A DNA stretch of 64,000 nt, taken from NCBI GenBank assembly GCA_029571985.1, contig JAKQVC010000161.1, positions 1-64,000 on the forward strand. Direction: 5' to 3'. The notes beneath the pieces are model-generated. The model was not told where the DNA came from, ran no database searches, and saw only the letters and a program-made list of their open reading frames with translations. The position numbers were made by a program, and so were the translations under genes. Position 1 is the stretch's first letter. Every line of letters starts with the position of its first letter. Positions 1 to 64,000 of this stretch are shown here, one piece after another. This DNA comes from Bacteroidota bacterium (lineage in GTDB: Bacteria; Bacteroidota; Bacteroidia; Chitinophagales; BACL12).

Positions 1-904
1 TACTTCCTGTGCACAATCGGGAGATGCTATTTTAACCCAACCGCAATTATATGGCACAACAGATGAACTCATGCAAAAGCAGTTGGCCGCCTGGAATATC
101 ACTATCGTCAGGGCTGATTTAAATAATGCTGATGCAGTAGAACGTATATTTAAGAAAAATAAAAAAATCAAACTTGTTTATCTCGAAACACCATCTAATC
201 CAATGATGGAAGTGGTAGATATTCAGCTTGTTGCCACAATTGCACATCAGTATGGATGTAAAGTAGCTGTTGATAATACATTTGCATCTCCATATTGTCA
301 AAAACCTTTGCAACAGGGTGCTGATTTAGTTGTGCATAGCGCTACTAAATATTTAAACGGCCATGGCAATGGATTGGGTGGAGTAGTGGTAGGGAGAGAT
401 AAACGCTTTATGCAAGAGCATGTGTGGACTAAAATAAAATTATTAGGTGCAAATCACAATCCTTTTGAAAGCTGGTTATTGCTGCAGGGGATGAAAACCT
501 TAGAAATTCGAATGCAGCGTCATTGCGATAATGCTGCTGCGGTTGCCGCCTGGTTAAGTGCACATGATCGCGTAAAGAAAGTGTTGTATTGTGGTTTACC
601 TGATCATCCGCAGGCGAACATTATCGCAAAGCAAATGACAGATTATTCAGGTATGCTGAGTTTTGAATTAAAAGGTGGATTGCAAGCCGGAAAACGCTTA
701 TTATCACGCGTTAAATTATGCCAGATGATCACCACCCTTGGAACGCTGGATACCTTAATTCAACATCCCGCCAGTATGACACATGTTAACGTACCAAAAG
801 AACGCCGCCTTGCATCCGGAATTACCGACGGCCTCGTGCGCATGAGCATTGGTATCGAAAATATTCAGGATATATTAAATGATTTAGAATATGGACTTAA
901 ATGA
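1..904 (+). CDS. Trans-sulfuration PLP enzyme (cystathionine gamma-synthase / methionine gamma-lyase family), 5' end missing
   Basis: The frame is open from base 2, so the gene starts upstream of the window; about 300 residues are visible of a family usually near 380-400. The motif SATKYLNGHGN holds the lysine that binds pyridoxal phosphate, and the C-terminal stretch HPASMTHVNVPKERRLASGITDGLVRMS is typical of the Cys/Met metabolism PLP family. These cytosolic enzymes make or break C-S bonds in cystathionine, homocysteine or methionine. The sequence alone does not separate synthase from lyase, and no methionine-biosynthesis neighbour is visible to help. The gene ends 590 bp before the convergent fabD; that spacer is filled by repeats. 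No rho-independent terminator of ordinary size is seen after its stop. Confidence 0.85.
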   Translation, partial: TSCAQSGDAILTQPQLYGTTDELMQKQLAAWNITIVRADLNNADAVERIFKKNKKIKLVYLETPSNPMMEVVDIQLVATIAHQYGCKVAVDNTFASPYCQKPLQQGADLVVHSATKYLNGHGNGLGGVVVGRDKRFMQEHVWTKIKLLGANHNPFESWLLLQGMKTLEIRMQRHCDNAAAVAAWLSAHDRVKKVLYCGLPDHPQANIIAKQMTDYSGMLSFELKGGLQAGKRLLSRVKLCQMITTLGTLDTLIQHPASMTHVNVPKERRLASGITDGLVRMSIGIENIQDILNDLEYGLK

Positions 905-1061
905 AAATAATGCACTAGCTAAACGCACACATCTCTCACCAAAATAAAAGCCATATCTATCACCAAATAATTTTCTACATGAATTAAATATCCTTCGGGG
1001 CAGGGCTTTTTTACTATTAGGCCGATTTTGTGCCAACAACATTTTTTGTTCCGATTGAATG

Positions 1062-1281
1062 GTAGTGAGTAGTGGGTAGTGAGTAGTGAGACAATGCAGG
1101 GATTTTGGTGGAGAAGGAAATTTTACTTTCGGTTATTTTTATCATAAGAAAAAGCTGTATTCTAAGGCCGTAGGCCTTATTGTATTTATCTCACTACCCA
1201 CTACCCACTACTCACTACCCGCCTATTCAAAACAAAAAATCCTCATTCCTCATTCCTTATTCCTTATTCCTTATTCCTTTT
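1062..1281. repeat. Inverted-arm intergenic element, copy 1 of a 226-bp tandem duplication
   Basis: The 5' arm (1062-1090) is four heptamers of GTAGTGR; the 3' arm (1190-1218) is its reverse complement with one mismatch in 29. Between them lies about 100 bp containing the small hairpin AAGGCC-GTA-GGCCTT (near 1164-1178). The unit finishes with heptamers TCATTCC/TTATTCC (about 1233-1278). It fills the gap between two convergent genes, so it could act as a bulky terminator or be a mobile palindromic element. No open reading frame inside looks genuine. The preceding 157 bp (905-1061) hold nothing recognisable. Confidence 0.85.
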
Positions 1282-1287
1282 AAAAAG

Positions 1288-1488
1288 GTAGTGAGTAGTG
1301 GGTATTGAGTAGTGGGACAATGCAGGGATTTTGGTGGAGAAGGAAATTTTACTTTCGGTTATTTCTGTCATAAGAAAAAGCTGTATTCTAAGGCCGTAGG
1401 CCTTATTGTATTTATCTCACTACCCAATACCCACTACTCACTACCCGCCCATTCAAAAAAAAATCCTCATTCCTTATTCCTCATTCCA
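1288..1488. repeat. Inverted-arm intergenic element, copy 2
   Basis: This is a second copy offset by 226 bp, nearly identical in its core. Its arms are 1288-1316 and 1416-1444. The third heptamer of the 5' arm changes from GTAGTGA to GTATTGA, and the matching heptamer of the 3' arm changes from CCACTAC to CCAATAC, so pairing is kept. The array ends 7 bp before the fabD stop codon. Confidence 0.85.
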
Positions 1489-1494
1489 ATCTCC

Positions 1495-2370
1495 TCAAGC
1501 ACTAGCAACCTCCGCTGTCGGGCTTATTTTTTTTACCAGTCCTTGCAATACTTTGCCCGGACCTACCTCAATGAAATGTGTTGCACCATCGTTGGTCATT
1601 TGCATGACGCTTTGAGTCCATTTTACAGGTGCGGTTAATTGAATCAGTAAATTTTGTTTGATAGTATCAGGATCTACGATTGCGGATGCAGATACGTTTT
1701 GATAGATAGGACATACCGGATTTTTAAATTCGGTTGCTTCAATGGCGGCTGAAAGTTCAACACGGGCCGGTTCCATTAATGGAGAATGGAAGGCGCCTCC
1801 AACAGGAAGCAGGAGTGCGCGTTTTGCACCTGCAGCTTTTAAAGCTTCGCATGCGGCATTTACGGCGCTTACTTCACCGCTGATGACTAATTGGCCAGGA
1901 CAATTATAATTGGCAGCTACAACTACACCGGCTGTTTCGGCACAAATGCGCTCAACTACTTCATCAGCTAATCCTAACACAGCAGCCATAGTGGAAGGTT
2001 GCATTTCGCAGGCACGTTGCATGGCTAATGCGCGTTTCGAAACCAGCATTAGTCCATCTTCAAACGACAAACATTTATTGGCAACCAAAGCAGAAAATTC
2101 ACCTAACGAATGACCTGCAACCATATCAGGTGCAAAATCGGTGAGGGTGGATGCCAGAATTACCGAATGTAAAAAGATGGCGGGTTGGGTAACTTTAGTT
2201 TGTTTCAGGGCTTCTTCAGTCCCGTTAAACATGATGTCAGTAATGTCAAATCCTAAAAGAACATTTGCACGATCGAACATGGCTTTTGCAGATGCGTGTT
2301 GTTCATACAAATCTTTTCCCATGCCTGGAAACTGCGAGCCTTGGCCCGGAAATACATATGCTTTTTTCAT
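1495..2370 (-). CDS. fabD: Malonyl-CoA:ACP transacylase
   Basis: FabD moves the malonyl group from coenzyme A to acyl carrier protein, supplying the extender unit for type II fatty acid synthesis in the cytosol. The 291-residue length fits the family. Visible features are the N-terminal FPGQGSQ motif (residues 7-13), the nucleophile serine in GHSLGE (S88) and the partner histidine in GGAFHSPLM (H195). It starts 1 bp after the stop of a small secreted-protein gene, so the two are probably co-transcribed, though their functions look unrelated. Other fab genes are not in the window. Its stop lies next to the heptamer element described just downstream. Confidence 0.95.
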   Translation of the reverse strand: MKKAYVFPGQGSQFPGMGKDLYEQHASAKAMFDRANVLLGFDITDIMFNGTEEALKQTKVTQPAIFLHSVILASTLTDFAPDMVAGHSLGEFSALVANKCLSFEDGLMLVSKRALAMQRACEMQPSTMAAVLGLADEVVERICAETAGVVVAANYNCPGQLVISGEVSAVNAACEALKAAGAKRALLLPVGGAFHSPLMEPARVELSAAIEATEFKNPVCPIYQNVSASAIVDPDTIKQNLLIQLTAPVKWTQSVMQMTNDGATHFIEVGPGKVLQGLVKKISPTAEVASA

Positions 2371-2371
2371 G

Positions 2372-2809
2372 TCAGGGTACTAATGCTTTTTCTTGTACAA
2401 TAAAATAAATCGTATTTGGTAATGCCCATCCCGGAGAAAGTTTCCGGTTATATTTGACAGGTGCACACAATAAATGCCAGTTTTTAATGGCTGCAACATC
2501 GTACAGCACATAAGCTTGCATAGAATCGGGGTGACTGATTCGCGCTTGTAAATTGCGTGTTTGTTCGGGCCAGTTTATTTCCTGACTGAATTGCAGGATA
2601 TCCTCGATAGCCTTCATCTTCACGCCCGCCTCAAGTAAATGTTGAATTTCTGTTTCAGTCAGTGTATGTGCGGCCATAAGTAGCTCTGGATGTTGTAATT
2701 CAACGCGGGCACATTTTTTACCGGCTATACGCATTTTTTTAGGTTGGGCATAGCTCATATGTATGCAACAAGTGCATAATAACAACAGGCCAATTCGCGT
2801 CCCTAACAT
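2372..2809 (-). CDS. Small secreted protein of unknown function
   Basis: The 145-residue product begins with a clear signal peptide (hydrophobic IGLLLLCTCCIHM, cleavage probably after SYA), so it is exported to the periplasm or beyond. The mature part is polar with no motif I recognise; two cysteines remain (around residues 33 and 115). It sits between folE (stop 2856, 46 bp upstream in transcription) and fabD (1 bp downstream), probably as part of the same transcript. No function is proposed. Confidence 0.7.
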   Translation of the reverse strand: MLGTRIGLLLLCTCCIHMSYAQPKKMRIAGKKCARVELQHPELLMAAHTLTETEIQHLLEAGVKMKAIEDILQFSQEINWPEQTRNLQARISHPDSMQAYVLYDVAAIKNWHLLCAPVKYNRKLSPGWALPNTIYFIVQEKALVP

Positions 2810-2855
2810 TTAGCTACAACTGATTCAGGCCATAAAAGTAGAAAAAAGACAGCTA

Positions 2856-3521
2856 TTACTTGCTTAACCTGGAGCCAATGAGGTTGATAAACTCATTGCG
2901 GGTTTGCACCTCCTGAAACTGACCTGTAAAAGCAGAAGTAGTGGTAACCGAATTTTGCTTTTGCACACCACGCATCATCATGCATAAATGGCTGGCTTCA
3001 ATTACTACGGCAACGCCAATTGGATTGAGCGTATTTTGAAGCGCTTCCAGAATTTGATGTGTCAGTCGTTCCTGAACCTGCAGTCTACGTGAAAAAATAT
3101 CCACCACGCGTGCAATTTTACTCAGACCTACAATTTTTCCATTTGGGATATAGGCTACATGCGCGCGACCAAAAAATGGCAACATGTGATGTTCGCACAT
3201 GGAGTATAATTCAATGTCTTTAACGATGACCATCTCTGAACAGTTTTCAGAAAACATGGCGCTGCGTATTACAGCTTCTGCATCCTGCGCATACCCCTGC
3301 GTGAGAAATTGCATCGCTTTAGCAATACGCTCGGGTGTTTTTACCAGACCTTCACGTTCCGGATCTTCCCCTAACCGTTCAATAATGGAGCGGTAGCTTT
3401 CTGAAATTTGTTCGATGGTGTCCATGCCGTACGATTCAATTTTTGTATAAAATCTGTCTGTAAATTCGATATCGTCGGCATCATGGATGCTTCCGTTCCT
3501 GTTCACCGAAGTATTCTGCAT
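2856..3521 (-). CDS. folE: GTP cyclohydrolase I
   Basis: FolE converts GTP to 7,8-dihydroneopterin triphosphate, the first step towards folate, tetrahydropterins and, through QueD, queuosine. The zinc ligands are visible in [11 protein letters not shown] (C109, H112) and HLCMMMRG (C180), with the family stretch [24 protein letters not shown] place the start at the ATG at 3521, giving 221 residues. The open frame runs further up to 3566, but those extra residues lie inside the neighbouring gene and look unlike the family. Even so, the start overlaps the end of the upstream PTPS/QueD gene by 41 bp, which suggests translational coupling. Confidence 0.95.
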
Positions 3522-3906
3522 AGATGTTTTCTGTTTCCTGTAACTTAATACAGTGAAGAACACCATCGGTGATTAATGGTTCAAGAATGTTCCAAATCAC
3601 CTTACAGAAATTCTCGGTACTCGGCTGAATTGTTTTAAAATAGGGCGTGTCCTCATTCAGGTTTTGGTGATCAAAGCGATCAACGATTTCCTTTTTGATG
3701 ACTTCACTCAGTTTTTTCGCATCAATGATGAATCCGGTATGCACATCAGGCTCACCTTTGACTGTCACAAATAACTGATAATTGTGGCCATGCCAGTTTT
3801 TATTTGCACATTTCCCAAACATGGCAAAGTTCTCCTCCTCCGTCCAGGCTTGCACATATAAACGGTGTGCAGCATTGAAGGTTTCTCTTCGGGTAAGATA
3901 GACCAT
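3481..3906 (-). CDS. 6-pyruvoyl-tetrahydropterin synthase / QueD family enzyme
   Basis: The 141-residue protein acts on dihydroneopterin triphosphate, the product of the downstream folE. Zinc-binding histidines are H14 (FNAAHR) and H39/H41, and the likely catalytic cysteine is C33 in [13 protein letters not shown]. The C-x5-HxH spacing is that of eukaryote-like PTPS; E. coli QueD, as I recall it, has C-x3-HxH. The conserved DHQNLNED and [11 protein letters not shown] segments support the family. The product may be 6-carboxy-tetrahydropterin (queuosine route) or 6-pyruvoyl-tetrahydropterin; no other pathway gene here decides this. A TATCTTTG box lies 4 nt before the start codon. Confidence 0.88.
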
Positions 3907-3910
3907 GCCG

Positions 3911-3918
3911 CAAAGATA
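3911..3918 (-). promoter_or_regulatory. -7 promoter box (TATCTTTG) of the PTPS-folE transcript
   Basis: A perfect match to the Bacteroidota -7 consensus TAnnTTTG, ending 4 nt before the ATG at 3906. Transcription would start at or next to the A of the start codon, giving a leaderless mRNA. Confidence 0.6.
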
Positions 3919-3943
3919 AGGTTAATAGAGAGATTGAAGCCTT

Positions 3944-4372
3944 TCAGGCAGCCAAAATGGCCACTTTTTTCGGGTCGCGAGAGTCAACTTTCACCTGAAG
4001 TGTGCGCCCCGGTTGATAATTGCGCAACTCTTCACGCGGAATGTTCTGGAGCAATTCCACTTCATAAGGAACCATGGTGCTATGGCGAATCTCTAATACA
4101 AGTTTAATCCTCGGATGATGGTTTACCGTGCGACCGGTTTCTGTAACGTGCAGGATAATGGCCATGGCCGGCTCGCCGGAGCGAACAATGTCCATAGCTA
4201 CAAACGCCGGTCGAAAAAAGAACCAATATCCGGCAAATGCTACGCCTGAGCTAAGAATGAACGTAGCCAGTCCGTAAGTCCAGTGAAATACGGAAATGAT
4301 ACCAACTACCACAAAGGCTAGTCCGGCAAAAAGCCAGATAACGTATGAGGGTAATCCAAATTGCTTTACCAT
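3944..4372 (-). CDS. Membrane protein of unknown function with two transmembrane helices
   Basis: I choose the ATG at 4372 (MVKQFGLPSY), giving 142 residues; the frame is open to 4498, but that extension is charged and low in quality. Two adjacent hydrophobic spans (about residues 9-31 and 35-53) form a hairpin in the membrane. They are followed by a soluble tail rich in beta-strand pattern, ending in VKVDSRDPKKVAIL. This layout recalls DUF3592-like proteins, but I cannot confirm the family. It lies upstream of the PTPS-folE pair on the same strand and divergent from the lipid cluster. Confidence 0.6.
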   Translation of the reverse strand: MVKQFGLPSYVIWLFAGLAFVVVGIISVFHWTYGLATFILSSGVAFAGYWFFFRPAFVAMDIVRSGEPAMAIILHVTETGRTVNHHPRIKLVLEIRHSTMVPYEVELLQNIPREELRNYQPGRTLQVKVDSRDPKKVAILAA

Positions 4373-4597
4373 GGGATTGTAAACGAGATTTTGTTTTATT
4401 GTTTTTACTATACGTAATTCTATACGTAAAATTGATTCGTTTTGTTCACCTCCGCAAAGGGTTTTTGCACATTTTCCTATTAAGTGTATGTTAATCATGT
4501 CACAAACTAAGGTTCTGAACCTTTCGTATATGCATATGTTTCAATTCAATTACCTTTACCCGATACCTTTTTCAGGTTATTTGAAGACTTTTACGTT

Positions 4598-5635
4598 TTG
4601 AGCACATTTACCGACACTTTATTGGAAAGGGACCTGATTCCCGACTTTTTAATTCGCAGCCGCATACGCTCTTTACTGCGTAAAAGACTGGCCGATGAAC
4701 GCAAGCCAACTGCCGCTCAGCAACAACAACATTTGATGGACCTGGTGGCCGATTTGCGCAAGGCACCAATAGCCATCGCTACGGCAGAAGCCAACGAGCA
4801 ACACTATGAAGTGCCCACCGCCTTTTTCAGGTATGTAATGGGCAGACATATGAAATATAGTTGCTGCTATTATGCACCCGGTGTGCTGGATTTATCGGAT
4901 GCTGAAGAAAAAGCCCTGGACATTACCTGCTCACGAGCCGGATTGCAGGATGGCATGGAAATTTTAGAGTTGGGTTGCGGTTGGGGAAGCCTGACTTTGT
5001 TTATGGCAGCACGATTTCCAAATGCCCGAATTACGGCAGTCAGTAATTCTGCTACCCAACGCGCATGGATAATGCAATGTTGCGCAGAAAGAAATCTGCA
5101 CAATGTGGAGATATTGACTCGGGATATGAATGTGTTTTTTCTCGATAAACAATTCGATCGTGTGGTATCTGTTGAGATGTTCGAACATATGCGCAATTAC
5201 GAGAAATTGTTGGAGAAAATCAGTCGCATGTTGAAACCGGATGGACAGTTGTTTGTGCATATTTTTACCCATAAAGACCTGACCTATTTTTTTGATGTGG
5301 TGGATGAAAGCGATTGGATGAGTAAATATTTTTTTACCGGAGGCGTGATGCCCTCTGATGATTTGTTATTGTATTTTAATGATCATCTGACGGTCACCAA
5401 TCACTGGCAATGGGATGGCACGCATTATGCAAAAACATCTGAAGCCTGGTTGCAAAATATGGATGCGCACAAGAAAGAAATTATGCCCATTCTTACGGAA
5501 ACTTACGGGCAGCAAAATGCTACCAAATGGTGGGTTTATTGGCGTATTTTCTTTATGGCCTGCGCGGAGTTGTGGAATTACGATAACGGACGTGAATGGA
5601 TGGTAAGTCATTACCTGTTTAAAAAAGTATCCTGA
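4598..5635 (+). CDS. Cyclopropane-fatty-acid-synthase-like SAM methyltransferase
   Basis: A 345-residue methyltransferase of the CFA/mycolic acid synthase superfamily. SAM motif I is LELGCGWGS (about residues 124-132) and the conserved NEQHYEVPTAFF lies upstream of it. The N-terminus ERDLIPDFLIRSRIRSLL matches the subgroup usually found with FAD oxidoreductase and DUF1365 genes. The start is a TTG; there is no in-frame ATG that keeps the conserved N-terminus. It heads a tight operon: 1 bp separates it from the FAD oxidoreductase. The likely substrate is an unsaturated acyl chain of a membrane phospholipid, but a small-molecule substrate is not excluded. Possible -7 boxes lie at 4551-4558 (TACCTTTA) and 4564-4571. 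Confidence 0.85.
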   Translation: MSTFTDTLLERDLIPDFLIRSRIRSLLRKRLADERKPTAAQQQQHLMDLVADLRKAPIAIATAEANEQHYEVPTAFFRYVMGRHMKYSCCYYAPGVLDLSDAEEKALDITCSRAGLQDGMEILELGCGWGSLTLFMAARFPNARITAVSNSATQRAWIMQCCAERNLHNVEILTRDMNVFFLDKQFDRVVSVEMFEHMRNYEKLLEKISRMLKPDGQLFVHIFTHKDLTYFFDVVDESDWMSKYFFTGGVMPSDDLLLYFNDHLTVTNHWQWDGTHYAKTSEAWLQNMDAHKKEIMPILTETYGQQNATKWWVYWRIFFMACAELWNYDNGREWMVSHYLFKKVS

Positions 5636-5636
5636 A

Positions 5637-6902
5637 ATGGCAAGAATAGCAATTATTGGTACGGGTATTGCCGGAATGGGTGCTGCCTGGTATCTGCATA
5701 AAGACCACGATATCACACTGTTTGAAGCTGATCATCGCATTGGCGGACATACGCATACTGTTTTTGTTGAGGAAGGAGATAAGCAAATTCCAATAGATGC
5801 CGGATTTATTGTCTTTAATAATGAAACCTATCCGCGGTTACTTTCTTTATTTCGTGCCTTACAAGTGCCTGTAAAGAAAACAAATATGAGCTTTGCGGCT
5901 CAGGTTGTGCAGGATGGACTGGAGTATTGTGGTTCCAGCCTTAATCAATTGTTTGCACAGCGAAAACGCTTGTTTTCTCCGAGATATATCCGGTTTTTGA
6001 TCCAATTAAATGCATTTAATAAGTCTTGTCTCGAGGTGTTGGAGAATCCGGCATATCAGGAAATGTCCATTGCGGATTATATCACACATAAAGGTTACCA
6101 CCCGGATTTGTTAAATTGGTATTTACTGCCAATGAGTTCTGCGCTTTGGAGTACACCTCCGAATACGACTGCACTATTTCCGGTGATGACATTGGTGCGT
6201 TTTTTTAATAATCATGGATTTCTGGGTTTGCACACACAATTTCAATGGTATACGGTTGATGGGGGAAGTGAAGTGTATAAGCAACTACTTATTGCACCCT
6301 TTAAAGAGAAAATCCAGGTTCAAAATGCAATAACACGGGTTGAGCGAAATGCGGGTCAGGTAATCCTCACCGATAGCAAAGGCAATCAGCATGTATTTGA
6401 TCAGGTAATTATAGCCACTCATGGCGACCAGGCATTGCACTTACTTGCACAACCTACTGCGGATGAAAAAAGACTGCTTAGCCAATTTACATATGAACTG
6501 AACACAGCGACATTGCATACCGATGCATCCATCATGCCGAAAAAGAAACTCGCATGGAGTTCATGGAATTACAGAACTGAAGTGCTTGACGGAAAATATG
6601 TGTCGTCCTGTACTTATTGGATGAACAGTTTACAAGGCGTATCCCAACAGCAAAATTATTTTGTCACCATCAATAACCCCGGTATTATTCAAAAACAAAA
6701 AATATGCAGGGTGATTGATTACGAGCATCCCATATTTACGGTAGAAGCCATGCAGGCTCAACAGGAATTAGCCAAACTCAATGAAAACGGCAGCGTTTAC
6801 TTTTGTGGCAGCTATTTTCGATATGGGTTTCACGAAGATGCCCTAATGAGTGCAGCACTTGTGTGCGAACAGATTTTAGGACGTCCAATACCTGTTTCGT
6901 AA
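5637..6902 (+). CDS. FAD-dependent amine-oxidase-fold oxidoreductase
   Basis: The 421-residue protein starts with the dinucleotide-binding motif IIGTGIAGMGAAW, an acidic end of strand two (FEAD) and the RIGGHTHT segment, as in flavin-containing amine oxidases and phytoene-desaturase-like enzymes. This subgroup is consistently clustered with CFA-type methyltransferases and DUF1365 proteins in many bacteria. In Rhodobacter, related genes take part in methylated and furan fatty acid formation. I infer oxidation or desaturation of a methylated acyl chain; the reaction is not shown by the sequence. The C-terminal YFCGSYFRYGFHEDAL is typical. It starts 1 bp after the preceding stop codon. Confidence 0.82.
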   Translation: MARIAIIGTGIAGMGAAWYLHKDHDITLFEADHRIGGHTHTVFVEEGDKQIPIDAGFIVFNNETYPRLLSLFRALQVPVKKTNMSFAAQVVQDGLEYCGSSLNQLFAQRKRLFSPRYIRFLIQLNAFNKSCLEVLENPAYQEMSIADYITHKGYHPDLLNWYLLPMSSALWSTPPNTTALFPVMTLVRFFNNHGFLGLHTQFQWYTVDGGSEVYKQLLIAPFKEKIQVQNAITRVERNAGQVILTDSKGNQHVFDQVIIATHGDQALHLLAQPTADEKRLLSQFTYELNTATLHTDASIMPKKKLAWSSWNYRTEVLDGKYVSSCTYWMNSLQGVSQQQNYFVTINNPGIIQKQKICRVIDYEHPIFTVEAMQAQQELAKLNENGSVYFCGSYFRYGFHEDALMSAALVCEQILGRPIPVS

Positions 6903-6913
6903 AATAAATCCGG

Positions 6914-6921
6914 TAATTTTA
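6914..6921 (+). promoter_or_regulatory. Possible -7 box (TAATTTTA) before the DUF1365 gene
   Basis: It matches TAnnTTTR and ends 4 nt before the ATG at 6926, the same spacing as at seven other starts here. Because it lies inside an operon in an AT-rich 23-bp gap, it may be chance. Confidence 0.3.
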
Positions 6922-6925
6922 AAGC

Positions 6926-7741
6926 ATGTCGCAATCCGCTCTCTATACCGCTCAGGTCATGCACAACAGACTGGCACCGAAAAAACATCGGTTCAGTTAT
7001 CGCGTGTTTATGTTCTGGCTGGATATTGATGAAATTGAAAAAGAAGCCGGTCGCCTTTACCTTTTTGGTTTGCGGAGAGGTAATGTTTTTCGTTTTGTGC
7101 ATGCAGATCATTTTAAATATAAAAAAGGCGATCAACGGAATGCACAATCTGTTCGCGAAAAATTAAATGCGTGGTTGCAACAGCAGGGTATTCAGGAAAT
7201 GCCACATCGGGTTATGTTGTTGACCCATGTGCGGTTATTTGGATATGTATTTAATCCGGTCAGTTTTTATTTTTGTTATGATGAGGATGGAAATTGCACC
7301 CGGGTGGTGACAGAAGTAAGTAACACCTTTGGTGAAATGAAATTATTTCTGGTAAACACCAAAGAAAAAGAGGGCTTTTTACAGGAGGATACGAAATATT
7401 TTTATGTTAGTCCCTTTACAGAAATGGATGATCGGTTTGTTTTCAGATATGCCATTCCGGCCGAGCGCCTGCAACTGCGAATCGACACGCTGAACAATGC
7501 CGGCGAACGCTACTTTATCAGCACCTTATCCGGCAATCGTAAAACACTTTCCGACTTTCGGTTGTTATGGTATGTGTGCCGGTTTCCGCTGATAACTTTG
7601 CAGGTTATGGGGGCTATTCATTGGCATGCATTCCGGTTATGGTTAAAAAAACTGCCTTTTCACCGTAAATCCGACGACGCAACTTTGCAACGCGGTATTA
7701 CAAACGACAGGGTTGCCATACCGGATGAAACCCATGTTTAA
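6926..7741 (+). CDS. DUF1365 family protein
   Basis: The 271-residue protein carries the DUF1365 signature RLFGYVFNPVSFYF (about residues 103-116) and the early HNRLAPKKHRFSYRVFMFWLD segment. The family's biochemical role is not established. Its near-universal partnership with an FAD oxidoreductase and a CFA-type methyltransferase, as here on both sides, points to fatty-acyl modification. There is no signal peptide; a hydrophobic stretch near the C-terminus (LLWYVCRFPLITLQVMG) may sit at the membrane surface. The gene follows the oxidoreductase by 23 bp and precedes the CFA synthase by 27 bp. Confidence 0.88.
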   Translation: MSQSALYTAQVMHNRLAPKKHRFSYRVFMFWLDIDEIEKEAGRLYLFGLRRGNVFRFVHADHFKYKKGDQRNAQSVREKLNAWLQQQGIQEMPHRVMLLTHVRLFGYVFNPVSFYFCYDEDGNCTRVVTEVSNTFGEMKLFLVNTKEKEGFLQEDTKYFYVSPFTEMDDRFVFRYAIPAERLQLRIDTLNNAGERYFISTLSGNRKTLSDFRLLWYVCRFPLITLQVMGAIHWHAFRLWLKKLPFHRKSDDATLQRGITNDRVAIPDETHV

Positions 7742-7759
7742 ACGAATTACGTATTTTTA
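7735..7759 (+). promoter_or_regulatory. Candidate operator (GTTTAAAC) and -7 box before the CFA synthase gene
   Basis: The 8-bp palindrome GTTTAAAC (7736-7743) spans the end of the DUF1365 gene, 8 bp upstream of a TATTTTTA box (7752-7759); the ATG is at 7769. The same palindrome occurs in front of the MerR gene. Its position between -33 and -7 would suit a MerR-type repressor or activator. An internal promoter here is an inference. Confidence 0.4.
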
Positions 7760-7768
7760 ACAGCGATC

Positions 7769-8980
7769 ATGTCAACATTCTATCAGAACATACTCTTAAA
7801 GTCCCTCGAACCCATGCAGGAGGGTTATTTGCAAATGCGCATGCCTGATGGATCTATACGCACTTACGGAAATGCTGCCGCAGCGCTTCATGCAGATGTG
7901 CACATTTGTACAGAAGCATTTTTTAAGCGTGCGGTGCTGTTTGGAGATATCGGTTTTGCAGAAGCGTATATGGATGGGGAATGGGAAACTACAGACCTTA
8001 CCCGCCTTTTAAGCTGGTTTTTGCTCAATATTGATCACGCACCAACCTTATCCGGTAGTCGCGCCAGAACAATCGTGTTAAATGCTTTGCAGTTGTTCAA
8101 CAAGGTTTTTCACGCCAAAAGGAAAAACAGCATCACCGGTTCCAGAAAAAATATTGCGGCGCATTATGATTTAAGCAACGATTTCTTTCAATTGTTCCTG
8201 GACCGGACAATGACGTATTCTTCTGCCATGTTCGTTCAGCCTAATATGGATTTGGAAAGTGCTCAAACCGCAAAGTATGAAAGCTTGTGCCAATCCTTGA
8301 AATTAACACCCGCTGATCATGTGCTCGAAATCGGCACCGGCTGGGGAGGATTTGCAGAATATGCGGCTAAAACCTACGGATGTAAAATTACCACAGTAAC
8401 CATTTCAAAAGAGCAACACGCTTATGCGACAGAGCGACTCCAAAAAGCCGGACTGTCTGATAGGGTAGAAGTATTACTGCGTGACTATCGCCATATCGAA
8501 GGTGTGTTTGATAAAGTGGTTTCTATCGAAATGATTGAAGCTGTAGGTGCACAATATTTAGATACCTATTTCAAAAAAATTCAAAGCGTATTAAAACCTG
8601 ACGGTGTTTTAGCACTTCAGGCAATTATTTGTCCGGATTCCAGATTCGAATCCTTTAAAAAGAATGTCGATTTTATACAGAAACATATTTTTCCGGGAAG
8701 CTTGCTGCCGAGTATTGCGGCAATCAATGAATCGGTCAATAAAACCGGCGATTTATTTATGTTTGGATTAAAAGATTTAGGACGCAGTTACGGCACTACG
8801 CTCGCCGCCTGGCGTGAACGATTTAATGCCAATATTGACCAGGTTGCGCAAATGGGTTTCGATGAAACGTTTATTCGCAAATGGAATTATTATTTTGCGT
8901 ATTGCGAAGCGGCGTTTAACATGCGAAACATCAACGTAGTGCAGATGGTGTATACCAGACCGAATAATTACAGGTACTGA
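7769..8980 (+). CDS. cfa: Cyclopropane-fatty-acyl-phospholipid synthase
   Basis: A 403-residue CFA synthase. It adds a methylene group from S-adenosylmethionine across the double bond of unsaturated phospholipid acyl chains at the membrane surface. Visible features are the N-terminal lipid-binding region with the AYMDGEW segment, KNIAAHYDLSNDFFQLFLD, and SAM motif I VLEIGTGWGGF. The C-terminal YCEAAFNMRNINVVQMVYTRP also fits. It is last in the four-gene lipid operon and convergent with a universal stress protein gene. It is the second methyltransferase of this superfamily in the operon, so the two probably act on different positions or substrates. Confidence 0.92.
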   Translation: MSTFYQNILLKSLEPMQEGYLQMRMPDGSIRTYGNAAAALHADVHICTEAFFKRAVLFGDIGFAEAYMDGEWETTDLTRLLSWFLLNIDHAPTLSGSRARTIVLNALQLFNKVFHAKRKNSITGSRKNIAAHYDLSNDFFQLFLDRTMTYSSAMFVQPNMDLESAQTAKYESLCQSLKLTPADHVLEIGTGWGGFAEYAAKTYGCKITTVTISKEQHAYATERLQKAGLSDRVEVLLRDYRHIEGVFDKVVSIEMIEAVGAQYLDTYFKKIQSVLKPDGVLALQAIICPDSRFESFKKNVDFIQKHIFPGSLLPSIAAINESVNKTGDLFMFGLKDLGRSYGTTLAAWRERFNANIDQVAQMGFDETFIRKWNYYFAYCEAAFNMRNINVVQMVYTRPNNYRY

Positions 8981-9063
8981 GTGATTGATTGCTAACCGGC
9001 ATTCCAGGTATTGTGTTTGCAGCCTGTGCACTCCATGCTATCACCACCTTTGTGCATGATTAC

Positions 9064-9924
9064 TTATGGCTTATGAAAAATCAACACTGGCAACTTGCTG
9101 TGATATAAGACATCCACTGCAGTGCTTTGATGTAAAAATCTGGAAACACCCTGATGTTTGCGCGTAGTAAGTGCAATCAAGTCGATTTTTTTCATGTCGA
9201 TATATTGTTTGTAGGCATCGCGCAATATGCGTGCATCAATCACCTCAAAGGTAATCGGAACCTGAGCATACTGAGTTCGAACAGCATCACCTATTGCATA
9301 TAAGGCGGCATCTTTCGGTTGATCATCCAGATTAAAATGTGTGATATGCAAATGCATAGGAAAATCACCAAACAAATTAATCAGTTTTCCTGCAGCAAAT
9401 GCATCCTCCTGATCAAGGTCGCTCATGTATAATATTTCCTGTATTGGCTTAAAGGTATATTGCATCGGAACGGCAAGAACTGCGGCGTGTGCTTTGCGAA
9501 TAACAGACTGTGTTATACTGCCAAAAATTAATCGGTCGAGTTTACTGTGATCATGTGCACCCATGGCAATGAGCTGCGGTTGCATAACAGCCGCTGTTTG
9601 CAGAATGACATCTTCTGCAACCCCATTTTCTACCTGACCGGTAACCTGAACAGGTATTTGGTGAGCGGCACATGTTTCCTGAATTTTTTCAATCAGCCTT
9701 GCCATGCCTTTATCTGCATCGGCGCGCATTTTATAAATGAGGTCGACAGTTATTTTATCAACCCCTTCCTCGCCTTCATGGTCGCGTTCCTCCTGCACAA
9801 ATAAATCATCTACGGCGTGAATACAGTGAATATTGGCCTGAGCAGCTTTGGCAATAGGTAAAACGTATTGCCATACAGCATCTGATTCAGGCTTCAGGTC
9901 GGTGGGCAAAAGTATCAATTTCAT
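9064..9924 (-). CDS. Tandem-domain universal stress protein
   Basis: The 286-residue protein holds two UspA folds, starting at MKLILLPTDL and at about residue 158 (EILYMSDLDQ). The first domain ends in MGAHDHSKLDRLIFGSITQSVIRKAHAAVLAVP, close to but not an exact match of the ATP-binding G-2x-G-9x-G(S/T) pattern. The second (LTTRKHQG...PVLIF) lacks the glycines and probably does not bind ATP. Such proteins act in the cytosol during stress, with no fixed biochemical role. It is divergent from the MerR gene and convergent with cfa, so it lies within the putative envelope-stress region. Confidence 0.85.
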   Translation of the reverse strand: MKLILLPTDLKPESDAVWQYVLPIAKAAQANIHCIHAVDDLFVQEERDHEGEEGVDKITVDLIYKMRADADKGMARLIEKIQETCAAHQIPVQVTGQVENGVAEDVILQTAAVMQPQLIAMGAHDHSKLDRLIFGSITQSVIRKAHAAVLAVPMQYTFKPIQEILYMSDLDQEDAFAAGKLINLFGDFPMHLHITHFNLDDQPKDAALYAIGDAVRTQYAQVPITFEVIDARILRDAYKQYIDMKKIDLIALTTRKHQGVSRFLHQSTAVDVLYHSKLPVLIFHKP

Positions 9925-10255
9925 ATTTCCGGGTTTTCCATAAAGTTAGGGGGCTTAGGCATGCGAAAGAATGAAATAAGTCACCATTTGTGGCTGAAAT
10001 GAGACTTCGGCTTGTTTCTCTCTTATTCCGGGTAGCAATGTTTAGCTGTAAAGCCCATCCAGGCCGGGTTTTCGCTTCAGTTGCCTATTCCTAACGAAAA
10101 GTAGCTAAGTCGAAATGCCGGTTATAGGTTCAAATGTCCTCCGTCATGGGCCATGCGCCCGGCATCCCTCCAATGGCCTCCAATCCTAAAATTCAGTGAG
10201 GGGTTTAAACATTGTTTAATTAATTGCATTATAGATTAAACAGTATCTTTACCAC
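9925..10255. promoter_or_regulatory. 331-bp divergent control region with TTAAACA/TGTTTAA sites before the MerR gene
   Basis: No gene is seen in this stretch. Near its right end GTTTAAAC (10203-10210) overlaps a perfect 7-1-7 palindrome, TTAAACA-T-TGTTTAA (10205-10219). A further ATTAAACA half-site lies at 10235-10242, about three helical turns on. The TATCTTTA box (10244-10251) ends 4 nt before the ATG at 10256. The sites probably bind the MerR protein itself. The left part (9960-10190) is more GC-rich and shows no recognisable riboswitch or gene. Confidence 0.55.
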
Positions 10256-11152
10256 ATGGCAGCTATTTATTCTATACGCGAATTGGAGCATTTATCCGGA
10301 ATAAAGGCCCACACAATACGTATTTGGGAACAGCGGTATGGCATTTTACAGGCAGCCCGCACGGATACCGGCATACGATATTACAGTGAGTCTGAACTGA
10401 AATACCTGATGCGACTCGCTTTGCTGAACCGAAACGGGTTTAAAATCAGCAAGCTGGCCAAGATGCCTCAGGAGCAGATTGCGGAGATGGTTGAGGATAT
10501 GGTAAAGGCCCCTCAGGAGTACGCATCGCATATAGAAGGCTTGTTATTAGCCACGATGGAATATGATGAAGACCGGTTTGAGAAGATTATCAATACCTGT
10601 ATTCTGCAAATTGGGTTTGAAACCACTGTCATCAAAGTGATATTTCCTTACCTCGAGAAAGTTGGTATGATGTGGGTTTCGGGCACGGTAATCGCCGCCC
10701 AGGAGCATTTTGTATCACAATTGCTTCGTCAGAAACTGATTGTGGCTATCGATGGCCAAACCACACGTCAAACGCCTGATACACGCACGTTTGTGCTGTT
10801 TTTGCCTAATGGAGAATGGCATGAACTGAGTTTGCTTTTCCTGCATTATCTGTTGAAATCGCACCAGCACCGCGTTATTTATTTAGGCGGATCTGTGCCA
10901 ATTAAGGATGTTATTCAGGTGGGAGAGGCTATTCAGCCGGATGGTTTCTATACCATTATCACCACAAACCCTATTGGTTATAGCATCGTAGATTACCTGA
11001 ACACCCTGGCAACCACGTTTCCGAAATCAAGGGTTTTCGTGAGCGGAGGGGCTATGCAAACCGCGCCGAGAGGGCTGGAACGCAATGTCAGCGTGCTGCA
11101 CAGCATCGATCAAGTAGTGAGCCGGGTAGAGGAATTGACCGCAGCTTGCTAA
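10256..11152 (+). CDS. MerR-family regulator with B12-binding domain (LitR/CarH-like)
   Basis: The 298-residue protein has an N-terminal MerR helix-turn-helix with the IRIWEQRYG motif (residues 21-29), a helical linker and a C-terminal cobalamin-binding fold. Compared from memory with Thermus CarH, W140 and E150-H151 match the residues that cover adenosylcobalamin. H189 (GEWHELS) matches the lower axial ligand. V141 replaces the histidine used in the light state, and S192 replaces the usual glycine of the H-x-x-G motif. CarH/LitR proteins are light-sensitive repressors of carotenoid, photolyase and lipid genes. Here the partner ECF sigma factor follows directly, but the carotenoid genes that often come next are absent. 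Confidence 0.85.
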   Translation: MAAIYSIRELEHLSGIKAHTIRIWEQRYGILQAARTDTGIRYYSESELKYLMRLALLNRNGFKISKLAKMPQEQIAEMVEDMVKAPQEYASHIEGLLLATMEYDEDRFEKIINTCILQIGFETTVIKVIFPYLEKVGMMWVSGTVIAAQEHFVSQLLRQKLIVAIDGQTTRQTPDTRTFVLFLPNGEWHELSLLFLHYLLKSHQHRVIYLGGSVPIKDVIQVGEAIQPDGFYTIITTNPIGYSIVDYLNTLATTFPKSRVFVSGGAMQTAPRGLERNVSVLHSIDQVVSRVEELTAAC

Positions 11153-11154
11153 AA

Positions 11155-11221
11155 TTGTTTAATGAAAATAAAAAAAGATTAAACAAAAATTTGGTTTCCC
11201 GACCTGAACCCCTTATTTTTG
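11155..11221 (+). promoter_or_regulatory. Promoter and candidate operators of the ECF sigma factor gene
   Basis: A near-ideal Bacteroidota promoter: TTTG at 11190-11193, a 20-nt spacer and TATTTTTG at 11214-11221, with the ATG at 11238. Upstream lie TTGTTTAAT (11155-11163) and ATTAAACA (11178-11185), an inverted pair of the same half-sites found before the MerR gene. This suggests that the regulator controls the sigma factor. Confidence 0.7.
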
Positions 11222-11237
11222 TCCTAAATCAATTGGT

Positions 11238-11753
11238 ATGACACCTGCCGAATTTCAAGAAAACATCATCGAACTGAAAGCTCCCCTCAAAGCTTTCGCG
11301 CTCAATTTGACACGCGACCGGGACGATGCACTCGATCTGGTGCAGGAAACGTATTTCAGAGCGCTATCCAATCAGGAGAAATTTAATGATGGCACCAACC
11401 TCAAAGCCTGGTTGCTCACCATCATGAAAAACATTTTCATTAATAATTATCGCAAAGCATCTAAGCGTTCAACCGTTGTGGATGTTTCCGATAACCTGTA
11501 TATGCTCAACGCCGGCGTAGGCACTGCCGGTAACCAGGCAGAAAAGGATTTCGTTATGCGCGACTTAATGAAAGCCATTCAGGGATTAGATGAAGAATAT
11601 CGCAAGCCATTTCTTATGCATTTTCAGGGATATAAATATGAAGAAATTGCAGATGATATGCGCCTGCCTTTAGGCACCGTGAAAAGCAGAATATTTTTTG
11701 CCAGAAAGCAAATGAAAGATTTTCTGGACAATAAAGGATTTGATCGGTTTTAA
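11238..11753 (+). CDS. ECF-type RNA polymerase sigma factor
   Basis: The 171-residue protein has region 2 (LTRDRDDALDLVQETYFRAL, with the core-binding DxxQETF-like motif) and region 4 (FQGYKYEEIADDMRLPLGTVKSRIFFARKQMK, the -35-binding helix-turn-helix). It lacks extra C-terminal domains. No anti-sigma factor gene is adjacent. The upstream MerR/B12 regulator and the TTAAACA sites at its promoter suggest transcriptional control instead. This MerR-sigma pairing is common in Bacteroidota, often next to carotenoid genes. Likely targets here are the lipid cluster upstream, an inference from position. A strong terminator follows 23 bp after the stop. Confidence 0.9.
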   Translation: MTPAEFQENIIELKAPLKAFALNLTRDRDDALDLVQETYFRALSNQEKFNDGTNLKAWLLTIMKNIFINNYRKASKRSTVVDVSDNLYMLNAGVGTAGNQAEKDFVMRDLMKAIQGLDEEYRKPFLMHFQGYKYEEIADDMRLPLGTVKSRIFFARKQMKDFLDNKGFDRF

Positions 11754-11776
11754 AGTTGGTTTGACATAACACGAAC

Positions 11777-11809
11777 ATCCTCAAAGCGCAACTTTGGGGA
11801 TTTTTTTTT
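11777..11809 (+). terminator. Rho-independent terminator after the sigma factor gene
   Basis: A 10-bp stem (ATCCTCAAAG with CTTTGGGGAT, one G-T pair), a 5-nt loop and a run of nine T. It separates the sigma factor gene from the convergent VOC gene. Confidence 0.9.
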
Positions 11810-11828
11810 GCCCTGAAGTCACATATGC

Positions 11829-12218
11829 TTAATCAGTGACTTCATATAACTCAATCGGTAATTGATCCGGATCGGCAAAAAATGTGAATCGCTTACCTGT
11901 ATAAGCATCTACACGAATGGGTTCACAAACAACACCATCTACAGCTAATTGCGCTACAGCTGCATCCAGATCAGCAGTTGAAAATGCCAAATGTCGTAAA
12001 CCACACGATTCAGGAAGCGTGGGTCTTTTCGGAGGATTGGGGAAACTAAATAATTCTACCTGTACCTGTGATGGATGTCGTAAATCAAGTTTGTAACTAT
12101 TTCGCTCTGCACGAAAATGTTCTGCCAGTATCTCAAATCCTAAAATGCGCACATAAAAATCCTTCGACCTTTCATAGTCGGAGCAGATAATGGCAATATG
12201 GTGTAATCCGGTAATCAT
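11829..12218 (-). CDS. VOC-family protein, YaeR/GloA2 type
   Basis: A single-domain vicinal-oxygen-chelate protein of 129 residues. The sequence is close to the E. coli YaeR type: LHHIAIICSDYERSKDFYVRILGF, VELFSFPNPPKRPTLPESCGLRHLAF and the ending KRFTFFADPDQLPIELYE. These resemble glyoxalase I, with metal ligands expected at H6 or H7, E55, H76 and E125, but a glyoxalase reaction is not established for this subgroup. Its ATG overlaps the stop of yraN by an ATGA junction, so the two are translationally coupled. Confidence 0.88.
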   Translation of the reverse strand: MITGLHHIAIICSDYERSKDFYVRILGFEILAEHFRAERNSYKLDLRHPSQVQVELFSFPNPPKRPTLPESCGLRHLAFSTADLDAAVAQLAVDGVVCEPIRVDAYTGKRFTFFADPDQLPIELYEVTD

Positions 12219-12577
12219 GATTCAGGAAAAAATGCATCAGGTGTATGTGCGCATATCCATTCAGTACCCTTGCGTTCTAAAGCAACCACATCGAAACGCA
12301 TAAAGGCTTCAATACCTTTTTCGTACATATAATGTGCTGCAACACGTGCAATCCGGTTAACTTTTTTTCGGTCGATAGCCGCTTCCGGATATCCATAGCG
12401 GATTGAACTTCTGGCCTTCACTTCAACAAATACAATAAACTGTCCATCACGGGCGATAATATCCACCTCAATTCTTCCAAACCGATAATTGCGCTCCAGT
12501 ATATGATAACCCTGCGCCAACAAATAGGCCGCTGCAAAATCCTCCCCCGCCTTTCCTAATGCATGTCCGCTCCGCAT
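12215..12577 (-). CDS. yraN: UPF0102 (YraN) family endonuclease-like protein
   Basis: I take the ATG at 12577 (MRSGHALGKAGEDFAA), giving 120 residues, the usual family length; the frame is open further but would run into the divergent gene. The GEDFAAAYLLAQGYHILERNYRF start and RIEVDIIARDGQFIVFVEVKARSS carry the E...D...EVK pattern of a PD-(D/E)xK nuclease fold resembling Holliday-junction resolvases. Its cellular role is not firmly known. It is co-transcribed with the VOC gene (4-nt overlap). Its start lies only 27 bp from the divergent isomerase start. Confidence 0.9.
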   Translation of the reverse strand: MRSGHALGKAGEDFAAAYLLAQGYHILERNYRFGRIEVDIIARDGQFIVFVEVKARSSIRYGYPEAAIDRKKVNRIARVAAHYMYEKGIEAFMRFDVVALERKGTEWICAHTPDAFFPES

Positions 12578-12584
12578 AATACCG

Positions 12585-12592
12585 TAAATTTG
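12585..12592 (+). promoter_or_regulatory. -7 box (TAAATTTG) of the isomerase-lipB-rluD operon
   Basis: A perfect TAnnTTTG box, 12 nt before the ATG at 12605. It lies in the 27-bp gap between divergent starts, so RNA polymerase binding here would cover the beginning of yraN. Confidence 0.6.
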
Positions 12593-12604
12593 TCCGCTCA
12601 CGCT

Positions 12605-13588
12605 ATGGACAAATATATACAGAGATTTCCTGAACAGCTTACAGAGGCACTGCAAATTGTTGAACAAGCCAACCTGCCTGCATGGCCAAGAAAACCGCTT
12701 AGTGTAGTCATTACCGGCATGGGAGGCTCCGGAATCGGTGCAGTTATTGTTAGATCGCTCATCGGAAAATCGTTGCGTATACCTTTTTTAGTCGTCAACA
12801 ATTACAACATCCCGGTTTGGTGTAATGCGGATACGCTGGTTATTTGTAGCAGTTATTCCGGCAACACGGAAGAAACCATCGCAGCGTATCAGGATGCAGT
12901 GGCAAAAGGCTGTATGACTGCCTGTGTTACTACAGGTGGAAAATTGCTGGCATTTGCACAACAGACAAGTATGCCAACTATCAAAATTCCGGGCGGCATG
13001 CCACCGCGTTCATGTGTTGGCTATTCGATTGTTGGTCAGCTCGCGTTGTTGGCGCATGCCGGTATTATCGAAGATAATTGGAAACAACACATCAGTGGAG
13101 TTGCGCAATTTTTGCAGGAGTCAGGTGCCGATATCCGCAGTCAGGCTAAGCAATTAGCTTCCTTACTACAACCTTTTATTCCGATTATTTATAGTGATCA
13201 ACTTATGTCGGGTGTTGCCGTGCGATGGAAACAACAATTAAATGAAAATGCCAAGGTGCACGCCTTCGATCATACAATCCCAGAAATGAATCACAACGAA
13301 CTGGTGGCCTATGTTGAACCCGACCAGCGGTTTTGTCCAATTTTTTTACGCCATAGTTTCGAACACGCGCGCATACAGGAACGCTTTGCCTATACCATGG
13401 AACTCATGGATGATAAAACGGGTTCTTTATGTGAAGTGGAGGCAACCGGTGAAGGTATCTGGCAACAAATTTTCAGTTTACTGCATTTTGGCGATTGGCT
13501 GAGTGTTGAACTTGCAGCCATCCGCGGTGTCGACCCGATTGATATTGCGATACTCGAACAATTAAAATCTGCACTCGGCAAGGCATGA
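12605..13588 (+). CDS. SIS-domain phosphoglucose/phosphomannose isomerase
   Basis: The 327-residue protein interconverts glucose-6-phosphate or mannose-6-phosphate with fructose-6-phosphate in the cytosol. It has the double-SIS layout of the bifunctional PGI/PMI family: VVITGMGGSGIGA (about residues 36-48), SSYSGNTEETI (about 82-92), GGMPPRSCVGYSI, and the C-terminal IPEMNHNELVAY and GVDPIDIAILEQLK. The ATG at 12605 is chosen because the upstream extension lies in the promoter. It ends with an ATGA overlap with lipB. Confidence 0.9.
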   Translation: MDKYIQRFPEQLTEALQIVEQANLPAWPRKPLSVVITGMGGSGIGAVIVRSLIGKSLRIPFLVVNNYNIPVWCNADTLVICSSYSGNTEETIAAYQDAVAKGCMTACVTTGGKLLAFAQQTSMPTIKIPGGMPPRSCVGYSIVGQLALLAHAGIIEDNWKQHISGVAQFLQESGADIRSQAKQLASLLQPFIPIIYSDQLMSGVAVRWKQQLNENAKVHAFDHTIPEMNHNELVAYVEPDQRFCPIFLRHSFEHARIQERFAYTMELMDDKTGSLCEVEATGEGIWQQIFSLLHFGDWLSVELAAIRGVDPIDIAILEQLKSALGKA

Positions 13589-14289
13589 AAAATATCGTGC
13601 ACTTTCGCGATTTAGGGAATATGGATTATGGGTATGCCTGGGATGTTCAGGAATCTATTTTCAAAAACCTGATAGATCGCAAATTAAAAAACAGGGTATT
13701 ACCGCTTGACGACCAATTATCGGTTGAGCATCAATTGCTGTTTGTTGAACACCCTCCTGTAATCACGCTGGGTAAAAGTGCCGATGAAAAAAATGTATTG
13801 TTGCAAAAGGATGCATTAGCAGCCAGAGGCATACAATTATTTCATATAAACAGAGGTGGTGATGTTACTTATCATGGTCCTGGACAGTTAGTTGGATATC
13901 CCATTTTAGACCTCGACCAGTTTACCACCGATTTGGGCGTATATTTACGTAATATAGAAGAGGTCATCATCCGCACGCTGGCTGAATATGGTTTGCAAGG
14001 TGAACGGTCGCCCGGTGAAACAGGTGTCTGGCTGGATGTCGGAAAATGGTCGGCACGAAAAATTTGCGCAATAGGCATTCGCACCAGCAGATGGGTTACC
14101 ATGCATGGTTTTGCCTTTAACGTGAATACACAATTGGAACATTTTAATGTCATTATTCCATGTGGCATAACGGATAAAGCAGTTACTTCTCTTGAAAAAG
14201 AATTGGGTAAAAAAATACCGATGGAAGAAGTAAAAGCTTTAGTAAAAAAACATTTTGCAACTGTATTTGATTGCACACTCATACCATGA
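13585..14289 (+). CDS. lipB: Octanoyl-ACP:protein N-octanoyltransferase
   Basis: LipB transfers octanoyl from acyl carrier protein to lipoyl-domain lysines, the first step of lipoate assembly on 2-oxoacid dehydrogenases (pdhB lies elsewhere in this window). The 234-residue sequence shows RGGDVTYHGPGQL (90-102), the lysine of ARKICAIGIR (K159) and the acyl-thioester cysteine of IIPCGI (C193). It is coupled by 4-nt overlaps on both sides, to the isomerase and to rluD. The partner lipA is not in the window. Confidence 0.96.
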   Translation: MKNIVHFRDLGNMDYGYAWDVQESIFKNLIDRKLKNRVLPLDDQLSVEHQLLFVEHPPVITLGKSADEKNVLLQKDALAARGIQLFHINRGGDVTYHGPGQLVGYPILDLDQFTTDLGVYLRNIEEVIIRTLAEYGLQGERSPGETGVWLDVGKWSARKICAIGIRTSRWVTMHGFAFNVNTQLEHFNVIIPCGITDKAVTSLEKELGKKIPMEEVKALVKKHFATVFDCTLIP

Positions 14290-15350
14290 TGCAGCACGAA
14301 GAAGATATGGAGTTGGAACCACTGTCAACCGATGTTGATGAGGAAATGTTTGAGCATTTCCGCGTGGTTACCGATCGGGGACAAGAACCGCTGCGCATCG
14401 ATAAATTTCTGGTCATACGTTTAGAAAATACATCGCGCAACCGCATTCAAAATGCAGCGGATGCAGGATGTATTCTGGTGAATGGTAAAGCAGTAAAATC
14501 GAATTATCGAATTAAACCTTTCGATGAAATTTCGGTAGTGCTGCCTTACAAACCCATGAAGTTTGATTTAAAACCGGAGCCTATTCCTTTAAGTGTTTTA
14601 TACGAAGATGATGATGTGTTAGTTGTAAATAAACCACCCGGATTAGTCGTGCACCCCGGACTGGGCAATTTCTCCGGGACTCTAGTGAATGCGTTGTTGC
14701 ATCATTTTCAACATTTACCTGCGCCTGCCGATGAACCATACAGACCCGGATTGGTGCATCGCATTGATAAATTTACCTCAGGCATTTTAGTTGTCGCGAA
14801 AAAAGAATATGCGATGACACATCTGGCTAAACAATTTTTTGATCATACAATTCAACGCAGATATTTAGCATTGGTTTGGGGTGAATTTGATGAACCCGCC
14901 GGAACCATCATTGGCAATATTGCGCGTCACCAAAGGTTCAGAAAAATGTTTGATGTGTATCCGCCCGACGGTGAAATCGGTAAACATGCCATTACGCATT
15001 ATCGCGTGTTGGAACAATTCGGATATACCAGTTTGATAGAATGTCAGTTAGAAACCGGACGTACACATCAGATCCGCGTGCATATGCAACATATCGGTCA
15101 TCCTATTTTTAATGACGACACCTATGGCGGCAACCGCATCGTGAAAGGAACTATTTATACGAAGTATAAGCAGTTTGTTGAGAATTGTTTTGAACTGATA
15201 CCTCGTCAAGCCCTCCATGCCAGATCCCTGGGTTTTGTGCATCCACGCACCGGGGAGCATATGTACTTTGAAACACCCCTGCCGGCCGATTTTGAAGCTG
15301 CAGTTGAAAAGTGGAGGGCATACGCTAAACAGATTAAACGAAATGATTGA
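14286..15350 (+). CDS. rluD: RluD-type 23S rRNA pseudouridine synthase
   Basis: The enzyme isomerises uridines in the large ribosomal RNA. An S4 RNA-binding domain (LRIDKFLVIRLENTSRNRIQNAADAGCILVNGK, about residues 36-68) precedes the RluA catalytic domain with LVHRIDKFTSGILVVAKK; the catalytic aspartate is about D161. I choose the ATG at 14286 because it forms an ATGA overlap with the lipB stop; a TTG 15 nt upstream is also open. It has 354 residues, normal for RluD. It is the last gene of the operon; an M43 peptidase gene with its own box follows. Confidence 0.93.
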   Translation: MMQHEEDMELEPLSTDVDEEMFEHFRVVTDRGQEPLRIDKFLVIRLENTSRNRIQNAADAGCILVNGKAVKSNYRIKPFDEISVVLPYKPMKFDLKPEPIPLSVLYEDDDVLVVNKPPGLVVHPGLGNFSGTLVNALLHHFQHLPAPADEPYRPGLVHRIDKFTSGILVVAKKEYAMTHLAKQFFDHTIQRRYLALVWGEFDEPAGTIIGNIARHQRFRKMFDVYPPDGEIGKHAITHYRVLEQFGYTSLIECQLETGRTHQIRVHMQHIGHPIFNDDTYGGNRIVKGTIYTKYKQFVENCFELIPRQALHARSLGFVHPRTGEHMYFETPLPADFEAAVEKWRAYAKQIKRND

Positions 15351-15417
15351 AAATCAGCGTTTCATATTTTCAGGCATGATTTAAGTCAATGTATTACTCT
15401 TTTCGCCAAAACCCCCG

Positions 15418-15425
15418 TATCTTTA
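15418..15425 (+). promoter_or_regulatory. -7 box (TATCTTTA) of the first M43 peptidase gene
   Basis: It ends 4 nt before the ATG at 15430, predicting a leaderless transcript. Confidence 0.5.
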
Positions 15426-15429
15426 TTAT

Positions 15430-16668
15430 ATGAAAGCATTTGCCGGTGCTTGTATTTGTTGGCTCCTGTGTACTACCGGTTTCGGTCAATCGCAAAATTG
15501 TGGCACTACCACAATTATGGAACAGATTTACCAAACCCAACCGGAAGTATGGGAACGCATCAACACAATTCGGCAACAAACGCTCGCGAACACAAGGGTA
15601 ACCGACGAAATTTATGTCATTCCGGTTGTTGTTCACATCGTTTACAATAACGCTGCTGAAAATCTGGATGATATCCGGGTGTTTACGCAAATCAATGTAT
15701 TAAACGAAGATTTCAGAAGGCTCAATCCCGACACAATCAATACGCCTGAACCCTTCAGTGCTTCCGGAGCCGATATCGGAATCGAATTTTGTCTGGCTTC
15801 CCTTGATCCCGACGGAAATCCAACCTCTGGTATTATTCGCACCTATACCGATACAACTATTTGGAATCTGGGTTATTCAGAAAAGGTAAAGAAAACAGCT
15901 GAAGGCGGTGATGATGCATGGCCCGCGTCAACCTATCTCAATATCTGGGTATGCGATTTGCAGGATGGAATTTTAGGTTATGCGGTTTCTCCCGGTGCTC
16001 CTGCTGATGTTGACGGGGTAGTAATCGACTATAAAAACTTTGGCTTGGCAGATGTCAGTTCAAAACCATACGATTTAGGCCGCACAACTACACATGAAAT
16101 CGGCCACTGGCTCGGATTAACCCATGTTTGGGGAGATGATGGTGGCACCTGCGATGGGGAAGACGGTATCGGCGATACACCCTTGCAAACTAACAGTACA
16201 TACGGGTGTCCGGATTTTCCGCTCATCGACGACTGTTCGGTCGACTATCCGGGTATTCAGTTTATGAACTATATGGATTATACGGATGATGCCTGTATGA
16301 ATATGTTTACTGAGGGCCAAAAGGACCGCATGCGCTCCGTGTTATTATCCTACCGTGCATCCCTCCTTACCAGTGTGGCCGGTTGTAACGAGATTGAACC
16401 AATTCCGGGCAATCTGGCAGAGCTTTCCATTTACCCGGTACCGAATAACGGGCAGTTTACCATCTCCGTAAAGAACTTCGCCGGTACACTCGGAACCATC
16501 GACTTTTCCATCTACAATACCACCGGCCAGTATATCTCCGGCGCCTCAATGGCATCAGGTAATAATGTGGCTCAATATGCCGATTTGAGCGGACTTCCAC
16601 CAGGAACCTATGTGGTTACCGTGTTCAACGGAACGTACTTTTTGAGCAAGACGTTTATCATTATGTAA
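15430..16668 (+). CDS. Secreted M43 (pappalysin-like) metallopeptidase with T9SS sorting domain
   Basis: The 412-residue protein starts with a short signal peptide (cleavage near GFGQ). The zinc site is HEIGHWLGLTH (222-232), with the Met-turn MNYMDY (279-284). These are the extended HExxHxxGxxH and methionine turn of M43 metzincins. The last 80 residues (LSIYPVPNNGQFTIS ... LPPGTYVVTVFNGTYFLSKTFIIM) form a T9SS type A C-terminal domain, so the enzyme should be exported across the outer membrane and trimmed or anchored. A paralogue follows 111 bp downstream; the two share catalytic core and layout. Confidence 0.92.
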   Translation: MKAFAGACICWLLCTTGFGQSQNCGTTTIMEQIYQTQPEVWERINTIRQQTLANTRVTDEIYVIPVVVHIVYNNAAENLDDIRVFTQINVLNEDFRRLNPDTINTPEPFSASGADIGIEFCLASLDPDGNPTSGIIRTYTDTTIWNLGYSEKVKKTAEGGDDAWPASTYLNIWVCDLQDGILGYAVSPGAPADVDGVVIDYKNFGLADVSSKPYDLGRTTTHEIGHWLGLTHVWGDDGGTCDGEDGIGDTPLQTNSTYGCPDFPLIDDCSVDYPGIQFMNYMDYTDDACMNMFTEGQKDRMRSVLLSYRASLLTSVAGCNEIEPIPGNLAELSIYPVPNNGQFTISVKNFAGTLGTIDFSIYNTTGQYISGASMASGNNVAQYADLSGLPPGTYVVTVFNGTYFLSKTFIIM

Positions 16669-16779
16669 GGAACTCAAGGCCTGCAAAGGCTAAGTCGGGA
16701 GGCTTTAGCTGTGTGTACTTCCGTTTTACTTTGTAACTTTGAAGTCCTATAACTAACCAATCCATTTCAAAATAACATC

Positions 16780-18069
16780 ATGAGAAAAACAGTACTCGCA
16801 GGTATGCTTATTGCGATTGCCGGCATGGTAAATGCACAAACGGTAACTCGATGCGCTACGCCTACCTATCTGAAAAATCTGGAAGTGTATTTCCCTGAAG
16901 AATACGCTGCCATCAAAGCTGCTGCTGAACAACAACAGGCAGTTACCACAACCTATCGGACTAATGGTGGTGTGTATACCATCCCGGTTGTTGTGCATAT
17001 CGTATATAACAACGCTGCGCAAAACATTGATGATGAATTTGTATTTTCTCAAATAGACGTATTAAATGCGGACTATCGCAGATTAAATGATGATGCCGAT
17101 GAAACGCCAGCTGCATTTGAAGGTTTAGCTGCTGATGTCCAAATTGAGTTTTGCCTCGCACAACAAGATCCTGACGGCGTGTTATCAACCGGTATCACCC
17201 GCACAGAAACAGATATCGCCAGCTGGTCATTATTTGCTTCGCCTACTGCCGATAATTATTCTGATAATGTGAAGGATACTGAAAAAGGTGGTGAAGATGC
17301 ATGGCCAAGAACTGATTATTTAAATATTTGGGTATGTAATATTACCGGTGGTATTTTAGGTTATGCAACTCCTCCGGGAGGTCCATCTGCAAAAGATGGT
17401 GTAGTAATTGGTTACAAATATTTTGGCGATGGTAGTCCGGGCGGTGTTTACAACAAAGGACGTACTGCTACGCACGAAGTAGGCCACTGGTTAGGATTAA
17501 ACCATACCTGGGGTGATGATGATTTTGCAGGCGAACCTCAGTGCGGCGGTTCTGATGGTGTGGATGATACACCTAATCAGGAAGATGCTACTTACGGAGC
17601 GCCTTCGTTCCCTAAATTAGACGATTGTTCTCCTGTTGCGCCCGGTATCATGTTTATGAATTATATGGATTATGTGGATGACGGCGCCATGAATATGTTT
17701 ACAAATGATCAGGCAGATGAGATGCGTGCTGTTTTAGAAGGCTCACGCGCTTCTATCCTCGAATCAGTTGGTTGTGTGCAGGGTGGTGATGATATCAGTG
17801 GCATCTTAAAAGCACAATTAATTTCATTAACAACATACCCAAATCCGGGTGTTGATGTGATTGTGTGTGAATTAAAGAACTTTGAAGGCAACACAGTAAC
17901 CGTTGATGTATATGATTTTACCGGAAACCTGATTGACCGCATGATGGTTGCAAACAGCGGTGATGAAAAAATGGAATTACAGGTTGCAGATTTGCCAGGT
18001 GGCACCTATTTAATTAAAGCTACTGATGGCCAGTTTACACTGACACAACAAATAACCGTTGTTAAGTAA
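16780..18069 (+). CDS. Secreted M43 metallopeptidase with T9SS sorting domain (paralogue)
   Basis: The 429-residue product has a signal peptide ending in GMVNAQ, the zinc motif HEVGHWLGLNH (232-242), the Met-turn MNYMDYVDD and a T9SS type A tail (LTTYPNPGVDVIVCEL ... LPGGTYLIKATDGQFTLTQQITVVK). It is clearly a tandem duplicate of the gene before it, with shared segments such as IPVVVHIVYNNAAQNIDD and GGILGYATPPGGP. A TAACTTTG box at 16734-16741 suggests its own promoter with a leader of about 35 nt. A terminator follows. Confidence 0.93.
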   Translation: MRKTVLAGMLIAIAGMVNAQTVTRCATPTYLKNLEVYFPEEYAAIKAAAEQQQAVTTTYRTNGGVYTIPVVVHIVYNNAAQNIDDEFVFSQIDVLNADYRRLNDDADETPAAFEGLAADVQIEFCLAQQDPDGVLSTGITRTETDIASWSLFASPTADNYSDNVKDTEKGGEDAWPRTDYLNIWVCNITGGILGYATPPGGPSAKDGVVIGYKYFGDGSPGGVYNKGRTATHEVGHWLGLNHTWGDDDFAGEPQCGGSDGVDDTPNQEDATYGAPSFPKLDDCSPVAPGIMFMNYMDYVDDGAMNMFTNDQADEMRAVLEGSRASILESVGCVQGGDDISGILKAQLISLTTYPNPGVDVIVCELKNFEGNTVTVDVYDFTGNLIDRMMVANSGDEKMELQVADLPGGTYLIKATDGQFTLTQQITVVK

Positions 18070-18092
18070 TGCAAATGGCTAAAAGATATATA

Positions 18093-18120
18093 AGTGGTAG
18101 GTTTTCCTGCCACTTTTTTT
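18093..18120 (+). terminator. Rho-independent terminator after the M43 pair
   Basis: A 9-bp stem (AGTGGTAGG with CCTGCCACT, one G-T pair), a TTTT loop and a T-run. Confidence 0.88.
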
Positions 18121-18141
18121 ATTTCCTGTAAACTGAAATTA

Positions 18142-18149
18142 TACCTTTG
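18142..18149 (+). promoter_or_regulatory. -7 box (TACCTTTG) of mqnE
   Basis: A perfect TAnnTTTG match 24 nt before the mqnE ATG; no good -33 TTTG is visible. Confidence 0.5.
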
Positions 18150-18173
18150 TTGTTGCTCTTTTAATTGTTCAAT

Positions 18174-19373
18174 ATGGCATCAAACTCTGATATCGAATTT
18201 CTGCTCCGGGCTACTACTCAGGACACTGAATTACTCGCCATTGCAGATACTGTTTTAGCTGGTAAACGTATAACTCCTCAACAAGGTGTGGCTTTGTTTG
18301 ATAAAGGCTCTCTTGGTTTTGTTGGATCACTGGCTGATTTTCTACGCACCCAAAAACATGGGGATATCACCTACTTCAACAGAAATTTTCATATTGAACC
18401 AACTAACCTGTGTGTGTTCGATTGTAAATTTTGTTCCTATAGTCGTTTGTTGAAGCAGCGGGGCGATGGATGGGTCATGACAAAAGAACAGATGCTTGAT
18501 ATCGTCAGGTCATATGCCAATAAACAGGTTACGGAGGTGCATATTGTTGGCGGTGTTTTACCGGAATTAAATCTGCAATGGTTTGCGGATATTTTGCAAA
18601 GCATTAAGGCATTGCGCCCTGATTTACATATCAAAGGATTTACTGCCGTTGAGTTGGAATATATGATTCGCAAGGCTAAACTTTCCTATAAGGATGGCTT
18701 GCGTATGTTGCAGGAAGCTGGCCTCGATTCATTACCGGGTGGTGGAGCCGAAATTTTTGATACGGACATCCGAAATCAAATATGTGCTGATAAATGTGAT
18801 GCACAAACCTGGCTGGATATACATCGCGCAGCACATGAATTAGGTATGCATAGCAATGCAACTATTTTATATGGACATATTGAGTCATATGCGCATCGGA
18901 TAGATCATATGGACCGCCTACGCACCATGCAGGACGAAACAGGTGGATTTAATACATTCATTCCACTGAAATTCCGCAATCAGCATAATCAGATGAGCCA
19001 TGTGCCCGAAGTGAGTGCTGTTGAGGATATGCGGAATTATGCCATATCCAGAATTTACCTCGACAATTTCCCGCATCTGAAAGCCTATTGGCCAATGCTG
19101 GGCCGTGAGCAGGCGCAGTTGAGTCTGCATTATGGCGTGAATGATATTGATGGTACTATCGATGATAGCACTAAAATTTATTCTATGGCCGGTGCTGAGG
19201 AGCAATCGCCTGTAATGACAACAAAACAAATCTGCGAGCTAATTTTGGCTGCTCATAAACGTCCGGTAGAACGAGATACCTTGTATCATACCATTCGCGA
19301 TTATAGTGAGGTGGATTTAGATGCAACATTTGGGGTTGATGGATTTATTGAACTTCCTTTACAACAGCTTTAA
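18174..19373 (+). CDS. mqnE: Aminofutalosine synthase
   Basis: A radical SAM enzyme of the futalosine route to menaquinone. It joins 3-[(1-carboxyvinyl)oxy]benzoate (from MqnA) to the ribose of S-adenosylmethionine, giving aminofutalosine. The [4Fe-4S] cysteines are in CVFDCKFCSY (C80, C84, C87), and HIVGGVLPELNLQWF and DSLPGGGAEIF are typical of MqnE/MqnC. The 399-residue length and the longer N-terminal region favour MqnE over MqnC. I prefer the ATG at 18174 to a TTG nine bases upstream. A phosphatase gene and mqnA follow on the same strand. Confidence 0.92.
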   Translation: MASNSDIEFLLRATTQDTELLAIADTVLAGKRITPQQGVALFDKGSLGFVGSLADFLRTQKHGDITYFNRNFHIEPTNLCVFDCKFCSYSRLLKQRGDGWVMTKEQMLDIVRSYANKQVTEVHIVGGVLPELNLQWFADILQSIKALRPDLHIKGFTAVELEYMIRKAKLSYKDGLRMLQEAGLDSLPGGGAEIFDTDIRNQICADKCDAQTWLDIHRAAHELGMHSNATILYGHIESYAHRIDHMDRLRTMQDETGGFNTFIPLKFRNQHNQMSHVPEVSAVEDMRNYAISRIYLDNFPHLKAYWPMLGREQAQLSLHYGVNDIDGTIDDSTKIYSMAGAEEQSPVMTTKQICELILAAHKRPVERDTLYHTIRDYSEVDLDATFGVDGFIELPLQQL

Positions 19374-19399
19374 TCACGGTCAGCTGTTCAGACCCATTC

Positions 19400-20011
19400 A
19401 TGCAAAAAGAAATATATATTATCCGGCACGGTGAAACTGATTTTAACCAAATGGGTATCGTTCAGGGTAAAGGTGTAAATAGCCATATTAATCAGGTGGG
19501 CCGCGCACAGGCGATGCTGTTTTTCGAAAAGTATAAATCAACAGGCTTCGAAAAAGTATATACCAGCACACTCAAACGCACACATCAAACAGTAGCGCCA
19601 TTTATTGAAATGGGTATTCCGCATGAGGCTCACGCCGGATTGGATGAAATCAGCTGGGGTGTTCATGAGGGTAAACAGGACCAGGACTCTTTTAAAGAAT
19701 TTTATCGCGTTTTGCACGAATGGAAGCAGGGAAATGTGACGCTTTCCATTCAGGATGGTGAAAGCCCGATTGTGGTGCAAAACCGGCAACTTGAGTTTAT
19801 AGAGGAGCTCCGGGGCGCACCGGAACAAAAAGTGCTGATCTGCAGCCATGGCCGCGCTATCCGCATTTTATTGTGCACAATGTTGGATCAGCCTTTACAT
19901 AAAATGGATACCTTTCCGCATCAAAATGTAAGTTTATACAAACTTTTATTCGACGGACAAGGTTTTACAATTGAATTATTCAACGACACAACGCATCTGA
20001 ATGCCGACTAA
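19400..20011 (+). CDS. Histidine phosphatase superfamily protein (phosphoglycerate-mutase-like)
   Basis: The 203-residue protein has the catalytic RHGETDFNQMG motif at its N-terminus (H9), the TSTLKRTHQTV segment and the second histidine in ICSHGRAIR. These mark a branch-1 phosphatase acting through a phosphohistidine intermediate. The substrate cannot be read from sequence. It lies 26 bp after mqnE and overlaps mqnA by 11 bp, so it is translated with the menaquinone genes. No phosphatase step is known to me in that route, so the link may be regulatory or incidental. Confidence 0.85.
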   Translation: MQKEIYIIRHGETDFNQMGIVQGKGVNSHINQVGRAQAMLFFEKYKSTGFEKVYTSTLKRTHQTVAPFIEMGIPHEAHAGLDEISWGVHEGKQDQDSFKEFYRVLHEWKQGNVTLSIQDGESPIVVQNRQLEFIEELRGAPEQKVLICSHGRAIRILLCTMLDQPLHKMDTFPHQNVSLYKLLFDGQGFTIELFNDTTHLNAD

Positions 20012-20768
20012 ATATCGCATATCGCTGGTGAGTTACCTGAATACAAAACCATTTCTATATGGTTTACAACATGCCGAAGAAGCCAGGCAATTTGCTTTGG
20101 AATTGGATATTCCTTCGGTAGGTGGACAGAAAATTTTAGATAATGCAGTGGATATTGGTTTGGTTCCGGTAGCTGTACTATCCAAATTACAGGATGCCCG
20201 TATTATTTCAGATTATTGTATAGGTGCCGATGGCGATGTGAAAAGTGTTTGTTTATTTTCACATGTGCCAATTGAAGAAATAAAAGAGGTGTACCTCGAT
20301 TATCACAGTATGACTTCTGTTCAACTTGTACAGATTTTATTCCGTGAGTACTGGAAAAGAACACCGCAGTATCTGGAAGCTAAGACCGGATACATTGATG
20401 CTATTCAGGGAACAACGGCTGGATTAATTATTGGTGATCGTGCTTTGGCGATGTTTGATGCATTTCCTTACGTGTATGATTTAAGTGCTGCCTGGAAATC
20501 ATTGACCGGATTGCCTTTCGTATTTGCAGCCTGGATAACCAGAAAAGATATTCCGCAAGAAGTAATAGATGGATTAAATAAAGCTTTAGCCTTTGGATTA
20601 GACCATATTGATACAGTGGTGGAGATGTACGCCGGCCAACAATTTGATAAGGAAACGGTACGCACGTATTTCACACATAATATTGATTATCAGCTCGACG
20701 GCACAAAGCGTAAAGCCCTGGAAACCTTTATTGGTAAAATACACCGGGAAACACCCTCAGTTGTATAA
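20001..20768 (+). CDS. mqnA: Chorismate dehydratase
   Basis: MqnA removes water from chorismate to form 3-[(1-carboxyvinyl)oxy]benzoate, the entry step of the futalosine pathway and the substrate of MqnE. The 255-residue sequence shows ISLVSYLNTKPFLYGL, VDIGLVPVAVL and LIIGDRALAMF, matching the MqnA/MqnD periplasmic-binding-protein fold. The N-terminal SYLNTKPF favours MqnA over MqnD. The stop is 3 bp from that of the convergent nucleoside phosphorylase. mqnB, mqnC and mqnD are not certain in this window. Confidence 0.92.
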   Translation: MPTKYRISLVSYLNTKPFLYGLQHAEEARQFALELDIPSVGGQKILDNAVDIGLVPVAVLSKLQDARIISDYCIGADGDVKSVCLFSHVPIEEIKEVYLDYHSMTSVQLVQILFREYWKRTPQYLEAKTGYIDAIQGTTAGLIIGDRALAMFDAFPYVYDLSAAWKSLTGLPFVFAAWITRKDIPQEVIDGLNKALAFGLDHIDTVVEMYAGQQFDKETVRTYFTHNIDYQLDGTKRKALETFIGKIHRETPSVV

Positions 20769-20771
20769 CGG

Positions 20772-21650
20772 TTAAAGCGATAAAATTCGCTCTAACCCAA
20801 CATCTATCATATGGTCAATGGCTGTATCCGTATGGGTATGAAATTTTCCGGTTGCACGATTAGCTAATAATACATTGAAGGATAAGCAACGGTGCCCTAA
20901 CAAGCGACATAATCCGTACATCGTAGCTGTTTCCATTTCGAAATTGGTGATGCGTTTTTCATCATGCCGGAAAGATTGGATATCGGTATAAAATTCAGGA
21001 TGACTTAAAGGTAAATTGACAGCTCTGCCTTGTGGGGCGTAAAAGCCGGGAGCGGTCAGTGTGATACCGGTCATACTTACCGAAGAGAAATGCGCAAGCA
21101 GGGTAGGGTCTGCTGCATAAACATATGGAGTTATGGTTTTGTCTAAATGGCATTGCTGATTGAACGTTTCTAATAAACGCACCTCGTCAGCAAATGGTTG
21201 TTGCCTGTAGAAATGCATAACATTATCTATTCCGATGGCATAGGCGGAACAAAGCAGGGTACCGGGTTCGATATCTGCCTGGATAGCGCCTGAGGTACCA
21301 AATCGAATGATAGTGAAAACACGATTTTCCGCAACAGGCTGGTGTGTGTGCATATCAAAATGACGCAGTGCATGCAGTTCGTTTAATACGATATCAATAT
21401 TATCAGGGCCAATACCGGTGCTGATGACCGTTAAATGCTTGTTGCCGATGTATCCGGTGTGTGTAATAAACTCCCGTTTGTGCTGCTGATGCACAATCCG
21501 GTCAAAATGCCTGCTTACCTGACTCACCCTTTCCTGATCGCCAACCGTAATAATCGTGTCAGCTATTTCATGTGGATGCAGGTGTAAATGGTAAATGCTG
21601 CCATCAGGATTCGTAATCAGCTCAGAGGCAGGTGGTACGCGCTTATCCAT
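20772..21650 (-). CDS. Nucleoside phosphorylase (PNP/uridine phosphorylase superfamily)
   Basis: Starting at the ATG at 21650 it has 292 residues; the open frame continues upstream but crosses the divergent promoter. The segments IITVGDQERV, VISTGIGPDNIDIVLNEL, IIRFGTSGAIQADIEPGT and ITNFEMETATMYGL are those of uridine-phosphorylase-like enzymes, which cleave nucleosides with phosphate. The FEMET motif binds the ribose. Being convergent with mqnA, it could conceivably act on a futalosine-type nucleoside, but general pyrimidine or purine salvage is more likely. Confidence 0.85.
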   Translation of the reverse strand: MDKRVPPASELITNPDGSIYHLHLHPHEIADTIITVGDQERVSQVSRHFDRIVHQQHKREFITHTGYIGNKHLTVISTGIGPDNIDIVLNELHALRHFDMHTHQPVAENRVFTIIRFGTSGAIQADIEPGTLLCSAYAIGIDNVMHFYRQQPFADEVRLLETFNQQCHLDKTITPYVYAADPTLLAHFSSVSMTGITLTAPGFYAPQGRAVNLPLSHPEFYTDIQSFRHDEKRITNFEMETATMYGLCRLLGHRCLSFNVLLANRATGKFHTHTDTAIDHMIDVGLERILSL

Positions 21651-21654
21651 CCAC

Positions 21655-21662
21655 CAAAAGTA
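21655..21662 (-). promoter_or_regulatory. -7 box (TACTTTTG) of the nucleoside phosphorylase gene
   Basis: It ends 4 nt before the ATG at 21650. A second box, TATTTTTG, for the divergent stress-protein gene lies at 21680-21687, 8 nt before its ATG, so both promoters share about 45 bp. Confidence 0.55.
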
Positions 21663-21695
21663 CTTGTAAATTTTTGGATTATTTTTGCACCGGCT

Positions 21696-22547
21696 ATGGC
21701 TGATACGAATAAACGCATTCTTGTACCTACAGACTTCTCTGAACCTTCGTATGCTGCACTGCAATATGCGATTTATATCGCAAACCGCACAAATTCACGG
21801 ATTTACCTGATTCATTTTGCCGACAGGTCTAAGGTGAAAGAAACTGCAACCACCATTACTGCCTATAAAGAAGCATTACGATTACTTGAGGAAAAGCTGG
21901 ATTATGTAAAAAATCACAGCGGCGCAGCGTTTCGCATCCATGCTGAAGTAATCACCACTACGCAAAGCATAGCAGATGAAATCAGCGACTATGGCTTGAA
22001 AATTCATGCAACACTTGCTTGTATCGGCACAAGTGGGGTGAGCTCGAAACAAAAGGAGCATAGTTTAGGTGACAACACCGAAAAAGTGGTTAAAAATGTA
22101 GATTTTCCGGTACTCACCTGTCGCTCAGTAAAAGAACCCGTGCAATTCAAGAATTTTCTTCTCCCGATTGACCTGACAAAATATACGCAGGAAAAAGTAG
22201 AACGAATTATGCGTTTTGCCAGAGGCTTCGATGCAACCATACATTTGGTTGCTGTGAGTGAATTTTTAGAGGAATTTATTACTTCAAAGGCAACTCTTGC
22301 CGATAAACTGGAGGAAGCTGCAGACACCATTCGGAAAGGTGGAATGAAATGTACAACGGAAATGATTCGCCACGATATGGTTTCTAATTCCATTCAGTTG
22401 TATGCAGATGAAATAGATGCAGACTTATTAGTAATCATGGGTCATGAAGAAAATTTATTTAATCAATGGTTATTCGGTAGCAGAATTAATCGGGTAATTT
22501 CAAATGCGCGCATTCCGGTGTTGAGTTTTAGACCGGAAGAGGATTAA
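21696..22547 (+). CDS. Tandem-domain universal stress protein
   Basis: The 283-residue protein begins ADTNKRILVPTDFSEPSYAALQYA, a good UspA start. The second domain starts near KNFLLPIDLTKYTQ and ends VIMGHEENLFNQWLFGSRINRVISNARIPVLSF, close to the ATP-binding pattern G-2x-G-9x-GS. The first domain's end (IGTSGVSSKQKEHSLGDNTEKVVKNVDFPVLTC) is a looser match. The ATG at 21696 is chosen over an upstream start that would read through the divergent promoter. It is convergent with a secreted peptidase gene, 13 bp away. Confidence 0.85.
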   Translation: MADTNKRILVPTDFSEPSYAALQYAIYIANRTNSRIYLIHFADRSKVKETATTITAYKEALRLLEEKLDYVKNHSGAAFRIHAEVITTTQSIADEISDYGLKIHATLACIGTSGVSSKQKEHSLGDNTEKVVKNVDFPVLTCRSVKEPVQFKNFLLPIDLTKYTQEKVERIMRFARGFDATIHLVAVSEFLEEFITSKATLADKLEEAADTIRKGGMKCTTEMIRHDMVSNSIQLYADEIDADLLVIMGHEENLFNQWLFGSRINRVISNARIPVLSFRPEED

Positions 22548-22560
22548 ATCCATCCTGTTA

Positions 22561-24306
22561 TTAATAGATAATCAGTCGGGTGCTGAATACCTGACCATCC
22601 ACATTAAGTCGCAAACAAAATACGCCCGGCGGAGCATCAACAGGTGCAATCTGAAAGCTGTTATTTTCCTCTTCACCCTGAACAATTAAATGTCCGGATA
22701 TGTCAATTAATTGCCAATGTGTATGTGCTTTTTCAGGGAATTCAATGCTTAAAGGGCCGCTTCCGGCAGCGAATCCCATACTATTTAAAATCTGTATTTC
22801 AGCAGGCACACCCTGGTTAGTAATATCGTCGGGCCAAACTAAACCGCGTGCATATAAAGCATCAAAAATCTCAGCTTGATAAGTTTGCGCATAGACCAGA
22901 TCTTCAGCTTCCAACAGTGCAAGTGCAGCTTCATGCATAGTCATGTTGGCAAAACTGGCATATAACGCCTCACATACAATTTTATCGCAGGCTTCTTTGC
23001 CAATTATATCATAAATATCCATCAACGCTCCAGACCAGATTTCACTTGCTGCATAGTAATTATCACTATTATCTTCCGGATAGTGTTTATCCGTATTCGC
23101 GTTGCGCCCTGCCCAATATTCATTATGCGCATCCCAATTAAAAATGTTGAACCAATCATATTCACTATACCCTCTGGAATAACTTGCCGCGAAATAGTCG
23201 CCATAACCCTCATCAATAGCACGGCGCTCCAAGCCGGTGTTGCTGGCCGGTGAGGCGAAGTCACTGAGACCGTGTACATATTCATGAATAATTACATCCC
23301 CATCTTCTGCATCATCAACACCACCAACACCAAATTGAATGGAAGGAGGGGAAGCGCTCACATAAAAACTTTGATCTGCACCGCTTGCGCCATGCGGGTC
23401 AACTTCAATATAAAAATCAGTTAATACCTCGTATCCGATAGAAGTTAAATAACTGACCATATTGGTTAAATGAAATAAGGCCTGAACATCTTCAAACCCG
23501 TCTTCTTCTCTGGTATAATGAAATGTATCGCTTAATGCATAAGCAATCGGAATCACCGGTACATTCAAATCTTTTAATACGATATTTTCTGTGCGTAAAA
23601 AAAAGGTATCATTTTCAAATGTAGCCGGCATCAGTAAATCAACTCGTTCATTATTTAATGCTACTGCATCTGCATCATCCATATCAACAAATAGCCCGCC
23701 ATAAGTTGTTTCAGCCGTGGTAATCGGATCAGGTAAAAAAACGAGGGCATGCACCAAAGTATCAGGTAAAATAAAGTAACTGCGACGGTCATCCACAAAA
23801 GCCAACTGTCCATCAGGTGTTCGGTATTCAAAGAGCAGATCATTGTTCCCGCGAGAAACAAGTTGCCGGGTGTACTGCTCAAGTTTGTTGTCATTAACGC
23901 GAAAAACAAGCCCATCAACATGCTGCGCCATCACACGTGCATGATCAGTTTCCTGAACCTGATAATAGGTGCCTGAAATGTATTGAATATGATTGGATTG
24001 GACAGTTACTTTTAATTGCACATTTTCAACCGGAATACCATCTATTACCTGTTGAAAGGTGAAATAAGTAGCATAGGGCGAGATGCGTTTTTCCGTAGCC
24101 CTAAATTGAATGCCTGATGGAAGTGTGGTTGCTAAAAATGTTGCAACAGAGGCAGCATCTTCTTCAGCAATGACATGATGTGGTGTTAGATAAATGGAAC
24201 GAATCTGCGCATTACCCTGATTAAATGCCACGAGCATCATCAGTGCTGCCAAGATGTGTAAAGGATGTCTGCCACATATCTTTTTGTAATGCATGAAACG
24301 CTTCAA
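22561..24306 (-). CDS. Secreted M36 (fungalysin)-like metallopeptidase with T9SS sorting domain
   Basis: The 581-residue protein has a signal peptide (AALMMLVAFNQGNAQ) and an FTP-like propeptide (about 40-130, QQVIDGIPVENVQLKVTV). The zinc site is HEYVH (341-345), with the third ligand in DEGYGDYFA (E366). The final 70 residues end VFCLRLNVDGQVFSTRLIIY like a T9SS type A domain, although its first strand is degenerate. The start overlaps the 3' end of the upstream yigZ-like gene by 86 bp; an ATG at 24294 would still keep the signal peptide. It probably digests proteins outside the cell. Confidence 0.85.
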   Translation of the reverse strand: MKRFMHYKKICGRHPLHILAALMMLVAFNQGNAQIRSIYLTPHHVIAEEDAASVATFLATTLPSGIQFRATEKRISPYATYFTFQQVIDGIPVENVQLKVTVQSNHIQYISGTYYQVQETDHARVMAQHVDGLVFRVNDNKLEQYTRQLVSRGNNDLLFEYRTPDGQLAFVDDRRSYFILPDTLVHALVFLPDPITTAETTYGGLFVDMDDADAVALNNERVDLLMPATFENDTFFLRTENIVLKDLNVPVIPIAYALSDTFHYTREEDGFEDVQALFHLTNMVSYLTSIGYEVLTDFYIEVDPHGASGADQSFYVSASPPSIQFGVGGVDDAEDGDVIIHEYVHGLSDFASPASNTGLERRAIDEGYGDYFAASYSRGYSEYDWFNIFNWDAHNEYWAGRNANTDKHYPEDNSDNYYAASEIWSGALMDIYDIIGKEACDKIVCEALYASFANMTMHEAALALLEAEDLVYAQTYQAEIFDALYARGLVWPDDITNQGVPAEIQILNSMGFAAGSGPLSIEFPEKAHTHWQLIDISGHLIVQGEEENNSFQIAPVDAPPGVFCLRLNVDGQVFSTRLIIY

Positions 24307-24853
24307 GTTTAGCCCTGGGTATTAATATCCTAAAGGTACTGTTTTCTCCGAATTCACTATCCACTACACGAGCGCCTGCTTTATTGAGTTGATGCAGCAG
24401 CCCCTGCATATCCTCCATGCTGCATGTTGCCTGATATTTTTCATACAGCGTAATCGTAATCAGAGAGGCATGGGTAAGTGCATCTTCTGCAGCCGCCTTG
24501 TAGGCATGTATTAAACCCGGAATGCCTAATTTTTTACCACCGAAATAACGCACAACACATATAACTGATTGTGTCACTTCAAATGAACGCATGGCATTCA
24601 ACACAGGCTTACCTGCACTGCCTGCCGGCTCCCCGTCATCACTTGAGCGCTCTGTAATCTCGTCCCACCCAATTCTGCTTGCAAAAACCACATGTACGGC
24701 CTTGTGGTGCTCCTTGTGCAGCAAATCGCGTAGTTGTCTTACTGACTGCTCACTATTGACAGATTGTGCAAAGGCTAAAAACTTACTGCCGCTTTCGCTG
24801 TAGCTTCCGGTAGAGGGGGAGTGGATAGTTTGATATGTTTGGATGGTCGACAA
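24221..24853 (-). CDS. YigZ/IMPACT family protein
   Basis: The 210-residue protein has the UPF0029 signature SSDDGEPAGSAGKPVL and VVRYFGGKKLGIPGLIHAYKAAA, followed by a smaller C-terminal ferredoxin-like domain (DUF1949 type). The YigZ/IMPACT family is linked to translation control, but the bacterial role is uncertain. The start is a TTG at 24853; there is no usable ATG before residue 88, and the N-terminus SGSKFLAFAQ fits the family. Its 3' end overlaps the start of the secreted peptidase gene. Confidence 0.88.
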   Translation of the reverse strand: MSTIQTYQTIHSPSTGSYSESGSKFLAFAQSVNSEQSVRQLRDLLHKEHHKAVHVVFASRIGWDEITERSSDDGEPAGSAGKPVLNAMRSFEVTQSVICVVRYFGGKKLGIPGLIHAYKAAAEDALTHASLITITLYEKYQATCSMEDMQGLLHQLNKAGARVVDSEFGENSTFRILIPRAKLEAFHALQKDMWQTSFTHLGSTDDARGI

Positions 24854-24930
24854 ATCGGGAATAAAATTGCCGTATTTCGCTTAGAATTAAAATTCCCTGG
24901 TATATAATTGATAAAACTGCCTGATTTCCT

Positions 24931-24938
24931 TTACTTTG
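24931..24938 (+). promoter_or_regulatory. -7 box (TTACTTTG) of the cyanophycinase-like gene
   Basis: It differs from TAnnTTTG at one position and ends 4 nt before the ATG at 24943. Confidence 0.4.
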
Positions 24939-24942
24939 TAGA

Positions 24943-25818
24943 ATGTTCACAAAACCCATTCACACGATTTTCGCGATAGGCATCGCCTGTTGCCTTATTT
25001 CAGCCTGTTCTTCCTCTACCTCTGCTCCTGAAGCGGAAAAAAAGGATTATCCAAAAGGAAAACTCTTTATTATTGGTGGAGGCGACAGAGGTGATAGCCT
25101 GATGCAGGCAATGTTAGATGCGGCCGGATGGAAACCAGGAGATTTAATTACCACCATTACCTTACCAAGCGGTTGGGGTGATAGCGCTTATATCTGGTTA
25201 AATAATGATTTTAAAAAACTTACCGGACAAAACTGTGTGAAATTTGATTCCGCTGCTATTCACGTTCCTGAAAAATTGGATTCATTGCGTAGATCAAAAG
25301 TAATATTTATCAGCGGTGGCGATCAGAATAAAATGATGAAAATGATTGCCGGAACAGATATAAAGAAAGCAATTCAGGCAGCTTATCAGGATGGTGCCAT
25401 GATTAGTGGAACTTCTGCCGGCGCCAGTATCCAAAGTGAACGTATGCTTACCGGTGATGGCCGAATCGATACTGTGTATAGTGGCACCTATTCAATTTTA
25501 TGGAGAGGTAATCTCGATCTCACAGAAGGCTTAGGATTACTCGACTCTGTCATTATTGACCAACATTTTGTAGCACGTTCACGATATAACAGATTGTTGA
25601 GCGCAGTAATTGAAAACCCTGATTTTCAATGCGTGGGTATCGATGAAGGTACAGCCATTTTAGTTGCCGATGGAAAAGCTACCGTTTATGGTGTCAGCCA
25701 GGTAATCACCTTCTCCAGACCTGATTCTATTACTCATCCAACGGATACATTATTTGGTGCGAGAGGTATTGAATTAAATATTTATACCCCGGGAGAGGTA
25801 TTTGATATCCGACAATAA
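24943..25818 (+). CDS. Cyanophycinase-like S51 peptidase, lipoprotein
   Basis: The 291-residue protein has a lipoprotein signal (LISAC, lipid on C22), so it is held in a membrane facing the periplasm or cell surface. GKLFIIGGGDRG starts the S51 fold, GTSAGAS carries the nucleophile serine (S158), and DQHFVARSRYNRL is typical of cyanophycinases rather than dipeptidase E. Cyanophycinases split beta-Asp-Arg dipeptides from cyanophycin. No cyanophycin synthetase is in the window, so this enzyme probably attacks external polymer or another peptide. Confidence 0.85.
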   Translation: MFTKPIHTIFAIGIACCLISACSSSTSAPEAEKKDYPKGKLFIIGGGDRGDSLMQAMLDAAGWKPGDLITTITLPSGWGDSAYIWLNNDFKKLTGQNCVKFDSAAIHVPEKLDSLRRSKVIFISGGDQNKMMKMIAGTDIKKAIQAAYQDGAMISGTSAGASIQSERMLTGDGRIDTVYSGTYSILWRGNLDLTEGLGLLDSVIIDQHFVARSRYNRLLSAVIENPDFQCVGIDEGTAILVADGKATVYGVSQVITFSRPDSITHPTDTLFGARGIELNIYTPGEVFDIRQ

Positions 25819-25885
25819 ATGCGTTGTTACTGAGCTGTTGCACGATGAAAGTTTGTGCATCAGGTATTGTCTTGTATTCATTGAT

Positions 25886-27331
25886 TTAGGACTTGCCTTT
25901 ATTTAATCCAGCGGCTGTATCCAAAATCCAGCGTTTCATATAAACAAAGGGCTCTTGTTTTATTTCCTCTACAATAGCCGCATATTTTTTATCTCCCGGA
26001 AATGGAGTGAGCTTCATTAAAAGCAGCATATTGCGTATAAAACTGGTGTATTGATCTGTTAGAAATGCGCTGATGGATGCTTTATTATACATATTGAATT
26101 GTCTGAAACTGTCTAACGCATTTTGCAATACATCAAAGGTTTGATAGTGAAAATAAATCATACATTGCAATGCCCTCAGTTCATATTTAATGAGCAGGTT
26201 CTCGGTTTCAACAACTACCAGCCGTTCATGCGCTGCATCTATTTTTCCGTCGAAAAAATCAATCCAGGCAAGACACAAATTGCGCAAAGGATTTTGCACA
26301 CTTGGTGGTATGGCCGGTATGAATTCTTCTATAAGTAAAACAGCATACCCTCTCTTTGACAGTTGTATGGCATTGATAAATGCCACATACAAACTTGTAT
26401 ACGACAAATAGCGCAGGTTCTCGTAGAATTTATTGCGCAATTTGATATCATATAATTCAAACACCTGCTGTTGCCATGTTGCATCATGGCCGGCAATTCC
26501 GTTTGCATATGACAGTAAATCAATGAGCACATTTTCAGCATCTCTTGGGTGCATGTTAGGCAATTGCTCCAGAAATAGTTTTTTGGAAACCCAGTAATAA
26601 TCCTCTGTTTTGGTATAGTTTAAGAGAAAGCGGTAATAGTGCAGATTCAAATCAGGTGGAGCCTCTGCGCGAACGGTTTGAAATAAATTCAGGTAAGCTT
26701 CCACTCGTTCGGTATCATATGGCCTTTTAAGCTCGTCTGATGCACGCAAATAATTGGATAAGTAGATAAATGCTTTTAAGAGTAACACATGCGCGTGTGC
26801 AGATTCTGGTCTGCCGGATGCCATAATTTCTACCGGGCCGTGAAATTTATGCCGGTTTTGTTCAATGGCCATGGTGGTTTTGAGATCATTCAGACCGCTT
26901 ATCAAACGCAATCTGTCTGCAAAGTGATACTGCGTCTGATTTGCCCTGGCTTCTATTTTGCGCATATTTTTCTCCACAAGATTAAATAACCCTCTATGCA
27001 ACAAATCTCTGTTTAGCGTTATTTCGGCCTGGGCGCTGTTGCGGTAATTGAGCTCTACGGATAAGAACCGCTGACCCATCTCTAAAAAATCGCTGCATAG
27101 ATTCCGATAGCCGGATTCAGTGAAGGTTTTCGTTTGCAACGCTTGCAAATACAGGTCTTTGCGGGCATCATCCGGCACTTGAAATGCAGGGTGATAGCTG
27201 TCTAATGCGTTATAAAATCTTAGAAACTTCTCACTCTTCGTGAAATAGGGCGACTGCAAAAACAGGCCAAACCCCTTCCAGTCTGACTTACTAAAGGATT
27301 TAAGCAATTCTTGTAAACTGGTATTCTCCAC
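25886..27331 (-). CDS. Large helical protein of unknown function
   Basis: I do not recognise a named family. The 481 residues start at a GTG (a GACCTTTA box ends 4 nt before it) and look almost entirely alpha-helical with TPR-like spacing of aromatic and leucine residues. There is no signal peptide or membrane span, so it is probably cytosolic. The N-terminal LQELLKSFSKSDWKGFGLFLQSPYF resembles the start of the 491-residue protein at 40881-42356 in pattern (short helix, KS motif, Phe-rich helix, then an ALDSY/AIDAQ helix). The two may be distant paralogues of a Bacteroidota scaffold family. Confidence 0.7.
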   Translation of the reverse strand: MENTSLQELLKSFSKSDWKGFGLFLQSPYFTKSEKFLRFYNALDSYHPAFQVPDDARKDLYLQALQTKTFTESGYRNLCSDFLEMGQRFLSVELNYRNSAQAEITLNRDLLHRGLFNLVEKNMRKIEARANQTQYHFADRLRLISGLNDLKTTMAIEQNRHKFHGPVEIMASGRPESAHAHVLLLKAFIYLSNYLRASDELKRPYDTERVEAYLNLFQTVRAEAPPDLNLHYYRFLLNYTKTEDYYWVSKKLFLEQLPNMHPRDAENVLIDLLSYANGIAGHDATWQQQVFELYDIKLRNKFYENLRYLSYTSLYVAFINAIQLSKRGYAVLLIEEFIPAIPPSVQNPLRNLCLAWIDFFDGKIDAAHERLVVVETENLLIKYELRALQCMIYFHYQTFDVLQNALDSFRQFNMYNKASISAFLTDQYTSFIRNMLLLMKLTPFPGDKKYAAIVEEIKQEPFVYMKRWILDTAAGLNKGKS

Positions 27332-27442
27332 CCCCTAAAGGTCATCAATGTGCTACAAATGAAAAAATTTCTACTTGAACAAAGTGTGTATATGTCGTCA
27401 TTTTGCTGCATCATAATCAATTAACCCTATCAATAAAATGTC

Positions 27443-29173
27443 ATGAAAAAAACTTTGCTTTTTCTTTTCGCCTGCGGAGCCTTCAGTACAGGTTTACGGG
27501 CACAAACCAACACATTCCCTGCAACTGGTAGCGCAGGTATCGGAACTACAACACCGGTAGCCTCAGCTGCAATCGAAATTAACAGTACGACTCAGGGGCT
27601 ACTGGCTCCTCGTATGACAAAAACGCAGCGAGATGCCATTGTTGCCCCGGCATCCGGTTTGTTAATCTACCAAACGAACAGCCAACCCGGGTTTTATTAT
27701 TATAATGGGTCATCCTGGACAGCCTTAGCATCAAAAGGTGCGAATACTTCTCTGTCGAACCTCGCTGCTACTACCAGTATTAACGCGCCTCTGCTTCCCA
27801 ATGCAAACAACACACTTGATTTAGGTTCTACAACCAATAATTGGAATGAACTATATGTAAACACCATTAAGTTCATGGATGGTACCACGCAAACTACTGC
27901 CGGTGGTGGAGGTGGTGGTGGTATCAGCGGCACTGGAACATCCGCATATCTGCCCAAATTTACTGGAGCTACTTCCGTAGGTAATTCAGCATTGTATGAA
28001 AACCTCGGTAACGTTGGTATTAATACGACTACCATGATTGGTTCCGCAAACTTTGTTTCAAAATCATTAGCAACAACCGGTTATGGTGGTATGTATGTAG
28101 ATATGGCCGGAACCAGCGGAAGAAAACCATTTTATGGATATTCCGTGAGCGGTGTCGCTAAAGCATGGACCTATTTTGATGAGGCAACAAATCAATTGCG
28201 ATTTTATAATACTGGCGATCGCCTTGTACTGGATAATGCCGGTAATGTGGGTATTGGAACTTTAACGCCCGGAAATAAACTGAGCGTGGAAACAACCGGA
28301 ACGACAACCGCTGTGAAATTCCAGAAACCATGGACCGGAACAGGCACAACAGATTTTTATCTGATGGAAGTAGGTAACCTGTATACCTTCGGCTATGGTA
28401 GTGGCTTATATAGCTATGGCGGTAAAACCGGTATTAAAGGTGCTGCATTTAACGGCGATCAGGTTGGATACGGTGTTTATGGATATGCGAGTGGTGGCAC
28501 AGGAACAGCCTATGGTGTATACGGTTCAGCCAGTGGAACCAACAGCGCAATTGGTGTTTATGGCACAACTACAGGTGGTGCATCTGAATGGGCTGGCTAT
28601 TTTGTAGGTCGCGGATATTTTTCTGATAACCTCGGTATCGGAACCGGCAGCCCTGCAACTAAATTGCAGGTAATGGGTGGAACGGATGCAGAATTAGCTA
28701 CCGGTGGATTCGTAACCATTGGTACTACAAGCAGCGCAAACATCGTAATGGATAACAACGAAATTATGGCACGCGATAATGGTGCTGCATCTACCTTACA
28801 CCTGAATTATGAAGGCGGCAATATTAATATGTGTTATACAAGCGGTTCTGTAATGATTGGTGCTTCTACACCCGCAGCAGGTTATTTATTGAGTGTAGAT
28901 GGCAAAGTGATGTGCGAAGAACTTAAAGTTCAAATGAGCGAGTCTTGGCCTGATTATGTATTTGCGGATGATTACAAGCTGATGTCGTTATACGAATTAG
29001 AAGCGGCTATCCAAAATCAAAAACATTTACCTGGCATTCCTTCAGCTGAAGAAGTGGCTGCAGAAGGTATCGCCGTTGGTGAAATGCAAAAACAAATGAT
29101 GGAAAAAATTGAAGAGCTTACATTATATATCATCGAACTGCAAAAACAGATCGACACATTGAAAGCAGAATAA
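27443..29173 (+). CDS. Secreted tail-fibre-like protein with glycine-rich repeats and C-terminal coiled coil
   Basis: The 576-residue protein has a signal peptide (cleavage near LRAQ). A start typical of Bacteroidota surface fibres follows (GIGTTTPVASAAIEINSTTQGLLAPRMTKTQRDAI), then GNVGIGT-type repeats, a run of seven glycines near residue 155 and GVYG repeats (about 345-380). The C-terminal WPDYVFADDYKLMSLYELEAAIQNQKHLPGIPSAEEV leads into a coiled coil with repeated EKIEELTLYIIELQKQID. It resembles trimeric phage-tail or adhesin fibres. No T9SS domain is evident. The M4 peptidase gene starts 27 bp downstream, probably on the same transcript. Confidence 0.8.
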   Translation: MKKTLLFLFACGAFSTGLRAQTNTFPATGSAGIGTTTPVASAAIEINSTTQGLLAPRMTKTQRDAIVAPASGLLIYQTNSQPGFYYYNGSSWTALASKGANTSLSNLAATTSINAPLLPNANNTLDLGSTTNNWNELYVNTIKFMDGTTQTTAGGGGGGGISGTGTSAYLPKFTGATSVGNSALYENLGNVGINTTTMIGSANFVSKSLATTGYGGMYVDMAGTSGRKPFYGYSVSGVAKAWTYFDEATNQLRFYNTGDRLVLDNAGNVGIGTLTPGNKLSVETTGTTTAVKFQKPWTGTGTTDFYLMEVGNLYTFGYGSGLYSYGGKTGIKGAAFNGDQVGYGVYGYASGGTGTAYGVYGSASGTNSAIGVYGTTTGGASEWAGYFVGRGYFSDNLGIGTGSPATKLQVMGGTDAELATGGFVTIGTTSSANIVMDNNEIMARDNGAASTLHLNYEGGNINMCYTSGSVMIGASTPAAGYLLSVDGKVMCEELKVQMSESWPDYVFADDYKLMSLYELEAAIQNQKHLPGIPSAEEVAAEGIAVGEMQKQMMEKIEELTLYIIELQKQIDTLKAE

Positions 29174-29200
29174 TCTTTTTCACACGTAAATCTGAATATT

Positions 29201-31498
29201 ATGAAAAAGATATATCTCATTATGCTCATAAGTCTGCAATGCAGTTTTATGGCGCATGCACAATCGGTACTACCTGATATTGTGCAGCAAAAATATGGCG
29301 ACTGGATAAAACCGGGCAGCACCACAGAGTGGATTAATCTGCGCCAGGGGGCTCCTTTCACCGGCGACCAGATTTTTTCACAGGCACCTGAATTATTAAA
29401 TGTTTCTCCGCAAAATTCTTTTAAAATGTTGCGGTCAAACCAGGATGCCGCCGGAAATATGCATTATAAATATGCACAGTATTACAATGGCGTAAGAATA
29501 GAGGGATTAGAAACAGCAGTGCATGAACGCAGCGGTCGTGTGCATTTAATTAATGGAAATGTGGTGTCGGGTTTATATGTAAACACACAACCGGCTATCA
29601 CTTCTGAGCAGGCTGTAAGTAAAGCACTTCAAGCCTTTCCGGCAGAAGTTTATGTGTGGCAGGATGCGCGTGAACAATTGCGCTACCAGGATAAATATGG
29701 CGAAAATGCTACCCTATATCCGCAACCGGAATTATTAATCGTGAAAAGAGATGCCAAAGGTGGTCTTCAACCCGATAATTGGACACTCGCATGGCGCATG
29801 TATATCGGTGCAAAAAAACCATATATGTCAAGCTATGTATATATTGATGCATCCACCGGTGAAGTTTTGCGCGAACACACTGCTGATATCCTATGCAATC
29901 CGACAACGATAACAACAACATTTAATGGCTCCCAAACAGTAAATACGGATTATCGTACTGAAGAATGTGGCGCAAGTTACACAGATGCAACATCCTATTT
30001 TACCATAGATGATTGCACCGATGGTACAGAAATACGCAGTTATTATTCTGCCGGCTATTATGCGGCTAATTATGGCGATGATTATTTATTGTGCGATGGC
30101 GACAATAGTTGGGACCCATTAGCATCCGGACAAATGGTGCTCTCTACTTTATGGGCCACTCGAAAAGCGGTGAATTACTATTTAAATGTGCATGGGCACG
30201 AAGGCTTTGATGGCTCCGGTGGAACTATGGATGTATTTAGCAATAAAACCTATTTCGATGAGGATGATAATCCACATTGCAGTAATGCCAATTATAACAG
30301 CTTTTTAGATAATCTGTATTTTGGTGCCGGTCCTGATTGCGCACCTGGAACAATGGATGATTATAATACGGTTGATATTGCAGGACATGAAATGACTCAT
30401 GGTGTTATCAATTATGCACATTTCGATGCACTGGATTATGCAGATGAAAGTGGTGCATTAAATGAATCCTTTGCAGATATTTTTGGGGAAATGGTTGAAT
30501 ATTATACGGAAGGCGGCACATTGTCATGGCTGATGGCTGAAGACCGCGGAGCAATTCGCTCTTTTTCTGACCCGAATGGTTTCGGCGATCCGGACACCTA
30601 TTTTGGAACCAACTGGGCGCCTTTAGGTGGTGATGATAATGGCGGTGTGCATACCAATAGCTCTGTTCAAAACCATATGTTTTATTTATTAAGCGAAGGT
30701 GGTTCCGGCACGAATGACAATGGTTTGGAATATATCGTTGAGGGTATCGGATATGATCACGCACGGGATATTGCATGGTCAGCTATGATGAATTACCTCG
30801 ACAGCGATGATGGTTATATTACAGCCCGCAACGCATGGATCCAGGCTGCCATCGATTTATTCGGTAGTTGCTCGCAGGAAGTTATTTCCGTTGGTCAGGC
30901 ATGGCAGGCTGTTGGAGTTACTTCTGCAACTGGTTTTGATCTTGCTTCTGTTTGTGGCTCTTATACACTGACCGGTTATGCAGATGCAACGTACGGTATA
31001 GAAAATGCTACTATTCTGCTCAACGATTTTTTTGCAAATTGTAACACAACTATTTATGCACCGGCAGCAGTTACTTTTGAATCGGCCGGATATATTCAAT
31101 TAAATCCGGGCTTCGAAGCTAAATTTGGTTCAACTTTTGTTGCATTAATTGACCCATGTGAAGTAAGTGCCTACGATCCGGATAATGTCCGATTTGATCC
31201 GGAAGCTGCTCCTGAAACAGAAAACACTGTTTTAACGGATACGCATCTGAAAGTGTATCCGGTGCCTGCCAGCAATCAAATTACGATATCCTTCAATTTG
31301 ACTGTGGATGAATCATACACTATCGTAATAACTGATATGTCGGGTAAACAGGTAACGCCATTCATCGAAACAAGTCCGATGGAGGGCGATGAACAACAAC
31401 TGCAGATTGATATCAGCACCCTGCCTTCAGGCATGTATGTGCTCATGATGCAAACGGGAACGGAATTTGTTAATACCAAGTTTGTTGTGCAACACTAA
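29201..31498 (+). CDS. Secreted M4 (thermolysin-type) metallopeptidase with T9SS sorting domain
   Basis: The 765-residue protein has a signal peptide (MAHAQ), an FTP/PepSY propeptide (about 60-225, with YNGVRIEGLETAVHERSGRVHLINGNVV) and the M4 catalytic domain: HEMTH (396-400), third ligand in GALNESFADIFGE (E422) and the active-site histidine in GGVHTNSSVQNHMFYLL. A small beta domain (about 590-650, SAGYIQLNPGFEAKFGSTF) links to a T9SS type A tail (LKVYPVPASNQITISF ... LPSGMYVLMMQTGTEFVNTKFVVQH). It is probably a general extracellular protease. A perfect bidirectional terminator follows. Confidence 0.94.
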   Translation: MKKIYLIMLISLQCSFMAHAQSVLPDIVQQKYGDWIKPGSTTEWINLRQGAPFTGDQIFSQAPELLNVSPQNSFKMLRSNQDAAGNMHYKYAQYYNGVRIEGLETAVHERSGRVHLINGNVVSGLYVNTQPAITSEQAVSKALQAFPAEVYVWQDAREQLRYQDKYGENATLYPQPELLIVKRDAKGGLQPDNWTLAWRMYIGAKKPYMSSYVYIDASTGEVLREHTADILCNPTTITTTFNGSQTVNTDYRTEECGASYTDATSYFTIDDCTDGTEIRSYYSAGYYAANYGDDYLLCDGDNSWDPLASGQMVLSTLWATRKAVNYYLNVHGHEGFDGSGGTMDVFSNKTYFDEDDNPHCSNANYNSFLDNLYFGAGPDCAPGTMDDYNTVDIAGHEMTHGVINYAHFDALDYADESGALNESFADIFGEMVEYYTEGGTLSWLMAEDRGAIRSFSDPNGFGDPDTYFGTNWAPLGGDDNGGVHTNSSVQNHMFYLLSEGGSGTNDNGLEYIVEGIGYDHARDIAWSAMMNYLDSDDGYITARNAWIQAAIDLFGSCSQEVISVGQAWQAVGVTSATGFDLASVCGSYTLTGYADATYGIENATILLNDFFANCNTTIYAPAAVTFESAGYIQLNPGFEAKFGSTFVALIDPCEVSAYDPDNVRFDPEAAPETENTVLTDTHLKVYPVPASNQITISFNLTVDESYTIVITDMSGKQVTPFIETSPMEGDEQQLQIDISTLPSGMYVLMMQTGTEFVNTKFVVQH

Positions 31499-31521
31499 AT
31501 TGTTTGATTTGTACATACCAA

Positions 31522-31549
31522 AAGAGGCACCCATGTGGTGCCTCTTTTA
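31522..31549. terminator. Bidirectional rho-independent terminator
   Basis: A perfect 10-bp stem (AAGAGGCACC with GGTGCCTCTT), a CATGT loop, and T- and A-rich flanks. It lies between the convergent M4 and oligopeptidase B genes. Confidence 0.92.
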
Positions 31550-31573
31550 TTATTTTATCTGTTGTGCGTATGC

Positions 31574-33682
31574 TTAATGGTCCTGACCTAAACAATGCAA
31601 CATAAAGGCATACATGTAGGCCACTTCATGATAATATTCATAACGCCCTGATTTTCCACCGTGCCCTGCGTCCATATTAATTTTAAATAATAATAAATTA
31701 TTATCTGTTTTTGTATGACGCAATTTAGCCACCCATTTTGCTGGTTCGAAATATTGAACCTGACTGTCGTTTAAACCGGTGGTAACTAACAAATTTGGAT
31801 AATTTTTCGCCTCAACATTATCATAGGGCGAATAACTCATCATATAGGTATATTGCTCCTTAATTTTTGGATTTCCCCATTCCAGCCATTCAAATGTAGT
31901 TAATGGAATAGTTTCATCCTCCATTGTTGTAATGGCATCCACAAAAGGCACATCGGCAATAATTCCTTTATAAACCTCCGGTGCCATATTCGTAATAGCG
32001 CCCATTAATAATCCTCCCGCACTTCCACCGTTGGCAAATAATTTGTCGCGCGAAACATAATTGTTATTTTGAAGCCATACACTGCAATCAATAAAATCGT
32101 AAAAGGTGTTCTTCTTGTTCAGCATCTTTCCATCCAAATACCAATCACCACCCATTTCCTGACCTCCGCGAATATGTGTGTTGGCATACACAAAACCCCT
32201 GTCAAGCAAACTCAGAATATTGCTGTCGAAATAGTCTTCATTGCTATAACCATATGCACCATATCCATAGATAAATCCAGGGTTAGAGCCGTCTTTTTTA
32301 AATTTATCGATACGGTATGCAACAGTCATAGGCACTAATTTGCCATCGCGTGCTTTTACCATGATGCGTTCAGAGGTATATAATTTTTTGTCATAACCAC
32401 TCGGTATGATTTCCTGTTTGATGATTTTTCCGGTTAAGGTTCGCGCATCATATTCATAGGTGGTATAAGGTGTAATTAAAGAGGAATAAATATACCTGAA
32501 ATTATTCGTATTAAATTCCGGGTTTCCGTCCAATGTGGCATAATAAGCAGGCTCTTCAAATTTGATATATTCATCTTTGCGATCTTTCGCAATTATGCGC
32601 AATGTGGTTAGTCCATTCTGCATTTCTTCCGCAACCATAAAATACCGGAAAAATTGAACCTGTGTTAAAAATACATCCTCGCGACCCTCAATTACATCTT
32701 CCCAAAAACCTTTTCCCTGTTTACCGATTTCAACAGCACATAAGCGATAGTTTTTGGCTTTATAATTTGTCCGGATATAAAATTGATTACCGCCTGTATG
32801 GTCTACACTATAATCAATGTTTTCTTCGAGAGGCTCAATTTGCAGAAATTTTTGTGGGTCTACAGCACTGGCATAGTATGAAGTTGATGCATCAGTTCTG
32901 CTGCATTGGGCGAAAATATATTCTTCACTTCTGCTGCCATATACATATATGTCCAGCGTTGGATCATCTTCCTGAAATAACAACACATCTTCACTCACAT
33001 CTGTGCCGAGCTCATGCCTGCTTATCTGAAATACCCGAAGCGTTTCTTTATCAGGCACTCCATATACAATTGTTTTGCTGTCTTTAGTCCACACACAACC
33101 ATTCCGTGTATCAAGCACTTCATCCTTCAGCCACTTGTTATTGGTTAAATCCTTGATGCGAATACTGTAAAAGTTTCTGCCTTCGAAGTCACTAATAATA
33201 GCTGCCTTGGTTTGATCCGGGCTTACTTCTATATAAAACGATAAATAGTCTTTGCCTTTTGCCAATTCATTTCCGTCCACAACAATTTCTTCTTTGGCTT
33301 CTAAACTGCCTTTTTTCCGGCAGGCAATAGGGTACTCGCCGCCTTTTTCATACCGCGTGTAATACCAATAATCTCCCTTCTGGTAGGGAACACTTTCATC
33401 ATCTTCCTTAATGCGACCTACCATTTCGGTAAATAATTTCTCCTGCAATCCGGCTGTAGGAGCCATAATTTGCTCCTGATAGGCATTTTCTGCCTTCAGA
33501 TAGTCGATTACCTGAGGATTTTCGCGGTCGTTTAACCAGAAATAGGGGTCCTCACGATCACCAAAAGTCCCATGAATGGTATGTGGCTTCCGCTCAGCTT
33601 TTGGCGGCTCGGGCGCTTGTGCCCACACGGTTTGACCCAGCAAAACCAAGGCACTAAACAGAGAAATGATACACTTTTTCAT
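31574..33682 (-). CDS. Exported oligopeptidase B (S9A prolyl oligopeptidase family)
   Basis: The 702-residue protein has a signal peptide (ALVLLGQTVWAQA), so it acts in the periplasm. A beta-propeller (about 40-425) covers an alpha/beta hydrolase domain with GGSAGG (S554), D639 (GLNDSQVQYFEP) and H674 (DAGHGGKSGR). The DPYFWLNDRENPQVIDYLKAEN start is typical. Oligopeptidase B cuts short peptides after Arg or Lys, so it could finish the products of the secreted metallopeptidases nearby. It is divergent from susC, with 128 bp between them. Confidence 0.93.
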   Translation of the reverse strand: MKKCIISLFSALVLLGQTVWAQAPEPPKAERKPHTIHGTFGDREDPYFWLNDRENPQVIDYLKAENAYQEQIMAPTAGLQEKLFTEMVGRIKEDDESVPYQKGDYWYYTRYEKGGEYPIACRKKGSLEAKEEIVVDGNELAKGKDYLSFYIEVSPDQTKAAIISDFEGRNFYSIRIKDLTNNKWLKDEVLDTRNGCVWTKDSKTIVYGVPDKETLRVFQISRHELGTDVSEDVLLFQEDDPTLDIYVYGSRSEEYIFAQCSRTDASTSYYASAVDPQKFLQIEPLEENIDYSVDHTGGNQFYIRTNYKAKNYRLCAVEIGKQGKGFWEDVIEGREDVFLTQVQFFRYFMVAEEMQNGLTTLRIIAKDRKDEYIKFEEPAYYATLDGNPEFNTNNFRYIYSSLITPYTTYEYDARTLTGKIIKQEIIPSGYDKKLYTSERIMVKARDGKLVPMTVAYRIDKFKKDGSNPGFIYGYGAYGYSNEDYFDSNILSLLDRGFVYANTHIRGGQEMGGDWYLDGKMLNKKNTFYDFIDCSVWLQNNNYVSRDKLFANGGSAGGLLMGAITNMAPEVYKGIIADVPFVDAITTMEDETIPLTTFEWLEWGNPKIKEQYTYMMSYSPYDNVEAKNYPNLLVTTGLNDSQVQYFEPAKWVAKLRHTKTDNNLLLFKINMDAGHGGKSGRYEYYHEVAYMYAFMLHCLGQDH

Positions 33683-33810
33683 GGTCGAAATATACGACTT
33701 CCCAATTAGATGCCTGATTTACCCTGTCACAAAACTGCCTTTTTTTACAACTTTCTTGTCTTTTGTTTTAGGGAAAAACCTTACTTTAGCCACTGACTAA
33801 ACAATTACCT

Positions 33811-36800
33811 ATGCATAAGTTTTTATTCCTTGCCTTATTCACACTTACCGGCATGCAGCTTTTTGCACAGGGTCGCACCATCACCGGTCGCGTCACAGAC
33901 GCTGATAATGGTGAGTACATTCCAGGTGTTACCGTGTTGCTCGAAGGCACCATGAACGGAACCGTTTCCGACCAAGAAGGAAAATATACCCTCAACGTTC
34001 CTGATGAAGGCGGCGTATTGGTATTTTCTTTCGTTGGCTACGAAACCCAGAAAGTTACGCTCAGTACCAAAAACGTGGTTTATGTATCATTGAAAATGTC
34101 ACAAGAAATACTTGAAGAAGTAGTGGTTGTGGGATATGGTACCGAAATCAAAACAAAAGTTACAGGTAGTATCGATGAAGTAAAGGCTGATGAAATAGCC
34201 CTTACACCGGTGCCAACTTTGGAGCAGGCGCTTCAGGGTAAATCGGCCGGGGTATTCATTGAAGCTAACAACGGAAAAGTGGGTGGCGATATTCGTATTC
34301 GCATCCGCGGTAACTCTTCCATTAATGCCAGCAACCAACCCTTAATCGTTGTGGATGGCGTTCCGATTAATACAGTGGGCGTTAACGACTATTTCAACGT
34401 AGTGTTAAACCCGCTCAACGATATCGACTTTAACGATATCGAAAGCATCGAAATCCTGAAGGATGCTTCGGCTGCTGCGATTTACGGCGCACGTGGTGCA
34501 AATGGTGTAATGATTATTACGACCAAACGCGGAAAAGAAGGTGAGCCGAAAATTTCACTTGATTTTCAATACGGTGTCAGCAAACCAACGCGTTTACGCG
34601 AGTTTCTGAATGCCGAGGAATATATTAGCTATTATACACAGGCAGCGATCAATGCCGGTGAATACGATTTCGCAAATGGCATTTCCGGTTACGCAACTGT
34701 GGAAGAAGCTATTGACGATTATATCAGTGATGTTGAAAAGAAATTTGATAAGTTACAAGGCTATACAGATTGGAGAAATGACTTCGCCAATACAGATTGG
34801 CAATCACTCGCATTCCAGGATGCCGTTTCCAGTATGGTGGATATGTCGGTGAGCGGCGGTACAGCAAAATTTCAATACTTTACCAGCGTTGGCTATAGCT
34901 ACAATGATGGTATTATGATTGGTAACCACGGCGACCGTTTCAACATCACGAATAACCTGGATGCACAATTAAGTGAAAAACTGAAGTTGTCTACCAGTAT
35001 GACAATCAGCCGCTCAATCAACAATGATATTCCGGATGATAACTCCTTTAGTACACCACTTCAAATGGTGGCTCAGTCGCCACTGACACCTCCACAGGAT
35101 ACAACAGGCGAATACTACGACCGCCCTACAACGTTATACTATAACCCGCTTATTGAGATTGATAATGTATTCTTCGAGAGCACTACATTCCGCACAATCG
35201 GCAACATCGCTCTCGATTATAAGTTGACAAAGGTGTTGACATTACGTGGTGAAGCAGGTGGTGATATTACCAACCACTGGCAGCAACGCTTTTATGGCAG
35301 CAAATCAGAAGTTGGTTTGTCTGTAGGTGGTTATGCTACTAATTACAATAGCGGTGTTCAATATTTCGATACTAAGGCCTTGCTGATTTACGACCAGATG
35401 GTCGGTAAAAATTCATTTGGCGCAACTGCCGGTGTTGAATTAAATACATACGACGATTATTATAATTCAGTAGAAGGACAGGGTTTCCCGTCAGACAAGT
35501 TACAAACACTTGCCAGTGCAGCTGAAATTGTGGAAGGAACTTCAGTATTAAATTATTACAGATTCCTTTCTTATTTCACACGCGCAACTTACGATTTCGA
35601 TTCACGCTATGTGTTTGCCGTAACCGTTCGTGCGGATGGATCAAGCCGTTTTGGTGAAAATAATCGCTACGGTATCTTCCCTTCAGGTTCATTTGGATGG
35701 GTAATTTCAAATGAAGAATTCCTGAAAAAAAGCAAAACAGTTAGCTTATTGAAACTCCGCGCCAGCTATGGTATTACCGGTAACGCCGGTATCGGAAACT
35801 TCGACTATAAAGGATTATACGCCATCGGCTCTTATGCAGCTTATAGTGCTATTTATCCTTCAACCATTGCAAACCCTGATTTGAGTTGGGAAAAAACAGC
35901 TCAGGCAAATATTGGTTTTGATTTTGGTTTCTATCGCGACAGGCTTACAGGTCAAATTGATGTGTATCAGAAAAATACTACAGACCTGCTGCTTGAAGTG
36001 CCAATTCCTTCAACAACTGGTTTCACCGTGCAAACCCAAAATGTGGGCGCGATGACGAATAAGGGAATTGAAATTTCAGTAACCAGCGAAAATTTTGTTC
36101 GCGACTTTACCTGGAGCACCAGCTTTAATTTTGCTGCTAACCGCAATGAAGTAACTGAATTGGCCGACGGACAAACGCTCATCGATTATGGTGGAAGCGA
36201 TTTTATGAACGTGATTATGGTTGGCCAACCGGTTGGTGTTTTCTATGGTGCTGAATTTGCCGGTGCCGATCCTGATAACGGAGATGGTTTATACTATGTA
36301 AACGATCCTTCAGGTGGCGACGAAACAACAAATGATTTCAACCTCGCAAATTTTACCGTTATTGGTGATCCTAACCCTGACTTTATTGCCGGTATCACAA
36401 ACAACTTTGGTTACAAGAATATTCAATTAGATGTATTCCTCCAGGGTGTTTATGGAAATGATGTGCACCTGTCAGGCGATTATTGGATGTCTTCAAACGC
36501 CAGTCAATGGGATAATCAAACAGTTGATCAATTGCAGGCATGGCAAGAACCAGGCGACGAAACAGATGTTCCTGAAAATCGCCTCCTGTTCGAAAATGGT
36601 ACTGCCGCCCGTAGCAGCCGTTACCTCAGCGATGGTTCTTATGTGCGTTTGAAAACAGTAACCCTGAGCTATATCATGCCTAAAGGTGTAACCAACAAAT
36701 TGAAAATGGAATCAATCCGATTGTATGCTTCTGCATATAACCTGTACACACTGACTAACTATCGTGGATGGGATCCGGAAGTATCCAGCGATTCATTTGT

Positions 36801-36882
36801 TGACAATATTTATTATGGTATCGATTTCTATAGTGCACCTCAACCACGTACTATGGTATTTGGCTTAAGCTTGGGATTATAA
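33811..36882 (+). CDS. SusC/RagA-type TonB-dependent outer-membrane transporter
   Basis: The 1023-residue protein has a signal peptide (LFAQG), then a carboxypeptidase-regulatory-like domain (ITGRVTDADNGEYIPGVTVLLEGT, about 22-95) and the TonB-box region EEVVVVGYGT. The plug follows (LQGKSAGVFIEANNGKVGGDIRIRIRGNSSI ... IEILKDASAAAIYGARGANGVMIITTKRG), then a 22-strand-type barrel ending PRTMVFGLSLGL. It imports oligomeric nutrients with its SusD partner 12 bp downstream. The short length and protease neighbours fit a peptide (RagA-like) rather than glycan substrate, but this is inference; no glycoside hydrolase is adjacent. Confidence 0.95.
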   Translation: MHKFLFLALFTLTGMQLFAQGRTITGRVTDADNGEYIPGVTVLLEGTMNGTVSDQEGKYTLNVPDEGGVLVFSFVGYETQKVTLSTKNVVYVSLKMSQEILEEVVVVGYGTEIKTKVTGSIDEVKADEIALTPVPTLEQALQGKSAGVFIEANNGKVGGDIRIRIRGNSSINASNQPLIVVDGVPINTVGVNDYFNVVLNPLNDIDFNDIESIEILKDASAAAIYGARGANGVMIITTKRGKEGEPKISLDFQYGVSKPTRLREFLNAEEYISYYTQAAINAGEYDFANGISGYATVEEAIDDYISDVEKKFDKLQGYTDWRNDFANTDWQSLAFQDAVSSMVDMSVSGGTAKFQYFTSVGYSYNDGIMIGNHGDRFNITNNLDAQLSEKLKLSTSMTISRSINNDIPDDNSFSTPLQMVAQSPLTPPQDTTGEYYDRPTTLYYNPLIEIDNVFFESTTFRTIGNIALDYKLTKVLTLRGEAGGDITNHWQQRFYGSKSEVGLSVGGYATNYNSGVQYFDTKALLIYDQMVGKNSFGATAGVELNTYDDYYNSVEGQGFPSDKLQTLASAAEIVEGTSVLNYYRFLSYFTRATYDFDSRYVFAVTVRADGSSRFGENNRYGIFPSGSFGWVISNEEFLKKSKTVSLLKLRASYGITGNAGIGNFDYKGLYAIGSYAAYSAIYPSTIANPDLSWEKTAQANIGFDFGFYRDRLTGQIDVYQKNTTDLLLEVPIPSTTGFTVQTQNVGAMTNKGIEISVTSENFVRDFTWSTSFNFAANRNEVTELADGQTLIDYGGSDFMNVIMVGQPVGVFYGAEFAGADPDNGDGLYYVNDPSGGDETTNDFNLANFTVIGDPNPDFIAGITNNFGYKNIQLDVFLQGVYGNDVHLSGDYWMSSNASQWDNQTVDQLQAWQEPGDETDVPENRLLFENGTAARSSRYLSDGSYVRLKTVTLSYIMPKGVTNKLKMESIRLYASAYNLYTLTNYRGWDPEVSSDSFVDNIYYGIDFYSAPQPRTMVFGLSLGL

Positions 36883-36893
36883 TACCTTAAAAC

Positions 36894-38243
36894 ATGAAGA
36901 TTATGAAATCAAATATATGGAACTGGATGGCTGCAGGAGCACTTTTTATAGGTGTTACTTCCTGCGAAAGCATCCTCGATCTTGAACCTGCCCAAAGCCT
37001 GAGTAATGAAGTGGCACTGGCAGATGATACAGGTGTTAAACAAACACTCATTGGCGCCTACGACCGCATGGCACAATCTGGCATTTTAGGCGGTGATATT
37101 TATATGAATGCCGACCTCTATGCAGGTGTTGATGATCTTGAATGGGTAGGCACCTACGAAAGCTATAAGGAAATTTATAACCGGGATATTCTGGTGAATA
37201 ATGCAGCTGTGCAGGATTTATGGGAAACGGCTTATGAAGTAACCAATACCTGTAACAACATACTGAATGCATTGGATGTTGTTGATGCCGCTGATCGCGA
37301 TAGGGTAGAAGGTGAAGCACTCGCACTCAGAGCCTGGTGTCTGTTTGAACTGACACGCATGTTCGGTCACCAATATGAAGCAGCAAGTGCAAGTACTGAT
37401 CTCGCGGTTCCGATTGTGCTCGAACCAACACTGGCAATCGGTGAAAATTCTGAAATGGTAAGAAACACTGTTGAGGAATGTTACAACCAGGTAATTGCCG
37501 ACCTCGAAGCAGCACAAGAGAAATTACCGGAAAAGAATGATGAATTTATCAATACTTACGTAGCTTCTGCATTACTCGCTCGCGTGTATTTGCAAAAAGA
37601 AGATTACGAAAATGCACGTGATGCCGCTGATCGCGTTATTGGTTCAAATGATTTCGAATTACTTGCTGATGTTGCCGAAGCCTATGGTCAGGATGAAGCA
37701 ACGGATGAAGATGTATTTAGCGTAGAAATTTCTACTTTGGATGGCACCAATGATTTAAATGAGTATTATGCTTTGAACGATTTTGGTGGCAGAAGTGATG
37801 TTGAGATTTTAGATGCTTTCTTCGCTTTATACGATCCGGCTGATGCACGCTCTTTATTATTTGTTGTTGATGGCGATGTAAGGTATACATCCAAATTCAA
37901 CAATGAATTCGGTAATATCTCTGCTATTCGAATTGCCGAAATGTATCTCATCCGCGCAGAGTGCAACCAACGTCTTGGTACTGCTGTAGGCGCTGATCCG
38001 GTAGATGACTACAATATGGTGCATACCCGTGCAGGATTGCCTGAAGCAGTTTCTGTTACACTCGATGATATCCTGTTTGAACGCCGACTCGAGCTGGCCT
38101 TCGAAGGTTTCCGGGTGCATGACATAAAACGCACAAAAGGCATGATTGGTACCATGAACTATGATGACCCTAAAATGATTTACCCAATTCCACAGATTGA
38201 AATTGAGAAAAATCCACTTTTGGTTCAAAACGAGGGTTATTAA
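36894..38243 (+). CDS. SusD/RagB-type outer-membrane lipoprotein
   Basis: The 449-residue protein has a lipoprotein signal (IGVTSC, then ESILDLEPAQSL) and the TPR-based SusD fold: AEGEALALRAWCLFELTRMFG-type helix (about 140-160), LLARVYLQKEDYENARDAADRVI (about 225-247), RIAEMYLIRAECNQRLG and FERRLELAFEGFRVHDIKR near the end. It caps the SusC barrel at the cell surface and holds the ligand. It is shorter than many SusD proteins (about 500-550). A terminator follows 23 bp after the stop. Confidence 0.94.
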   Translation: MKIMKSNIWNWMAAGALFIGVTSCESILDLEPAQSLSNEVALADDTGVKQTLIGAYDRMAQSGILGGDIYMNADLYAGVDDLEWVGTYESYKEIYNRDILVNNAAVQDLWETAYEVTNTCNNILNALDVVDAADRDRVEGEALALRAWCLFELTRMFGHQYEAASASTDLAVPIVLEPTLAIGENSEMVRNTVEECYNQVIADLEAAQEKLPEKNDEFINTYVASALLARVYLQKEDYENARDAADRVIGSNDFELLADVAEAYGQDEATDEDVFSVEISTLDGTNDLNEYYALNDFGGRSDVEILDAFFALYDPADARSLLFVVDGDVRYTSKFNNEFGNISAIRIAEMYLIRAECNQRLGTAVGADPVDDYNMVHTRAGLPEAVSVTLDDILFERRLELAFEGFRVHDIKRTKGMIGTMNYDDPKMIYPIPQIEIEKNPLLVQNEGY

Positions 38244-38265
38244 GATTGATTATCTAATTTTTACA

Positions 38266-38297
38266 GGGTCGGCTTGCATATGCCGGCCCTTTTTTTT
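38266..38297 (+). terminator. Rho-independent terminator after the susD gene
   Basis: An 8-bp stem (GGGTCGGC with GCCGGCCC, one G-T pair), a short loop and a run of eight T. Confidence 0.88.
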
Positions 38298-38439
38298 GCC
38301 ATTTTGGCAATACCTGGTTTTATCCCGGCACACTAAAACCGGTGTAAAAGCAAAAAAATGTTCGCCAGTTTTTGGGATTTCGAAACAAGTTGCCTAGATT
38401 TAAATTGAAATCAAATTTTCTCACTTAAATCGAAAACGT

Positions 38440-38826
38440 ATGAAACGATTCCTTTTACCCGCACTCCTCGCAGTTGGAATGCTGTTTTCAGTTTCAGGGT
38501 TCAGCCAGAATGCAGTTAAGCTGAATACCGAGTTTAAGCTGCAGTTAACCGAATCCCTATTGGCACAAAAGGCTGTAACTATCGACATCAGCGATTTGCA
38601 ATTTGCAGATGAAGCTGCTGCTGTTAAGTATTTCCATGCCATACAAAACAACCTGACGGATTACACGGTTGATTTTGCTGCTCAAACAGTTGTTATGCAT
38701 CTGTATCCGGAACGTTTAGGTAAACACACCTGGACACTTGCCGACTGGAATGCCTATTTGGAAACTCAGGCTGCTGCAAATGCCGAAACGTACAAAGCAT
38801 TTCAAATCTCCTCACCTAAAAATTAA
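38440..38826 (+). CDS. Small secreted protein of unknown function
   Basis: The 128-residue product has a signal peptide (LLAVGMLFSVSGFSQ) and a compact mature part with no cysteine and no motif I know. FADEAAAVKYFHAIQNNLTDYTVDFAAQTVVMHLYP suggests an alpha/beta fold. It lies 5 bp before the next secreted-protein gene, with which it is probably co-expressed. The susC/susD terminator lies 140 bp upstream, so this pair has its own promoter or depends on readthrough. Confidence 0.7.
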   Translation: MKRFLLPALLAVGMLFSVSGFSQNAVKLNTEFKLQLTESLLAQKAVTIDISDLQFADEAAAVKYFHAIQNNLTDYTVDFAAQTVVMHLYPERLGKHTWTLADWNAYLETQAAANAETYKAFQISSPKN

Positions 38827-38831
38827 CAACC

Positions 38832-40106
38832 ATGAAAAAATCAATTCTTTTAGCCACTGCTCTGGCAGTTGGTACGTTTACTGGTGTGCATGCACAAATT
38901 GTAAGCGGTGTAAGCTTTCTGAAGGGTAGCTGGTTACAATTAGCCGTATCTGATTGCGGAACATATACCAGTGGCTCCGATGGGGCAATTGTTGCTGCTC
39001 CGGGTAGTTATAATGAAAACACAATTGACGGTTCACTTAGTTTTACCAATGATGTTACACAAGATGGTTGGAATATCGGTGTGCCGGATCAGTGTGGTGA
39101 TTTTGTAATGCCAGGATCACCAGAAGAAGGTTTTGCCATTCAGATCGGTGGTGCCGGTACTGTTTATGCAAACACCCAACCATGGTGCTACAATTACAAC
39201 ATGTTTGTTGCTAATGCACCTGGATTTCCGGGAAATAATGTGACCAATGTTAATGCCGGCACAACTCGAAAAACATTGTGGCAGGGTGTAAATACTGACC
39301 TCGATTTAGCGGTTGCTCAAACAACATTTTGGTTGGCTTCAAAGCAGTCCTATATTACAGTTGTTGATATCTGTAATGATGGGGATGACATTACAAATCT
39401 TTTTTATGCACGTAATGCCGATCCTGACAATGATCAACTAACTACGGGCGATTTCACAACATCTAACAATGCAAAAAAGCAATACGCAACAGCAGGCTAT
39501 GCTCAAGTTACTGCAGGTAGTGTGAGTGGATCGCCTTGTTATATGGCTTACGTTTCTGCTGACCCACGTGCTAAAGTTTCTCATGGCAATTTCGCGATGG
39601 GCGAGCCATCCGACATGTGGCTCGGAGCCGCCGGCTATACACAAACTGCCGGTATTGTTGCAGCAGATCAGGCAATCCAGATATCTTTTAAAATTGATTC
39701 ACTCCCGAATAATGCCTGCGATTGCTTCACATATTCTACCATGTTAACGCCAGACGGATTAACCAATCAATTAACACTCACCACAACCGCTTGTGCAACA
39801 ATCGGTACTTTGGCTAGATATGGTGAAGAAGTATTAGATAATTATTTAAATGATCCGGATGCCTTCCTGAATAATGAAATGATGGCGTTTCCAAACCCAT
39901 CGAATGGCGCCTTTACCGTAAACCTGTTCGAAATCGAGCACGCTAACCTGGTGGTTACAAATACACTTGGCGAAATCGTGTACTTGGCTAACGATGTAAG
40001 TAAATTTGTTCCTGTAGTATTGGAAAATGCTCCAACAGGATTATATTTTGTAAATGCTTACTATGGTGATGGTAAAGTAATTACAAAAACAATTGTTGTA
40101 GAGTAA
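38832..40106 (+). CDS. T9SS-exported protein of unknown function
   Basis: The 424-residue protein has a signal peptide (FTGVHAQ). A large beta-rich region, about 22-340, holds paired cysteines (SDCGTY, DQCGDF, QPWCYN, VDICND, SPCY, ACDCF, TTACAT). It ends in a T9SS type A tail (MMAFPNPSNGAFTVNLF ... APTGLYFVNAYYGDGKVITKTIVVE). No enzyme motif is recognisable. It could be a surface binding protein or a structural coat. A very long perfect terminator follows. Confidence 0.8.
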   Translation: MKKSILLATALAVGTFTGVHAQIVSGVSFLKGSWLQLAVSDCGTYTSGSDGAIVAAPGSYNENTIDGSLSFTNDVTQDGWNIGVPDQCGDFVMPGSPEEGFAIQIGGAGTVYANTQPWCYNYNMFVANAPGFPGNNVTNVNAGTTRKTLWQGVNTDLDLAVAQTTFWLASKQSYITVVDICNDGDDITNLFYARNADPDNDQLTTGDFTTSNNAKKQYATAGYAQVTAGSVSGSPCYMAYVSADPRAKVSHGNFAMGEPSDMWLGAAGYTQTAGIVAADQAIQISFKIDSLPNNACDCFTYSTMLTPDGLTNQLTLTTTACATIGTLARYGEEVLDNYLNDPDAFLNNEMMAFPNPSNGAFTVNLFEIEHANLVVTNTLGEIVYLANDVSKFVPVVLENAPTGLYFVNAYYGDGKVITKTIVVE

Positions 40107-40118
40107 GTTTAAGACTCC

Positions 40119-40164
40119 ATAAAACAGAAAAGCCATTTCGTCAGGAATGGCTTTTCTGTTTTAT
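40119..40164. terminator. Long bidirectional terminator hairpin
   Basis: The arms 40119-40137 and 40146-40164 are perfectly complementary over 19 bp, with an 8-nt loop. Both flanks are T/A-rich, so it can end transcripts from both sides (T9SS protein gene and L,D-transpeptidase gene). Confidence 0.93.
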
Positions 40165-40200
40165 ATAGATTGCAGATAGGTAAAGGCAAAAAATAGTCTT

Positions 40201-40827
40201 TCAGGGCACAATTTCAATTTTTGTCCCTTTTTTACAAACAGCATATAGCTCATCAATATGCGCATTTTTTAAAGAAATACATCCGAGCGTCCAATCCTGC
40301 CCTTCATCTATGAGTGCATCCATGCCTTCCGGCACCCCATGTATACCAATCTCTCCACCAATTGACGCATCTTTTGGAATTGTACCATCCTCTTTAGCCT
40401 GATTGTACTTTTCCCAACTTTCTGCTGTCGGATAATCTACCCACATAAATTTACTCCAACGGGCATGCGGATACAGATTGCGTAATTGAAACACACCCTC
40501 CGGCGTTTTTTGATCGCCTTCCATGCGTTTATCTCCAGTCGGATTCCCGCCTAAAACTACCGGATATGTTTTTATTATTTCGGTATCAATTTTTACCTGC
40601 AGAATGCGTTCGCTTTTATCGATATAAAGCCAGATCTGTGCCTGCTTTTCTCCATAAGGTTTCAGCAAACTGTCGAGCGGGGTATCCGGTGTGGCGTTGC
40701 GTAAGTGAGTTTGGGTCATGGTATCAGATAGTGCACCTGCTTGTGTATGGGCCGTGTTTTGATTGCACGCAAATATAAGTGTCGCCATAGTAACAAGTGC
40801 CGGGGTAAAGGAGAACAAGTTGCGCAT
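40201..40827 (-). CDS. L,D-transpeptidase (YkuD domain) lipoprotein
   Basis: The 208-residue protein has a lipobox LIFAC (C21) and a YkuD domain. The active site combines H163 (GEIGIHGVPEG) with C183 (DWTLGCISLKN), a variant of the usual SHGC(I/V)R(L/M). Such enzymes form 3-3 peptidoglycan cross-links or attach proteins to the wall in the periplasm. The substrate loop with PTGDKRMEGDQKTPEGVF is typical. It lies 53 bp after the helical-protein gene on the same strand. Confidence 0.9.
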   Translation of the reverse strand: MRNLFSFTPALVTMATLIFACNQNTAHTQAGALSDTMTQTHLRNATPDTPLDSLLKPYGEKQAQIWLYIDKSERILQVKIDTEIIKTYPVVLGGNPTGDKRMEGDQKTPEGVFQLRNLYPHARWSKFMWVDYPTAESWEKYNQAKEDGTIPKDASIGGEIGIHGVPEGMDALIDEGQDWTLGCISLKNAHIDELYAVCKKGTKIEIVP

Positions 40828-40880
40828 CAGAAATGAACGATATATCTGCGTGTTAAGTATGTTTGCACCTGCTGAATGAT

Positions 40881-42356
40881 TTACATGTATTTTTCAATCC
40901 ATTCCATCAGATGCATCGAATCAAAAACAAAACGCTCAGCATCATTGTTGTTGAAATTTTCTAGGATTTCGGCATGCATCTGACTGGCAACTGCTTTTCG
41001 CGCTGTTTTGTCAGGGGCTTTCATGAGTAAACTGAAGTGCTTAAAAAAGAGCTTTTCTGTTTCATAGTACATGTCGTTACGCCGCATGAAATGCTTCGAC
41101 GAACGCATTAAATGTTCCAGCAACATCAGATTGCCGGCTTCAAAATGATTAATCATCTGTAACACCCTCGATACCGATTGCAGGTCTTTTCGAAGTGCCA
41201 CTTCTTTTGATTCAACTATTTCCGTCAGCAGGTTATTCGATTGCTCAATTTCACCGATGAAGGTGTAATAACTGGCCATAGAATATTTGATAATGAGTAA
41301 CCTGACCTGATTAATCAGCGGTCCATAATTGTGTATGTCCGGCAAGGTATCAGCAATCATTTTACCATAACCGGCGATATCTTTTTTCAGTACATAATAG
41401 TTGCTGCGCATCACCCACACATGCTCAAAGATGACAGCCGACTGAGATTTTGAAAAGCCCTTTGGCGGATTAAATTGCTCAACGTATTGACAATACGCAT
41501 CCTGCTCTCCCAATAAAAATAAATTGGTGAGATAATTATTTACTGCGGAAATATATTTGATCGGCTCAATCGCTTTTAATTCCGGTTGGGCATCCCATAA
41601 GGCAACCACCTTTTGAATCCAGGCAAGCGCTTCATGTTTATTTCTGCATAGCAGGTGATAAATATTATGGATATACAAAAAATACAACCGACCATAAAAA
41701 TCCTCCGGTTCACGGTCTACCTGCAATATCGGGTCTTCCATGAACCTGGCCCATTCGGCACGCTGCTCGTCTGTTTTAAAAAAAGGTTGTGTTTTAATGC
41801 ACTGAATAATCTGAACATACTTTTGCTGAATATTCAACATATGTCCGTAACTATTCAGCAATGCCGCACTTTTAGCATAACTCGGATCCGAATACGTTTG
41901 CCAGTTACTGGCCGTCATTTCGATATAGTACCTGCGGCGCGCAGTTTCGATATCCAGTTGAAAGGGTTTTTCATCGTAGGCTTCGGCTAATTTTGCAGCC
42001 TTATCCCAGGCGCGCATAGCTTCATCATATAACCCTTTTTCGAATAGTATTTCACCATTTTCGAGCAGGGTATTTAATTGCACAAATTTGGAACCCTCAG
42101 CCCGATACTGCCGCTGTGATTTAAGAATGAGTTCCCATAAATAGTTTTTGGCTACACTAAACTGCCGCGAAAAAGGTTGTTTGCGAAATTTATGCAACAG
42201 CGCCGCCTCATCATAAGATTCCTGCGCATCTATCGCATCAAAAATCAGCAGATAGTTCTGCGTTTTACCATAACCACTGGCAAATTTTTTGAAATACCCT
42301 TTTTCACTGGGCTCAAGGGACTTTATCAGCCTGAAAAGGTGATCGGTGGGCTGCAT
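40881..42356 (-). CDS. Large helical (TPR-like) protein of unknown function
   Basis: The 491-residue protein is alpha-helical throughout, with TPR-like segments such as LLENGEILFEKGLYDEAMRAWDKAAKLAEAY (about 100-130). There is no signal peptide or membrane span. It starts DHLFRLIKSLEPSEKGYFKKFAS, similar in pattern to the 481-residue protein at 25886-27331. The function is unknown; it may be a scaffold or regulator. A TAAATTTG box lies 7 nt before the ATG, so the transcript would have a leader of only a few bases. Confidence 0.7.
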   Translation of the reverse strand: MQPTDHLFRLIKSLEPSEKGYFKKFASGYGKTQNYLLIFDAIDAQESYDEAALLHKFRKQPFSRQFSVAKNYLWELILKSQRQYRAEGSKFVQLNTLLENGEILFEKGLYDEAMRAWDKAAKLAEAYDEKPFQLDIETARRRYYIEMTASNWQTYSDPSYAKSAALLNSYGHMLNIQQKYVQIIQCIKTQPFFKTDEQRAEWARFMEDPILQVDREPEDFYGRLYFLYIHNIYHLLCRNKHEALAWIQKVVALWDAQPELKAIEPIKYISAVNNYLTNLFLLGEQDAYCQYVEQFNPPKGFSKSQSAVIFEHVWVMRSNYYVLKKDIAGYGKMIADTLPDIHNYGPLINQVRLLIIKYSMASYYTFIGEIEQSNNLLTEIVESKEVALRKDLQSVSRVLQMINHFEAGNLMLLEHLMRSSKHFMRRNDMYYETEKLFFKHFSLLMKAPDKTARKAVASQMHAEILENFNNNDAERFVFDSMHLMEWIEKYM

Positions 42357-42468
42357 ACTGCATCAAATTTACGGCAATTGTAATAATCCCACATACGCAC
42401 ATTGGGACCTTACTGTAGGAATATTTTTGCAGGAAGATGCTCAAACCGGGCCCTGACCGGAGGCTTGT

Positions 42469-43041
42469 TTACACCATATTGGCCAGAAATATTTTTATCG
42501 CCAGCGCCAGTGCAATTACCCCAAAGAATTTTGTAATCGCGTGCAGACCTGTTTTACCTACCTTATCTTCTATCCAGCCGGTTGAACGCAAAACCACATA
42601 AATGATGACCGCATTGATAATAACGGCAGCCAAAATATTGGATGTGGCATACATACTCCGCATACTGATGAGTACGGTTAAGGTTCCGGCACCTACCAAT
42701 AATGGAAAGGCTATAGGCACTAAACTACCTGCATCACCGGCGTCAGGATTCGTTTTAAAGAAATGCATACCTAAAATCATTTCCAGGCCTAACAGGAATA
42801 TCACCACTGAACCGGCTAAAGCAAATGATTGCGTATCCAAACCTAATAAGCGTAAAATCGAATCACCTAAAAATAGGAAGGTGACCATGAGTACACCTGC
42901 AAAAACACTTGTTTTAACAGGTTGTAATATGATGCCTCTGCTTTTCATATTGATAATGGCAGGTACATTGCCCAATACATCAATAATGGCAAACAGGGTT
43001 AAACTAATTGTAAGAATTTCAGAAAACTGTAAAGAAAACAT
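42469..43041 (-). CDS. marC: MarC family integral membrane protein
   Basis: The 190-residue protein has six hydrophobic spans and the family pattern LFAIIDVLGNVPAI near the N-terminus, with IAFPLLVGAGTLTVLISM in the second half. It sits in the inner membrane; the transported substrate of MarC (UPF0056) proteins is unknown, and the old antibiotic-resistance link was withdrawn. Its upstream region is unusual: a leader of about 135 nt with a small reading frame and a terminator-like closing stem (43062-43153), behind a good promoter. Confidence 0.9.
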   Translation of the reverse strand: MFSLQFSEILTISLTLFAIIDVLGNVPAIINMKSRGIILQPVKTSVFAGVLMVTFLFLGDSILRLLGLDTQSFALAGSVVIFLLGLEMILGMHFFKTNPDAGDAGSLVPIAFPLLVGAGTLTVLISMRSMYATSNILAAVIINAVIIYVVLRSTGWIEDKVGKTGLHAITKFFGVIALALAIKIFLANMV

Positions 43042-43061
43042 AACCAGACTTTGAATACGTG

Positions 43062-43153
43062 AAAAAATAACAACCTACCGAACACTTGGGCGGAGTAGCC
43101 TCAACAATGTTGTCCGTGCCATGGGTATTCGTGAATACCAATGCTGTTGTTAT
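43062..43153 (-). promoter_or_regulatory. Structured leader RNA of marC (possible attenuator)
   Basis: On the marC strand, ATAACAAC (43153-43146) pairs perfectly with GTTGTTAT (43074-43067), which runs into a T6 tract. Inside are a 7-bp hairpin GGTATTC/GAATACC (43139-43124), a CAACA-A-TGTTG dyad (43112-43102) and a stem CTAC(T)CCG/CGGTAG (43098-43075). The closing stem plus T-run can act as a terminator whose formation depends on the inner part. It does not match a riboswitch class I know. Confidence 0.55.
43075..43122 (-). CDS. Putative 15-residue leader peptide MARTTLLRLLRPSVR
   Basis: The reading frame begins at an ATG one base after the 7-bp hairpin and ends at TAG just before the 3' half of the closing stem. 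It has four Leu codons (TTG, TTG, CTA, CTC) and four Arg codons (CGG, AGG, CGC, CGG) among 15. Such density and position resemble transcription-attenuation leader peptides. It is far too short for proof; conservation in relatives would decide. Confidence 0.4.
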   Translation of the reverse strand: MARTTLLRLLRPSVR

Positions 43154-43182
43154 ATATATTCAAAGTAAATTTCATCGCGTTA

Positions 43183-43213
43183 CAAAGATACATACAAAAA
43201 GTATGTCCTAAAA
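43183..43213 (-). promoter_or_regulatory. marC promoter with overlapping dyad
   Basis: TTTT (43213-43210), a 19-nt spacer and TATCTTTG (43190-43183) fit the Bacteroidota consensus. The inverted repeat CATAC-N5-GTATG (43191-43205) lies in the spacer, a good place for a repressor or activator. Confidence 0.6.
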
Positions 43214-43301
43214 GTTCCCGGTTTGAATACAGAATAGCGCTGAAGTCGTCAAACGCAACAGCAGTAAGCCTTTTGAGGCAAGCACTTCCGCTCCGGTCAG
43301 A

Positions 43302-43673
43302 TTAAAAATTCGTGAGAAGTAATACCGCCCAAGACCCCAAAATGAGCTCTAAAATCGCGATGTAGTAGGCATTATTCCCCGAAACGCCTTTTTGGAAAAT
43401 TGAAATCCATCGCCCTGCTACCACTCCGGCATAGATGAATACTGAAAAGAAAATACCTGCGTAGAACAAATCCGGATGTAATGCACATACGGCATACATC
43501 ACTGACCAGGCACCCTGCAAACCTACGTAAAGCGCAAAGTACTCAGAACGCCCATTGGTATTCAAAAATCCAATTCCCGAAAATGTTGCGGTAGATGTGG
43601 GTGAAATGGCACACCAAACGGCAAATATGGCGTAGATAACGGCGTTTAACCAAAGGTAAAATTCTGGAAGCAT
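43302..43673 (-). CDS. Four-helix membrane protein (DUF4345-like)
   Basis: The 123-residue product has four transmembrane helices with short loops (spans about 4-24, 45-65, 68-90 and 100-121). The GFLNTNGRSEYFALYVGLQGAWSVMYAV segment resembles DUF4345 proteins, whose role is unknown. It is on the same strand as marC, 260 bp upstream, but marC has its own promoter. A TACCTTTA box lies 14 nt before its ATG (43688-43695). Confidence 0.65.
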   Translation of the reverse strand: MLPEFYLWLNAVIYAIFAVWCAISPTSTATFSGIGFLNTNGRSEYFALYVGLQGAWSVMYAVCALHPDLFYAGIFFSVFIYAGVVAGRWISIFQKGVSGNNAYYIAILELILGSWAVLLLTNF

Positions 43674-43778
43674 AAGGGCTGTTTATATAAAGGTACGCTT
43701 TGTTAGCAGATAAATGCAAATATGTCCTAAATGTTCACCCTGCTGAATCAGAAAAGCAAAGGTTCCCGGCATGTTCGG

Positions 43779-43786
43779 TATCTTTA
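43779..43786 (+). promoter_or_regulatory. -7 box (TATCTTTA) of the RluA-family gene
   Basis: It ends 4 nt before the ATG at 43791 and is one reason for choosing that start. Confidence 0.5.
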
Positions 43787-43790
43787 TGCG

Positions 43791-44453
43791 ATGGAACCCG
43801 AAATTGTATTTGAAGACGGACATCTCATTGTATTGAATAAACCGGCAGGCATAGTTGTTGAGCTTGACCGATTTGGTTATCCAAGTCTCGAACGTTGGGT
43901 GCGCGATTATTTCAATACCATCAAATTGCCATCCAATGCGATTTTAGGTATCGTTCATCGCATCGATCGTCCGGTAAGTGGTTTGGTGATAATGGCAAAA
44001 AAGAAATCAGTATTAGTAAGTCTGAATACCCAGTTTGCCGATGGAACTGTTCAAAAAAAATACCTTGCTATGGTCACCGGAAATCCGCAAGCGGGTGAAA
44101 CAACCTTGTCGAATTTCTTAATGAAAGATCCGGTACAGAAAAAAGCCATTATTGCTCCAAAGAAAAGCAAACGCGCTGTTCCGGTTTCGATTACCTATAA
44201 ACATTTAGGTACATATGGTGCAGCACATTTGCTTGAAGTACATCCGCATAGTGGAAAATACCATCAAATTCGTGCGCAATTAGCCGCTGCTGAATTACCT
44301 ATTGTAGGAGATGCACTCTACGGATCAAACACTCCTTTTCATACAAACATGATTAAACTGCATGCAAGTGCCATTACCTGCATCCACCCGGCCACTCAAA
44401 GTGAAGTAACTTTCTCAGCGCCAATTCCCGATAGTTGGGGTGTGAGTTTGTGA
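43791..44453 (+). CDS. RluA-family pseudouridine synthase without S4 domain
   Basis: Starting at the ATG at 43791 (MEPEIVFEDGHLIVLNKPAG) it has 220 residues, the normal size for the short RluA/TruC-like branch; 60 bases of extra open frame upstream look non-coding. The catalytic motif is VHRIDRPVSGLVIMAKK, with V in place of the common T, and HPHSGKYHQIRAQLA follows. It modifies a uridine in rRNA or tRNA; the target is not readable from sequence. An octamer repeat array starts 7 bp after the stop. Confidence 0.88.
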   Translation: MEPEIVFEDGHLIVLNKPAGIVVELDRFGYPSLERWVRDYFNTIKLPSNAILGIVHRIDRPVSGLVIMAKKKSVLVSLNTQFADGTVQKKYLAMVTGNPQAGETTLSNFLMKDPVQKKAIIAPKKSKRAVPVSITYKHLGTYGAAHLLEVHPHSGKYHQIRAQLAAAELPIVGDALYGSNTPFHTNMIKLHASAITCIHPATQSEVTFSAPIPDSWGVSL

Positions 44454-44460
44454 AAGGAAG

Positions 44461-44542
44461 ATGTGCGGAGGTGCGGAGGTGTTGACGTGCGGACGTGGGA
44501 ATGCATTGGTGTCGACGTGTCGACGTTCCGACGTGTCGACGT
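44461..44542. repeat. Octamer tandem arrays (ATGTGCGG-like and GTCGACGT)
   Basis: First five degenerate 8-mers: ATGTGCGG, AGGTGCGG, AGGTGTTG, ACGTGCGG, ACGTGGGA (44461-44500). After 10 bases come four more: GTCGACGT, GTCGACGT, TCCGACGT, GTCGACGT (44511-44542). The second family reappears inverted at 51660 and 51871. The remaining spacer to 44836 holds a small dyad (TCCGCCG/CGGCGGA near 44777) and CACACCTGCA repeats but no gene. Confidence 0.85.
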
Positions 44543-44836
44543 GGGGAATGCAGATGTGTTCGCCGTGCGGCGTATTTGTATGTGCAAGTGTGATAGTGGA
44601 AAACAGAAAACACCCATGACATTTGTTCCAACCTATACTTTCCAATCAAAACAAAAAGCAAGCTCCCTCTCCATCAAGGAGAGGGCGGGGGGTGAGGTTC
44701 AATAATAATAAATGGTTGAAATGAGAATCAATATCGCATTTATTGCATTTCACTTTCACACTCCCACACACAAATCCGCCGTCCGGCGGACCTCACTTGC
44801 ACACCTGCATTTCACACGTCCGCACACCTGCATTCA

Positions 44837-44870
44837 TCGGCTAATCGGCTAATTGGCTAATCGGCTAATC
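44837..44870. repeat. Octamer array TCGGCTAA x4 running into the rnr stop codon
   Basis: Four consecutive 8-mers (one with TTGGCTAA). The last full unit overlaps the TAG stop codon of RNase R (44867-44865 on the minus strand). Confidence 0.85.
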
Positions 44871-47018
44871 ATGTTCTACCACCTGAAAATCTAATCTCCT
44901 CTGGCCCATGTCGGCCTTTTTAATTTTAATGCGAATCGAATCTCCGAGTTCGTAATTACGGCTTTTTGTGAGGCTGACTAATCTGCGTCGCGCATCATCG
45001 TACATCAGTTCATCGCGAATTTCATCTACATGTATCATCCCCTCGCATTTATTTGCAATCAATTCTACAAATACACCATAAGGAGTGATGCCACTGATAA
45101 CACCATCAAATTCTTCGCCTACATGTTTGGAGAGATATTCAACCTGTTTATACTTTACACTTTCACGCTCCGCCTCCATCGCCTTACGTTCGGTGGCAGA
45201 ACAATGCCTGCAATGATCTTCCAGGTCTTCCTGCTTAGGGTAGGTGAGGGGTGACTTTTCTAATACGTCTTCCAAAACCCTGTGCACCATTAAGTCGGGA
45301 TAACGACGAATAGGGGAAGTGAAATGCGTGTAATAATCAAAAGCCAATCCGTAGTGTCCAATATTTTTTGTGGTATACACTGCTTTTGCCATGCACCGAA
45401 TAGCGAGGTTTTCTAAAATATTTTGTTCCGGTTTGCCTTTAATTTCCTGCATGAGTGCATTTAATGCACCGGATATATTTTTAGGAGAATCTAATTTTAA
45501 TTTATAACCAAACCTGCGGGCATTTAATCCGAATTCTTCTAAGCGCTGCATATCCGGTGAGTCGTGCACGCGATATACAAACGGCACCCGGCTGTGTTGT
45601 TTTGCCAACAAAGTGGCCACACGCTTATTTGCAAGCAACATTAAATCTTCGATGAGCATGTGTGCCTCTTTCCGTTCTTTTACGTAGAGTCCGGTTGGCA
45701 CAAAGTTTTCATCGAGTATAAATTTCACTTCCTGTGTTTCAAAACTGATCGCTCCATTGGCAAATTTCTTTTTACGCAGGGCAAGTGTTATTTTATTGAT
45801 GTTGGCAATAATGTCGGCATGTTCACCGGTTCCATTTTCAATGATTTCCTGCACTTCTTCATAGGTATACCGCCTGTCACTATGCATAACTGTTTTGCCA
45901 AACCACTCCGATAAAATATTCCCTTCCATATCCATTTCAAAAATGGCGCTGAAGGTAAGTTTGTCTTCATGTGGTCTCAACGAACAAACATGATTCGACA
46001 ATTTTTCCGGTAACATCGGAATAACCCGGTCGACCAGATAAACGGAAGTGCCTCTGCTATAGGCTTCTTTATCAATAGCAGAACCGCGCCGCACATAGTA
46101 AGATACATCTGCAATATGCACACCAATTTCGTATTTACCGGGTTCGAGTTCCCGATAGGAAATAGCATCATCAAAATCTTTTGCATCATACGGGTCGATG
46201 GTAATGGTAAAGCGATCGCGGATATCCAGACGGGCATCAATAACAGCTTGTGGAATCGCTTCCGGAATTGCATCGGCTTCTTTTTCTACTTCTTTTGGAA
46301 AATGGTAGAGAATACCTGTTTCTACCAAAATGGCTTCCATATCGCTTTTATGATCGCCGGGTGCTCCTAATTTAGTTACTACTTCACCAATAGGATTTTT
46401 CATACCCGGAGGCCAGTCCTTAATGCGCATAATCACCCGGTCGCCTGCAGTCAGTTTTTTCTTTTTAACTTCTTCTGCCGGTAAATAAAAATCGTAATTA
46501 TTAAAACGGTCGTCAGTTACAGCAAAATTATGCGGACCATTAATATCAACTGTGCCAATAAATAATTCTTTTTCGCGCTTGATAATTTCCGTGATTTCGC
46601 CCTCCGGTTTTTTATTTTTACCCATTGAGGTAATTCGTACGCGAACGGTATCTCCATTAAATGCCCGCATTGTTTTATGCGAAGGCACAAATACATCATA
46701 CAGGTGACCATCAATTACAACATAGGCATCACCTCGTTGCGTCATATCCACAATACCCACTTTTGTGGCTCCACTGGATGCTGATTGTTTTGCACGAAAT
46801 AAATCAGGTGCAAATTCTTCCAGCTTACCTGCCGTTACCAGATTTTCCAATGCATCATACACACCATCCATTTCACCGGTTTTTGATGCCCATTTGAAAA
46901 TTGCTTTCAATGAAGCGCCTTTTCCGGATTTATCCCGAATGAATGCAAATACTTCCTCTTCAAAATTTTTTCCAGCCGGAACCAGCTTAGAACCGGCCTT
47001 TTTCTTTTTCTTCCCCAT
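44865..47018 (-). CDS. rnr: Ribonuclease R
   Basis: A 717-residue 3'-5' exoribonuclease that degrades structured RNA. It has a lysine-rich start (MGKKKKKAGSK), a helix-turn-helix-like segment (about 20-75), cold-shock domains, the RNB domain with DPYDAKDFDDAIS (metal-binding aspartates), HFTSPIRRYPDLMVHR, and a C-terminal S1 domain (GVISGITPYGVFVELIANKCEGMIHV). I choose the ATG at 47018, because an open extension to 47075 crosses the divergent promoter. A TATCTTTA box ends 4 nt before it. The stop codon lies within an octamer repeat array. Confidence 0.95.
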   Translation of the reverse strand: MGKKKKKAGSKLVPAGKNFEEEVFAFIRDKSGKGASLKAIFKWASKTGEMDGVYDALENLVTAGKLEEFAPDLFRAKQSASSGATKVGIVDMTQRGDAYVVIDGHLYDVFVPSHKTMRAFNGDTVRVRITSMGKNKKPEGEITEIIKREKELFIGTVDINGPHNFAVTDDRFNNYDFYLPAEEVKKKKLTAGDRVIMRIKDWPPGMKNPIGEVVTKLGAPGDHKSDMEAILVETGILYHFPKEVEKEADAIPEAIPQAVIDARLDIRDRFTITIDPYDAKDFDDAISYRELEPGKYEIGVHIADVSYYVRRGSAIDKEAYSRGTSVYLVDRVIPMLPEKLSNHVCSLRPHEDKLTFSAIFEMDMEGNILSEWFGKTVMHSDRRYTYEEVQEIIENGTGEHADIIANINKITLALRKKKFANGAISFETQEVKFILDENFVPTGLYVKERKEAHMLIEDLMLLANKRVATLLAKQHSRVPFVYRVHDSPDMQRLEEFGLNARRFGYKLKLDSPKNISGALNALMQEIKGKPEQNILENLAIRCMAKAVYTTKNIGHYGLAFDYYTHFTSPIRRYPDLMVHRVLEDVLEKSPLTYPKQEDLEDHCRHCSATERKAMEAERESVKYKQVEYLSKHVGEEFDGVISGITPYGVFVELIANKCEGMIHVDEIRDELMYDDARRRLVSLTKSRNYELGDSIRIKIKKADMGQRRLDFQVVEHD

Positions 47019-47022
47019 ACGA

Positions 47023-47030
47023 TAAAGATA
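47023..47030 (-). promoter_or_regulatory. -7 box (TATCTTTA) of rnr
   Basis: It ends 4 nt before the ATG at 47018. The divergent glycosyltransferase gene has TAATTTTC at 47051-47058. Confidence 0.5.
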
Positions 47031-47069
47031 AGGAGTTCCGCCCCTTTTCGTAATTTTCCGGCTGTTTAC

Positions 47070-48758
47070 ATGCAAAACCTGAGAGATTATCTGTTAATTG
47101 CCTGTCTGGGAGCTTTGCTCTTCTTCCCTTTTCTTGGACAATCGCATCTGTTCGATTGGGATGAAATCAATTTTGCCGAAGCTTCTCGTGAAATGGTTGT
47201 TACCGGAAATTATACCCAAACACAAATCGATTTCAGGCAGTTTTGGGAAAAACCACCCTTCTTTTTTTGGTTGCAGGCCGGTTCTATGCACCTGTTTGGC
47301 ATCAATGAATATGCGGCCCGTTTCCCGAATGCTGTATGCGGCATTTTAACGCTGATGCTGCTGTTTGCTATTGGCACATTTCACTACGACCGGCGTATGG
47401 GCTGGTGGTGGGTGTTATGTTATGCAGGCAGTATTTTACCGCAGTTTTATTTTAAGTCCGGCATCATTGATCCCTGGTTTAATCTGTTTATATTTTTAGG
47501 TATCTATGGATTTATTCGCTACATCGAACAATATCGCTCACTTAAATGGTTAGTAATCAGCGCTCTCGGTGCAGGATTATCTGTGTTAACTAAAGGCCCT
47601 GTTGGTGTTGCATTAGTCGGATTAACGGTTGGTATCTATTATATCACCACACGATTCAGACAATTTCCGCCCATCTGGCATTTACTCCTGTATATACTTT
47701 GTCTGGCATTACCTATCATGCCCTGGGTAGCTGTAGAAGTATCTAAAAACGGCACCTGGTTTATTCAGGAATTTTTTACTTATCAAACAAGACTGGCCAC
47801 TACTGAAGATGCCAGTCACGGTGGTTTTCCCGGATACCATTTTGTAGTGTTATTATTTTTCTGTTTCCCGGCAAGCACCTTTGCTATTGGGAATATGGCG
47901 GTAAAGCAACATCGCACACCGCAATTGCAAACCATGCGCAAATGGATGTTGATTTTATTTTGGGTGGTATTAATTGTATTTAGTATTGTGCAAACGAAAA
48001 TCGCCCATTATTCTTCCATGGCATATTTTCCACTCACGTTTTTGGCGGCCTTGCGGATAAGAGAAATGATAAAGCCGACAAAGCTTGAAGTCATTCTGTT
48101 GTGCATCACCGGTATCACCATTGGCATATGCATGATTGCTTTACCTATTGTATTGCAGCATCCCGATGCATTACTTCCATACATGCAGGATATTTTTACC
48201 CAACAAGCCATTTATGCGGATGGACTGTGGATGGGGTGGGAGTGGATATTAGGGGTGATCAGCATCATCGTGATTTGCATTATTGCAATAATAGCCCGAA
48301 AGCGCAGTGCTGATGTAGTTATGTCGGCTTTGTTCGTGAGCGTCATGATTATTATAAATATCGCCATCACGATCATTACACCAAAAATTGAACGCTATTC
48401 TCAAGGGGCCATGATTGATTTTCTGGAGGAGAAAAGTCAGGAATCCTGTTACACCGAAATTATCGGTTTTAAAAGCTATGCGCATCTGTTTTATGGTCAG
48501 CGGAAATTGGAAGACACCACCAATCCCTTGTACATGAAATGGATAAAAGAACAACATCCTGACACTACTGTTTTAACCCCGTTAGATTACCGTAAATTAT
48601 ATGGTCAGTGGCTCATGTATGGCGAAATTGACAAGCCGGCCTATTTGATTACCAATGCCCGCAAAAAAGATTTTTTGGAAGTGCGTACCGATATTTCATT
48701 AGTGGAATCCAAAAACGGGTATTATTTTTATGTACGTCAGCCTGTAAAACAGCCATAA
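47070..48758 (+). CDS. GT39/ArnT-type membrane glycosyltransferase
   Basis: The 562-residue protein has about twelve transmembrane helices and the PMT_2 pattern: an acidic motif in the first periplasmic loop (FDWDEINFAEASREM, about 29-43) and FWEKPPFFFWLQ. These enzymes move a sugar from a polyprenyl-phosphate donor to lipid A, protein or another acceptor at the outer face of the inner membrane. The acceptor cannot be told here. It is divergent from rnr, and sixA follows 48 bp downstream. Confidence 0.85.
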   Translation: MQNLRDYLLIACLGALLFFPFLGQSHLFDWDEINFAEASREMVVTGNYTQTQIDFRQFWEKPPFFFWLQAGSMHLFGINEYAARFPNAVCGILTLMLLFAIGTFHYDRRMGWWWVLCYAGSILPQFYFKSGIIDPWFNLFIFLGIYGFIRYIEQYRSLKWLVISALGAGLSVLTKGPVGVALVGLTVGIYYITTRFRQFPPIWHLLLYILCLALPIMPWVAVEVSKNGTWFIQEFFTYQTRLATTEDASHGGFPGYHFVVLLFFCFPASTFAIGNMAVKQHRTPQLQTMRKWMLILFWVVLIVFSIVQTKIAHYSSMAYFPLTFLAALRIREMIKPTKLEVILLCITGITIGICMIALPIVLQHPDALLPYMQDIFTQQAIYADGLWMGWEWILGVISIIVICIIAIIARKRSADVVMSALFVSVMIIINIAITIITPKIERYSQGAMIDFLEEKSQESCYTEIIGFKSYAHLFYGQRKLEDTTNPLYMKWIKEQHPDTTVLTPLDYRKLYGQWLMYGEIDKPAYLITNARKKDFLEVRTDISLVESKNGYYFYVRQPVKQP

Positions 48759-48806
48759 GGTTGTTTGAATCTGCGCTGTGATGTCTAATAGTAAAAACTA
48801 CTGCGC

Positions 48807-49298
48807 ATGAAAAATCTTTATATTGTCAGACATGCTAAATCAGATTGGTCGAATGGTGAGCTTGCGGATAAGCAACGGCCATTAAATGCACGTGGATTAA
48901 AAGATGCCCCGTTTATGGCAGAGCAGTTTGTGAAACGCGCGGGCGTTCCTGAGCTTTTTTTGAGTAGTCCTGCCGTTCGGGCACGCACCACTTGTGGTTT
49001 TTTTGCACGTGCTGCCGGTGTTCCGGAATCCGATATTATTATTGAAGAGCAGCTGTATTTCGGCTCACCTGAAAGCATTGTTGCGATGCTGCAGCCTTAT
49101 GCTCTCAAACACAACAGTATCATACTATTCGGCCATAACCCGACACATAGTAATCTGGCTTATTTATTGTGTCCCGATTTTCTGGATGACATGCCAACCT
49201 GTGCTATCGTGGCCATCAGTTTTGCGGATTCCATTGCTGCCGGAAAAGGGAAGTTGATGTGGTATGATTATCCAAAGCGGTACGGGAAAGAGAATTAA
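48807..49298 (+). CDS. SixA-type histidine phosphatase
   Basis: The 163-residue protein begins with YIVRHAKSDWSN, the RHG-like catalytic motif of SixA (H8), and has the second histidine in ILFGHNPTHSNL. SixA enzymes remove phosphate from histidine in phosphotransfer proteins; the partner here is not known. It is the second histidine-phosphatase-superfamily gene of the window, distinct from that at 19400. There is 132 bp to the next gene, with nothing recognised in it. Confidence 0.88.
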   Translation: MKNLYIVRHAKSDWSNGELADKQRPLNARGLKDAPFMAEQFVKRAGVPELFLSSPAVRARTTCGFFARAAGVPESDIIIEEQLYFGSPESIVAMLQPYALKHNSIILFGHNPTHSNLAYLLCPDFLDDMPTCAIVAISFADSIAAGKGKLMWYDYPKRYGKEN

Positions 49299-49430
49299 CA
49301 TGTAAGGTTTAGATGGGTGTGTTGGCAGGATGAAATTAATTATGCTTCAGTTGATTTTTTGCCATCAAAGTATTTGAAGCCGGGATGTAAGGATTGATAT
49401 GTATAATATTCTGTTGTTTTAATATTTTTT

Positions 49431-49946
49431 ATGATGAGATGGGCGCTCTTGTTTGCATTGACCAGTGTAATTTTAATTTGCTTTAGCTGTGCGCCTAAAA
49501 TTGGATATATAGGCTCACATGCTGATTCTATCACGCAGTGTATACCGTCTTCTGTTTTGCGGCTTGAGTGGACTGATACAACCGGTTTGCCGCTAGGGGA
49601 GTGTAAAGGGAAGGTGTATGGTTTGGATAGCTCGGCACGTCGCTTATTTTCCTATCCTCTTGATAAAGCTTCTATTGTTGCTATCAATTTACGGTCAAAT
49701 GATTTTTTTGAAGCAGTGTGTGATAAAAGTGGCAAGTATCAGCTGTTTTTGGCGCCCGGCAGTTATCGGTTAACTGTTTCGGCATATGGCTATTTATCTA
49801 TTTATTTGCAAACCGTTCGTATAGAGAAAGGCGATGTGGTTATTCTTGATTGCGCTTTAGGCAAGACAAGTTTTTGTGTAGTGCCGCTTGATATAGATTT
49901 GCCGAACGATAGGTTTACCATACTACCGGAGCGAATGGCAAAATGA
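49431..49946 (+). CDS. Lipoprotein with carboxypeptidase-regulatory-like fold
   Basis: The 171-residue protein has a lipobox near ICFSC (C20). The remainder is mainly beta: LRSNDFFEAVCDKSGKYQLFLAPGSYRLTVSAYGYLSIYLQTVRIEKGDVV (about 90-140) matches the seven-strand transthyretin-like pattern of carboxypeptidase-regulatory domains. The function is unknown; such domains often pack against surface complexes. It precedes a WG-repeat gene by 51 bp on the same strand. Confidence 0.65.
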   Translation: MMRWALLFALTSVILICFSCAPKIGYIGSHADSITQCIPSSVLRLEWTDTTGLPLGECKGKVYGLDSSARRLFSYPLDKASIVAINLRSNDFFEAVCDKSGKYQLFLAPGSYRLTVSAYGYLSIYLQTVRIEKGDVVILDCALGKTSFCVVPLDIDLPNDRFTILPERMAK

Positions 49947-49997
49947 AATTTGTGCATCTAGTTTCATTTTCGGCGCGCTTTTTGCTATAAAAGGAAC

Positions 49998-51131
49998 ATG
50001 CGCACACGACTCCTCGGCCTGTTATGCATCTGTCCATTCCTGCTCGATGCACAGATTTCTTTGTTTGGCAATCGCGATTTCGAACCCACCGGTATTCCTG
50101 AGCCTGTATATTATGCCTTTTATGATGGCGTGCAGATGATCGAATTTGATTATTTGTCGGCTTACCATGGTCGCGTGAATTACCTCGAGCAAGCGCAACC
50201 GCGAGCCTTAACATGGGAAATGGTACTGGGCCCACCCGCTTCAAATGTGTATATTTTTAGAGATACAAACGGTGTTATCATAAAACAATATGGTGGCGTC
50301 ACGTCAGAGAAGTTGCTCAGCGTTGAAGCATCCAAAAAAGTGGCCAGGCGTCATAATGGATTAGCATCCTTATTTGGCAGTTATTTGGGCTTTTCGCAAG
50401 TACCCACACGCTTTATTCCGTATTACCAGGTGGGCAGCAGTGGATATGCCGAAAATGGCACTATAGGTTTAATTGATAGCTTAGGAAATCTGGTTTTACC
50501 TATGGAATACAATTATATTATGCCTGAAGGTGAAATGTTTATCTGTCAGAAGGATAGCACTTTTGAATGGCGCAATCAGCAATTGGAATTGGTTTTCAGC
50601 ACGACGGAATATTTTATGCAGCCATCACAATTTCATCATAATCATGCCGATATCATGCTCGACGAAAAGTGGGGATTGATGAATCAATATGGAGAAATAG
50701 TTGTGCCCTGCGAATATTATATGCTGATCTCTTCCTTTAACGAATACGGACTGGCAGAGGTAAACCGAAAAGGATTAATCGGATTTGTTGACACAACAGG
50801 TGAGGAAATCATTAAATGCAAATACCAGGGTGCAGGAAAGTTTTCGGAGGGATTAATTGATGTGCGCTTAAACGATAAGTGGGGGTACATAGATACTTTA
50901 GGAAAAACGGTAATTCCACACCAGTACGAAATTGGTATTTGGTTTCAGGAAGGCCTCGCCCGTGTTGCCAAACGTGAAGGGTCAAAATATTATTTCGGTT
51001 ATATCGACAGAACAGGAAAGGAGGTAATTCCATTACAATTTGAAGACGCCAGAGATTTTAATCAAGGAACTGCCGAAGTCATGATGGATGGCAAGTGGAA
51101 GGAAATAGATAAAACTGGCAGGGTGCGATGA
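49998..51131 (+). CDS. Secreted WG-repeat protein
   Basis: The 377-residue protein has a signal peptide (LLCICPFLLDAQ) and from about residue 220 a series of WG repeats: DEKWGLMNQYGEIVVPCEYY, RKGLIGFVDTTGEEIIKCKYQ, NDKWGYIDTLGKTVIPHQYE, YYFGYIDRTGKEVIPLQFED and DGKWKEIDKTG. Earlier, GTIGLIDSLGNLVLPMEYN (about 155-175) is another. WG repeats form beta-hairpin arrays thought to bind partners; no enzyme is implied. The stop is followed by heptamer and longer repeats. Confidence 0.85.
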   Translation: MRTRLLGLLCICPFLLDAQISLFGNRDFEPTGIPEPVYYAFYDGVQMIEFDYLSAYHGRVNYLEQAQPRALTWEMVLGPPASNVYIFRDTNGVIIKQYGGVTSEKLLSVEASKKVARRHNGLASLFGSYLGFSQVPTRFIPYYQVGSSGYAENGTIGLIDSLGNLVLPMEYNYIMPEGEMFICQKDSTFEWRNQQLELVFSTTEYFMQPSQFHHNHADIMLDEKWGLMNQYGEIVVPCEYYMLISSFNEYGLAEVNRKGLIGFVDTTGEEIIKCKYQGAGKFSEGLIDVRLNDKWGYIDTLGKTVIPHQYEIGIWFQEGLARVAKREGSKYYFGYIDRTGKEVIPLQFEDARDFNQGTAEVMMDGKWKEIDKTGRVR

Positions 51132-51160
51132 TTTTGGGCGTGGGGAGAAATAATTAAAGA

Positions 51161-51202
51161 GGAATGAGGAATAACCAATGAGGAATAACCAATGAGGAAT
51201 TC
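51161..51202. repeat. Heptamer array (GGAATGA/GGAATAA/CCAATGA)
   Basis: Six consecutive 7-mers: GGAATGA, GGAATAA, CCAATGA, GGAATAA, CCAATGA, GGAATTC. It starts 29 bp after the stop of the WG-repeat gene. Confidence 0.85.
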
Positions 51203-51332
51203 ACATCACGCCTTACCGTCCCACCGTCTTCCCGCAGAATAAATACAATTTCACGCAAAGGCGCAAAGACGCAGAGCAATGCAATTTTCAATTCGGCGCC
51301 CATCAGCGTAGTTCTGCGGGAGAAATACAAGG

Positions 51333-51508
51333 TTTCCCGCAGATTTTCGCTGATGAACGCAGATGAATGCAAGAATTACCTCTGCGCAACTCTGCGTACA
51401 TCTGCGGGAGAAAAAAAGGGTTTCCCGCAGATTTTCGCAGATGAACGCAGATGAATGCAAGAACTATCTCTGCGCAACTCTGCGTACATCTGCGGGAGAA
51501 AAAAAGGG
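51333..51508. repeat. Two tandem 88-bp repeats with palindromic junctions
   Basis: Two units (51333-51420, 51421-51508) differ at a few positions and contain CGCAGAT-rich segments. At the unit boundary TCTGCGGGA (51401-51409) faces TCCCGCAGA (51423-51431), a 9-bp inverted pair. A partial copy precedes it at about 51311-51332. No coding potential is seen. Confidence 0.85.
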
Positions 51509-51576
51509 TTTCCAGCTTGTTTTTAAAATAATTTTTATCTCATTTATCAACCGTACCCTTCTATTACCAACCTACC

Positions 51577-51905
51577 TGTTCCTGAAATAATAATTGAATC
51601 AGATTTGGTGCTTCGATATAAGCCGTTGTGTCGCCCCTCTGGGGCTTAATGCATTTGTTACGTCGACACGTCGGCACATCGACACGTCGACACTCTGAAT
51701 TTCTTATAGCAACTTCCCGAATTACCGCCTTAATTGTTCCAGAAATAGTAATTGAATCAGATTTGGTGCTTCGATATAGGCCGTTGTGTCGCCCCTATGG
51801 GGCTTTTATTTTGGTGCTGTGCTTGCTTGTTAGTGGGTGTGTCGCCCCTCTGGGGCTTAATGCATTTGTTACGTCGACACGTCGGCACATCGACACGTCG
51901 ACACT
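51577..51905. repeat. Duplicated intergenic cassette with octamer arrays and GCCCC/GGGGC hairpins
   Basis: Block A (about 51577-51653 and 51735-51806) and block B (about 51627-51694 and 51838-51905) each occur twice. Block B contains CGCCCCTCTGGGGC hairpins and four octamers: ACGTCGAC, ACGTCGGC, ACATCGAC, ACGTCGAC (51660-51691; 51871-51902). The octamers match, in inverted orientation, those at 44511-44542. A GGGGCTTTTA ending at 51806 could act as a weak terminator. Confidence 0.85.
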
Positions 51906-52017
51906 TTGCATTTCTTCCCGCCTCACCGCCTTCCTGCTCCTGCCTTTAAACCCTCGCGCTGAAAAACCCTTACACAAAATAAGCATTTTACCTAACTTCG
52001 TATTCAAACAAAATAAA

Positions 52018-52488
52018 ATGAAAACCCCCGGCAATACCGTTCAGGAAATTTTGATGAATGTGCCTCAGGATAGACTTGGGCCCTTTAATAAGTTACATGA
52101 AGTCATCATGAAAAACTTACCCAAGGGCTTCGAACCCGCCATCAGTTATGGAGGTTTAGGCTACGTGGTTCCACATACAATATATCCTGCAGGCTATCAT
52201 TGCAAACCAAGTGAGCCCGTGCCCTTTGCAGGAATCGCCTCGCAAAAAGGATCCATTAATTTTTACCATATGGGTATTTATGCCGTACCAGCATTATTAG
52301 CGTGGTTCCAGCAAGAATATCCTAAACATACCAAACATAAACTCGATATGGGTAAAAGCTGTGTCCGCTTCAAAAAAATGGATGATATTCCGTATAAACT
52401 GATTGGCGAATTGATGAAAAAAATGACGGTAAAAGATTGGCTCGCCGTGTATGAAAAGCATCTGACACCAAAATCAAAATCAAAATAA
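52018..52488 (+). CDS. DUF1801 family protein
   Basis: The 156-residue protein shows the DUF1801 (YdhG-like) pattern: EVIMKNLPKGFEPAISYGGLGYVVPH, FAGIASQKGSINFYHMG and a C-terminal LDMGKSCVRFKKMDDIPYKLIGELMKKMTVKDWLAVYE. The biochemical role is unknown; it is a small cytosolic alpha/beta protein. I choose the ATG at 52018; the frame stays open far upstream only because it crosses the intergenic octamer repeats, whose translation is meaningless. Confidence 0.85.
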   Translation: MKTPGNTVQEILMNVPQDRLGPFNKLHEVIMKNLPKGFEPAISYGGLGYVVPHTIYPAGYHCKPSEPVPFAGIASQKGSINFYHMGIYAVPALLAWFQQEYPKHTKHKLDMGKSCVRFKKMDDIPYKLIGELMKKMTVKDWLAVYEKHLTPKSKSK

Positions 52489-52534
52489 ACACCTATTTTT
52501 CATGTGCTTAGATGTGTGAATTAAATTTGAAGAA

Positions 52535-53110
52535 ATGACCCTTAAGCAATTCCTCGTTCTTGTTATTTCAGTTAGTGTAATCAGTGTAGCAAATCTCAGC
52601 GCCCAAACCGCAGCAGATAGCATCAGTGTTGTTTTTCCGAAGGTGCTTGCAGTAAAAAATAAGAAGGAGGTCTTGTTGTATTATGATGCGCGTCGACTGG
52701 CTTATGAAGTGCCCAGTATAGGTACATTGGATGGTCCTGTTTCATATAAAGCCTATGTTGATTCTGCTGCAAAAGACATGGGCATCACCTATAAAAATCT
52801 TCGACTAGGTGGTATATTCACCTATATATATCCAAACGAATATAGCACCTATATTCGCCCATATTTTGTTATACAATATACAGGTCAATTGGATGCAAAC
52901 CAAATAATAGATTCATCTTATAAATGGGTGCCGATTAAAGAGGCGATTGAGTTAATTCCATACCCCGCCTCTTCCATGATTGTTGAACATATTTTAGAAC
53001 ACCCAAGAGTGGTTTGGGGCGCTACCTTTGAAGAATATGGGTATACCAATCCGGTGGACACTTCGAAGATTAAATTCCGCATCATTGAAAATTTCTTTCA
53101 GTTAAATTAA
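52535..53110 (+). CDS. Secreted protein of unknown function
   Basis: The 191-residue protein has a signal peptide (cleavage near NLSAQT). The mature part ends YKWVPIKEAIELIPYPASSMIVEHIL, loosely like the last strand and helix of Nudix proteins, but no Nudix box is present. No family is assigned. A TAAATTTG box lies 5 nt before the ATG. The following 275 bp (53111-53385) contain no gene. Confidence 0.6.
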   Translation: MTLKQFLVLVISVSVISVANLSAQTAADSISVVFPKVLAVKNKKEVLLYYDARRLAYEVPSIGTLDGPVSYKAYVDSAAKDMGITYKNLRLGGIFTYIYPNEYSTYIRPYFVIQYTGQLDANQIIDSSYKWVPIKEAIELIPYPASSMIVEHILEHPRVVWGATFEEYGYTNPVDTSKIKFRIIENFFQLN

Positions 53111-53385
53111 TCGGAGTTCAGCCATATCAAGGGTATTGGCAATTGTAATGCAGGTGCAAAAACCTGCACACAAATACTGTTCAGCTAACGGCACCTTCAA
53201 AAAGCGTGATGTGGTAAACAGGAACTTTTGATTAGTTTTATACGGTGCTGTAACTTTTTATCGGGTTTATACGTCTAAACAGCGGTTTGGCGTGATAGCA
53301 CTTTATACGGTGCCTTTTTCGATTAACCCTTTTAGCACTGTTTTTAGAATTGGCATACTTTTAAAACTTTTTATACAAGCATTAA

Positions 53386-54066
53386 ATGGAACACAAAGCA
53401 CAAATCAGAACAGCCCGGATCACAGGATTCTGGTACCTCATGCTCGCCATTTCGGGCGTTTTCGGATTTATGGTGTTTAACAGTCAGGTGTATATTGCAG
53501 ATGACTATCAGCAGACATTAAACAACCTGGTAGAACATACCGGCATAGCCAGATGGCGATTATTGTTTGAATGTATCATTATTGCCTCACAGGCAATGGC
53601 GGCAATTTATTTTTATAAACTATTTGCACCGCTCAACAAACCTTTAGCATTGGGTATAGGTATATGGGGAACAGTAAATGCCATGATCATTATGATCAGC
53701 GCTGTAGCCATTCAATCATCTATTGATTTTGCATTGTCCGGACAATTAGCCGATACAGAAAAATTGTCGTTGATTGCACTATGCATGTCATTTATGTCAA
53801 ATGCCTGGAGTTTGGGGGGGATCTTTTTTGGACTATGGTTATTGCCGATGGGTTATGTAGTTATTAAAACAAAAAGCATGTCGGTTTGGCTGGGTCGTGT
53901 TTTAGTTTTAGGCGGATTTTCTTATTTAGTTCAAACTGCTTTGAGTGTAATGGGTGTGGAAGGCGCTATATTGAATATCATTCCAATTCCGGCAACAATA
54001 GGTGAGTTGTGGATGATTGGGTATTTGTTTTTGTACGGCATCCGTCCTCAACAAGAAACGATTTGA
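53386..54066 (+). CDS. DUF4386 family membrane protein
   Basis: The 226-residue product has six hydrophobic spans and starts ARITGFWYLMLAISGVFGFMV, the typical DUF4386 opening, with LGGIFFGLWLLPMGYVVIKTKSM later. The role is unknown. It stands alone on the plus strand. After its stop there are 384 bp (54067-54450) without a gene; I see no promoter box, repeat or known RNA there apart from a TGTTAACA palindrome near 54315. Confidence 0.78.
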   Translation: MEHKAQIRTARITGFWYLMLAISGVFGFMVFNSQVYIADDYQQTLNNLVEHTGIARWRLLFECIIIASQAMAAIYFYKLFAPLNKPLALGIGIWGTVNAMIIMISAVAIQSSIDFALSGQLADTEKLSLIALCMSFMSNAWSLGGIFFGLWLLPMGYVVIKTKSMSVWLGRVLVLGGFSYLVQTALSVMGVEGAILNIIPIPATIGELWMIGYLFLYGIRPQQETI

Positions 54067-54450
54067 AATAGCCTTTCTGGTAGTGGTAGTGTATGAGTAA
54101 ACCGACTCCATTCAGGTGTTTTCATTTAAACCTTCAAGCCTATAAGAATTGTGTTTGAATTCAGCCGCGCGGAGCTGATATTTTTCTTAACCCCACACAG
54201 GGTACTCGAAGGCAGACGCACAGCCTGTTTAGGACATAACATACATCTCCCACCCCCTCAAAAAATGCCAGAAAGGGGAAGACTCCTGTTCGTGTCACAG
54301 ATGGATATAAATTGTTAACATTTGTCTGAAAGTTCCATTTGACATGTATTTCGGGGCTTTTTAACAATATGGATATACCTGGTTTTAAGGCATTGAAACA
54401 ACCTTTTGCATGATTTTTGCGTATTATAGAGGTATATAAGTAGTACACGC

Positions 54451-54765
54451 ATGGGCAGACTTCGCGAAATGACAGAGTTTATGGTGGATATCGATCTGTA
54501 TGATGCAGATACCGATGCGTTTATGCAATTAATTCCCCGTCAGCGCGCCATGGTGAATGCCATGATGTTTGAAGGAAAAATCGTGCAATATAGTTTGTCC
54601 ATGGACCGCTCAAAACTTTGGATGATTATGGTAGCGCGCAACGAAGAGCAGGTTGCCGATTACCTGAACGAATTTCCGATTATAGATTACATGTCGTTTC
54701 GAATTCAGCCGCTGATGTTCAGTAATTCAGCGCATCAGACATTCAGTCAGATTTCGTTGAATTAA
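54451..54765 (+). CDS. Small protein of unknown function, possibly a dimeric alpha-beta barrel
   Basis: The 104-residue cytosolic protein begins with a beta strand (MTEFMVDIDLY) and carries LIPRQRAMVNAMMFEGKIVQYSLSMDRSKLWMIMVARNEEQVADYLNEFPIIDYMSFRIQPL. The strand-helix-strand-strand-helix-strand order fits muconolactone-isomerase or YciI-like folds. No catalytic motif is recognised. It has no evident operon partner. Confidence 0.6.
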   Translation: MGRLREMTEFMVDIDLYDADTDAFMQLIPRQRAMVNAMMFEGKIVQYSLSMDRSKLWMIMVARNEEQVADYLNEFPIIDYMSFRIQPLMFSNSAHQTFSQISLN

Positions 54766-54917
54766 TTCGATACCGCATTTCTTTTTCCCATTACTTTTTT
54801 GCCCATTAGCCTTTTTCTGCTAATTTCGGCATCTGATGACCCCCATGTTGATGCACCGTGACTGGTGCCATGCGCATTTACACTCTTATCGGCTTATCGT
54901 AAAATTATACATACGCT

Positions 54918-56513
54918 ATGGCCACTGATTTGCGCAATACGATAACGCAGCGATTAAAACAGCCAGGTGTTTCAGGTTGGTTGATGATATTGGCATTGGG
55001 TTTTGCATTGTATATACGTGTATTGCATATCCATTTACCTTATGATCGCGACGAAGGTGAATACGCCTATGCGGCCCAGAGTATTTTAAGGGGTGATGTT
55101 CCTTATGTTGATTTTGCCAACATGAAATGGCCCGGATTGTATTATATCTATGCAGGCATTTTTGGTATTACATCAGCAGATGTTGAAAATATTCGCGCAG
55201 CTTCAATAGTTGTATTTTTATTATCAGCGCTGTTTATTTTTTTAATTGCATGTCGAATCTGGTCGGCCATTGCCGCCCGCTATGCCGTGATTCTGTTTAC
55301 CATGATGCAAACCTCGCTGATAACGCAAGGCTTATATGCAAATGCAGAAATATTTGTTCAGTTATTTGGGTGGCTGGCAGTAGTTTTATTGATATATCCG
55401 AAGGAGAAGAAAATTGCACATGCATTTCTGGCCGGTTTGAGTGTAGGTATTGCCGTACTGATTAAACAACAAGGATTCGGATTTATATTATTAACTGCCG
55501 GCAGTATCTTATTGTTTTGGCCCCGTGATCGGTTTATAAAATCTTTTTTGAGTTGGGCCTCTGGCGGCATGTGTATAGCGCTGCTTATCGTATGTATTTT
55601 ATACGCACAGGGTGCCTTGCAGGCCGCTTATGATTACTCCATTGTATATGCCCGCGCCTATAGCGGTTTGGTGGATGGGCATGTTGGATGGTATTTATGC
55701 AAAACGAGTTTTGGGCAAATTTGGCAAAGTATTTATCCTATTGTCATATTAGGTGTTATTGGCATAGTGTTATCCATTTTCGATATACATAAAAAAACAG
55801 GCGTCTGGTTAATGATGGCATGTTTAAGTATGGCGCTGGCTGTAATTCCCGGACTCTATTTCAGAATACACTATTTTATTTTTTTATACCCTGTAATAGC
55901 ACTTGCCGGAGGTTATGCCCTGCATCGGATGAGTGATTGGCAATTACCTGCCTATCCTGTTACGCGTTATACAGCAGCTGTATGCATAATTGCCGCAGGA
56001 TTTTTATATCAGCAGGTGCCGGAATCTTTGCGTTGGTCGTATCAGTTAGACAGTAAATCGCTTACCAGAAAAATTCATGGATGGTCCGTTTTTCAGGATG
56101 CTCCTGAAATTGGGTCCTTTATTCGAGATATTGCGGGTAAGGATGATCGAATGGGCATGATCGGCAACGAACCCGAATTATATGTGTACAGTGGTTTACG
56201 TGCAGCCACAGATTTAATGTTTACTTATCCATTACTGGAAACATCTGAAATGTCGGAGTCTTTGCTAGCGAATTTCATTAACGATTTAGAAACGAGTGCA
56301 CCTGAAATTATGGTGACCATGGATGTTAGTGATACCGGTCCTAACAAAAAAAATTTACAGACGTTAGATACCTGGTGGTCGAATTATAAAGTCCACTATG
56401 ACAGCGTTACCACTTTTTGCACCAATAATTTATCTGAACCTTATTCCATTCCGAATGATGCCCTTGTGGATTGCGGGAAGCGAACTAAAATTGTGATTTA
56501 TACACGCAAGTAG
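54918..56513 (+). CDS. GT39/ArnT-type membrane glycosyltransferase
   Basis: The 531-residue protein has about eleven transmembrane helices. The first loop carries the acidic motif LPYDRDEGEYAYAAQSILRGDVPYVDF (about 39-65), then MKWPGLYYIYAGIFG, the layout of PMT_2 glycosyltransferases that use polyprenyl-phosphate sugars. A soluble C-terminal part (from about 390) contains EIGSFIRDIAGKDDRMGMIGNEPELYVYSGL, as in oligosaccharide-type transferases. It differs clearly from the GT39 gene at 47070. The acceptor is unknown. Confidence 0.83.
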   Translation: MATDLRNTITQRLKQPGVSGWLMILALGFALYIRVLHIHLPYDRDEGEYAYAAQSILRGDVPYVDFANMKWPGLYYIYAGIFGITSADVENIRAASIVVFLLSALFIFLIACRIWSAIAARYAVILFTMMQTSLITQGLYANAEIFVQLFGWLAVVLLIYPKEKKIAHAFLAGLSVGIAVLIKQQGFGFILLTAGSILLFWPRDRFIKSFLSWASGGMCIALLIVCILYAQGALQAAYDYSIVYARAYSGLVDGHVGWYLCKTSFGQIWQSIYPIVILGVIGIVLSIFDIHKKTGVWLMMACLSMALAVIPGLYFRIHYFIFLYPVIALAGGYALHRMSDWQLPAYPVTRYTAAVCIIAAGFLYQQVPESLRWSYQLDSKSLTRKIHGWSVFQDAPEIGSFIRDIAGKDDRMGMIGNEPELYVYSGLRAATDLMFTYPLLETSEMSESLLANFINDLETSAPEIMVTMDVSDTGPNKKNLQTLDTWWSNYKVHYDSVTTFCTNNLSEPYSIPNDALVDCGKRTKIVIYTRK

Positions 56514-56603
56514 CATTAAACCCGTCGGATGTGCAAAGGCTTGCACACGCTGAAGGTTAATTAACTGCCCCTATTTTCCTATATTTACCCTTTAACCTGT
56601 TAC

Positions 56604-59204
56604 ATGCGACTTACAATTCCAGTAATATGTGCTTCCGGTATCTTATGTGCAGCGATTGCGCTTGTATCACCCGGAACTATAGAAACCCGTTTAGATAATC
56701 ATGGTGGTGTGCCACCCGATATGCGCTGGCAATTGGCCAGAACGGCTGATCCTGTTACCGGTGAAGTGCCATCGGGAGCATTAATGCGTGCGTATCGTCA
56801 ATTACAAGAAAAGGGTTTTAACCTGCAAAGTGCGCAGTATCGCGTTGCCGATGTGGTTCATCACTGGGAGGTAATTGATGATCATTTTCCCACTTTATCG
56901 ATTACACGTATTACCTACGATCCATCTAATACAAATACTTTTTATTTCTGCACCGGTGAAGGCTGGTACAATTTTGATGCAGTTAAAGGAGAAGGTGTAT
57001 TTCGTTCGGATGATGCCGGTGAATCCTGGTATCAATTAGCTGCTACGGATACAAGTTTATTTGATTATTGTCAGGATATGGTCGTGCATCCGGTTACGGG
57101 TGATATTTATGTGGCCACACGAACAGGAGGATTACAACGCTCAACAGATGGCGGTGCTTCCTTTCAAAAAGTATTGGGATATGGAGTTGGGTCTACACGT
57201 AATAGCGTGTGCGATATTGAATTAACCGCAGATGGTGGCGTATTTGCTGCCATCGGTATTTTTGAAACAGATGGCATTTATTTTTCACCGACAGGAGATC
57301 CAGGTACTTTTGTCAAACAAACTACCGGATTACCAACCTCAGGTTATTTTAGAATTGAAATGGCCACGGCTCCTTCTGATGCGAATGTTGCCTACAGTAT
57401 TTTTTGCAACAGCACCGATTATAAAGTGAAAGGTGTTTATAAAACAACAGACAAAGGCGCAAACTGGTTTGCCATCAACACCCCGGATAATAATTTAGAA
57501 TTTGCGGCCAAGCAGGCCTGGTACGATTTATCGCTGGCTGTTTCACCCGGTGATGCCGATGTAGTTGCCATGGGCGGTTTACATTTATGGCGCACACGCG
57601 ATGGTGGTGATACCTGGGATCAGATTAGCAGTGGTGGATTAGACAGCAATTTAGTGCGCTTTGTGCATGTAGATCAGCATGAAGTTACTTTTCATACCGA
57701 TGATGAAGTGTATTTTGGAAATGATGGCGGTATTTGGCGCACAGAAAATTTTTCTGATGAACATCCATTTATTTACCACAGAAATACCGGTTATGCCGTA
57801 ACGCAATTTTATGCCGGCGCTATGCATCCGGATTTTAGTCGCTATGATGTAATGGGTGGTACTCAGGATAATGGTACACCTTATATTGATGGAACAGGAT
57901 TCAGGGAAGCGAAAATGGTGAGTGGTGGCGATGGTGCCTTTGTTGCCTTTAATTATGATGACCCGGAATTATTTTATACTGCCTCGCAATTGCGCAGAAT
58001 GTTCCGTTTTAATAATGGCGGCTTCGAATTTCCGGACACGATTACGAATCCAAATTTGAATGATGCCAATGTGTTATTTATTAATCCATTTATTATGGAC
58101 GCCAGTGACCCGGAAATATTATTCATGTGTTCCAATTTAGGTTTATGGCGGTTTTCTGGCGCCTCTACTTCCGATACCAGTGGGTGGTCGAAAGCGGCGT
58201 CAATTGGCGGCGTTTTAACAGCTGTTGAAACATCACCAGCTGCACCGGGCGTGGTATTTCTGGGCAAGCAATCAGGAGCAGGCGAAATTTATCGGTTAGA
58301 TACTGCTTACACCAGTAACAGTATTACAACGCCATTGAATATCGACCCTTTTGATTCTTTGCCGGATGCGGCCTTTACAGGTCAATTATATTGCAGCAGT
58401 ATTGTGGCGGATAAAGAAAATGCTAACCATGTAATTGTTACCTATTCGAATTATAATGTCAATAGTATCTGGGAATCTTTTGATGCCTTAAGCCTCACAC
58501 CAACCTGGCATTCTATTGAAGGCGATTTGCCGGATATTCCGGTATACTGGTCGGCCTTGCATCCATTGAATGATGAGGTGGTATATATCGCTACCGAAAT
58601 GGGTGTTTTCTATACGGATCAAACTAATGGTTACGAAACGCACTGGATACCAAGTTCAGGTTTTCCGCGTGTGCGCACAGATCAGGTTAAAATGCGTGAG
58701 GACGGACAGCTCTTAGCTGTTACCCATGGTCGCGGATTTTGGCAGGGTGATATAGGTTTGGGAACGGGCGGCACCTCGAATGAAGCCATATGGACAGAGC
58801 GGGGCCCTGCATCAACCGGTGGCCGAACCAGAACCATTATGGTTGACCCGAACGACCCGACCGGTAAAACGGTTTGGGCAGGCTCGGTGTCGGGAGGTTT
58901 ATGGAAAACCACGAATATAGATGCCGTTGACGTAGTGCCATCGCCTGTACAAGAGAGTTTTGCGATGGTAATTGCCCCTAATCCTGCGTTACAGGCCTTA
59001 TATCTGACGCTTACCCTACCTGAAGGTGTTACAGCCTCCGTTTCGTTATACGACCTGCAGGGCCGCAAAGTGGCTCAAATAGCCTCCGGGGCTGTGGATG
59101 GCAGGCTGGAATGGGCAATACCGGCAACGCTGCCTTCAGGGAATTATCTGGTAGAAGCGCTATCAGCCGGGAAGCGACAGGTGGGCAGGGTGGTGATACT
59201 TTAA
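56604..59204 (+). CDS. Secreted beta-propeller (BNR/sortilin-like) protein with T9SS sorting domain
   Basis: The 866-residue protein has a signal peptide (ICASGILCAAIALVSPG), then many BNR or Asp-box repeats: SDDAGESWYQL, STDGGASFQKV, TTDKGANWFAI, TRDGGDTWDQI. These form one or two large propellers (about 90-780), as in VPS10/sortilin-like and exo-sialidase-like proteins. The tail FAMVIAPNPALQALYLTL ... LPSGNYLVEALSAGKRQVGRVVIL is a T9SS type A domain. No hydrolase catalytic residues can be named. It is probably a surface binding or structural protein. It is followed by pdhB with its own promoter box. Confidence 0.85.
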   Translation: MRLTIPVICASGILCAAIALVSPGTIETRLDNHGGVPPDMRWQLARTADPVTGEVPSGALMRAYRQLQEKGFNLQSAQYRVADVVHHWEVIDDHFPTLSITRITYDPSNTNTFYFCTGEGWYNFDAVKGEGVFRSDDAGESWYQLAATDTSLFDYCQDMVVHPVTGDIYVATRTGGLQRSTDGGASFQKVLGYGVGSTRNSVCDIELTADGGVFAAIGIFETDGIYFSPTGDPGTFVKQTTGLPTSGYFRIEMATAPSDANVAYSIFCNSTDYKVKGVYKTTDKGANWFAINTPDNNLEFAAKQAWYDLSLAVSPGDADVVAMGGLHLWRTRDGGDTWDQISSGGLDSNLVRFVHVDQHEVTFHTDDEVYFGNDGGIWRTENFSDEHPFIYHRNTGYAVTQFYAGAMHPDFSRYDVMGGTQDNGTPYIDGTGFREAKMVSGGDGAFVAFNYDDPELFYTASQLRRMFRFNNGGFEFPDTITNPNLNDANVLFINPFIMDASDPEILFMCSNLGLWRFSGASTSDTSGWSKAASIGGVLTAVETSPAAPGVVFLGKQSGAGEIYRLDTAYTSNSITTPLNIDPFDSLPDAAFTGQLYCSSIVADKENANHVIVTYSNYNVNSIWESFDALSLTPTWHSIEGDLPDIPVYWSALHPLNDEVVYIATEMGVFYTDQTNGYETHWIPSSGFPRVRTDQVKMREDGQLLAVTHGRGFWQGDIGLGTGGTSNEAIWTERGPASTGGRTRTIMVDPNDPTGKTVWAGSVSGGLWKTTNIDAVDVVPSPVQESFAMVIAPNPALQALYLTLTLPEGVTASVSLYDLQGRKVAQIASGAVDGRLEWAIPATLPSGNYLVEALSAGKRQVGRVVIL

Positions 59205-59235
59205 GTTTTTCAATGAAAGAGTGGCAGACTTAGAC

Positions 59236-59243
59236 TAATTTTG
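59236..59243 (+). promoter_or_regulatory. -7 box (TAATTTTG) of pdhB
   Basis: A perfect TAnnTTTG match 19 nt before the ATG at 59263. Confidence 0.55.
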
Positions 59244-59262
59244 CCCGAAATTTCAGCATACA

Positions 59263-60237
59263 ATGAGAGAGATTCGCTTTCGTGAGGCTTTGCGTGAGGC
59301 TATGGTAGAAGAGATGCGCAAAGACCAAAATATTCTACTGATGGGCGAAGAAGTGGCCGAATACAATGGCGCTTATAAAGTCAGTCAGGGCATGTTAGAT
59401 GAATTCGGAGAAAAGCGTGTGATTGATACACCAATCGCTGAATTAGGCTTTGCCGGTATTGGCGTAGGCGCTGCGATGAACGGATTGCGACCCATTGTAG
59501 AATTCATGACGTTTAATTTTGCCTTACTCGCAATCGATCAGGTGGTGAACTCCGCCGCAAAAACGCTGGCAATGAGTGCAGGCCAATTTTCTTGTCCGAT
59601 TGTATTCCGCGGTCCGAGTGGTTCTGCAGGTCAGTTAGGTGCGCAACACTCTCAAATGTTTGAAAACTGGTACGCGAATGTCCCCGGCTTAAAAGTGATT
59701 TCGCCATCGAATCCATATGATGCGAAAGGTTTATTAAAATCAGCCATTATTGATAACGATCCGGTAATTTTTATGGAGAGTGAAATGATGTATTCTGATA
59801 TGGGTGCCGTGCCGGAGGAAGAATATTACATTCCAATCGGAAAAGCGGATATAAAACGCCCGGGCACAGATGTTACCATTGTATCTTTCAATAAAATGAT
59901 GAAAGTGGCTTTAAAAGCGGCTGAAGAATTAGAGAAAGACAATATTCATGCTGAAGTAATTGATTTACGCACCATACGTCCGCTCGATATAGAAACGATT
60001 GTAGCATCCGTTAAAAAAACAAACCGCATTGTAGTAGTTGACGAAAGCTGGCCATACGGTTCAATTGCATCTGAAATTGCTTATCAATTACAAAAAGATG
60101 CATTCGATTATCTCGATGCGCCTGTTCGCCGCGTAAACGGTGCGGATACTTCCATGCACTATGCTCCAAACCTGGTAGATGCTTATTTACCAAATCCCGC
60201 AAAGGTGATTGAGGTGGTGAAGCAGATTATGTATTAA
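59263..60237 (+). CDS. pdhB: Pyruvate (2-oxoacid) dehydrogenase E1 component, beta subunit
   Basis: The 324-residue protein is the beta chain of a heterotetrameric thiamine-diphosphate E1: EALREAMVEEMRKDQNILLMGEEVAEYNGAYKVSQGMLDEFG, GFAGIGVGAAMNGLRPIVEFMTFNF and HSQMFENWYANVPGLKVISPSNPYDAKGLL. It works with an alpha chain and E2 to turn pyruvate into acetyl-CoA. No E1 alpha or E2 gene lies next to it, an arrangement I recall from other Bacteroidota. Branched-chain 2-oxoacids are possible but less likely. Heptamer repeats begin 2 bp after the stop. Confidence 0.93.
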   Translation: MREIRFREALREAMVEEMRKDQNILLMGEEVAEYNGAYKVSQGMLDEFGEKRVIDTPIAELGFAGIGVGAAMNGLRPIVEFMTFNFALLAIDQVVNSAAKTLAMSAGQFSCPIVFRGPSGSAGQLGAQHSQMFENWYANVPGLKVISPSNPYDAKGLLKSAIIDNDPVIFMESEMMYSDMGAVPEEEYYIPIGKADIKRPGTDVTIVSFNKMMKVALKAAEELEKDNIHAEVIDLRTIRPLDIETIVASVKKTNRIVVVDESWPYGSIASEIAYQLQKDAFDYLDAPVRRVNGADTSMHYAPNLVDAYLPNPAKVIEVVKQIMY

Positions 60238-60239
60238 TT

Positions 60240-60330
60240 GTATCAGGTATCAAGTATCAGGTAGCAGGTATTTTGCTTCGTGAGGGAGGGTAGTGAGTAG
60301 TGGGTAGTGGGTAGTGAGACGAATGCAAAC
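60240..60330. repeat. Two heptamer arrays after pdhB (GTATCAR, then GTAGTGR)
   Basis: GTATCAG, GTATCAA, GTATCAG, GTAGCAG (60240-60267), then GTAGTGA, GTAGTGG, GTAGTGG, GTAGTGA (60290-60317). The second array and its following bases (gagac-aatgca) match the start of the element at 1062. Downstream, a 14-bp direct repeat CCCGGCCTCGAAAA occurs twice near 60377-60404. Confidence 0.85.
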
Positions 60331-60412
60331 TGCCTTCGGCATGATGCCTTTATGCCTTACCGTCTCCCCGTCTTCCCGGCCTCGAAAACCCGGCCTCGAA
60401 AATGCCCTTAGC

Positions 60413-60453
60413 AAAAAAAAAGCCCCGCTGTGCCGAGAGGCCTTGGCGGAGCT
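60413..60453 (-). terminator. Rho-independent terminator of the HtrA gene
   Basis: On the minus strand AGCTCCGC (60453-60446) pairs with GCGGGGCT (60428-60421), with an inner GCC/GGC pair and a tract of nine T. Confidence 0.85.
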
Positions 60454-60509
60454 CACATTTGAAAACCCAATTACCCTATATCTTCAAAACGTTTACTTCG
60501 AATGTCTTC

Positions 60510-61952
60510 TTATAAACTTAACCCATAATTATAAATTTTGTTCGGATAAGCAGGATAAAATCCCTCAATTATGACATTCTTTCCTTTTTTATCATCCAAA
60601 ATCTTTGCCAAATCATTATAATTTGCAATTTTTTTATCATCCACAGCAGTAATTACGAAACCTTCACGTATTCTGGTTTGCTGATAGATCTTTCCGTTTT
60701 TAATTCCGGTAACCCGAACACCCCCTTCAATTTCGTAATACTCAGCTTCTCTGGAGCTTAATTCTTCGGTTTCAATGCCCAGACTGCTTACGGTTTCGTT
60801 TGTTTCACGCTTAATGATTTCGGTGTTGCCTTTTTGATTTTTTAATACAACTACCAGGTTTTTCTTTTCTTTATCGCGCAGCACACTTACATTCACTTTA
60901 TCGCCCGGGCCGTATTTGCTCAATTGTTCCTGCATTTCAGGGAATGAATTAATTGGCGTGCTGTTGATATGCGTAACCACATCCCCCTCTTTTAAACCGG
61001 CTTCATCGGCACCGGAGCCTGGCACGACATTACTTACGTAAACACCACCAACGTCTTCGCGTTTTACATCAACCTCCACACCTAAATAAGCGCGTTGCAC
61101 TACGCCATATTCTTTCAGGTCTTTCACTACTTTACGCACAATATTAACCGGCACGGCAAAAGAATATCCCGCAAAGGTTCCCGTTGGCGTGGCAATGGCT
61201 GTGTTGATACCGATTAACCGGCCCTGTAAATCAACCAACGCACCACCTGAATTACCCGGGTTTACAGCGGCATCTGTCTGAATAAATGATTCAACAGGTG
61301 TGCTGGCATTTTCGCCCAGGATATCAATTTTTCTCCCCTTAGCACTCACAATACCGGCCGTAACGGTTGAACTCAGGTCGAAGGGATTTCCAACGGCCAT
61401 TACCCAGTCGCCCACCCGCACCGAATCAGAATTACCGAATTGTATGGCAGGCAGTCCTTCCATATCAACCTTCAGTACGGCAATGTCGGTACTCGGGTCT
61501 GTTGCAACTAATTCTGCAGAGGTAGAATGTTTGTCAAAAAATACGACTTCAATCTTTTCTGCATTTTTTACTACGTGATAATTCGTGACAATATATCCAT
61601 CTGCATCAACGATGACCCCCGAGCCGCTGGCTTGAGCCTCAGGTGATTCCCACGTGAAGTCATCGCCGAAGAATTGACGGAACATATCGCTTTGCGCGCT
61701 ATAAGCTGAAGTTTGTTTGTAGGTTGTTTTTACGTGCACTACGGTTGGCGTAGTTAAAGCGGCAGCATAGGTAAAATCTACCGGTGCCATTCCCGACGGC
61801 GCTACCGGAAATTTAGCTGTTGTAAAGGCATAGGGTGATGAAAGGGTGTCTGTACCCGATTGGTCGGCAATAAACTGGTCATACACCACCATAGTGGCCA
61901 AAGAGCTCGCAACAGCCACTAATACAATAAAAACATAGATCCTGGCTTTCAT
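60510..61952 (-). CDS. HtrA/Do-family periplasmic serine protease with two PDZ domains
   Basis: The 480-residue protein has an N-terminal membrane anchor or signal (IYVFIVLVAVASSLATMVVY). The trypsin-like catalytic triad is H126 (TNYHVV), D156 (STDIAVL) and S235 (NPGNSGGAL). Two PDZ domains follow (about 290-380, RAYLGVEVDVKREDVGGVYVSNVVPGSGADEAGLKEGD; about 390-475). It degrades or refolds damaged envelope proteins. The DegP/DegQ subtype cannot be chosen. It is the only gene on this strand between pdhB and dapF, with a strong terminator. Confidence 0.93.
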   Translation of the reverse strand: MKARIYVFIVLVAVASSLATMVVYDQFIADQSGTDTLSSPYAFTTAKFPVAPSGMAPVDFTYAAALTTPTVVHVKTTYKQTSAYSAQSDMFRQFFGDDFTWESPEAQASGSGVIVDADGYIVTNYHVVKNAEKIEVVFFDKHSTSAELVATDPSTDIAVLKVDMEGLPAIQFGNSDSVRVGDWVMAVGNPFDLSSTVTAGIVSAKGRKIDILGENASTPVESFIQTDAAVNPGNSGGALVDLQGRLIGINTAIATPTGTFAGYSFAVPVNIVRKVVKDLKEYGVVQRAYLGVEVDVKREDVGGVYVSNVVPGSGADEAGLKEGDVVTHINSTPINSFPEMQEQLSKYGPGDKVNVSVLRDKEKKNLVVVLKNQKGNTEIIKRETNETVSSLGIETEELSSREAEYYEIEGGVRVTGIKNGKIYQQTRIREGFVITAVDDKKIANYNDLAKILDDKKGKNVIIEGFYPAYPNKIYNYGLSL

Positions 61953-62077
61953 AATTTGATAATCATTTTATGGTTCATGTGCTTTACAGCAAATTTCATG
62001 CACTAAACGACGAATGAAAGTTTGTCGTATTTTCGCTTAACAATATTTAACCTGCTTTAGTTTTATTAACAATAGAG

Positions 62078-62860
62078 ATGCTTGTGAAGTTCTGGAAATA
62101 TCAGGGAACAGGTAATGATTTTATCATTTTTGATAACCGCTCTGGTGTAATAGACAGAGCAAATACACAATGGTTTAAACAGATTTGCGATCGCCGCTTT
62201 GGCATTGGAGCAGATGGTGTGATGATGCTGGAAACCGCAGCAGGCTTTGATTTCGAGATGGTTTACTACAATAGCGATGGCAACCCGAGCACGATGTGTG
62301 GCAACGGTGGCAGGTGTATGATCGCTTTTGCTGCTCAACTGGGACTCATCCGGGAACAATATCATTTTCTGGCTGTCGATGGTCCGCATGATGCCTATAT
62401 GCGCGGAGATATTGTACATTTACGTATGCAGGATGTGCAGGAAATTGAACAGCATCCCGACCATTTTATCCTGAATACCGGTTCACCGCACTATGTCAAA
62501 TTTACAGACGACATCCTGTCAGTAGATGTAAAAAATCAGGGAGCAGCCATTCGGTATAGTGAGGCCTTTATGCCGTCGGGTATCAATGTGAATTTTTTGG
62601 AGTGGCACGATGGGGCTCTCCAAATTCGTACCTATGAGCGGGGGGTGGAAGACGAAACGCTCAGTTGCGGAACCGGCGTCACTGCCGCTGCATTAGCTGC
62701 CGCCATCCGACAAAACCTGCCGGAAGGGGTTCACACGCAAACCCTGCATACAATGGGAGGCAAGTTACAGGTGCAATTTACCCGCACCGGGGATGCCTTC
62801 ACCGATATCTGGCTTATTGGGCCGGGCACATTTGTTTTTGAAGGGGAAATAGGGGTGTAG
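62078..62860 (+). CDS. dapF: Diaminopimelate epimerase
   Basis: The 260-residue cytosolic enzyme converts LL- to meso-diaminopimelate for peptidoglycan and lysine synthesis. Two catalytic cysteines are visible: C74 in MCGNGGRC and C197 in LSCGTGVTAAA. The start KFWKYQGTGNDFIIFDN is conserved in the family. No other dap gene is adjacent. A heptamer array begins 3 bp after the stop. The 125 bp before it separate it from the divergent HtrA gene and contain no clear consensus box. Confidence 0.95.
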   Translation: MLVKFWKYQGTGNDFIIFDNRSGVIDRANTQWFKQICDRRFGIGADGVMMLETAAGFDFEMVYYNSDGNPSTMCGNGGRCMIAFAAQLGLIREQYHFLAVDGPHDAYMRGDIVHLRMQDVQEIEQHPDHFILNTGSPHYVKFTDDILSVDVKNQGAAIRYSEAFMPSGINVNFLEWHDGALQIRTYERGVEDETLSCGTGVTAAALAAAIRQNLPEGVHTQTLHTMGGKLQVQFTRTGDAFTDIWLIGPGTFVFEGEIGV

Positions 62861-62863
62861 AGA

Positions 62864-62904
62864 GGAATGAGGAATGAGGAATAAGGAATGAGGAATGAGG
62901 ATTG
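62864..62904. repeat. Heptamer array (GGAATGA/GGAATAA)
   Basis: Five 7-mers: GGAATGA, GGAATGA, GGAATAA, GGAATGA, GGAATGA, then GGATTG, beginning directly after the dapF stop. A CCCGCC-TTAC-GGCGGG hairpin follows at 62950-62965. Confidence 0.85.
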
Positions 62905-63010
62905 TTTTTTTTGACATATAAATTCCCGGCTTCCTGTCTTCCTTGCCTGCCCGCCTTACGGCGGGGTCTCGTGCATTTCGAACCCACACCCTATCTCCAA
63001 TAAAATTCCG

Positions 63011-63018
63011 TATCTTTG
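63011..63018 (+). promoter_or_regulatory. -7 box (TATCTTTG) of the corA-like gene
   Basis: A perfect TAnnTTTG match 35 nt before the ATG at 63054, so this gene has a short untranslated leader. Confidence 0.55.
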
Positions 63019-63053
63019 CGCACCAATTTATAGGACCGTCCAGATGGAAGGCG

Positions 63054-64000
63054 ATGATCAAATACTACAAGAAAATCGATAATGCGATCGTAGAGATCGA
63101 ACGGCCTGAAAAAGACTGCTGGATAAACGTATACCCCCCCTTCGACCATAAGCGCCTCGCCACCTTAAGCGATGCCATCGATATCCCGATTGATTACCTG
63201 CTCGACTCTATCGATATCAACGAACGTTCGAGGTTCGAACAAGATGATAATGTGAAGCTCATCGTGATCAATACCCCTATCGAGAATGATATGGAGAACT
63301 CCATTGATAATGATGCGTTCTATATTACTGTGCCAATTGGTATCATCCTCACACAGGATTATAACATCATCATCAGCTCAGCACAAAACAAAGTCATCGA
63401 TTGGTTTTTCAGCATCGCTATCAAGCATTTATCGCCCGCTGAAAAAGCGATGATTGTATTGAAAATATTCGAAAAAAACGTGTTCTATTTCATCCAATAC
63501 CTGAATGAAATGAACAAACGCCGCTACCTCATCGAAAAGGAGTTAATGCACTCCAGTCGAAATACGGAATTGGCGAAATTGCTCAATATCCAGAAATCAT
63601 TAGTATACTTCGTAACCGACTTGCGCGCTAACGAATTATTGATGATGAAAATTCAGCGTACTAATTTCCTCGGCATCAAAAATGATGAGGAAAAGAATGA
63701 TTATTTGGGTGACATTATTATCGACAGTTCTCAGGCCCTTGAGATGGCAACCGTGTATACCAATATCTTAAATGGTACCATGGATGCATTCGGTTCCATC
63801 ATTTCCAATAACCTGAATAGTGTGATGAAACGCCTTACGTCCATCACGATCATTTTAATGGTGCCCACCTTAATTGCCAGCTTCTATGGCATGAATTTTT
63901 CTAATCTGCCTTTGGAAAATTCTAACAGCGGATTTTATGTCATCATGTTCCTGTCTATCCTGATTTCTATTGCCCTGTATTGGGTGTTCAGAAGAATCAG
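63054..64000 (+). CDS. corA: CorA-family magnesium/divalent-cation transporter, 3' end cut by the window
   Basis: From the ATG at 63054 (MIKYYKKIDNAIVEIERP) 315 codons are open to the end of the window. A cytoplasmic alpha/beta domain and long helices (KHLSPAEKAMIVLKIFEKNVFYFIQYLNEMNKRR) lead to two transmembrane helices. The selectivity motif YGMNF (about 278-282) lies after the first. The second helix (GFYVIMFLSILISIALYWVF) is nearly complete, so only a few residues are missing. CorA proteins are pentameric channels for Mg2+, Co2+ or Ni2+ in the inner membrane. The ATG at 63044 is in another frame and is not used. Confidence 0.92.
   Translation, partial: MIKYYKKIDNAIVEIERPEKDCWINVYPPFDHKRLATLSDAIDIPIDYLLDSIDINERSRFEQDDNVKLIVINTPIENDMENSIDNDAFYITVPIGIILTQDYNIIISSAQNKVIDWFFSIAIKHLSPAEKAMIVLKIFEKNVFYFIQYLNEMNKRRYLIEKELMHSSRNTELAKLLNIQKSLVYFVTDLRANELLMMKIQRTNFLGIKNDEEKNDYLGDIIIDSSQALEMATVYTNILNGTMDAFGSIISNNLNSVMKRLTSITIILMVPTLIASFYGMNFSNLPLENSNSGFYVIMFLSILISIALYWVFRRI

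Follow-up and report, generated by a model that had tools for sequence, protein, structure and literature searches.

The window, a 64,000-nucleotide stretch of DNA from a Bacteroidota bacterium, carries on its minus strand a gene for a MarC family transporter that is preceded by a promoter and a short leader. The features of this locus were as follows.

43183 to 43213, minus strand: promoter, recognized from its sequence, with the −33 element TTTT (43213-43210), a 19-nucleotide spacer and the −7 box TATCTTTG (43190-43183)
43101 to 43175, minus strand: leader open reading frame (ORF) of 24 codons, MKFTLNIYNNSIGIHEYPWHGQHC followed by a stop, identified by translation and found in the same place in the relatives G001, G004, and G002
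43146 to 43166, minus strand: 5′ strand of a long-range helix, ACTTTGAATA (43166-43157) and ATAACAAC (43153-43146), identified by exact complementarity and lying inside the leader codons
43119 to 43139, minus strand: invariant core GIHEYPW, an identical peptide in four genomes
43075 to 43122, minus strand: 15-codon frame MARTTLLRLLRPSVR of the preliminary description, rejected as a chance frame
43048 to 43074, minus strand: 3′ strand of the helix, GTTGTTAT (43074-43067), directly followed by T6 (43066-43061), and TATTCAAAGT (43057-43048), at −33 to −7 relative to the marC start
42469 to 43041, minus strand: marC, encoding a MarC/NAAT family transporter (Pfam PF01914), the presumed regulated gene

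The product of marC matched PF01914 with an E value of 3.5e-27 and 95.6 bits (cut-off, 23.9), which places it in this family, and scored 69 bits against NCBIfam TIGR00427, under the cut-off of 99.2. MarC family transporters are widespread, their natural substrates are not established, and SnatA and a mutant MarC transport small neutral amino acids (PMC12003319). A close marC was searched for in 61 genomes, and the leader was compared in four draft assemblies of one family, i.e., the window's own genome (G000), its sister species G001 (public MAG Chitinophagales bacterium SSF59; marC 85% identical to that of the window), G004 (public MAG Chitinophagales bacterium ES-bin-175; 77%), and G002 (58%). 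The gene neighborhood of marC differs among G000, G004, and G002, so that the common partner of the leader is marC and not a gene order. In the same family, G003 and G005 (genus g3) had neither the leader nor a close marC; the sole MarC paralogue in G005 is a distant one (24% identity).

The promoter proposed in the preliminary description, TTTT-N19-TATCTTTG, was borne out at 43213-43183. In the alignment, GAACTTTT and TAnnTTTG were present in G001 and G004, and TAnnTTTG was present in G002. The leader start codon lies 7 nucleotides past the −7 box in the window and 4 to 8 nucleotides past TAnnTTTG in all four genomes, which makes the leader ORF almost leaderless. In Flavobacterium the TAnnTTTG box is located at −12 to −5 (PMC9723704), and by this measure the marC mRNA should begin 0 to 4 nucleotides before the leader start codon. 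The distance from TAnnTTTG to marC is 133 to 149 nucleotides in the family carrying the leader; in other families with TAnnTTTG near marC the box typically lies 4 to 22 nucleotides before the marC start.

Between this promoter and marC, where an upstream ORF regulator would be expected, the leader ORF was found on the same strand and at the same position in all four genomes of the family that have this marC. Its stop codon is 59 nucleotides upstream of marC in the window (45 to 60 nucleotides across the four genomes), and its length varies from 22 to 31 codons. The sequences in the relatives, each followed by a stop, are MKFTLNIYNNSIGIHEYPWTCKCHAC in G001, MKLTINIYFHSKGIHEYPWIASCYMACKQSA in G004, and VILLTIDMIHHASGIHEYPWHR in G002, the last with a GTG start. 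The spacing from the N-terminal segment [LF]T[IL][ND] to the GIHEYPW core is 10 residues in every case. Within the codons for GIHEYPW, all differences in all six genome pairs are synonymous and at the third position. Across leader codons 1 to 19, G000 and G001 differ at 7 codons, every one of them synonymous (chance of 7/7 synonymous, P = 4e-6 under equal substitution rates, where 17% of single-base changes in the ORF are synonymous, and P = 3e-4 with transitions only, where the share is 31%); this pattern and the invariant core indicate selection at the amino acid level. Conservation stops abruptly after Trp19, and the tails beyond it vary in length and sequence. Those of three members are rich in Cys and His (CxCxxC in G001, CxxxC in G004, and HxxHC in G000), and that of G002 is without Cys. 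As judged by these comparisons, the leader is almost certainly a real, conserved coding ORF, and the alignments show it to be kept for its amino acid sequence and tied to marC.

This frame (43175-43101) had been overlooked in the preliminary description, which proposed instead that marC may be switched by Leu- or Arg-tRNA supply, or by ribosome stalling, at a Leu- and Arg-rich peptide, MARTTLLRLLRPSVR (43122-43075). That 15-codon frame exists in the window and was not conserved in relatives. Its ATG (CC-ATG-G over Pro18-Trp19) exists only because the window has CCA for Pro18 before TGG; G004 and G002 have CCC at Pro18 and consequently have no ATG for this frame, and in G001 the frame is without a stop and reads into marC. 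Leu and Arg codons form no run in the ORF of the real peptide (MKFTLNIYNNSIGIHEYPW...), and tRNA switching by these residues was not borne out. The broader idea, that marC is preceded by an RNA switch and a leader peptide that is translated, was supported, with a different frame being the conserved one. The hairpin GGTATTC/GAATACC was also considered, either as an operator or as an RNA element under conservation, and was rejected: synonymous third-position changes break its pairs in two relatives, and it is therefore a by-product of the coding sequence. In G001 (L057 260-916) an ATG within the leader ORF opens the marC frame 28 codons 5′ of the conserved start, so that automatic annotation could assign a wrong MarC N terminus and hide the leader. 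An extended MarC N terminus was rejected, as a stop closes this frame in G000 and the extension is thus not conserved.

A conservation pattern, GGNATHCAYGARTAYCCNTGG, was written from three genomes, with G002 left out of its making. It matched 4 of 398 genomes of the order, each time upstream of marC, and the fourth match was the held-out G002. When 395 genomes of the class were scanned with the leader pattern, the only match was in the window's own genome. A stricter scan of the GTDB genome collection with S-x-GIHEYPW returned SSF59, ES-bin-175, and one match in Pseudomonas lurida, which was attributed to chance, lying antisense within a DNA ligase gene. When the order was searched with a profile, the four carriers had E values of 1e-13 to 3e-15 and the rest none better than 0.005; the weak matches in other families (L059-L062) were rejected, being out of frame or on the opposite strand in apparent longer coding regions, and none adjoins marC. 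At two loci with longer promoter-to-marC gaps (L022 and L031), an ORF resembling HEYPW was looked for and not found. In the genomes scanned, the GIHEYPW leader is limited to a small family of uncultured Chitinophagales. A search of the open-access literature found no paper on a marC leader peptide.

By energy alone, the fold of the leader is not unusual (−28.3 kcal/mol, z = −1.5; 15 of 200 shuffles fold equally well or better). Rfam gave no match at the gathering score across the window, nor at E = 10 for 42950-43320, and no terminator-like hairpin was found at 42400-43400. The closing stem of the preliminary description, ATAACAAC/GTTGTTAT and then T6, is present, with ATAACAAC (codons 8 to 10) exactly complementary to GTTGTTAT (−33 to −26 of marC). 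Upstream of marC in relatives this stem is kept within the genus only; the stem and T6 are absent from G004 and G002. A second long-range match, missed earlier, pairs ACTTTGAATA (codons 4 to 7) with TATTCAAAGT (−16 to −7), and the stem is thus part of a longer helix joining about leader codons 4 to 11 to the region before the marC start. The helix comprises 10 + 8 bp in G000 and 8 + 8 bp in G001, and the duplex was better than those with shuffled spacers (p = 0.004 and p = 0.033, respectively); in G004 the leader was instead found to pair, more weakly, with codons within marC (p = 0.0085, one among several pairings tried), and in G002 no leader-marC pairing was found (p = 0.42). Because several pairings were tried, these p values are indicative only. 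The marC start regions of G004 and G002 fold open.

Nucleotide conservation between G000 and G001 followed the helix. In the spacer, 17 of 18 paired positions were identical, versus 17 of 41 others (Fisher P = 1.3e-4). Nine of 10 codons were unchanged in codons 2 to 11, versus a marC-based expectation of 45.5% (P = 0.005), and no 10-codon window of marC equaled this conservation; in codons 12 to 18, outside the helix, 6 of 7 were changed at the third position (Fisher P = 0.004 versus codons 2 to 11). Codons 2 to 11 are thus constrained as nucleotides and codons 12 to 18 as amino acids, i.e., one part appears to be held as both RNA and peptide and the other as peptide only. No compensatory changes were seen in the helix between the two genomes (17 of 18 pairs unchanged and 1 broken). 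Pairing in the helix flanks T6 on both sides and extends to position −7 relative to the marC ATG, an arrangement that suits control at the level of translation better than a terminator. In Bacteroidota, translation starts without a Shine-Dalgarno sequence and RNA structure by the start codon tunes translation (PMC6847099).

Taken on sequence evidence, the leader most likely serves marC as a built-in switch that senses translation. That it regulates marC in cis is likely, and the fuller reading, a cis-acting, probably ribosome-stalling peptide that controls marC, has in our estimate a probability of roughly 0.5. Beyond the conserved peptide we infer stalling, a signal, and a direction of control, in the following form. 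When translation of the leader is unhindered or rare, the helix would cover the start region of marC, which would then be translated little. When a ribosome pauses at Pro18/Trp19 and a second one waits behind it over codons 4 to 11, the helix would be blocked, and marC would be translated; an early ribosome that masks these codons would likewise free the marC start. The sharp drop in conservation past Trp19 may mark the arrest point, at which Pro18 or Trp19 would sit in the peptidyl-transferase center. Our leading guess for the signal would be a small molecule, perhaps a MarC substrate, that is detected in the ribosome tunnel jointly with the nascent peptide. When folding was simulated with one ribosome stalled at codon 18, the helix stayed closed, and an early or queued ribosome opened it modestly (unpaired fraction of −35 to −1 from 0.33 to 0.50 in G000), the opening being less clear in G001 than in G000. 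As not all members have the helix, the primary element would be the peptide, and genera may differ in how it is coupled to marC, the candidates being RNA pairing, Rho access, or reinitiation. It is possible, if doubtful, that GIHEYPW represents a new class of arrest peptide that is short enough to work entirely within the exit tunnel, senses a MarC-linked small molecule, and controls a MarC family transporter from a near-leaderless mRNA. A dedicated sensing leader, if that is what lies here, would name the signal and thereby probably the MarC substrate, and it would add a new one to the small number of upstream regulatory peptides on record for Bacteroidota.

Compared with known systems, the leader appears to work like a leader-peptide (upstream ORF) regulator and to fit no SecM/RAPP, tRNA-charging, CruR, or Rfam class. 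SecM carries GIRAGP, and the G-I-x-x-x-P of GIHEYPW has the same spacing, a likeness noticed after the fact and taken as a lead, not as evidence. SecM, ApdA, and the RQH family are arrest peptides with RAPP/RAGP-like motifs (PMC10987492). The marC leader resembles them in being a short ORF that precedes the gene of a membrane protein, with conservation that ends sharply at a Pro-containing motif and a patchy distribution limited to families. It differs in that GIHEYPW lacks a RAGP/RAPP core (as defined in PMC10987492), matched no proven arrest motif with which it was compared, and precedes marC, not sec or yidC genes; at only 22 to 31 residues, the leader is, unlike SecM-type peptides, unlikely to be an exported monitoring substrate. 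Short upstream ORFs of Bacteroidota with a conserved C-terminal Pro share with it the phylum, the upstream position, and the Pro, but in those the Pro is the last residue before the stop and the downstream gene is another one, whereas in the GIHEYPW leaders Pro-Trp is followed by 2 to 12 variable residues. In Erm/cat translation attenuators, alternative pairing links the leader ORF and the downstream start region, as the helix appears to do here within the genus. The marC leader differs from them in that it has no Shine-Dalgarno sequence and the helix is not in all members; moreover, a queued ribosome would be needed, unlike in Erm/cat, because the presumed arrest site is downstream of the covering strand. 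TnaC is about 24 residues long and controls Rho-dependent termination. Small leader peptides of the TnaC type are described as sensing a metabolite in the tunnel (PMC3902921), and the likeness lies in a similar length, residues conserved along the whole peptide, and a downstream transporter gene; no sequence similarity of TnaC to the GIHEYPW leader was shown.

An unlikely alternative is that the product of the ORF is a small protein in its own right, such as a metal-binding peptide or a partner of MarC, that acts in trans and is merely cotranscribed with marC. The strong amino acid constraint across 17 to 19 residues, the abundance of Cys/His in three of the four tails, and the constant company of marC would all suit such a protein. 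A peptide this short and polar, however, is unlikely to be a membrane partner, its C terminus is unconserved and without Cys in G002, and the nucleotide constraint on codons 2 to 11 and their match to the marC start region would be left unexplained. Equally hard to favor is a leader that raises marC expression through ribosome loading at the 5′ end (reinitiation or mRNA protection) or through a Rho-blocking pause, with no RNA switch. The near-leaderless start right at the promoter is consistent with it, and it would also account for G004 and G002, which lack the helix; leaders have been proposed to boost expression through reinitiation (PMC4833913), and a Rho-blocking pause is described for CruR (PMC9426467). 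Yet the gap of 45 to 60 nucleotides is long for reinitiation, and simple loading does not require an invariant heptapeptide.

Classical transcription attenuation, in which the supply of charged tRNA (Leu/Arg in the frame MARTTLLRLLRPSVR, or His, Tyr, Pro, or Trp in the real frame) sets a terminator before marC, is improbable. Leader peptides are reported for amino acid operons in Flavobacterium (PMC9723704), and a stem followed by T6 is found in G000 and G001, but this stem has 8 bp with two G-C pairs only, which falls short of an intrinsic terminator, its pairing extends beyond T6, and G004 and G002 have neither such a stem nor T6. Moreover, the real ORF has no run of codons for one amino acid, and what is conserved is the peptide, not the codon choice. 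Very improbable is a metal-sensing leader in the manner of the copper-responsive upstream ORF CruR, a peptide of about 145 residues that conserves CXXC and RAPP (PMC9426467); in such a leader, nascent Cys/His would bind metal and release or cause arrest: CruR too is an upstream ORF controlling a transport gene, and the CxCxxC, CxxxC, and HxxHC tails supply Cys in some members, but neither CXXC nor RAPP is conserved in the marC leader, G002 has no Cys, and the Cys positions vary and all lie past the conserved core, i.e., past the likely arrest site of the stalling peptide that we favor.

Some further observations concern the surroundings of marC. Genes resembling L,D-transpeptidases lie near marC in G000 (window 40201-40827) and G001 (YkuD in both), and a different, longer L,D-transpeptidase-like gene, judged by eye, lies near marC in G002 (G002:C42, L063 5158-6852). 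Between the pseudouridine synthase and RNase R genes of the window, at 44463-44660, repeat-like short motifs with the frames RRHVGTSTRRHQ and HVDTSERRHVDT were seen, possibly an intergenic tandem repeat.
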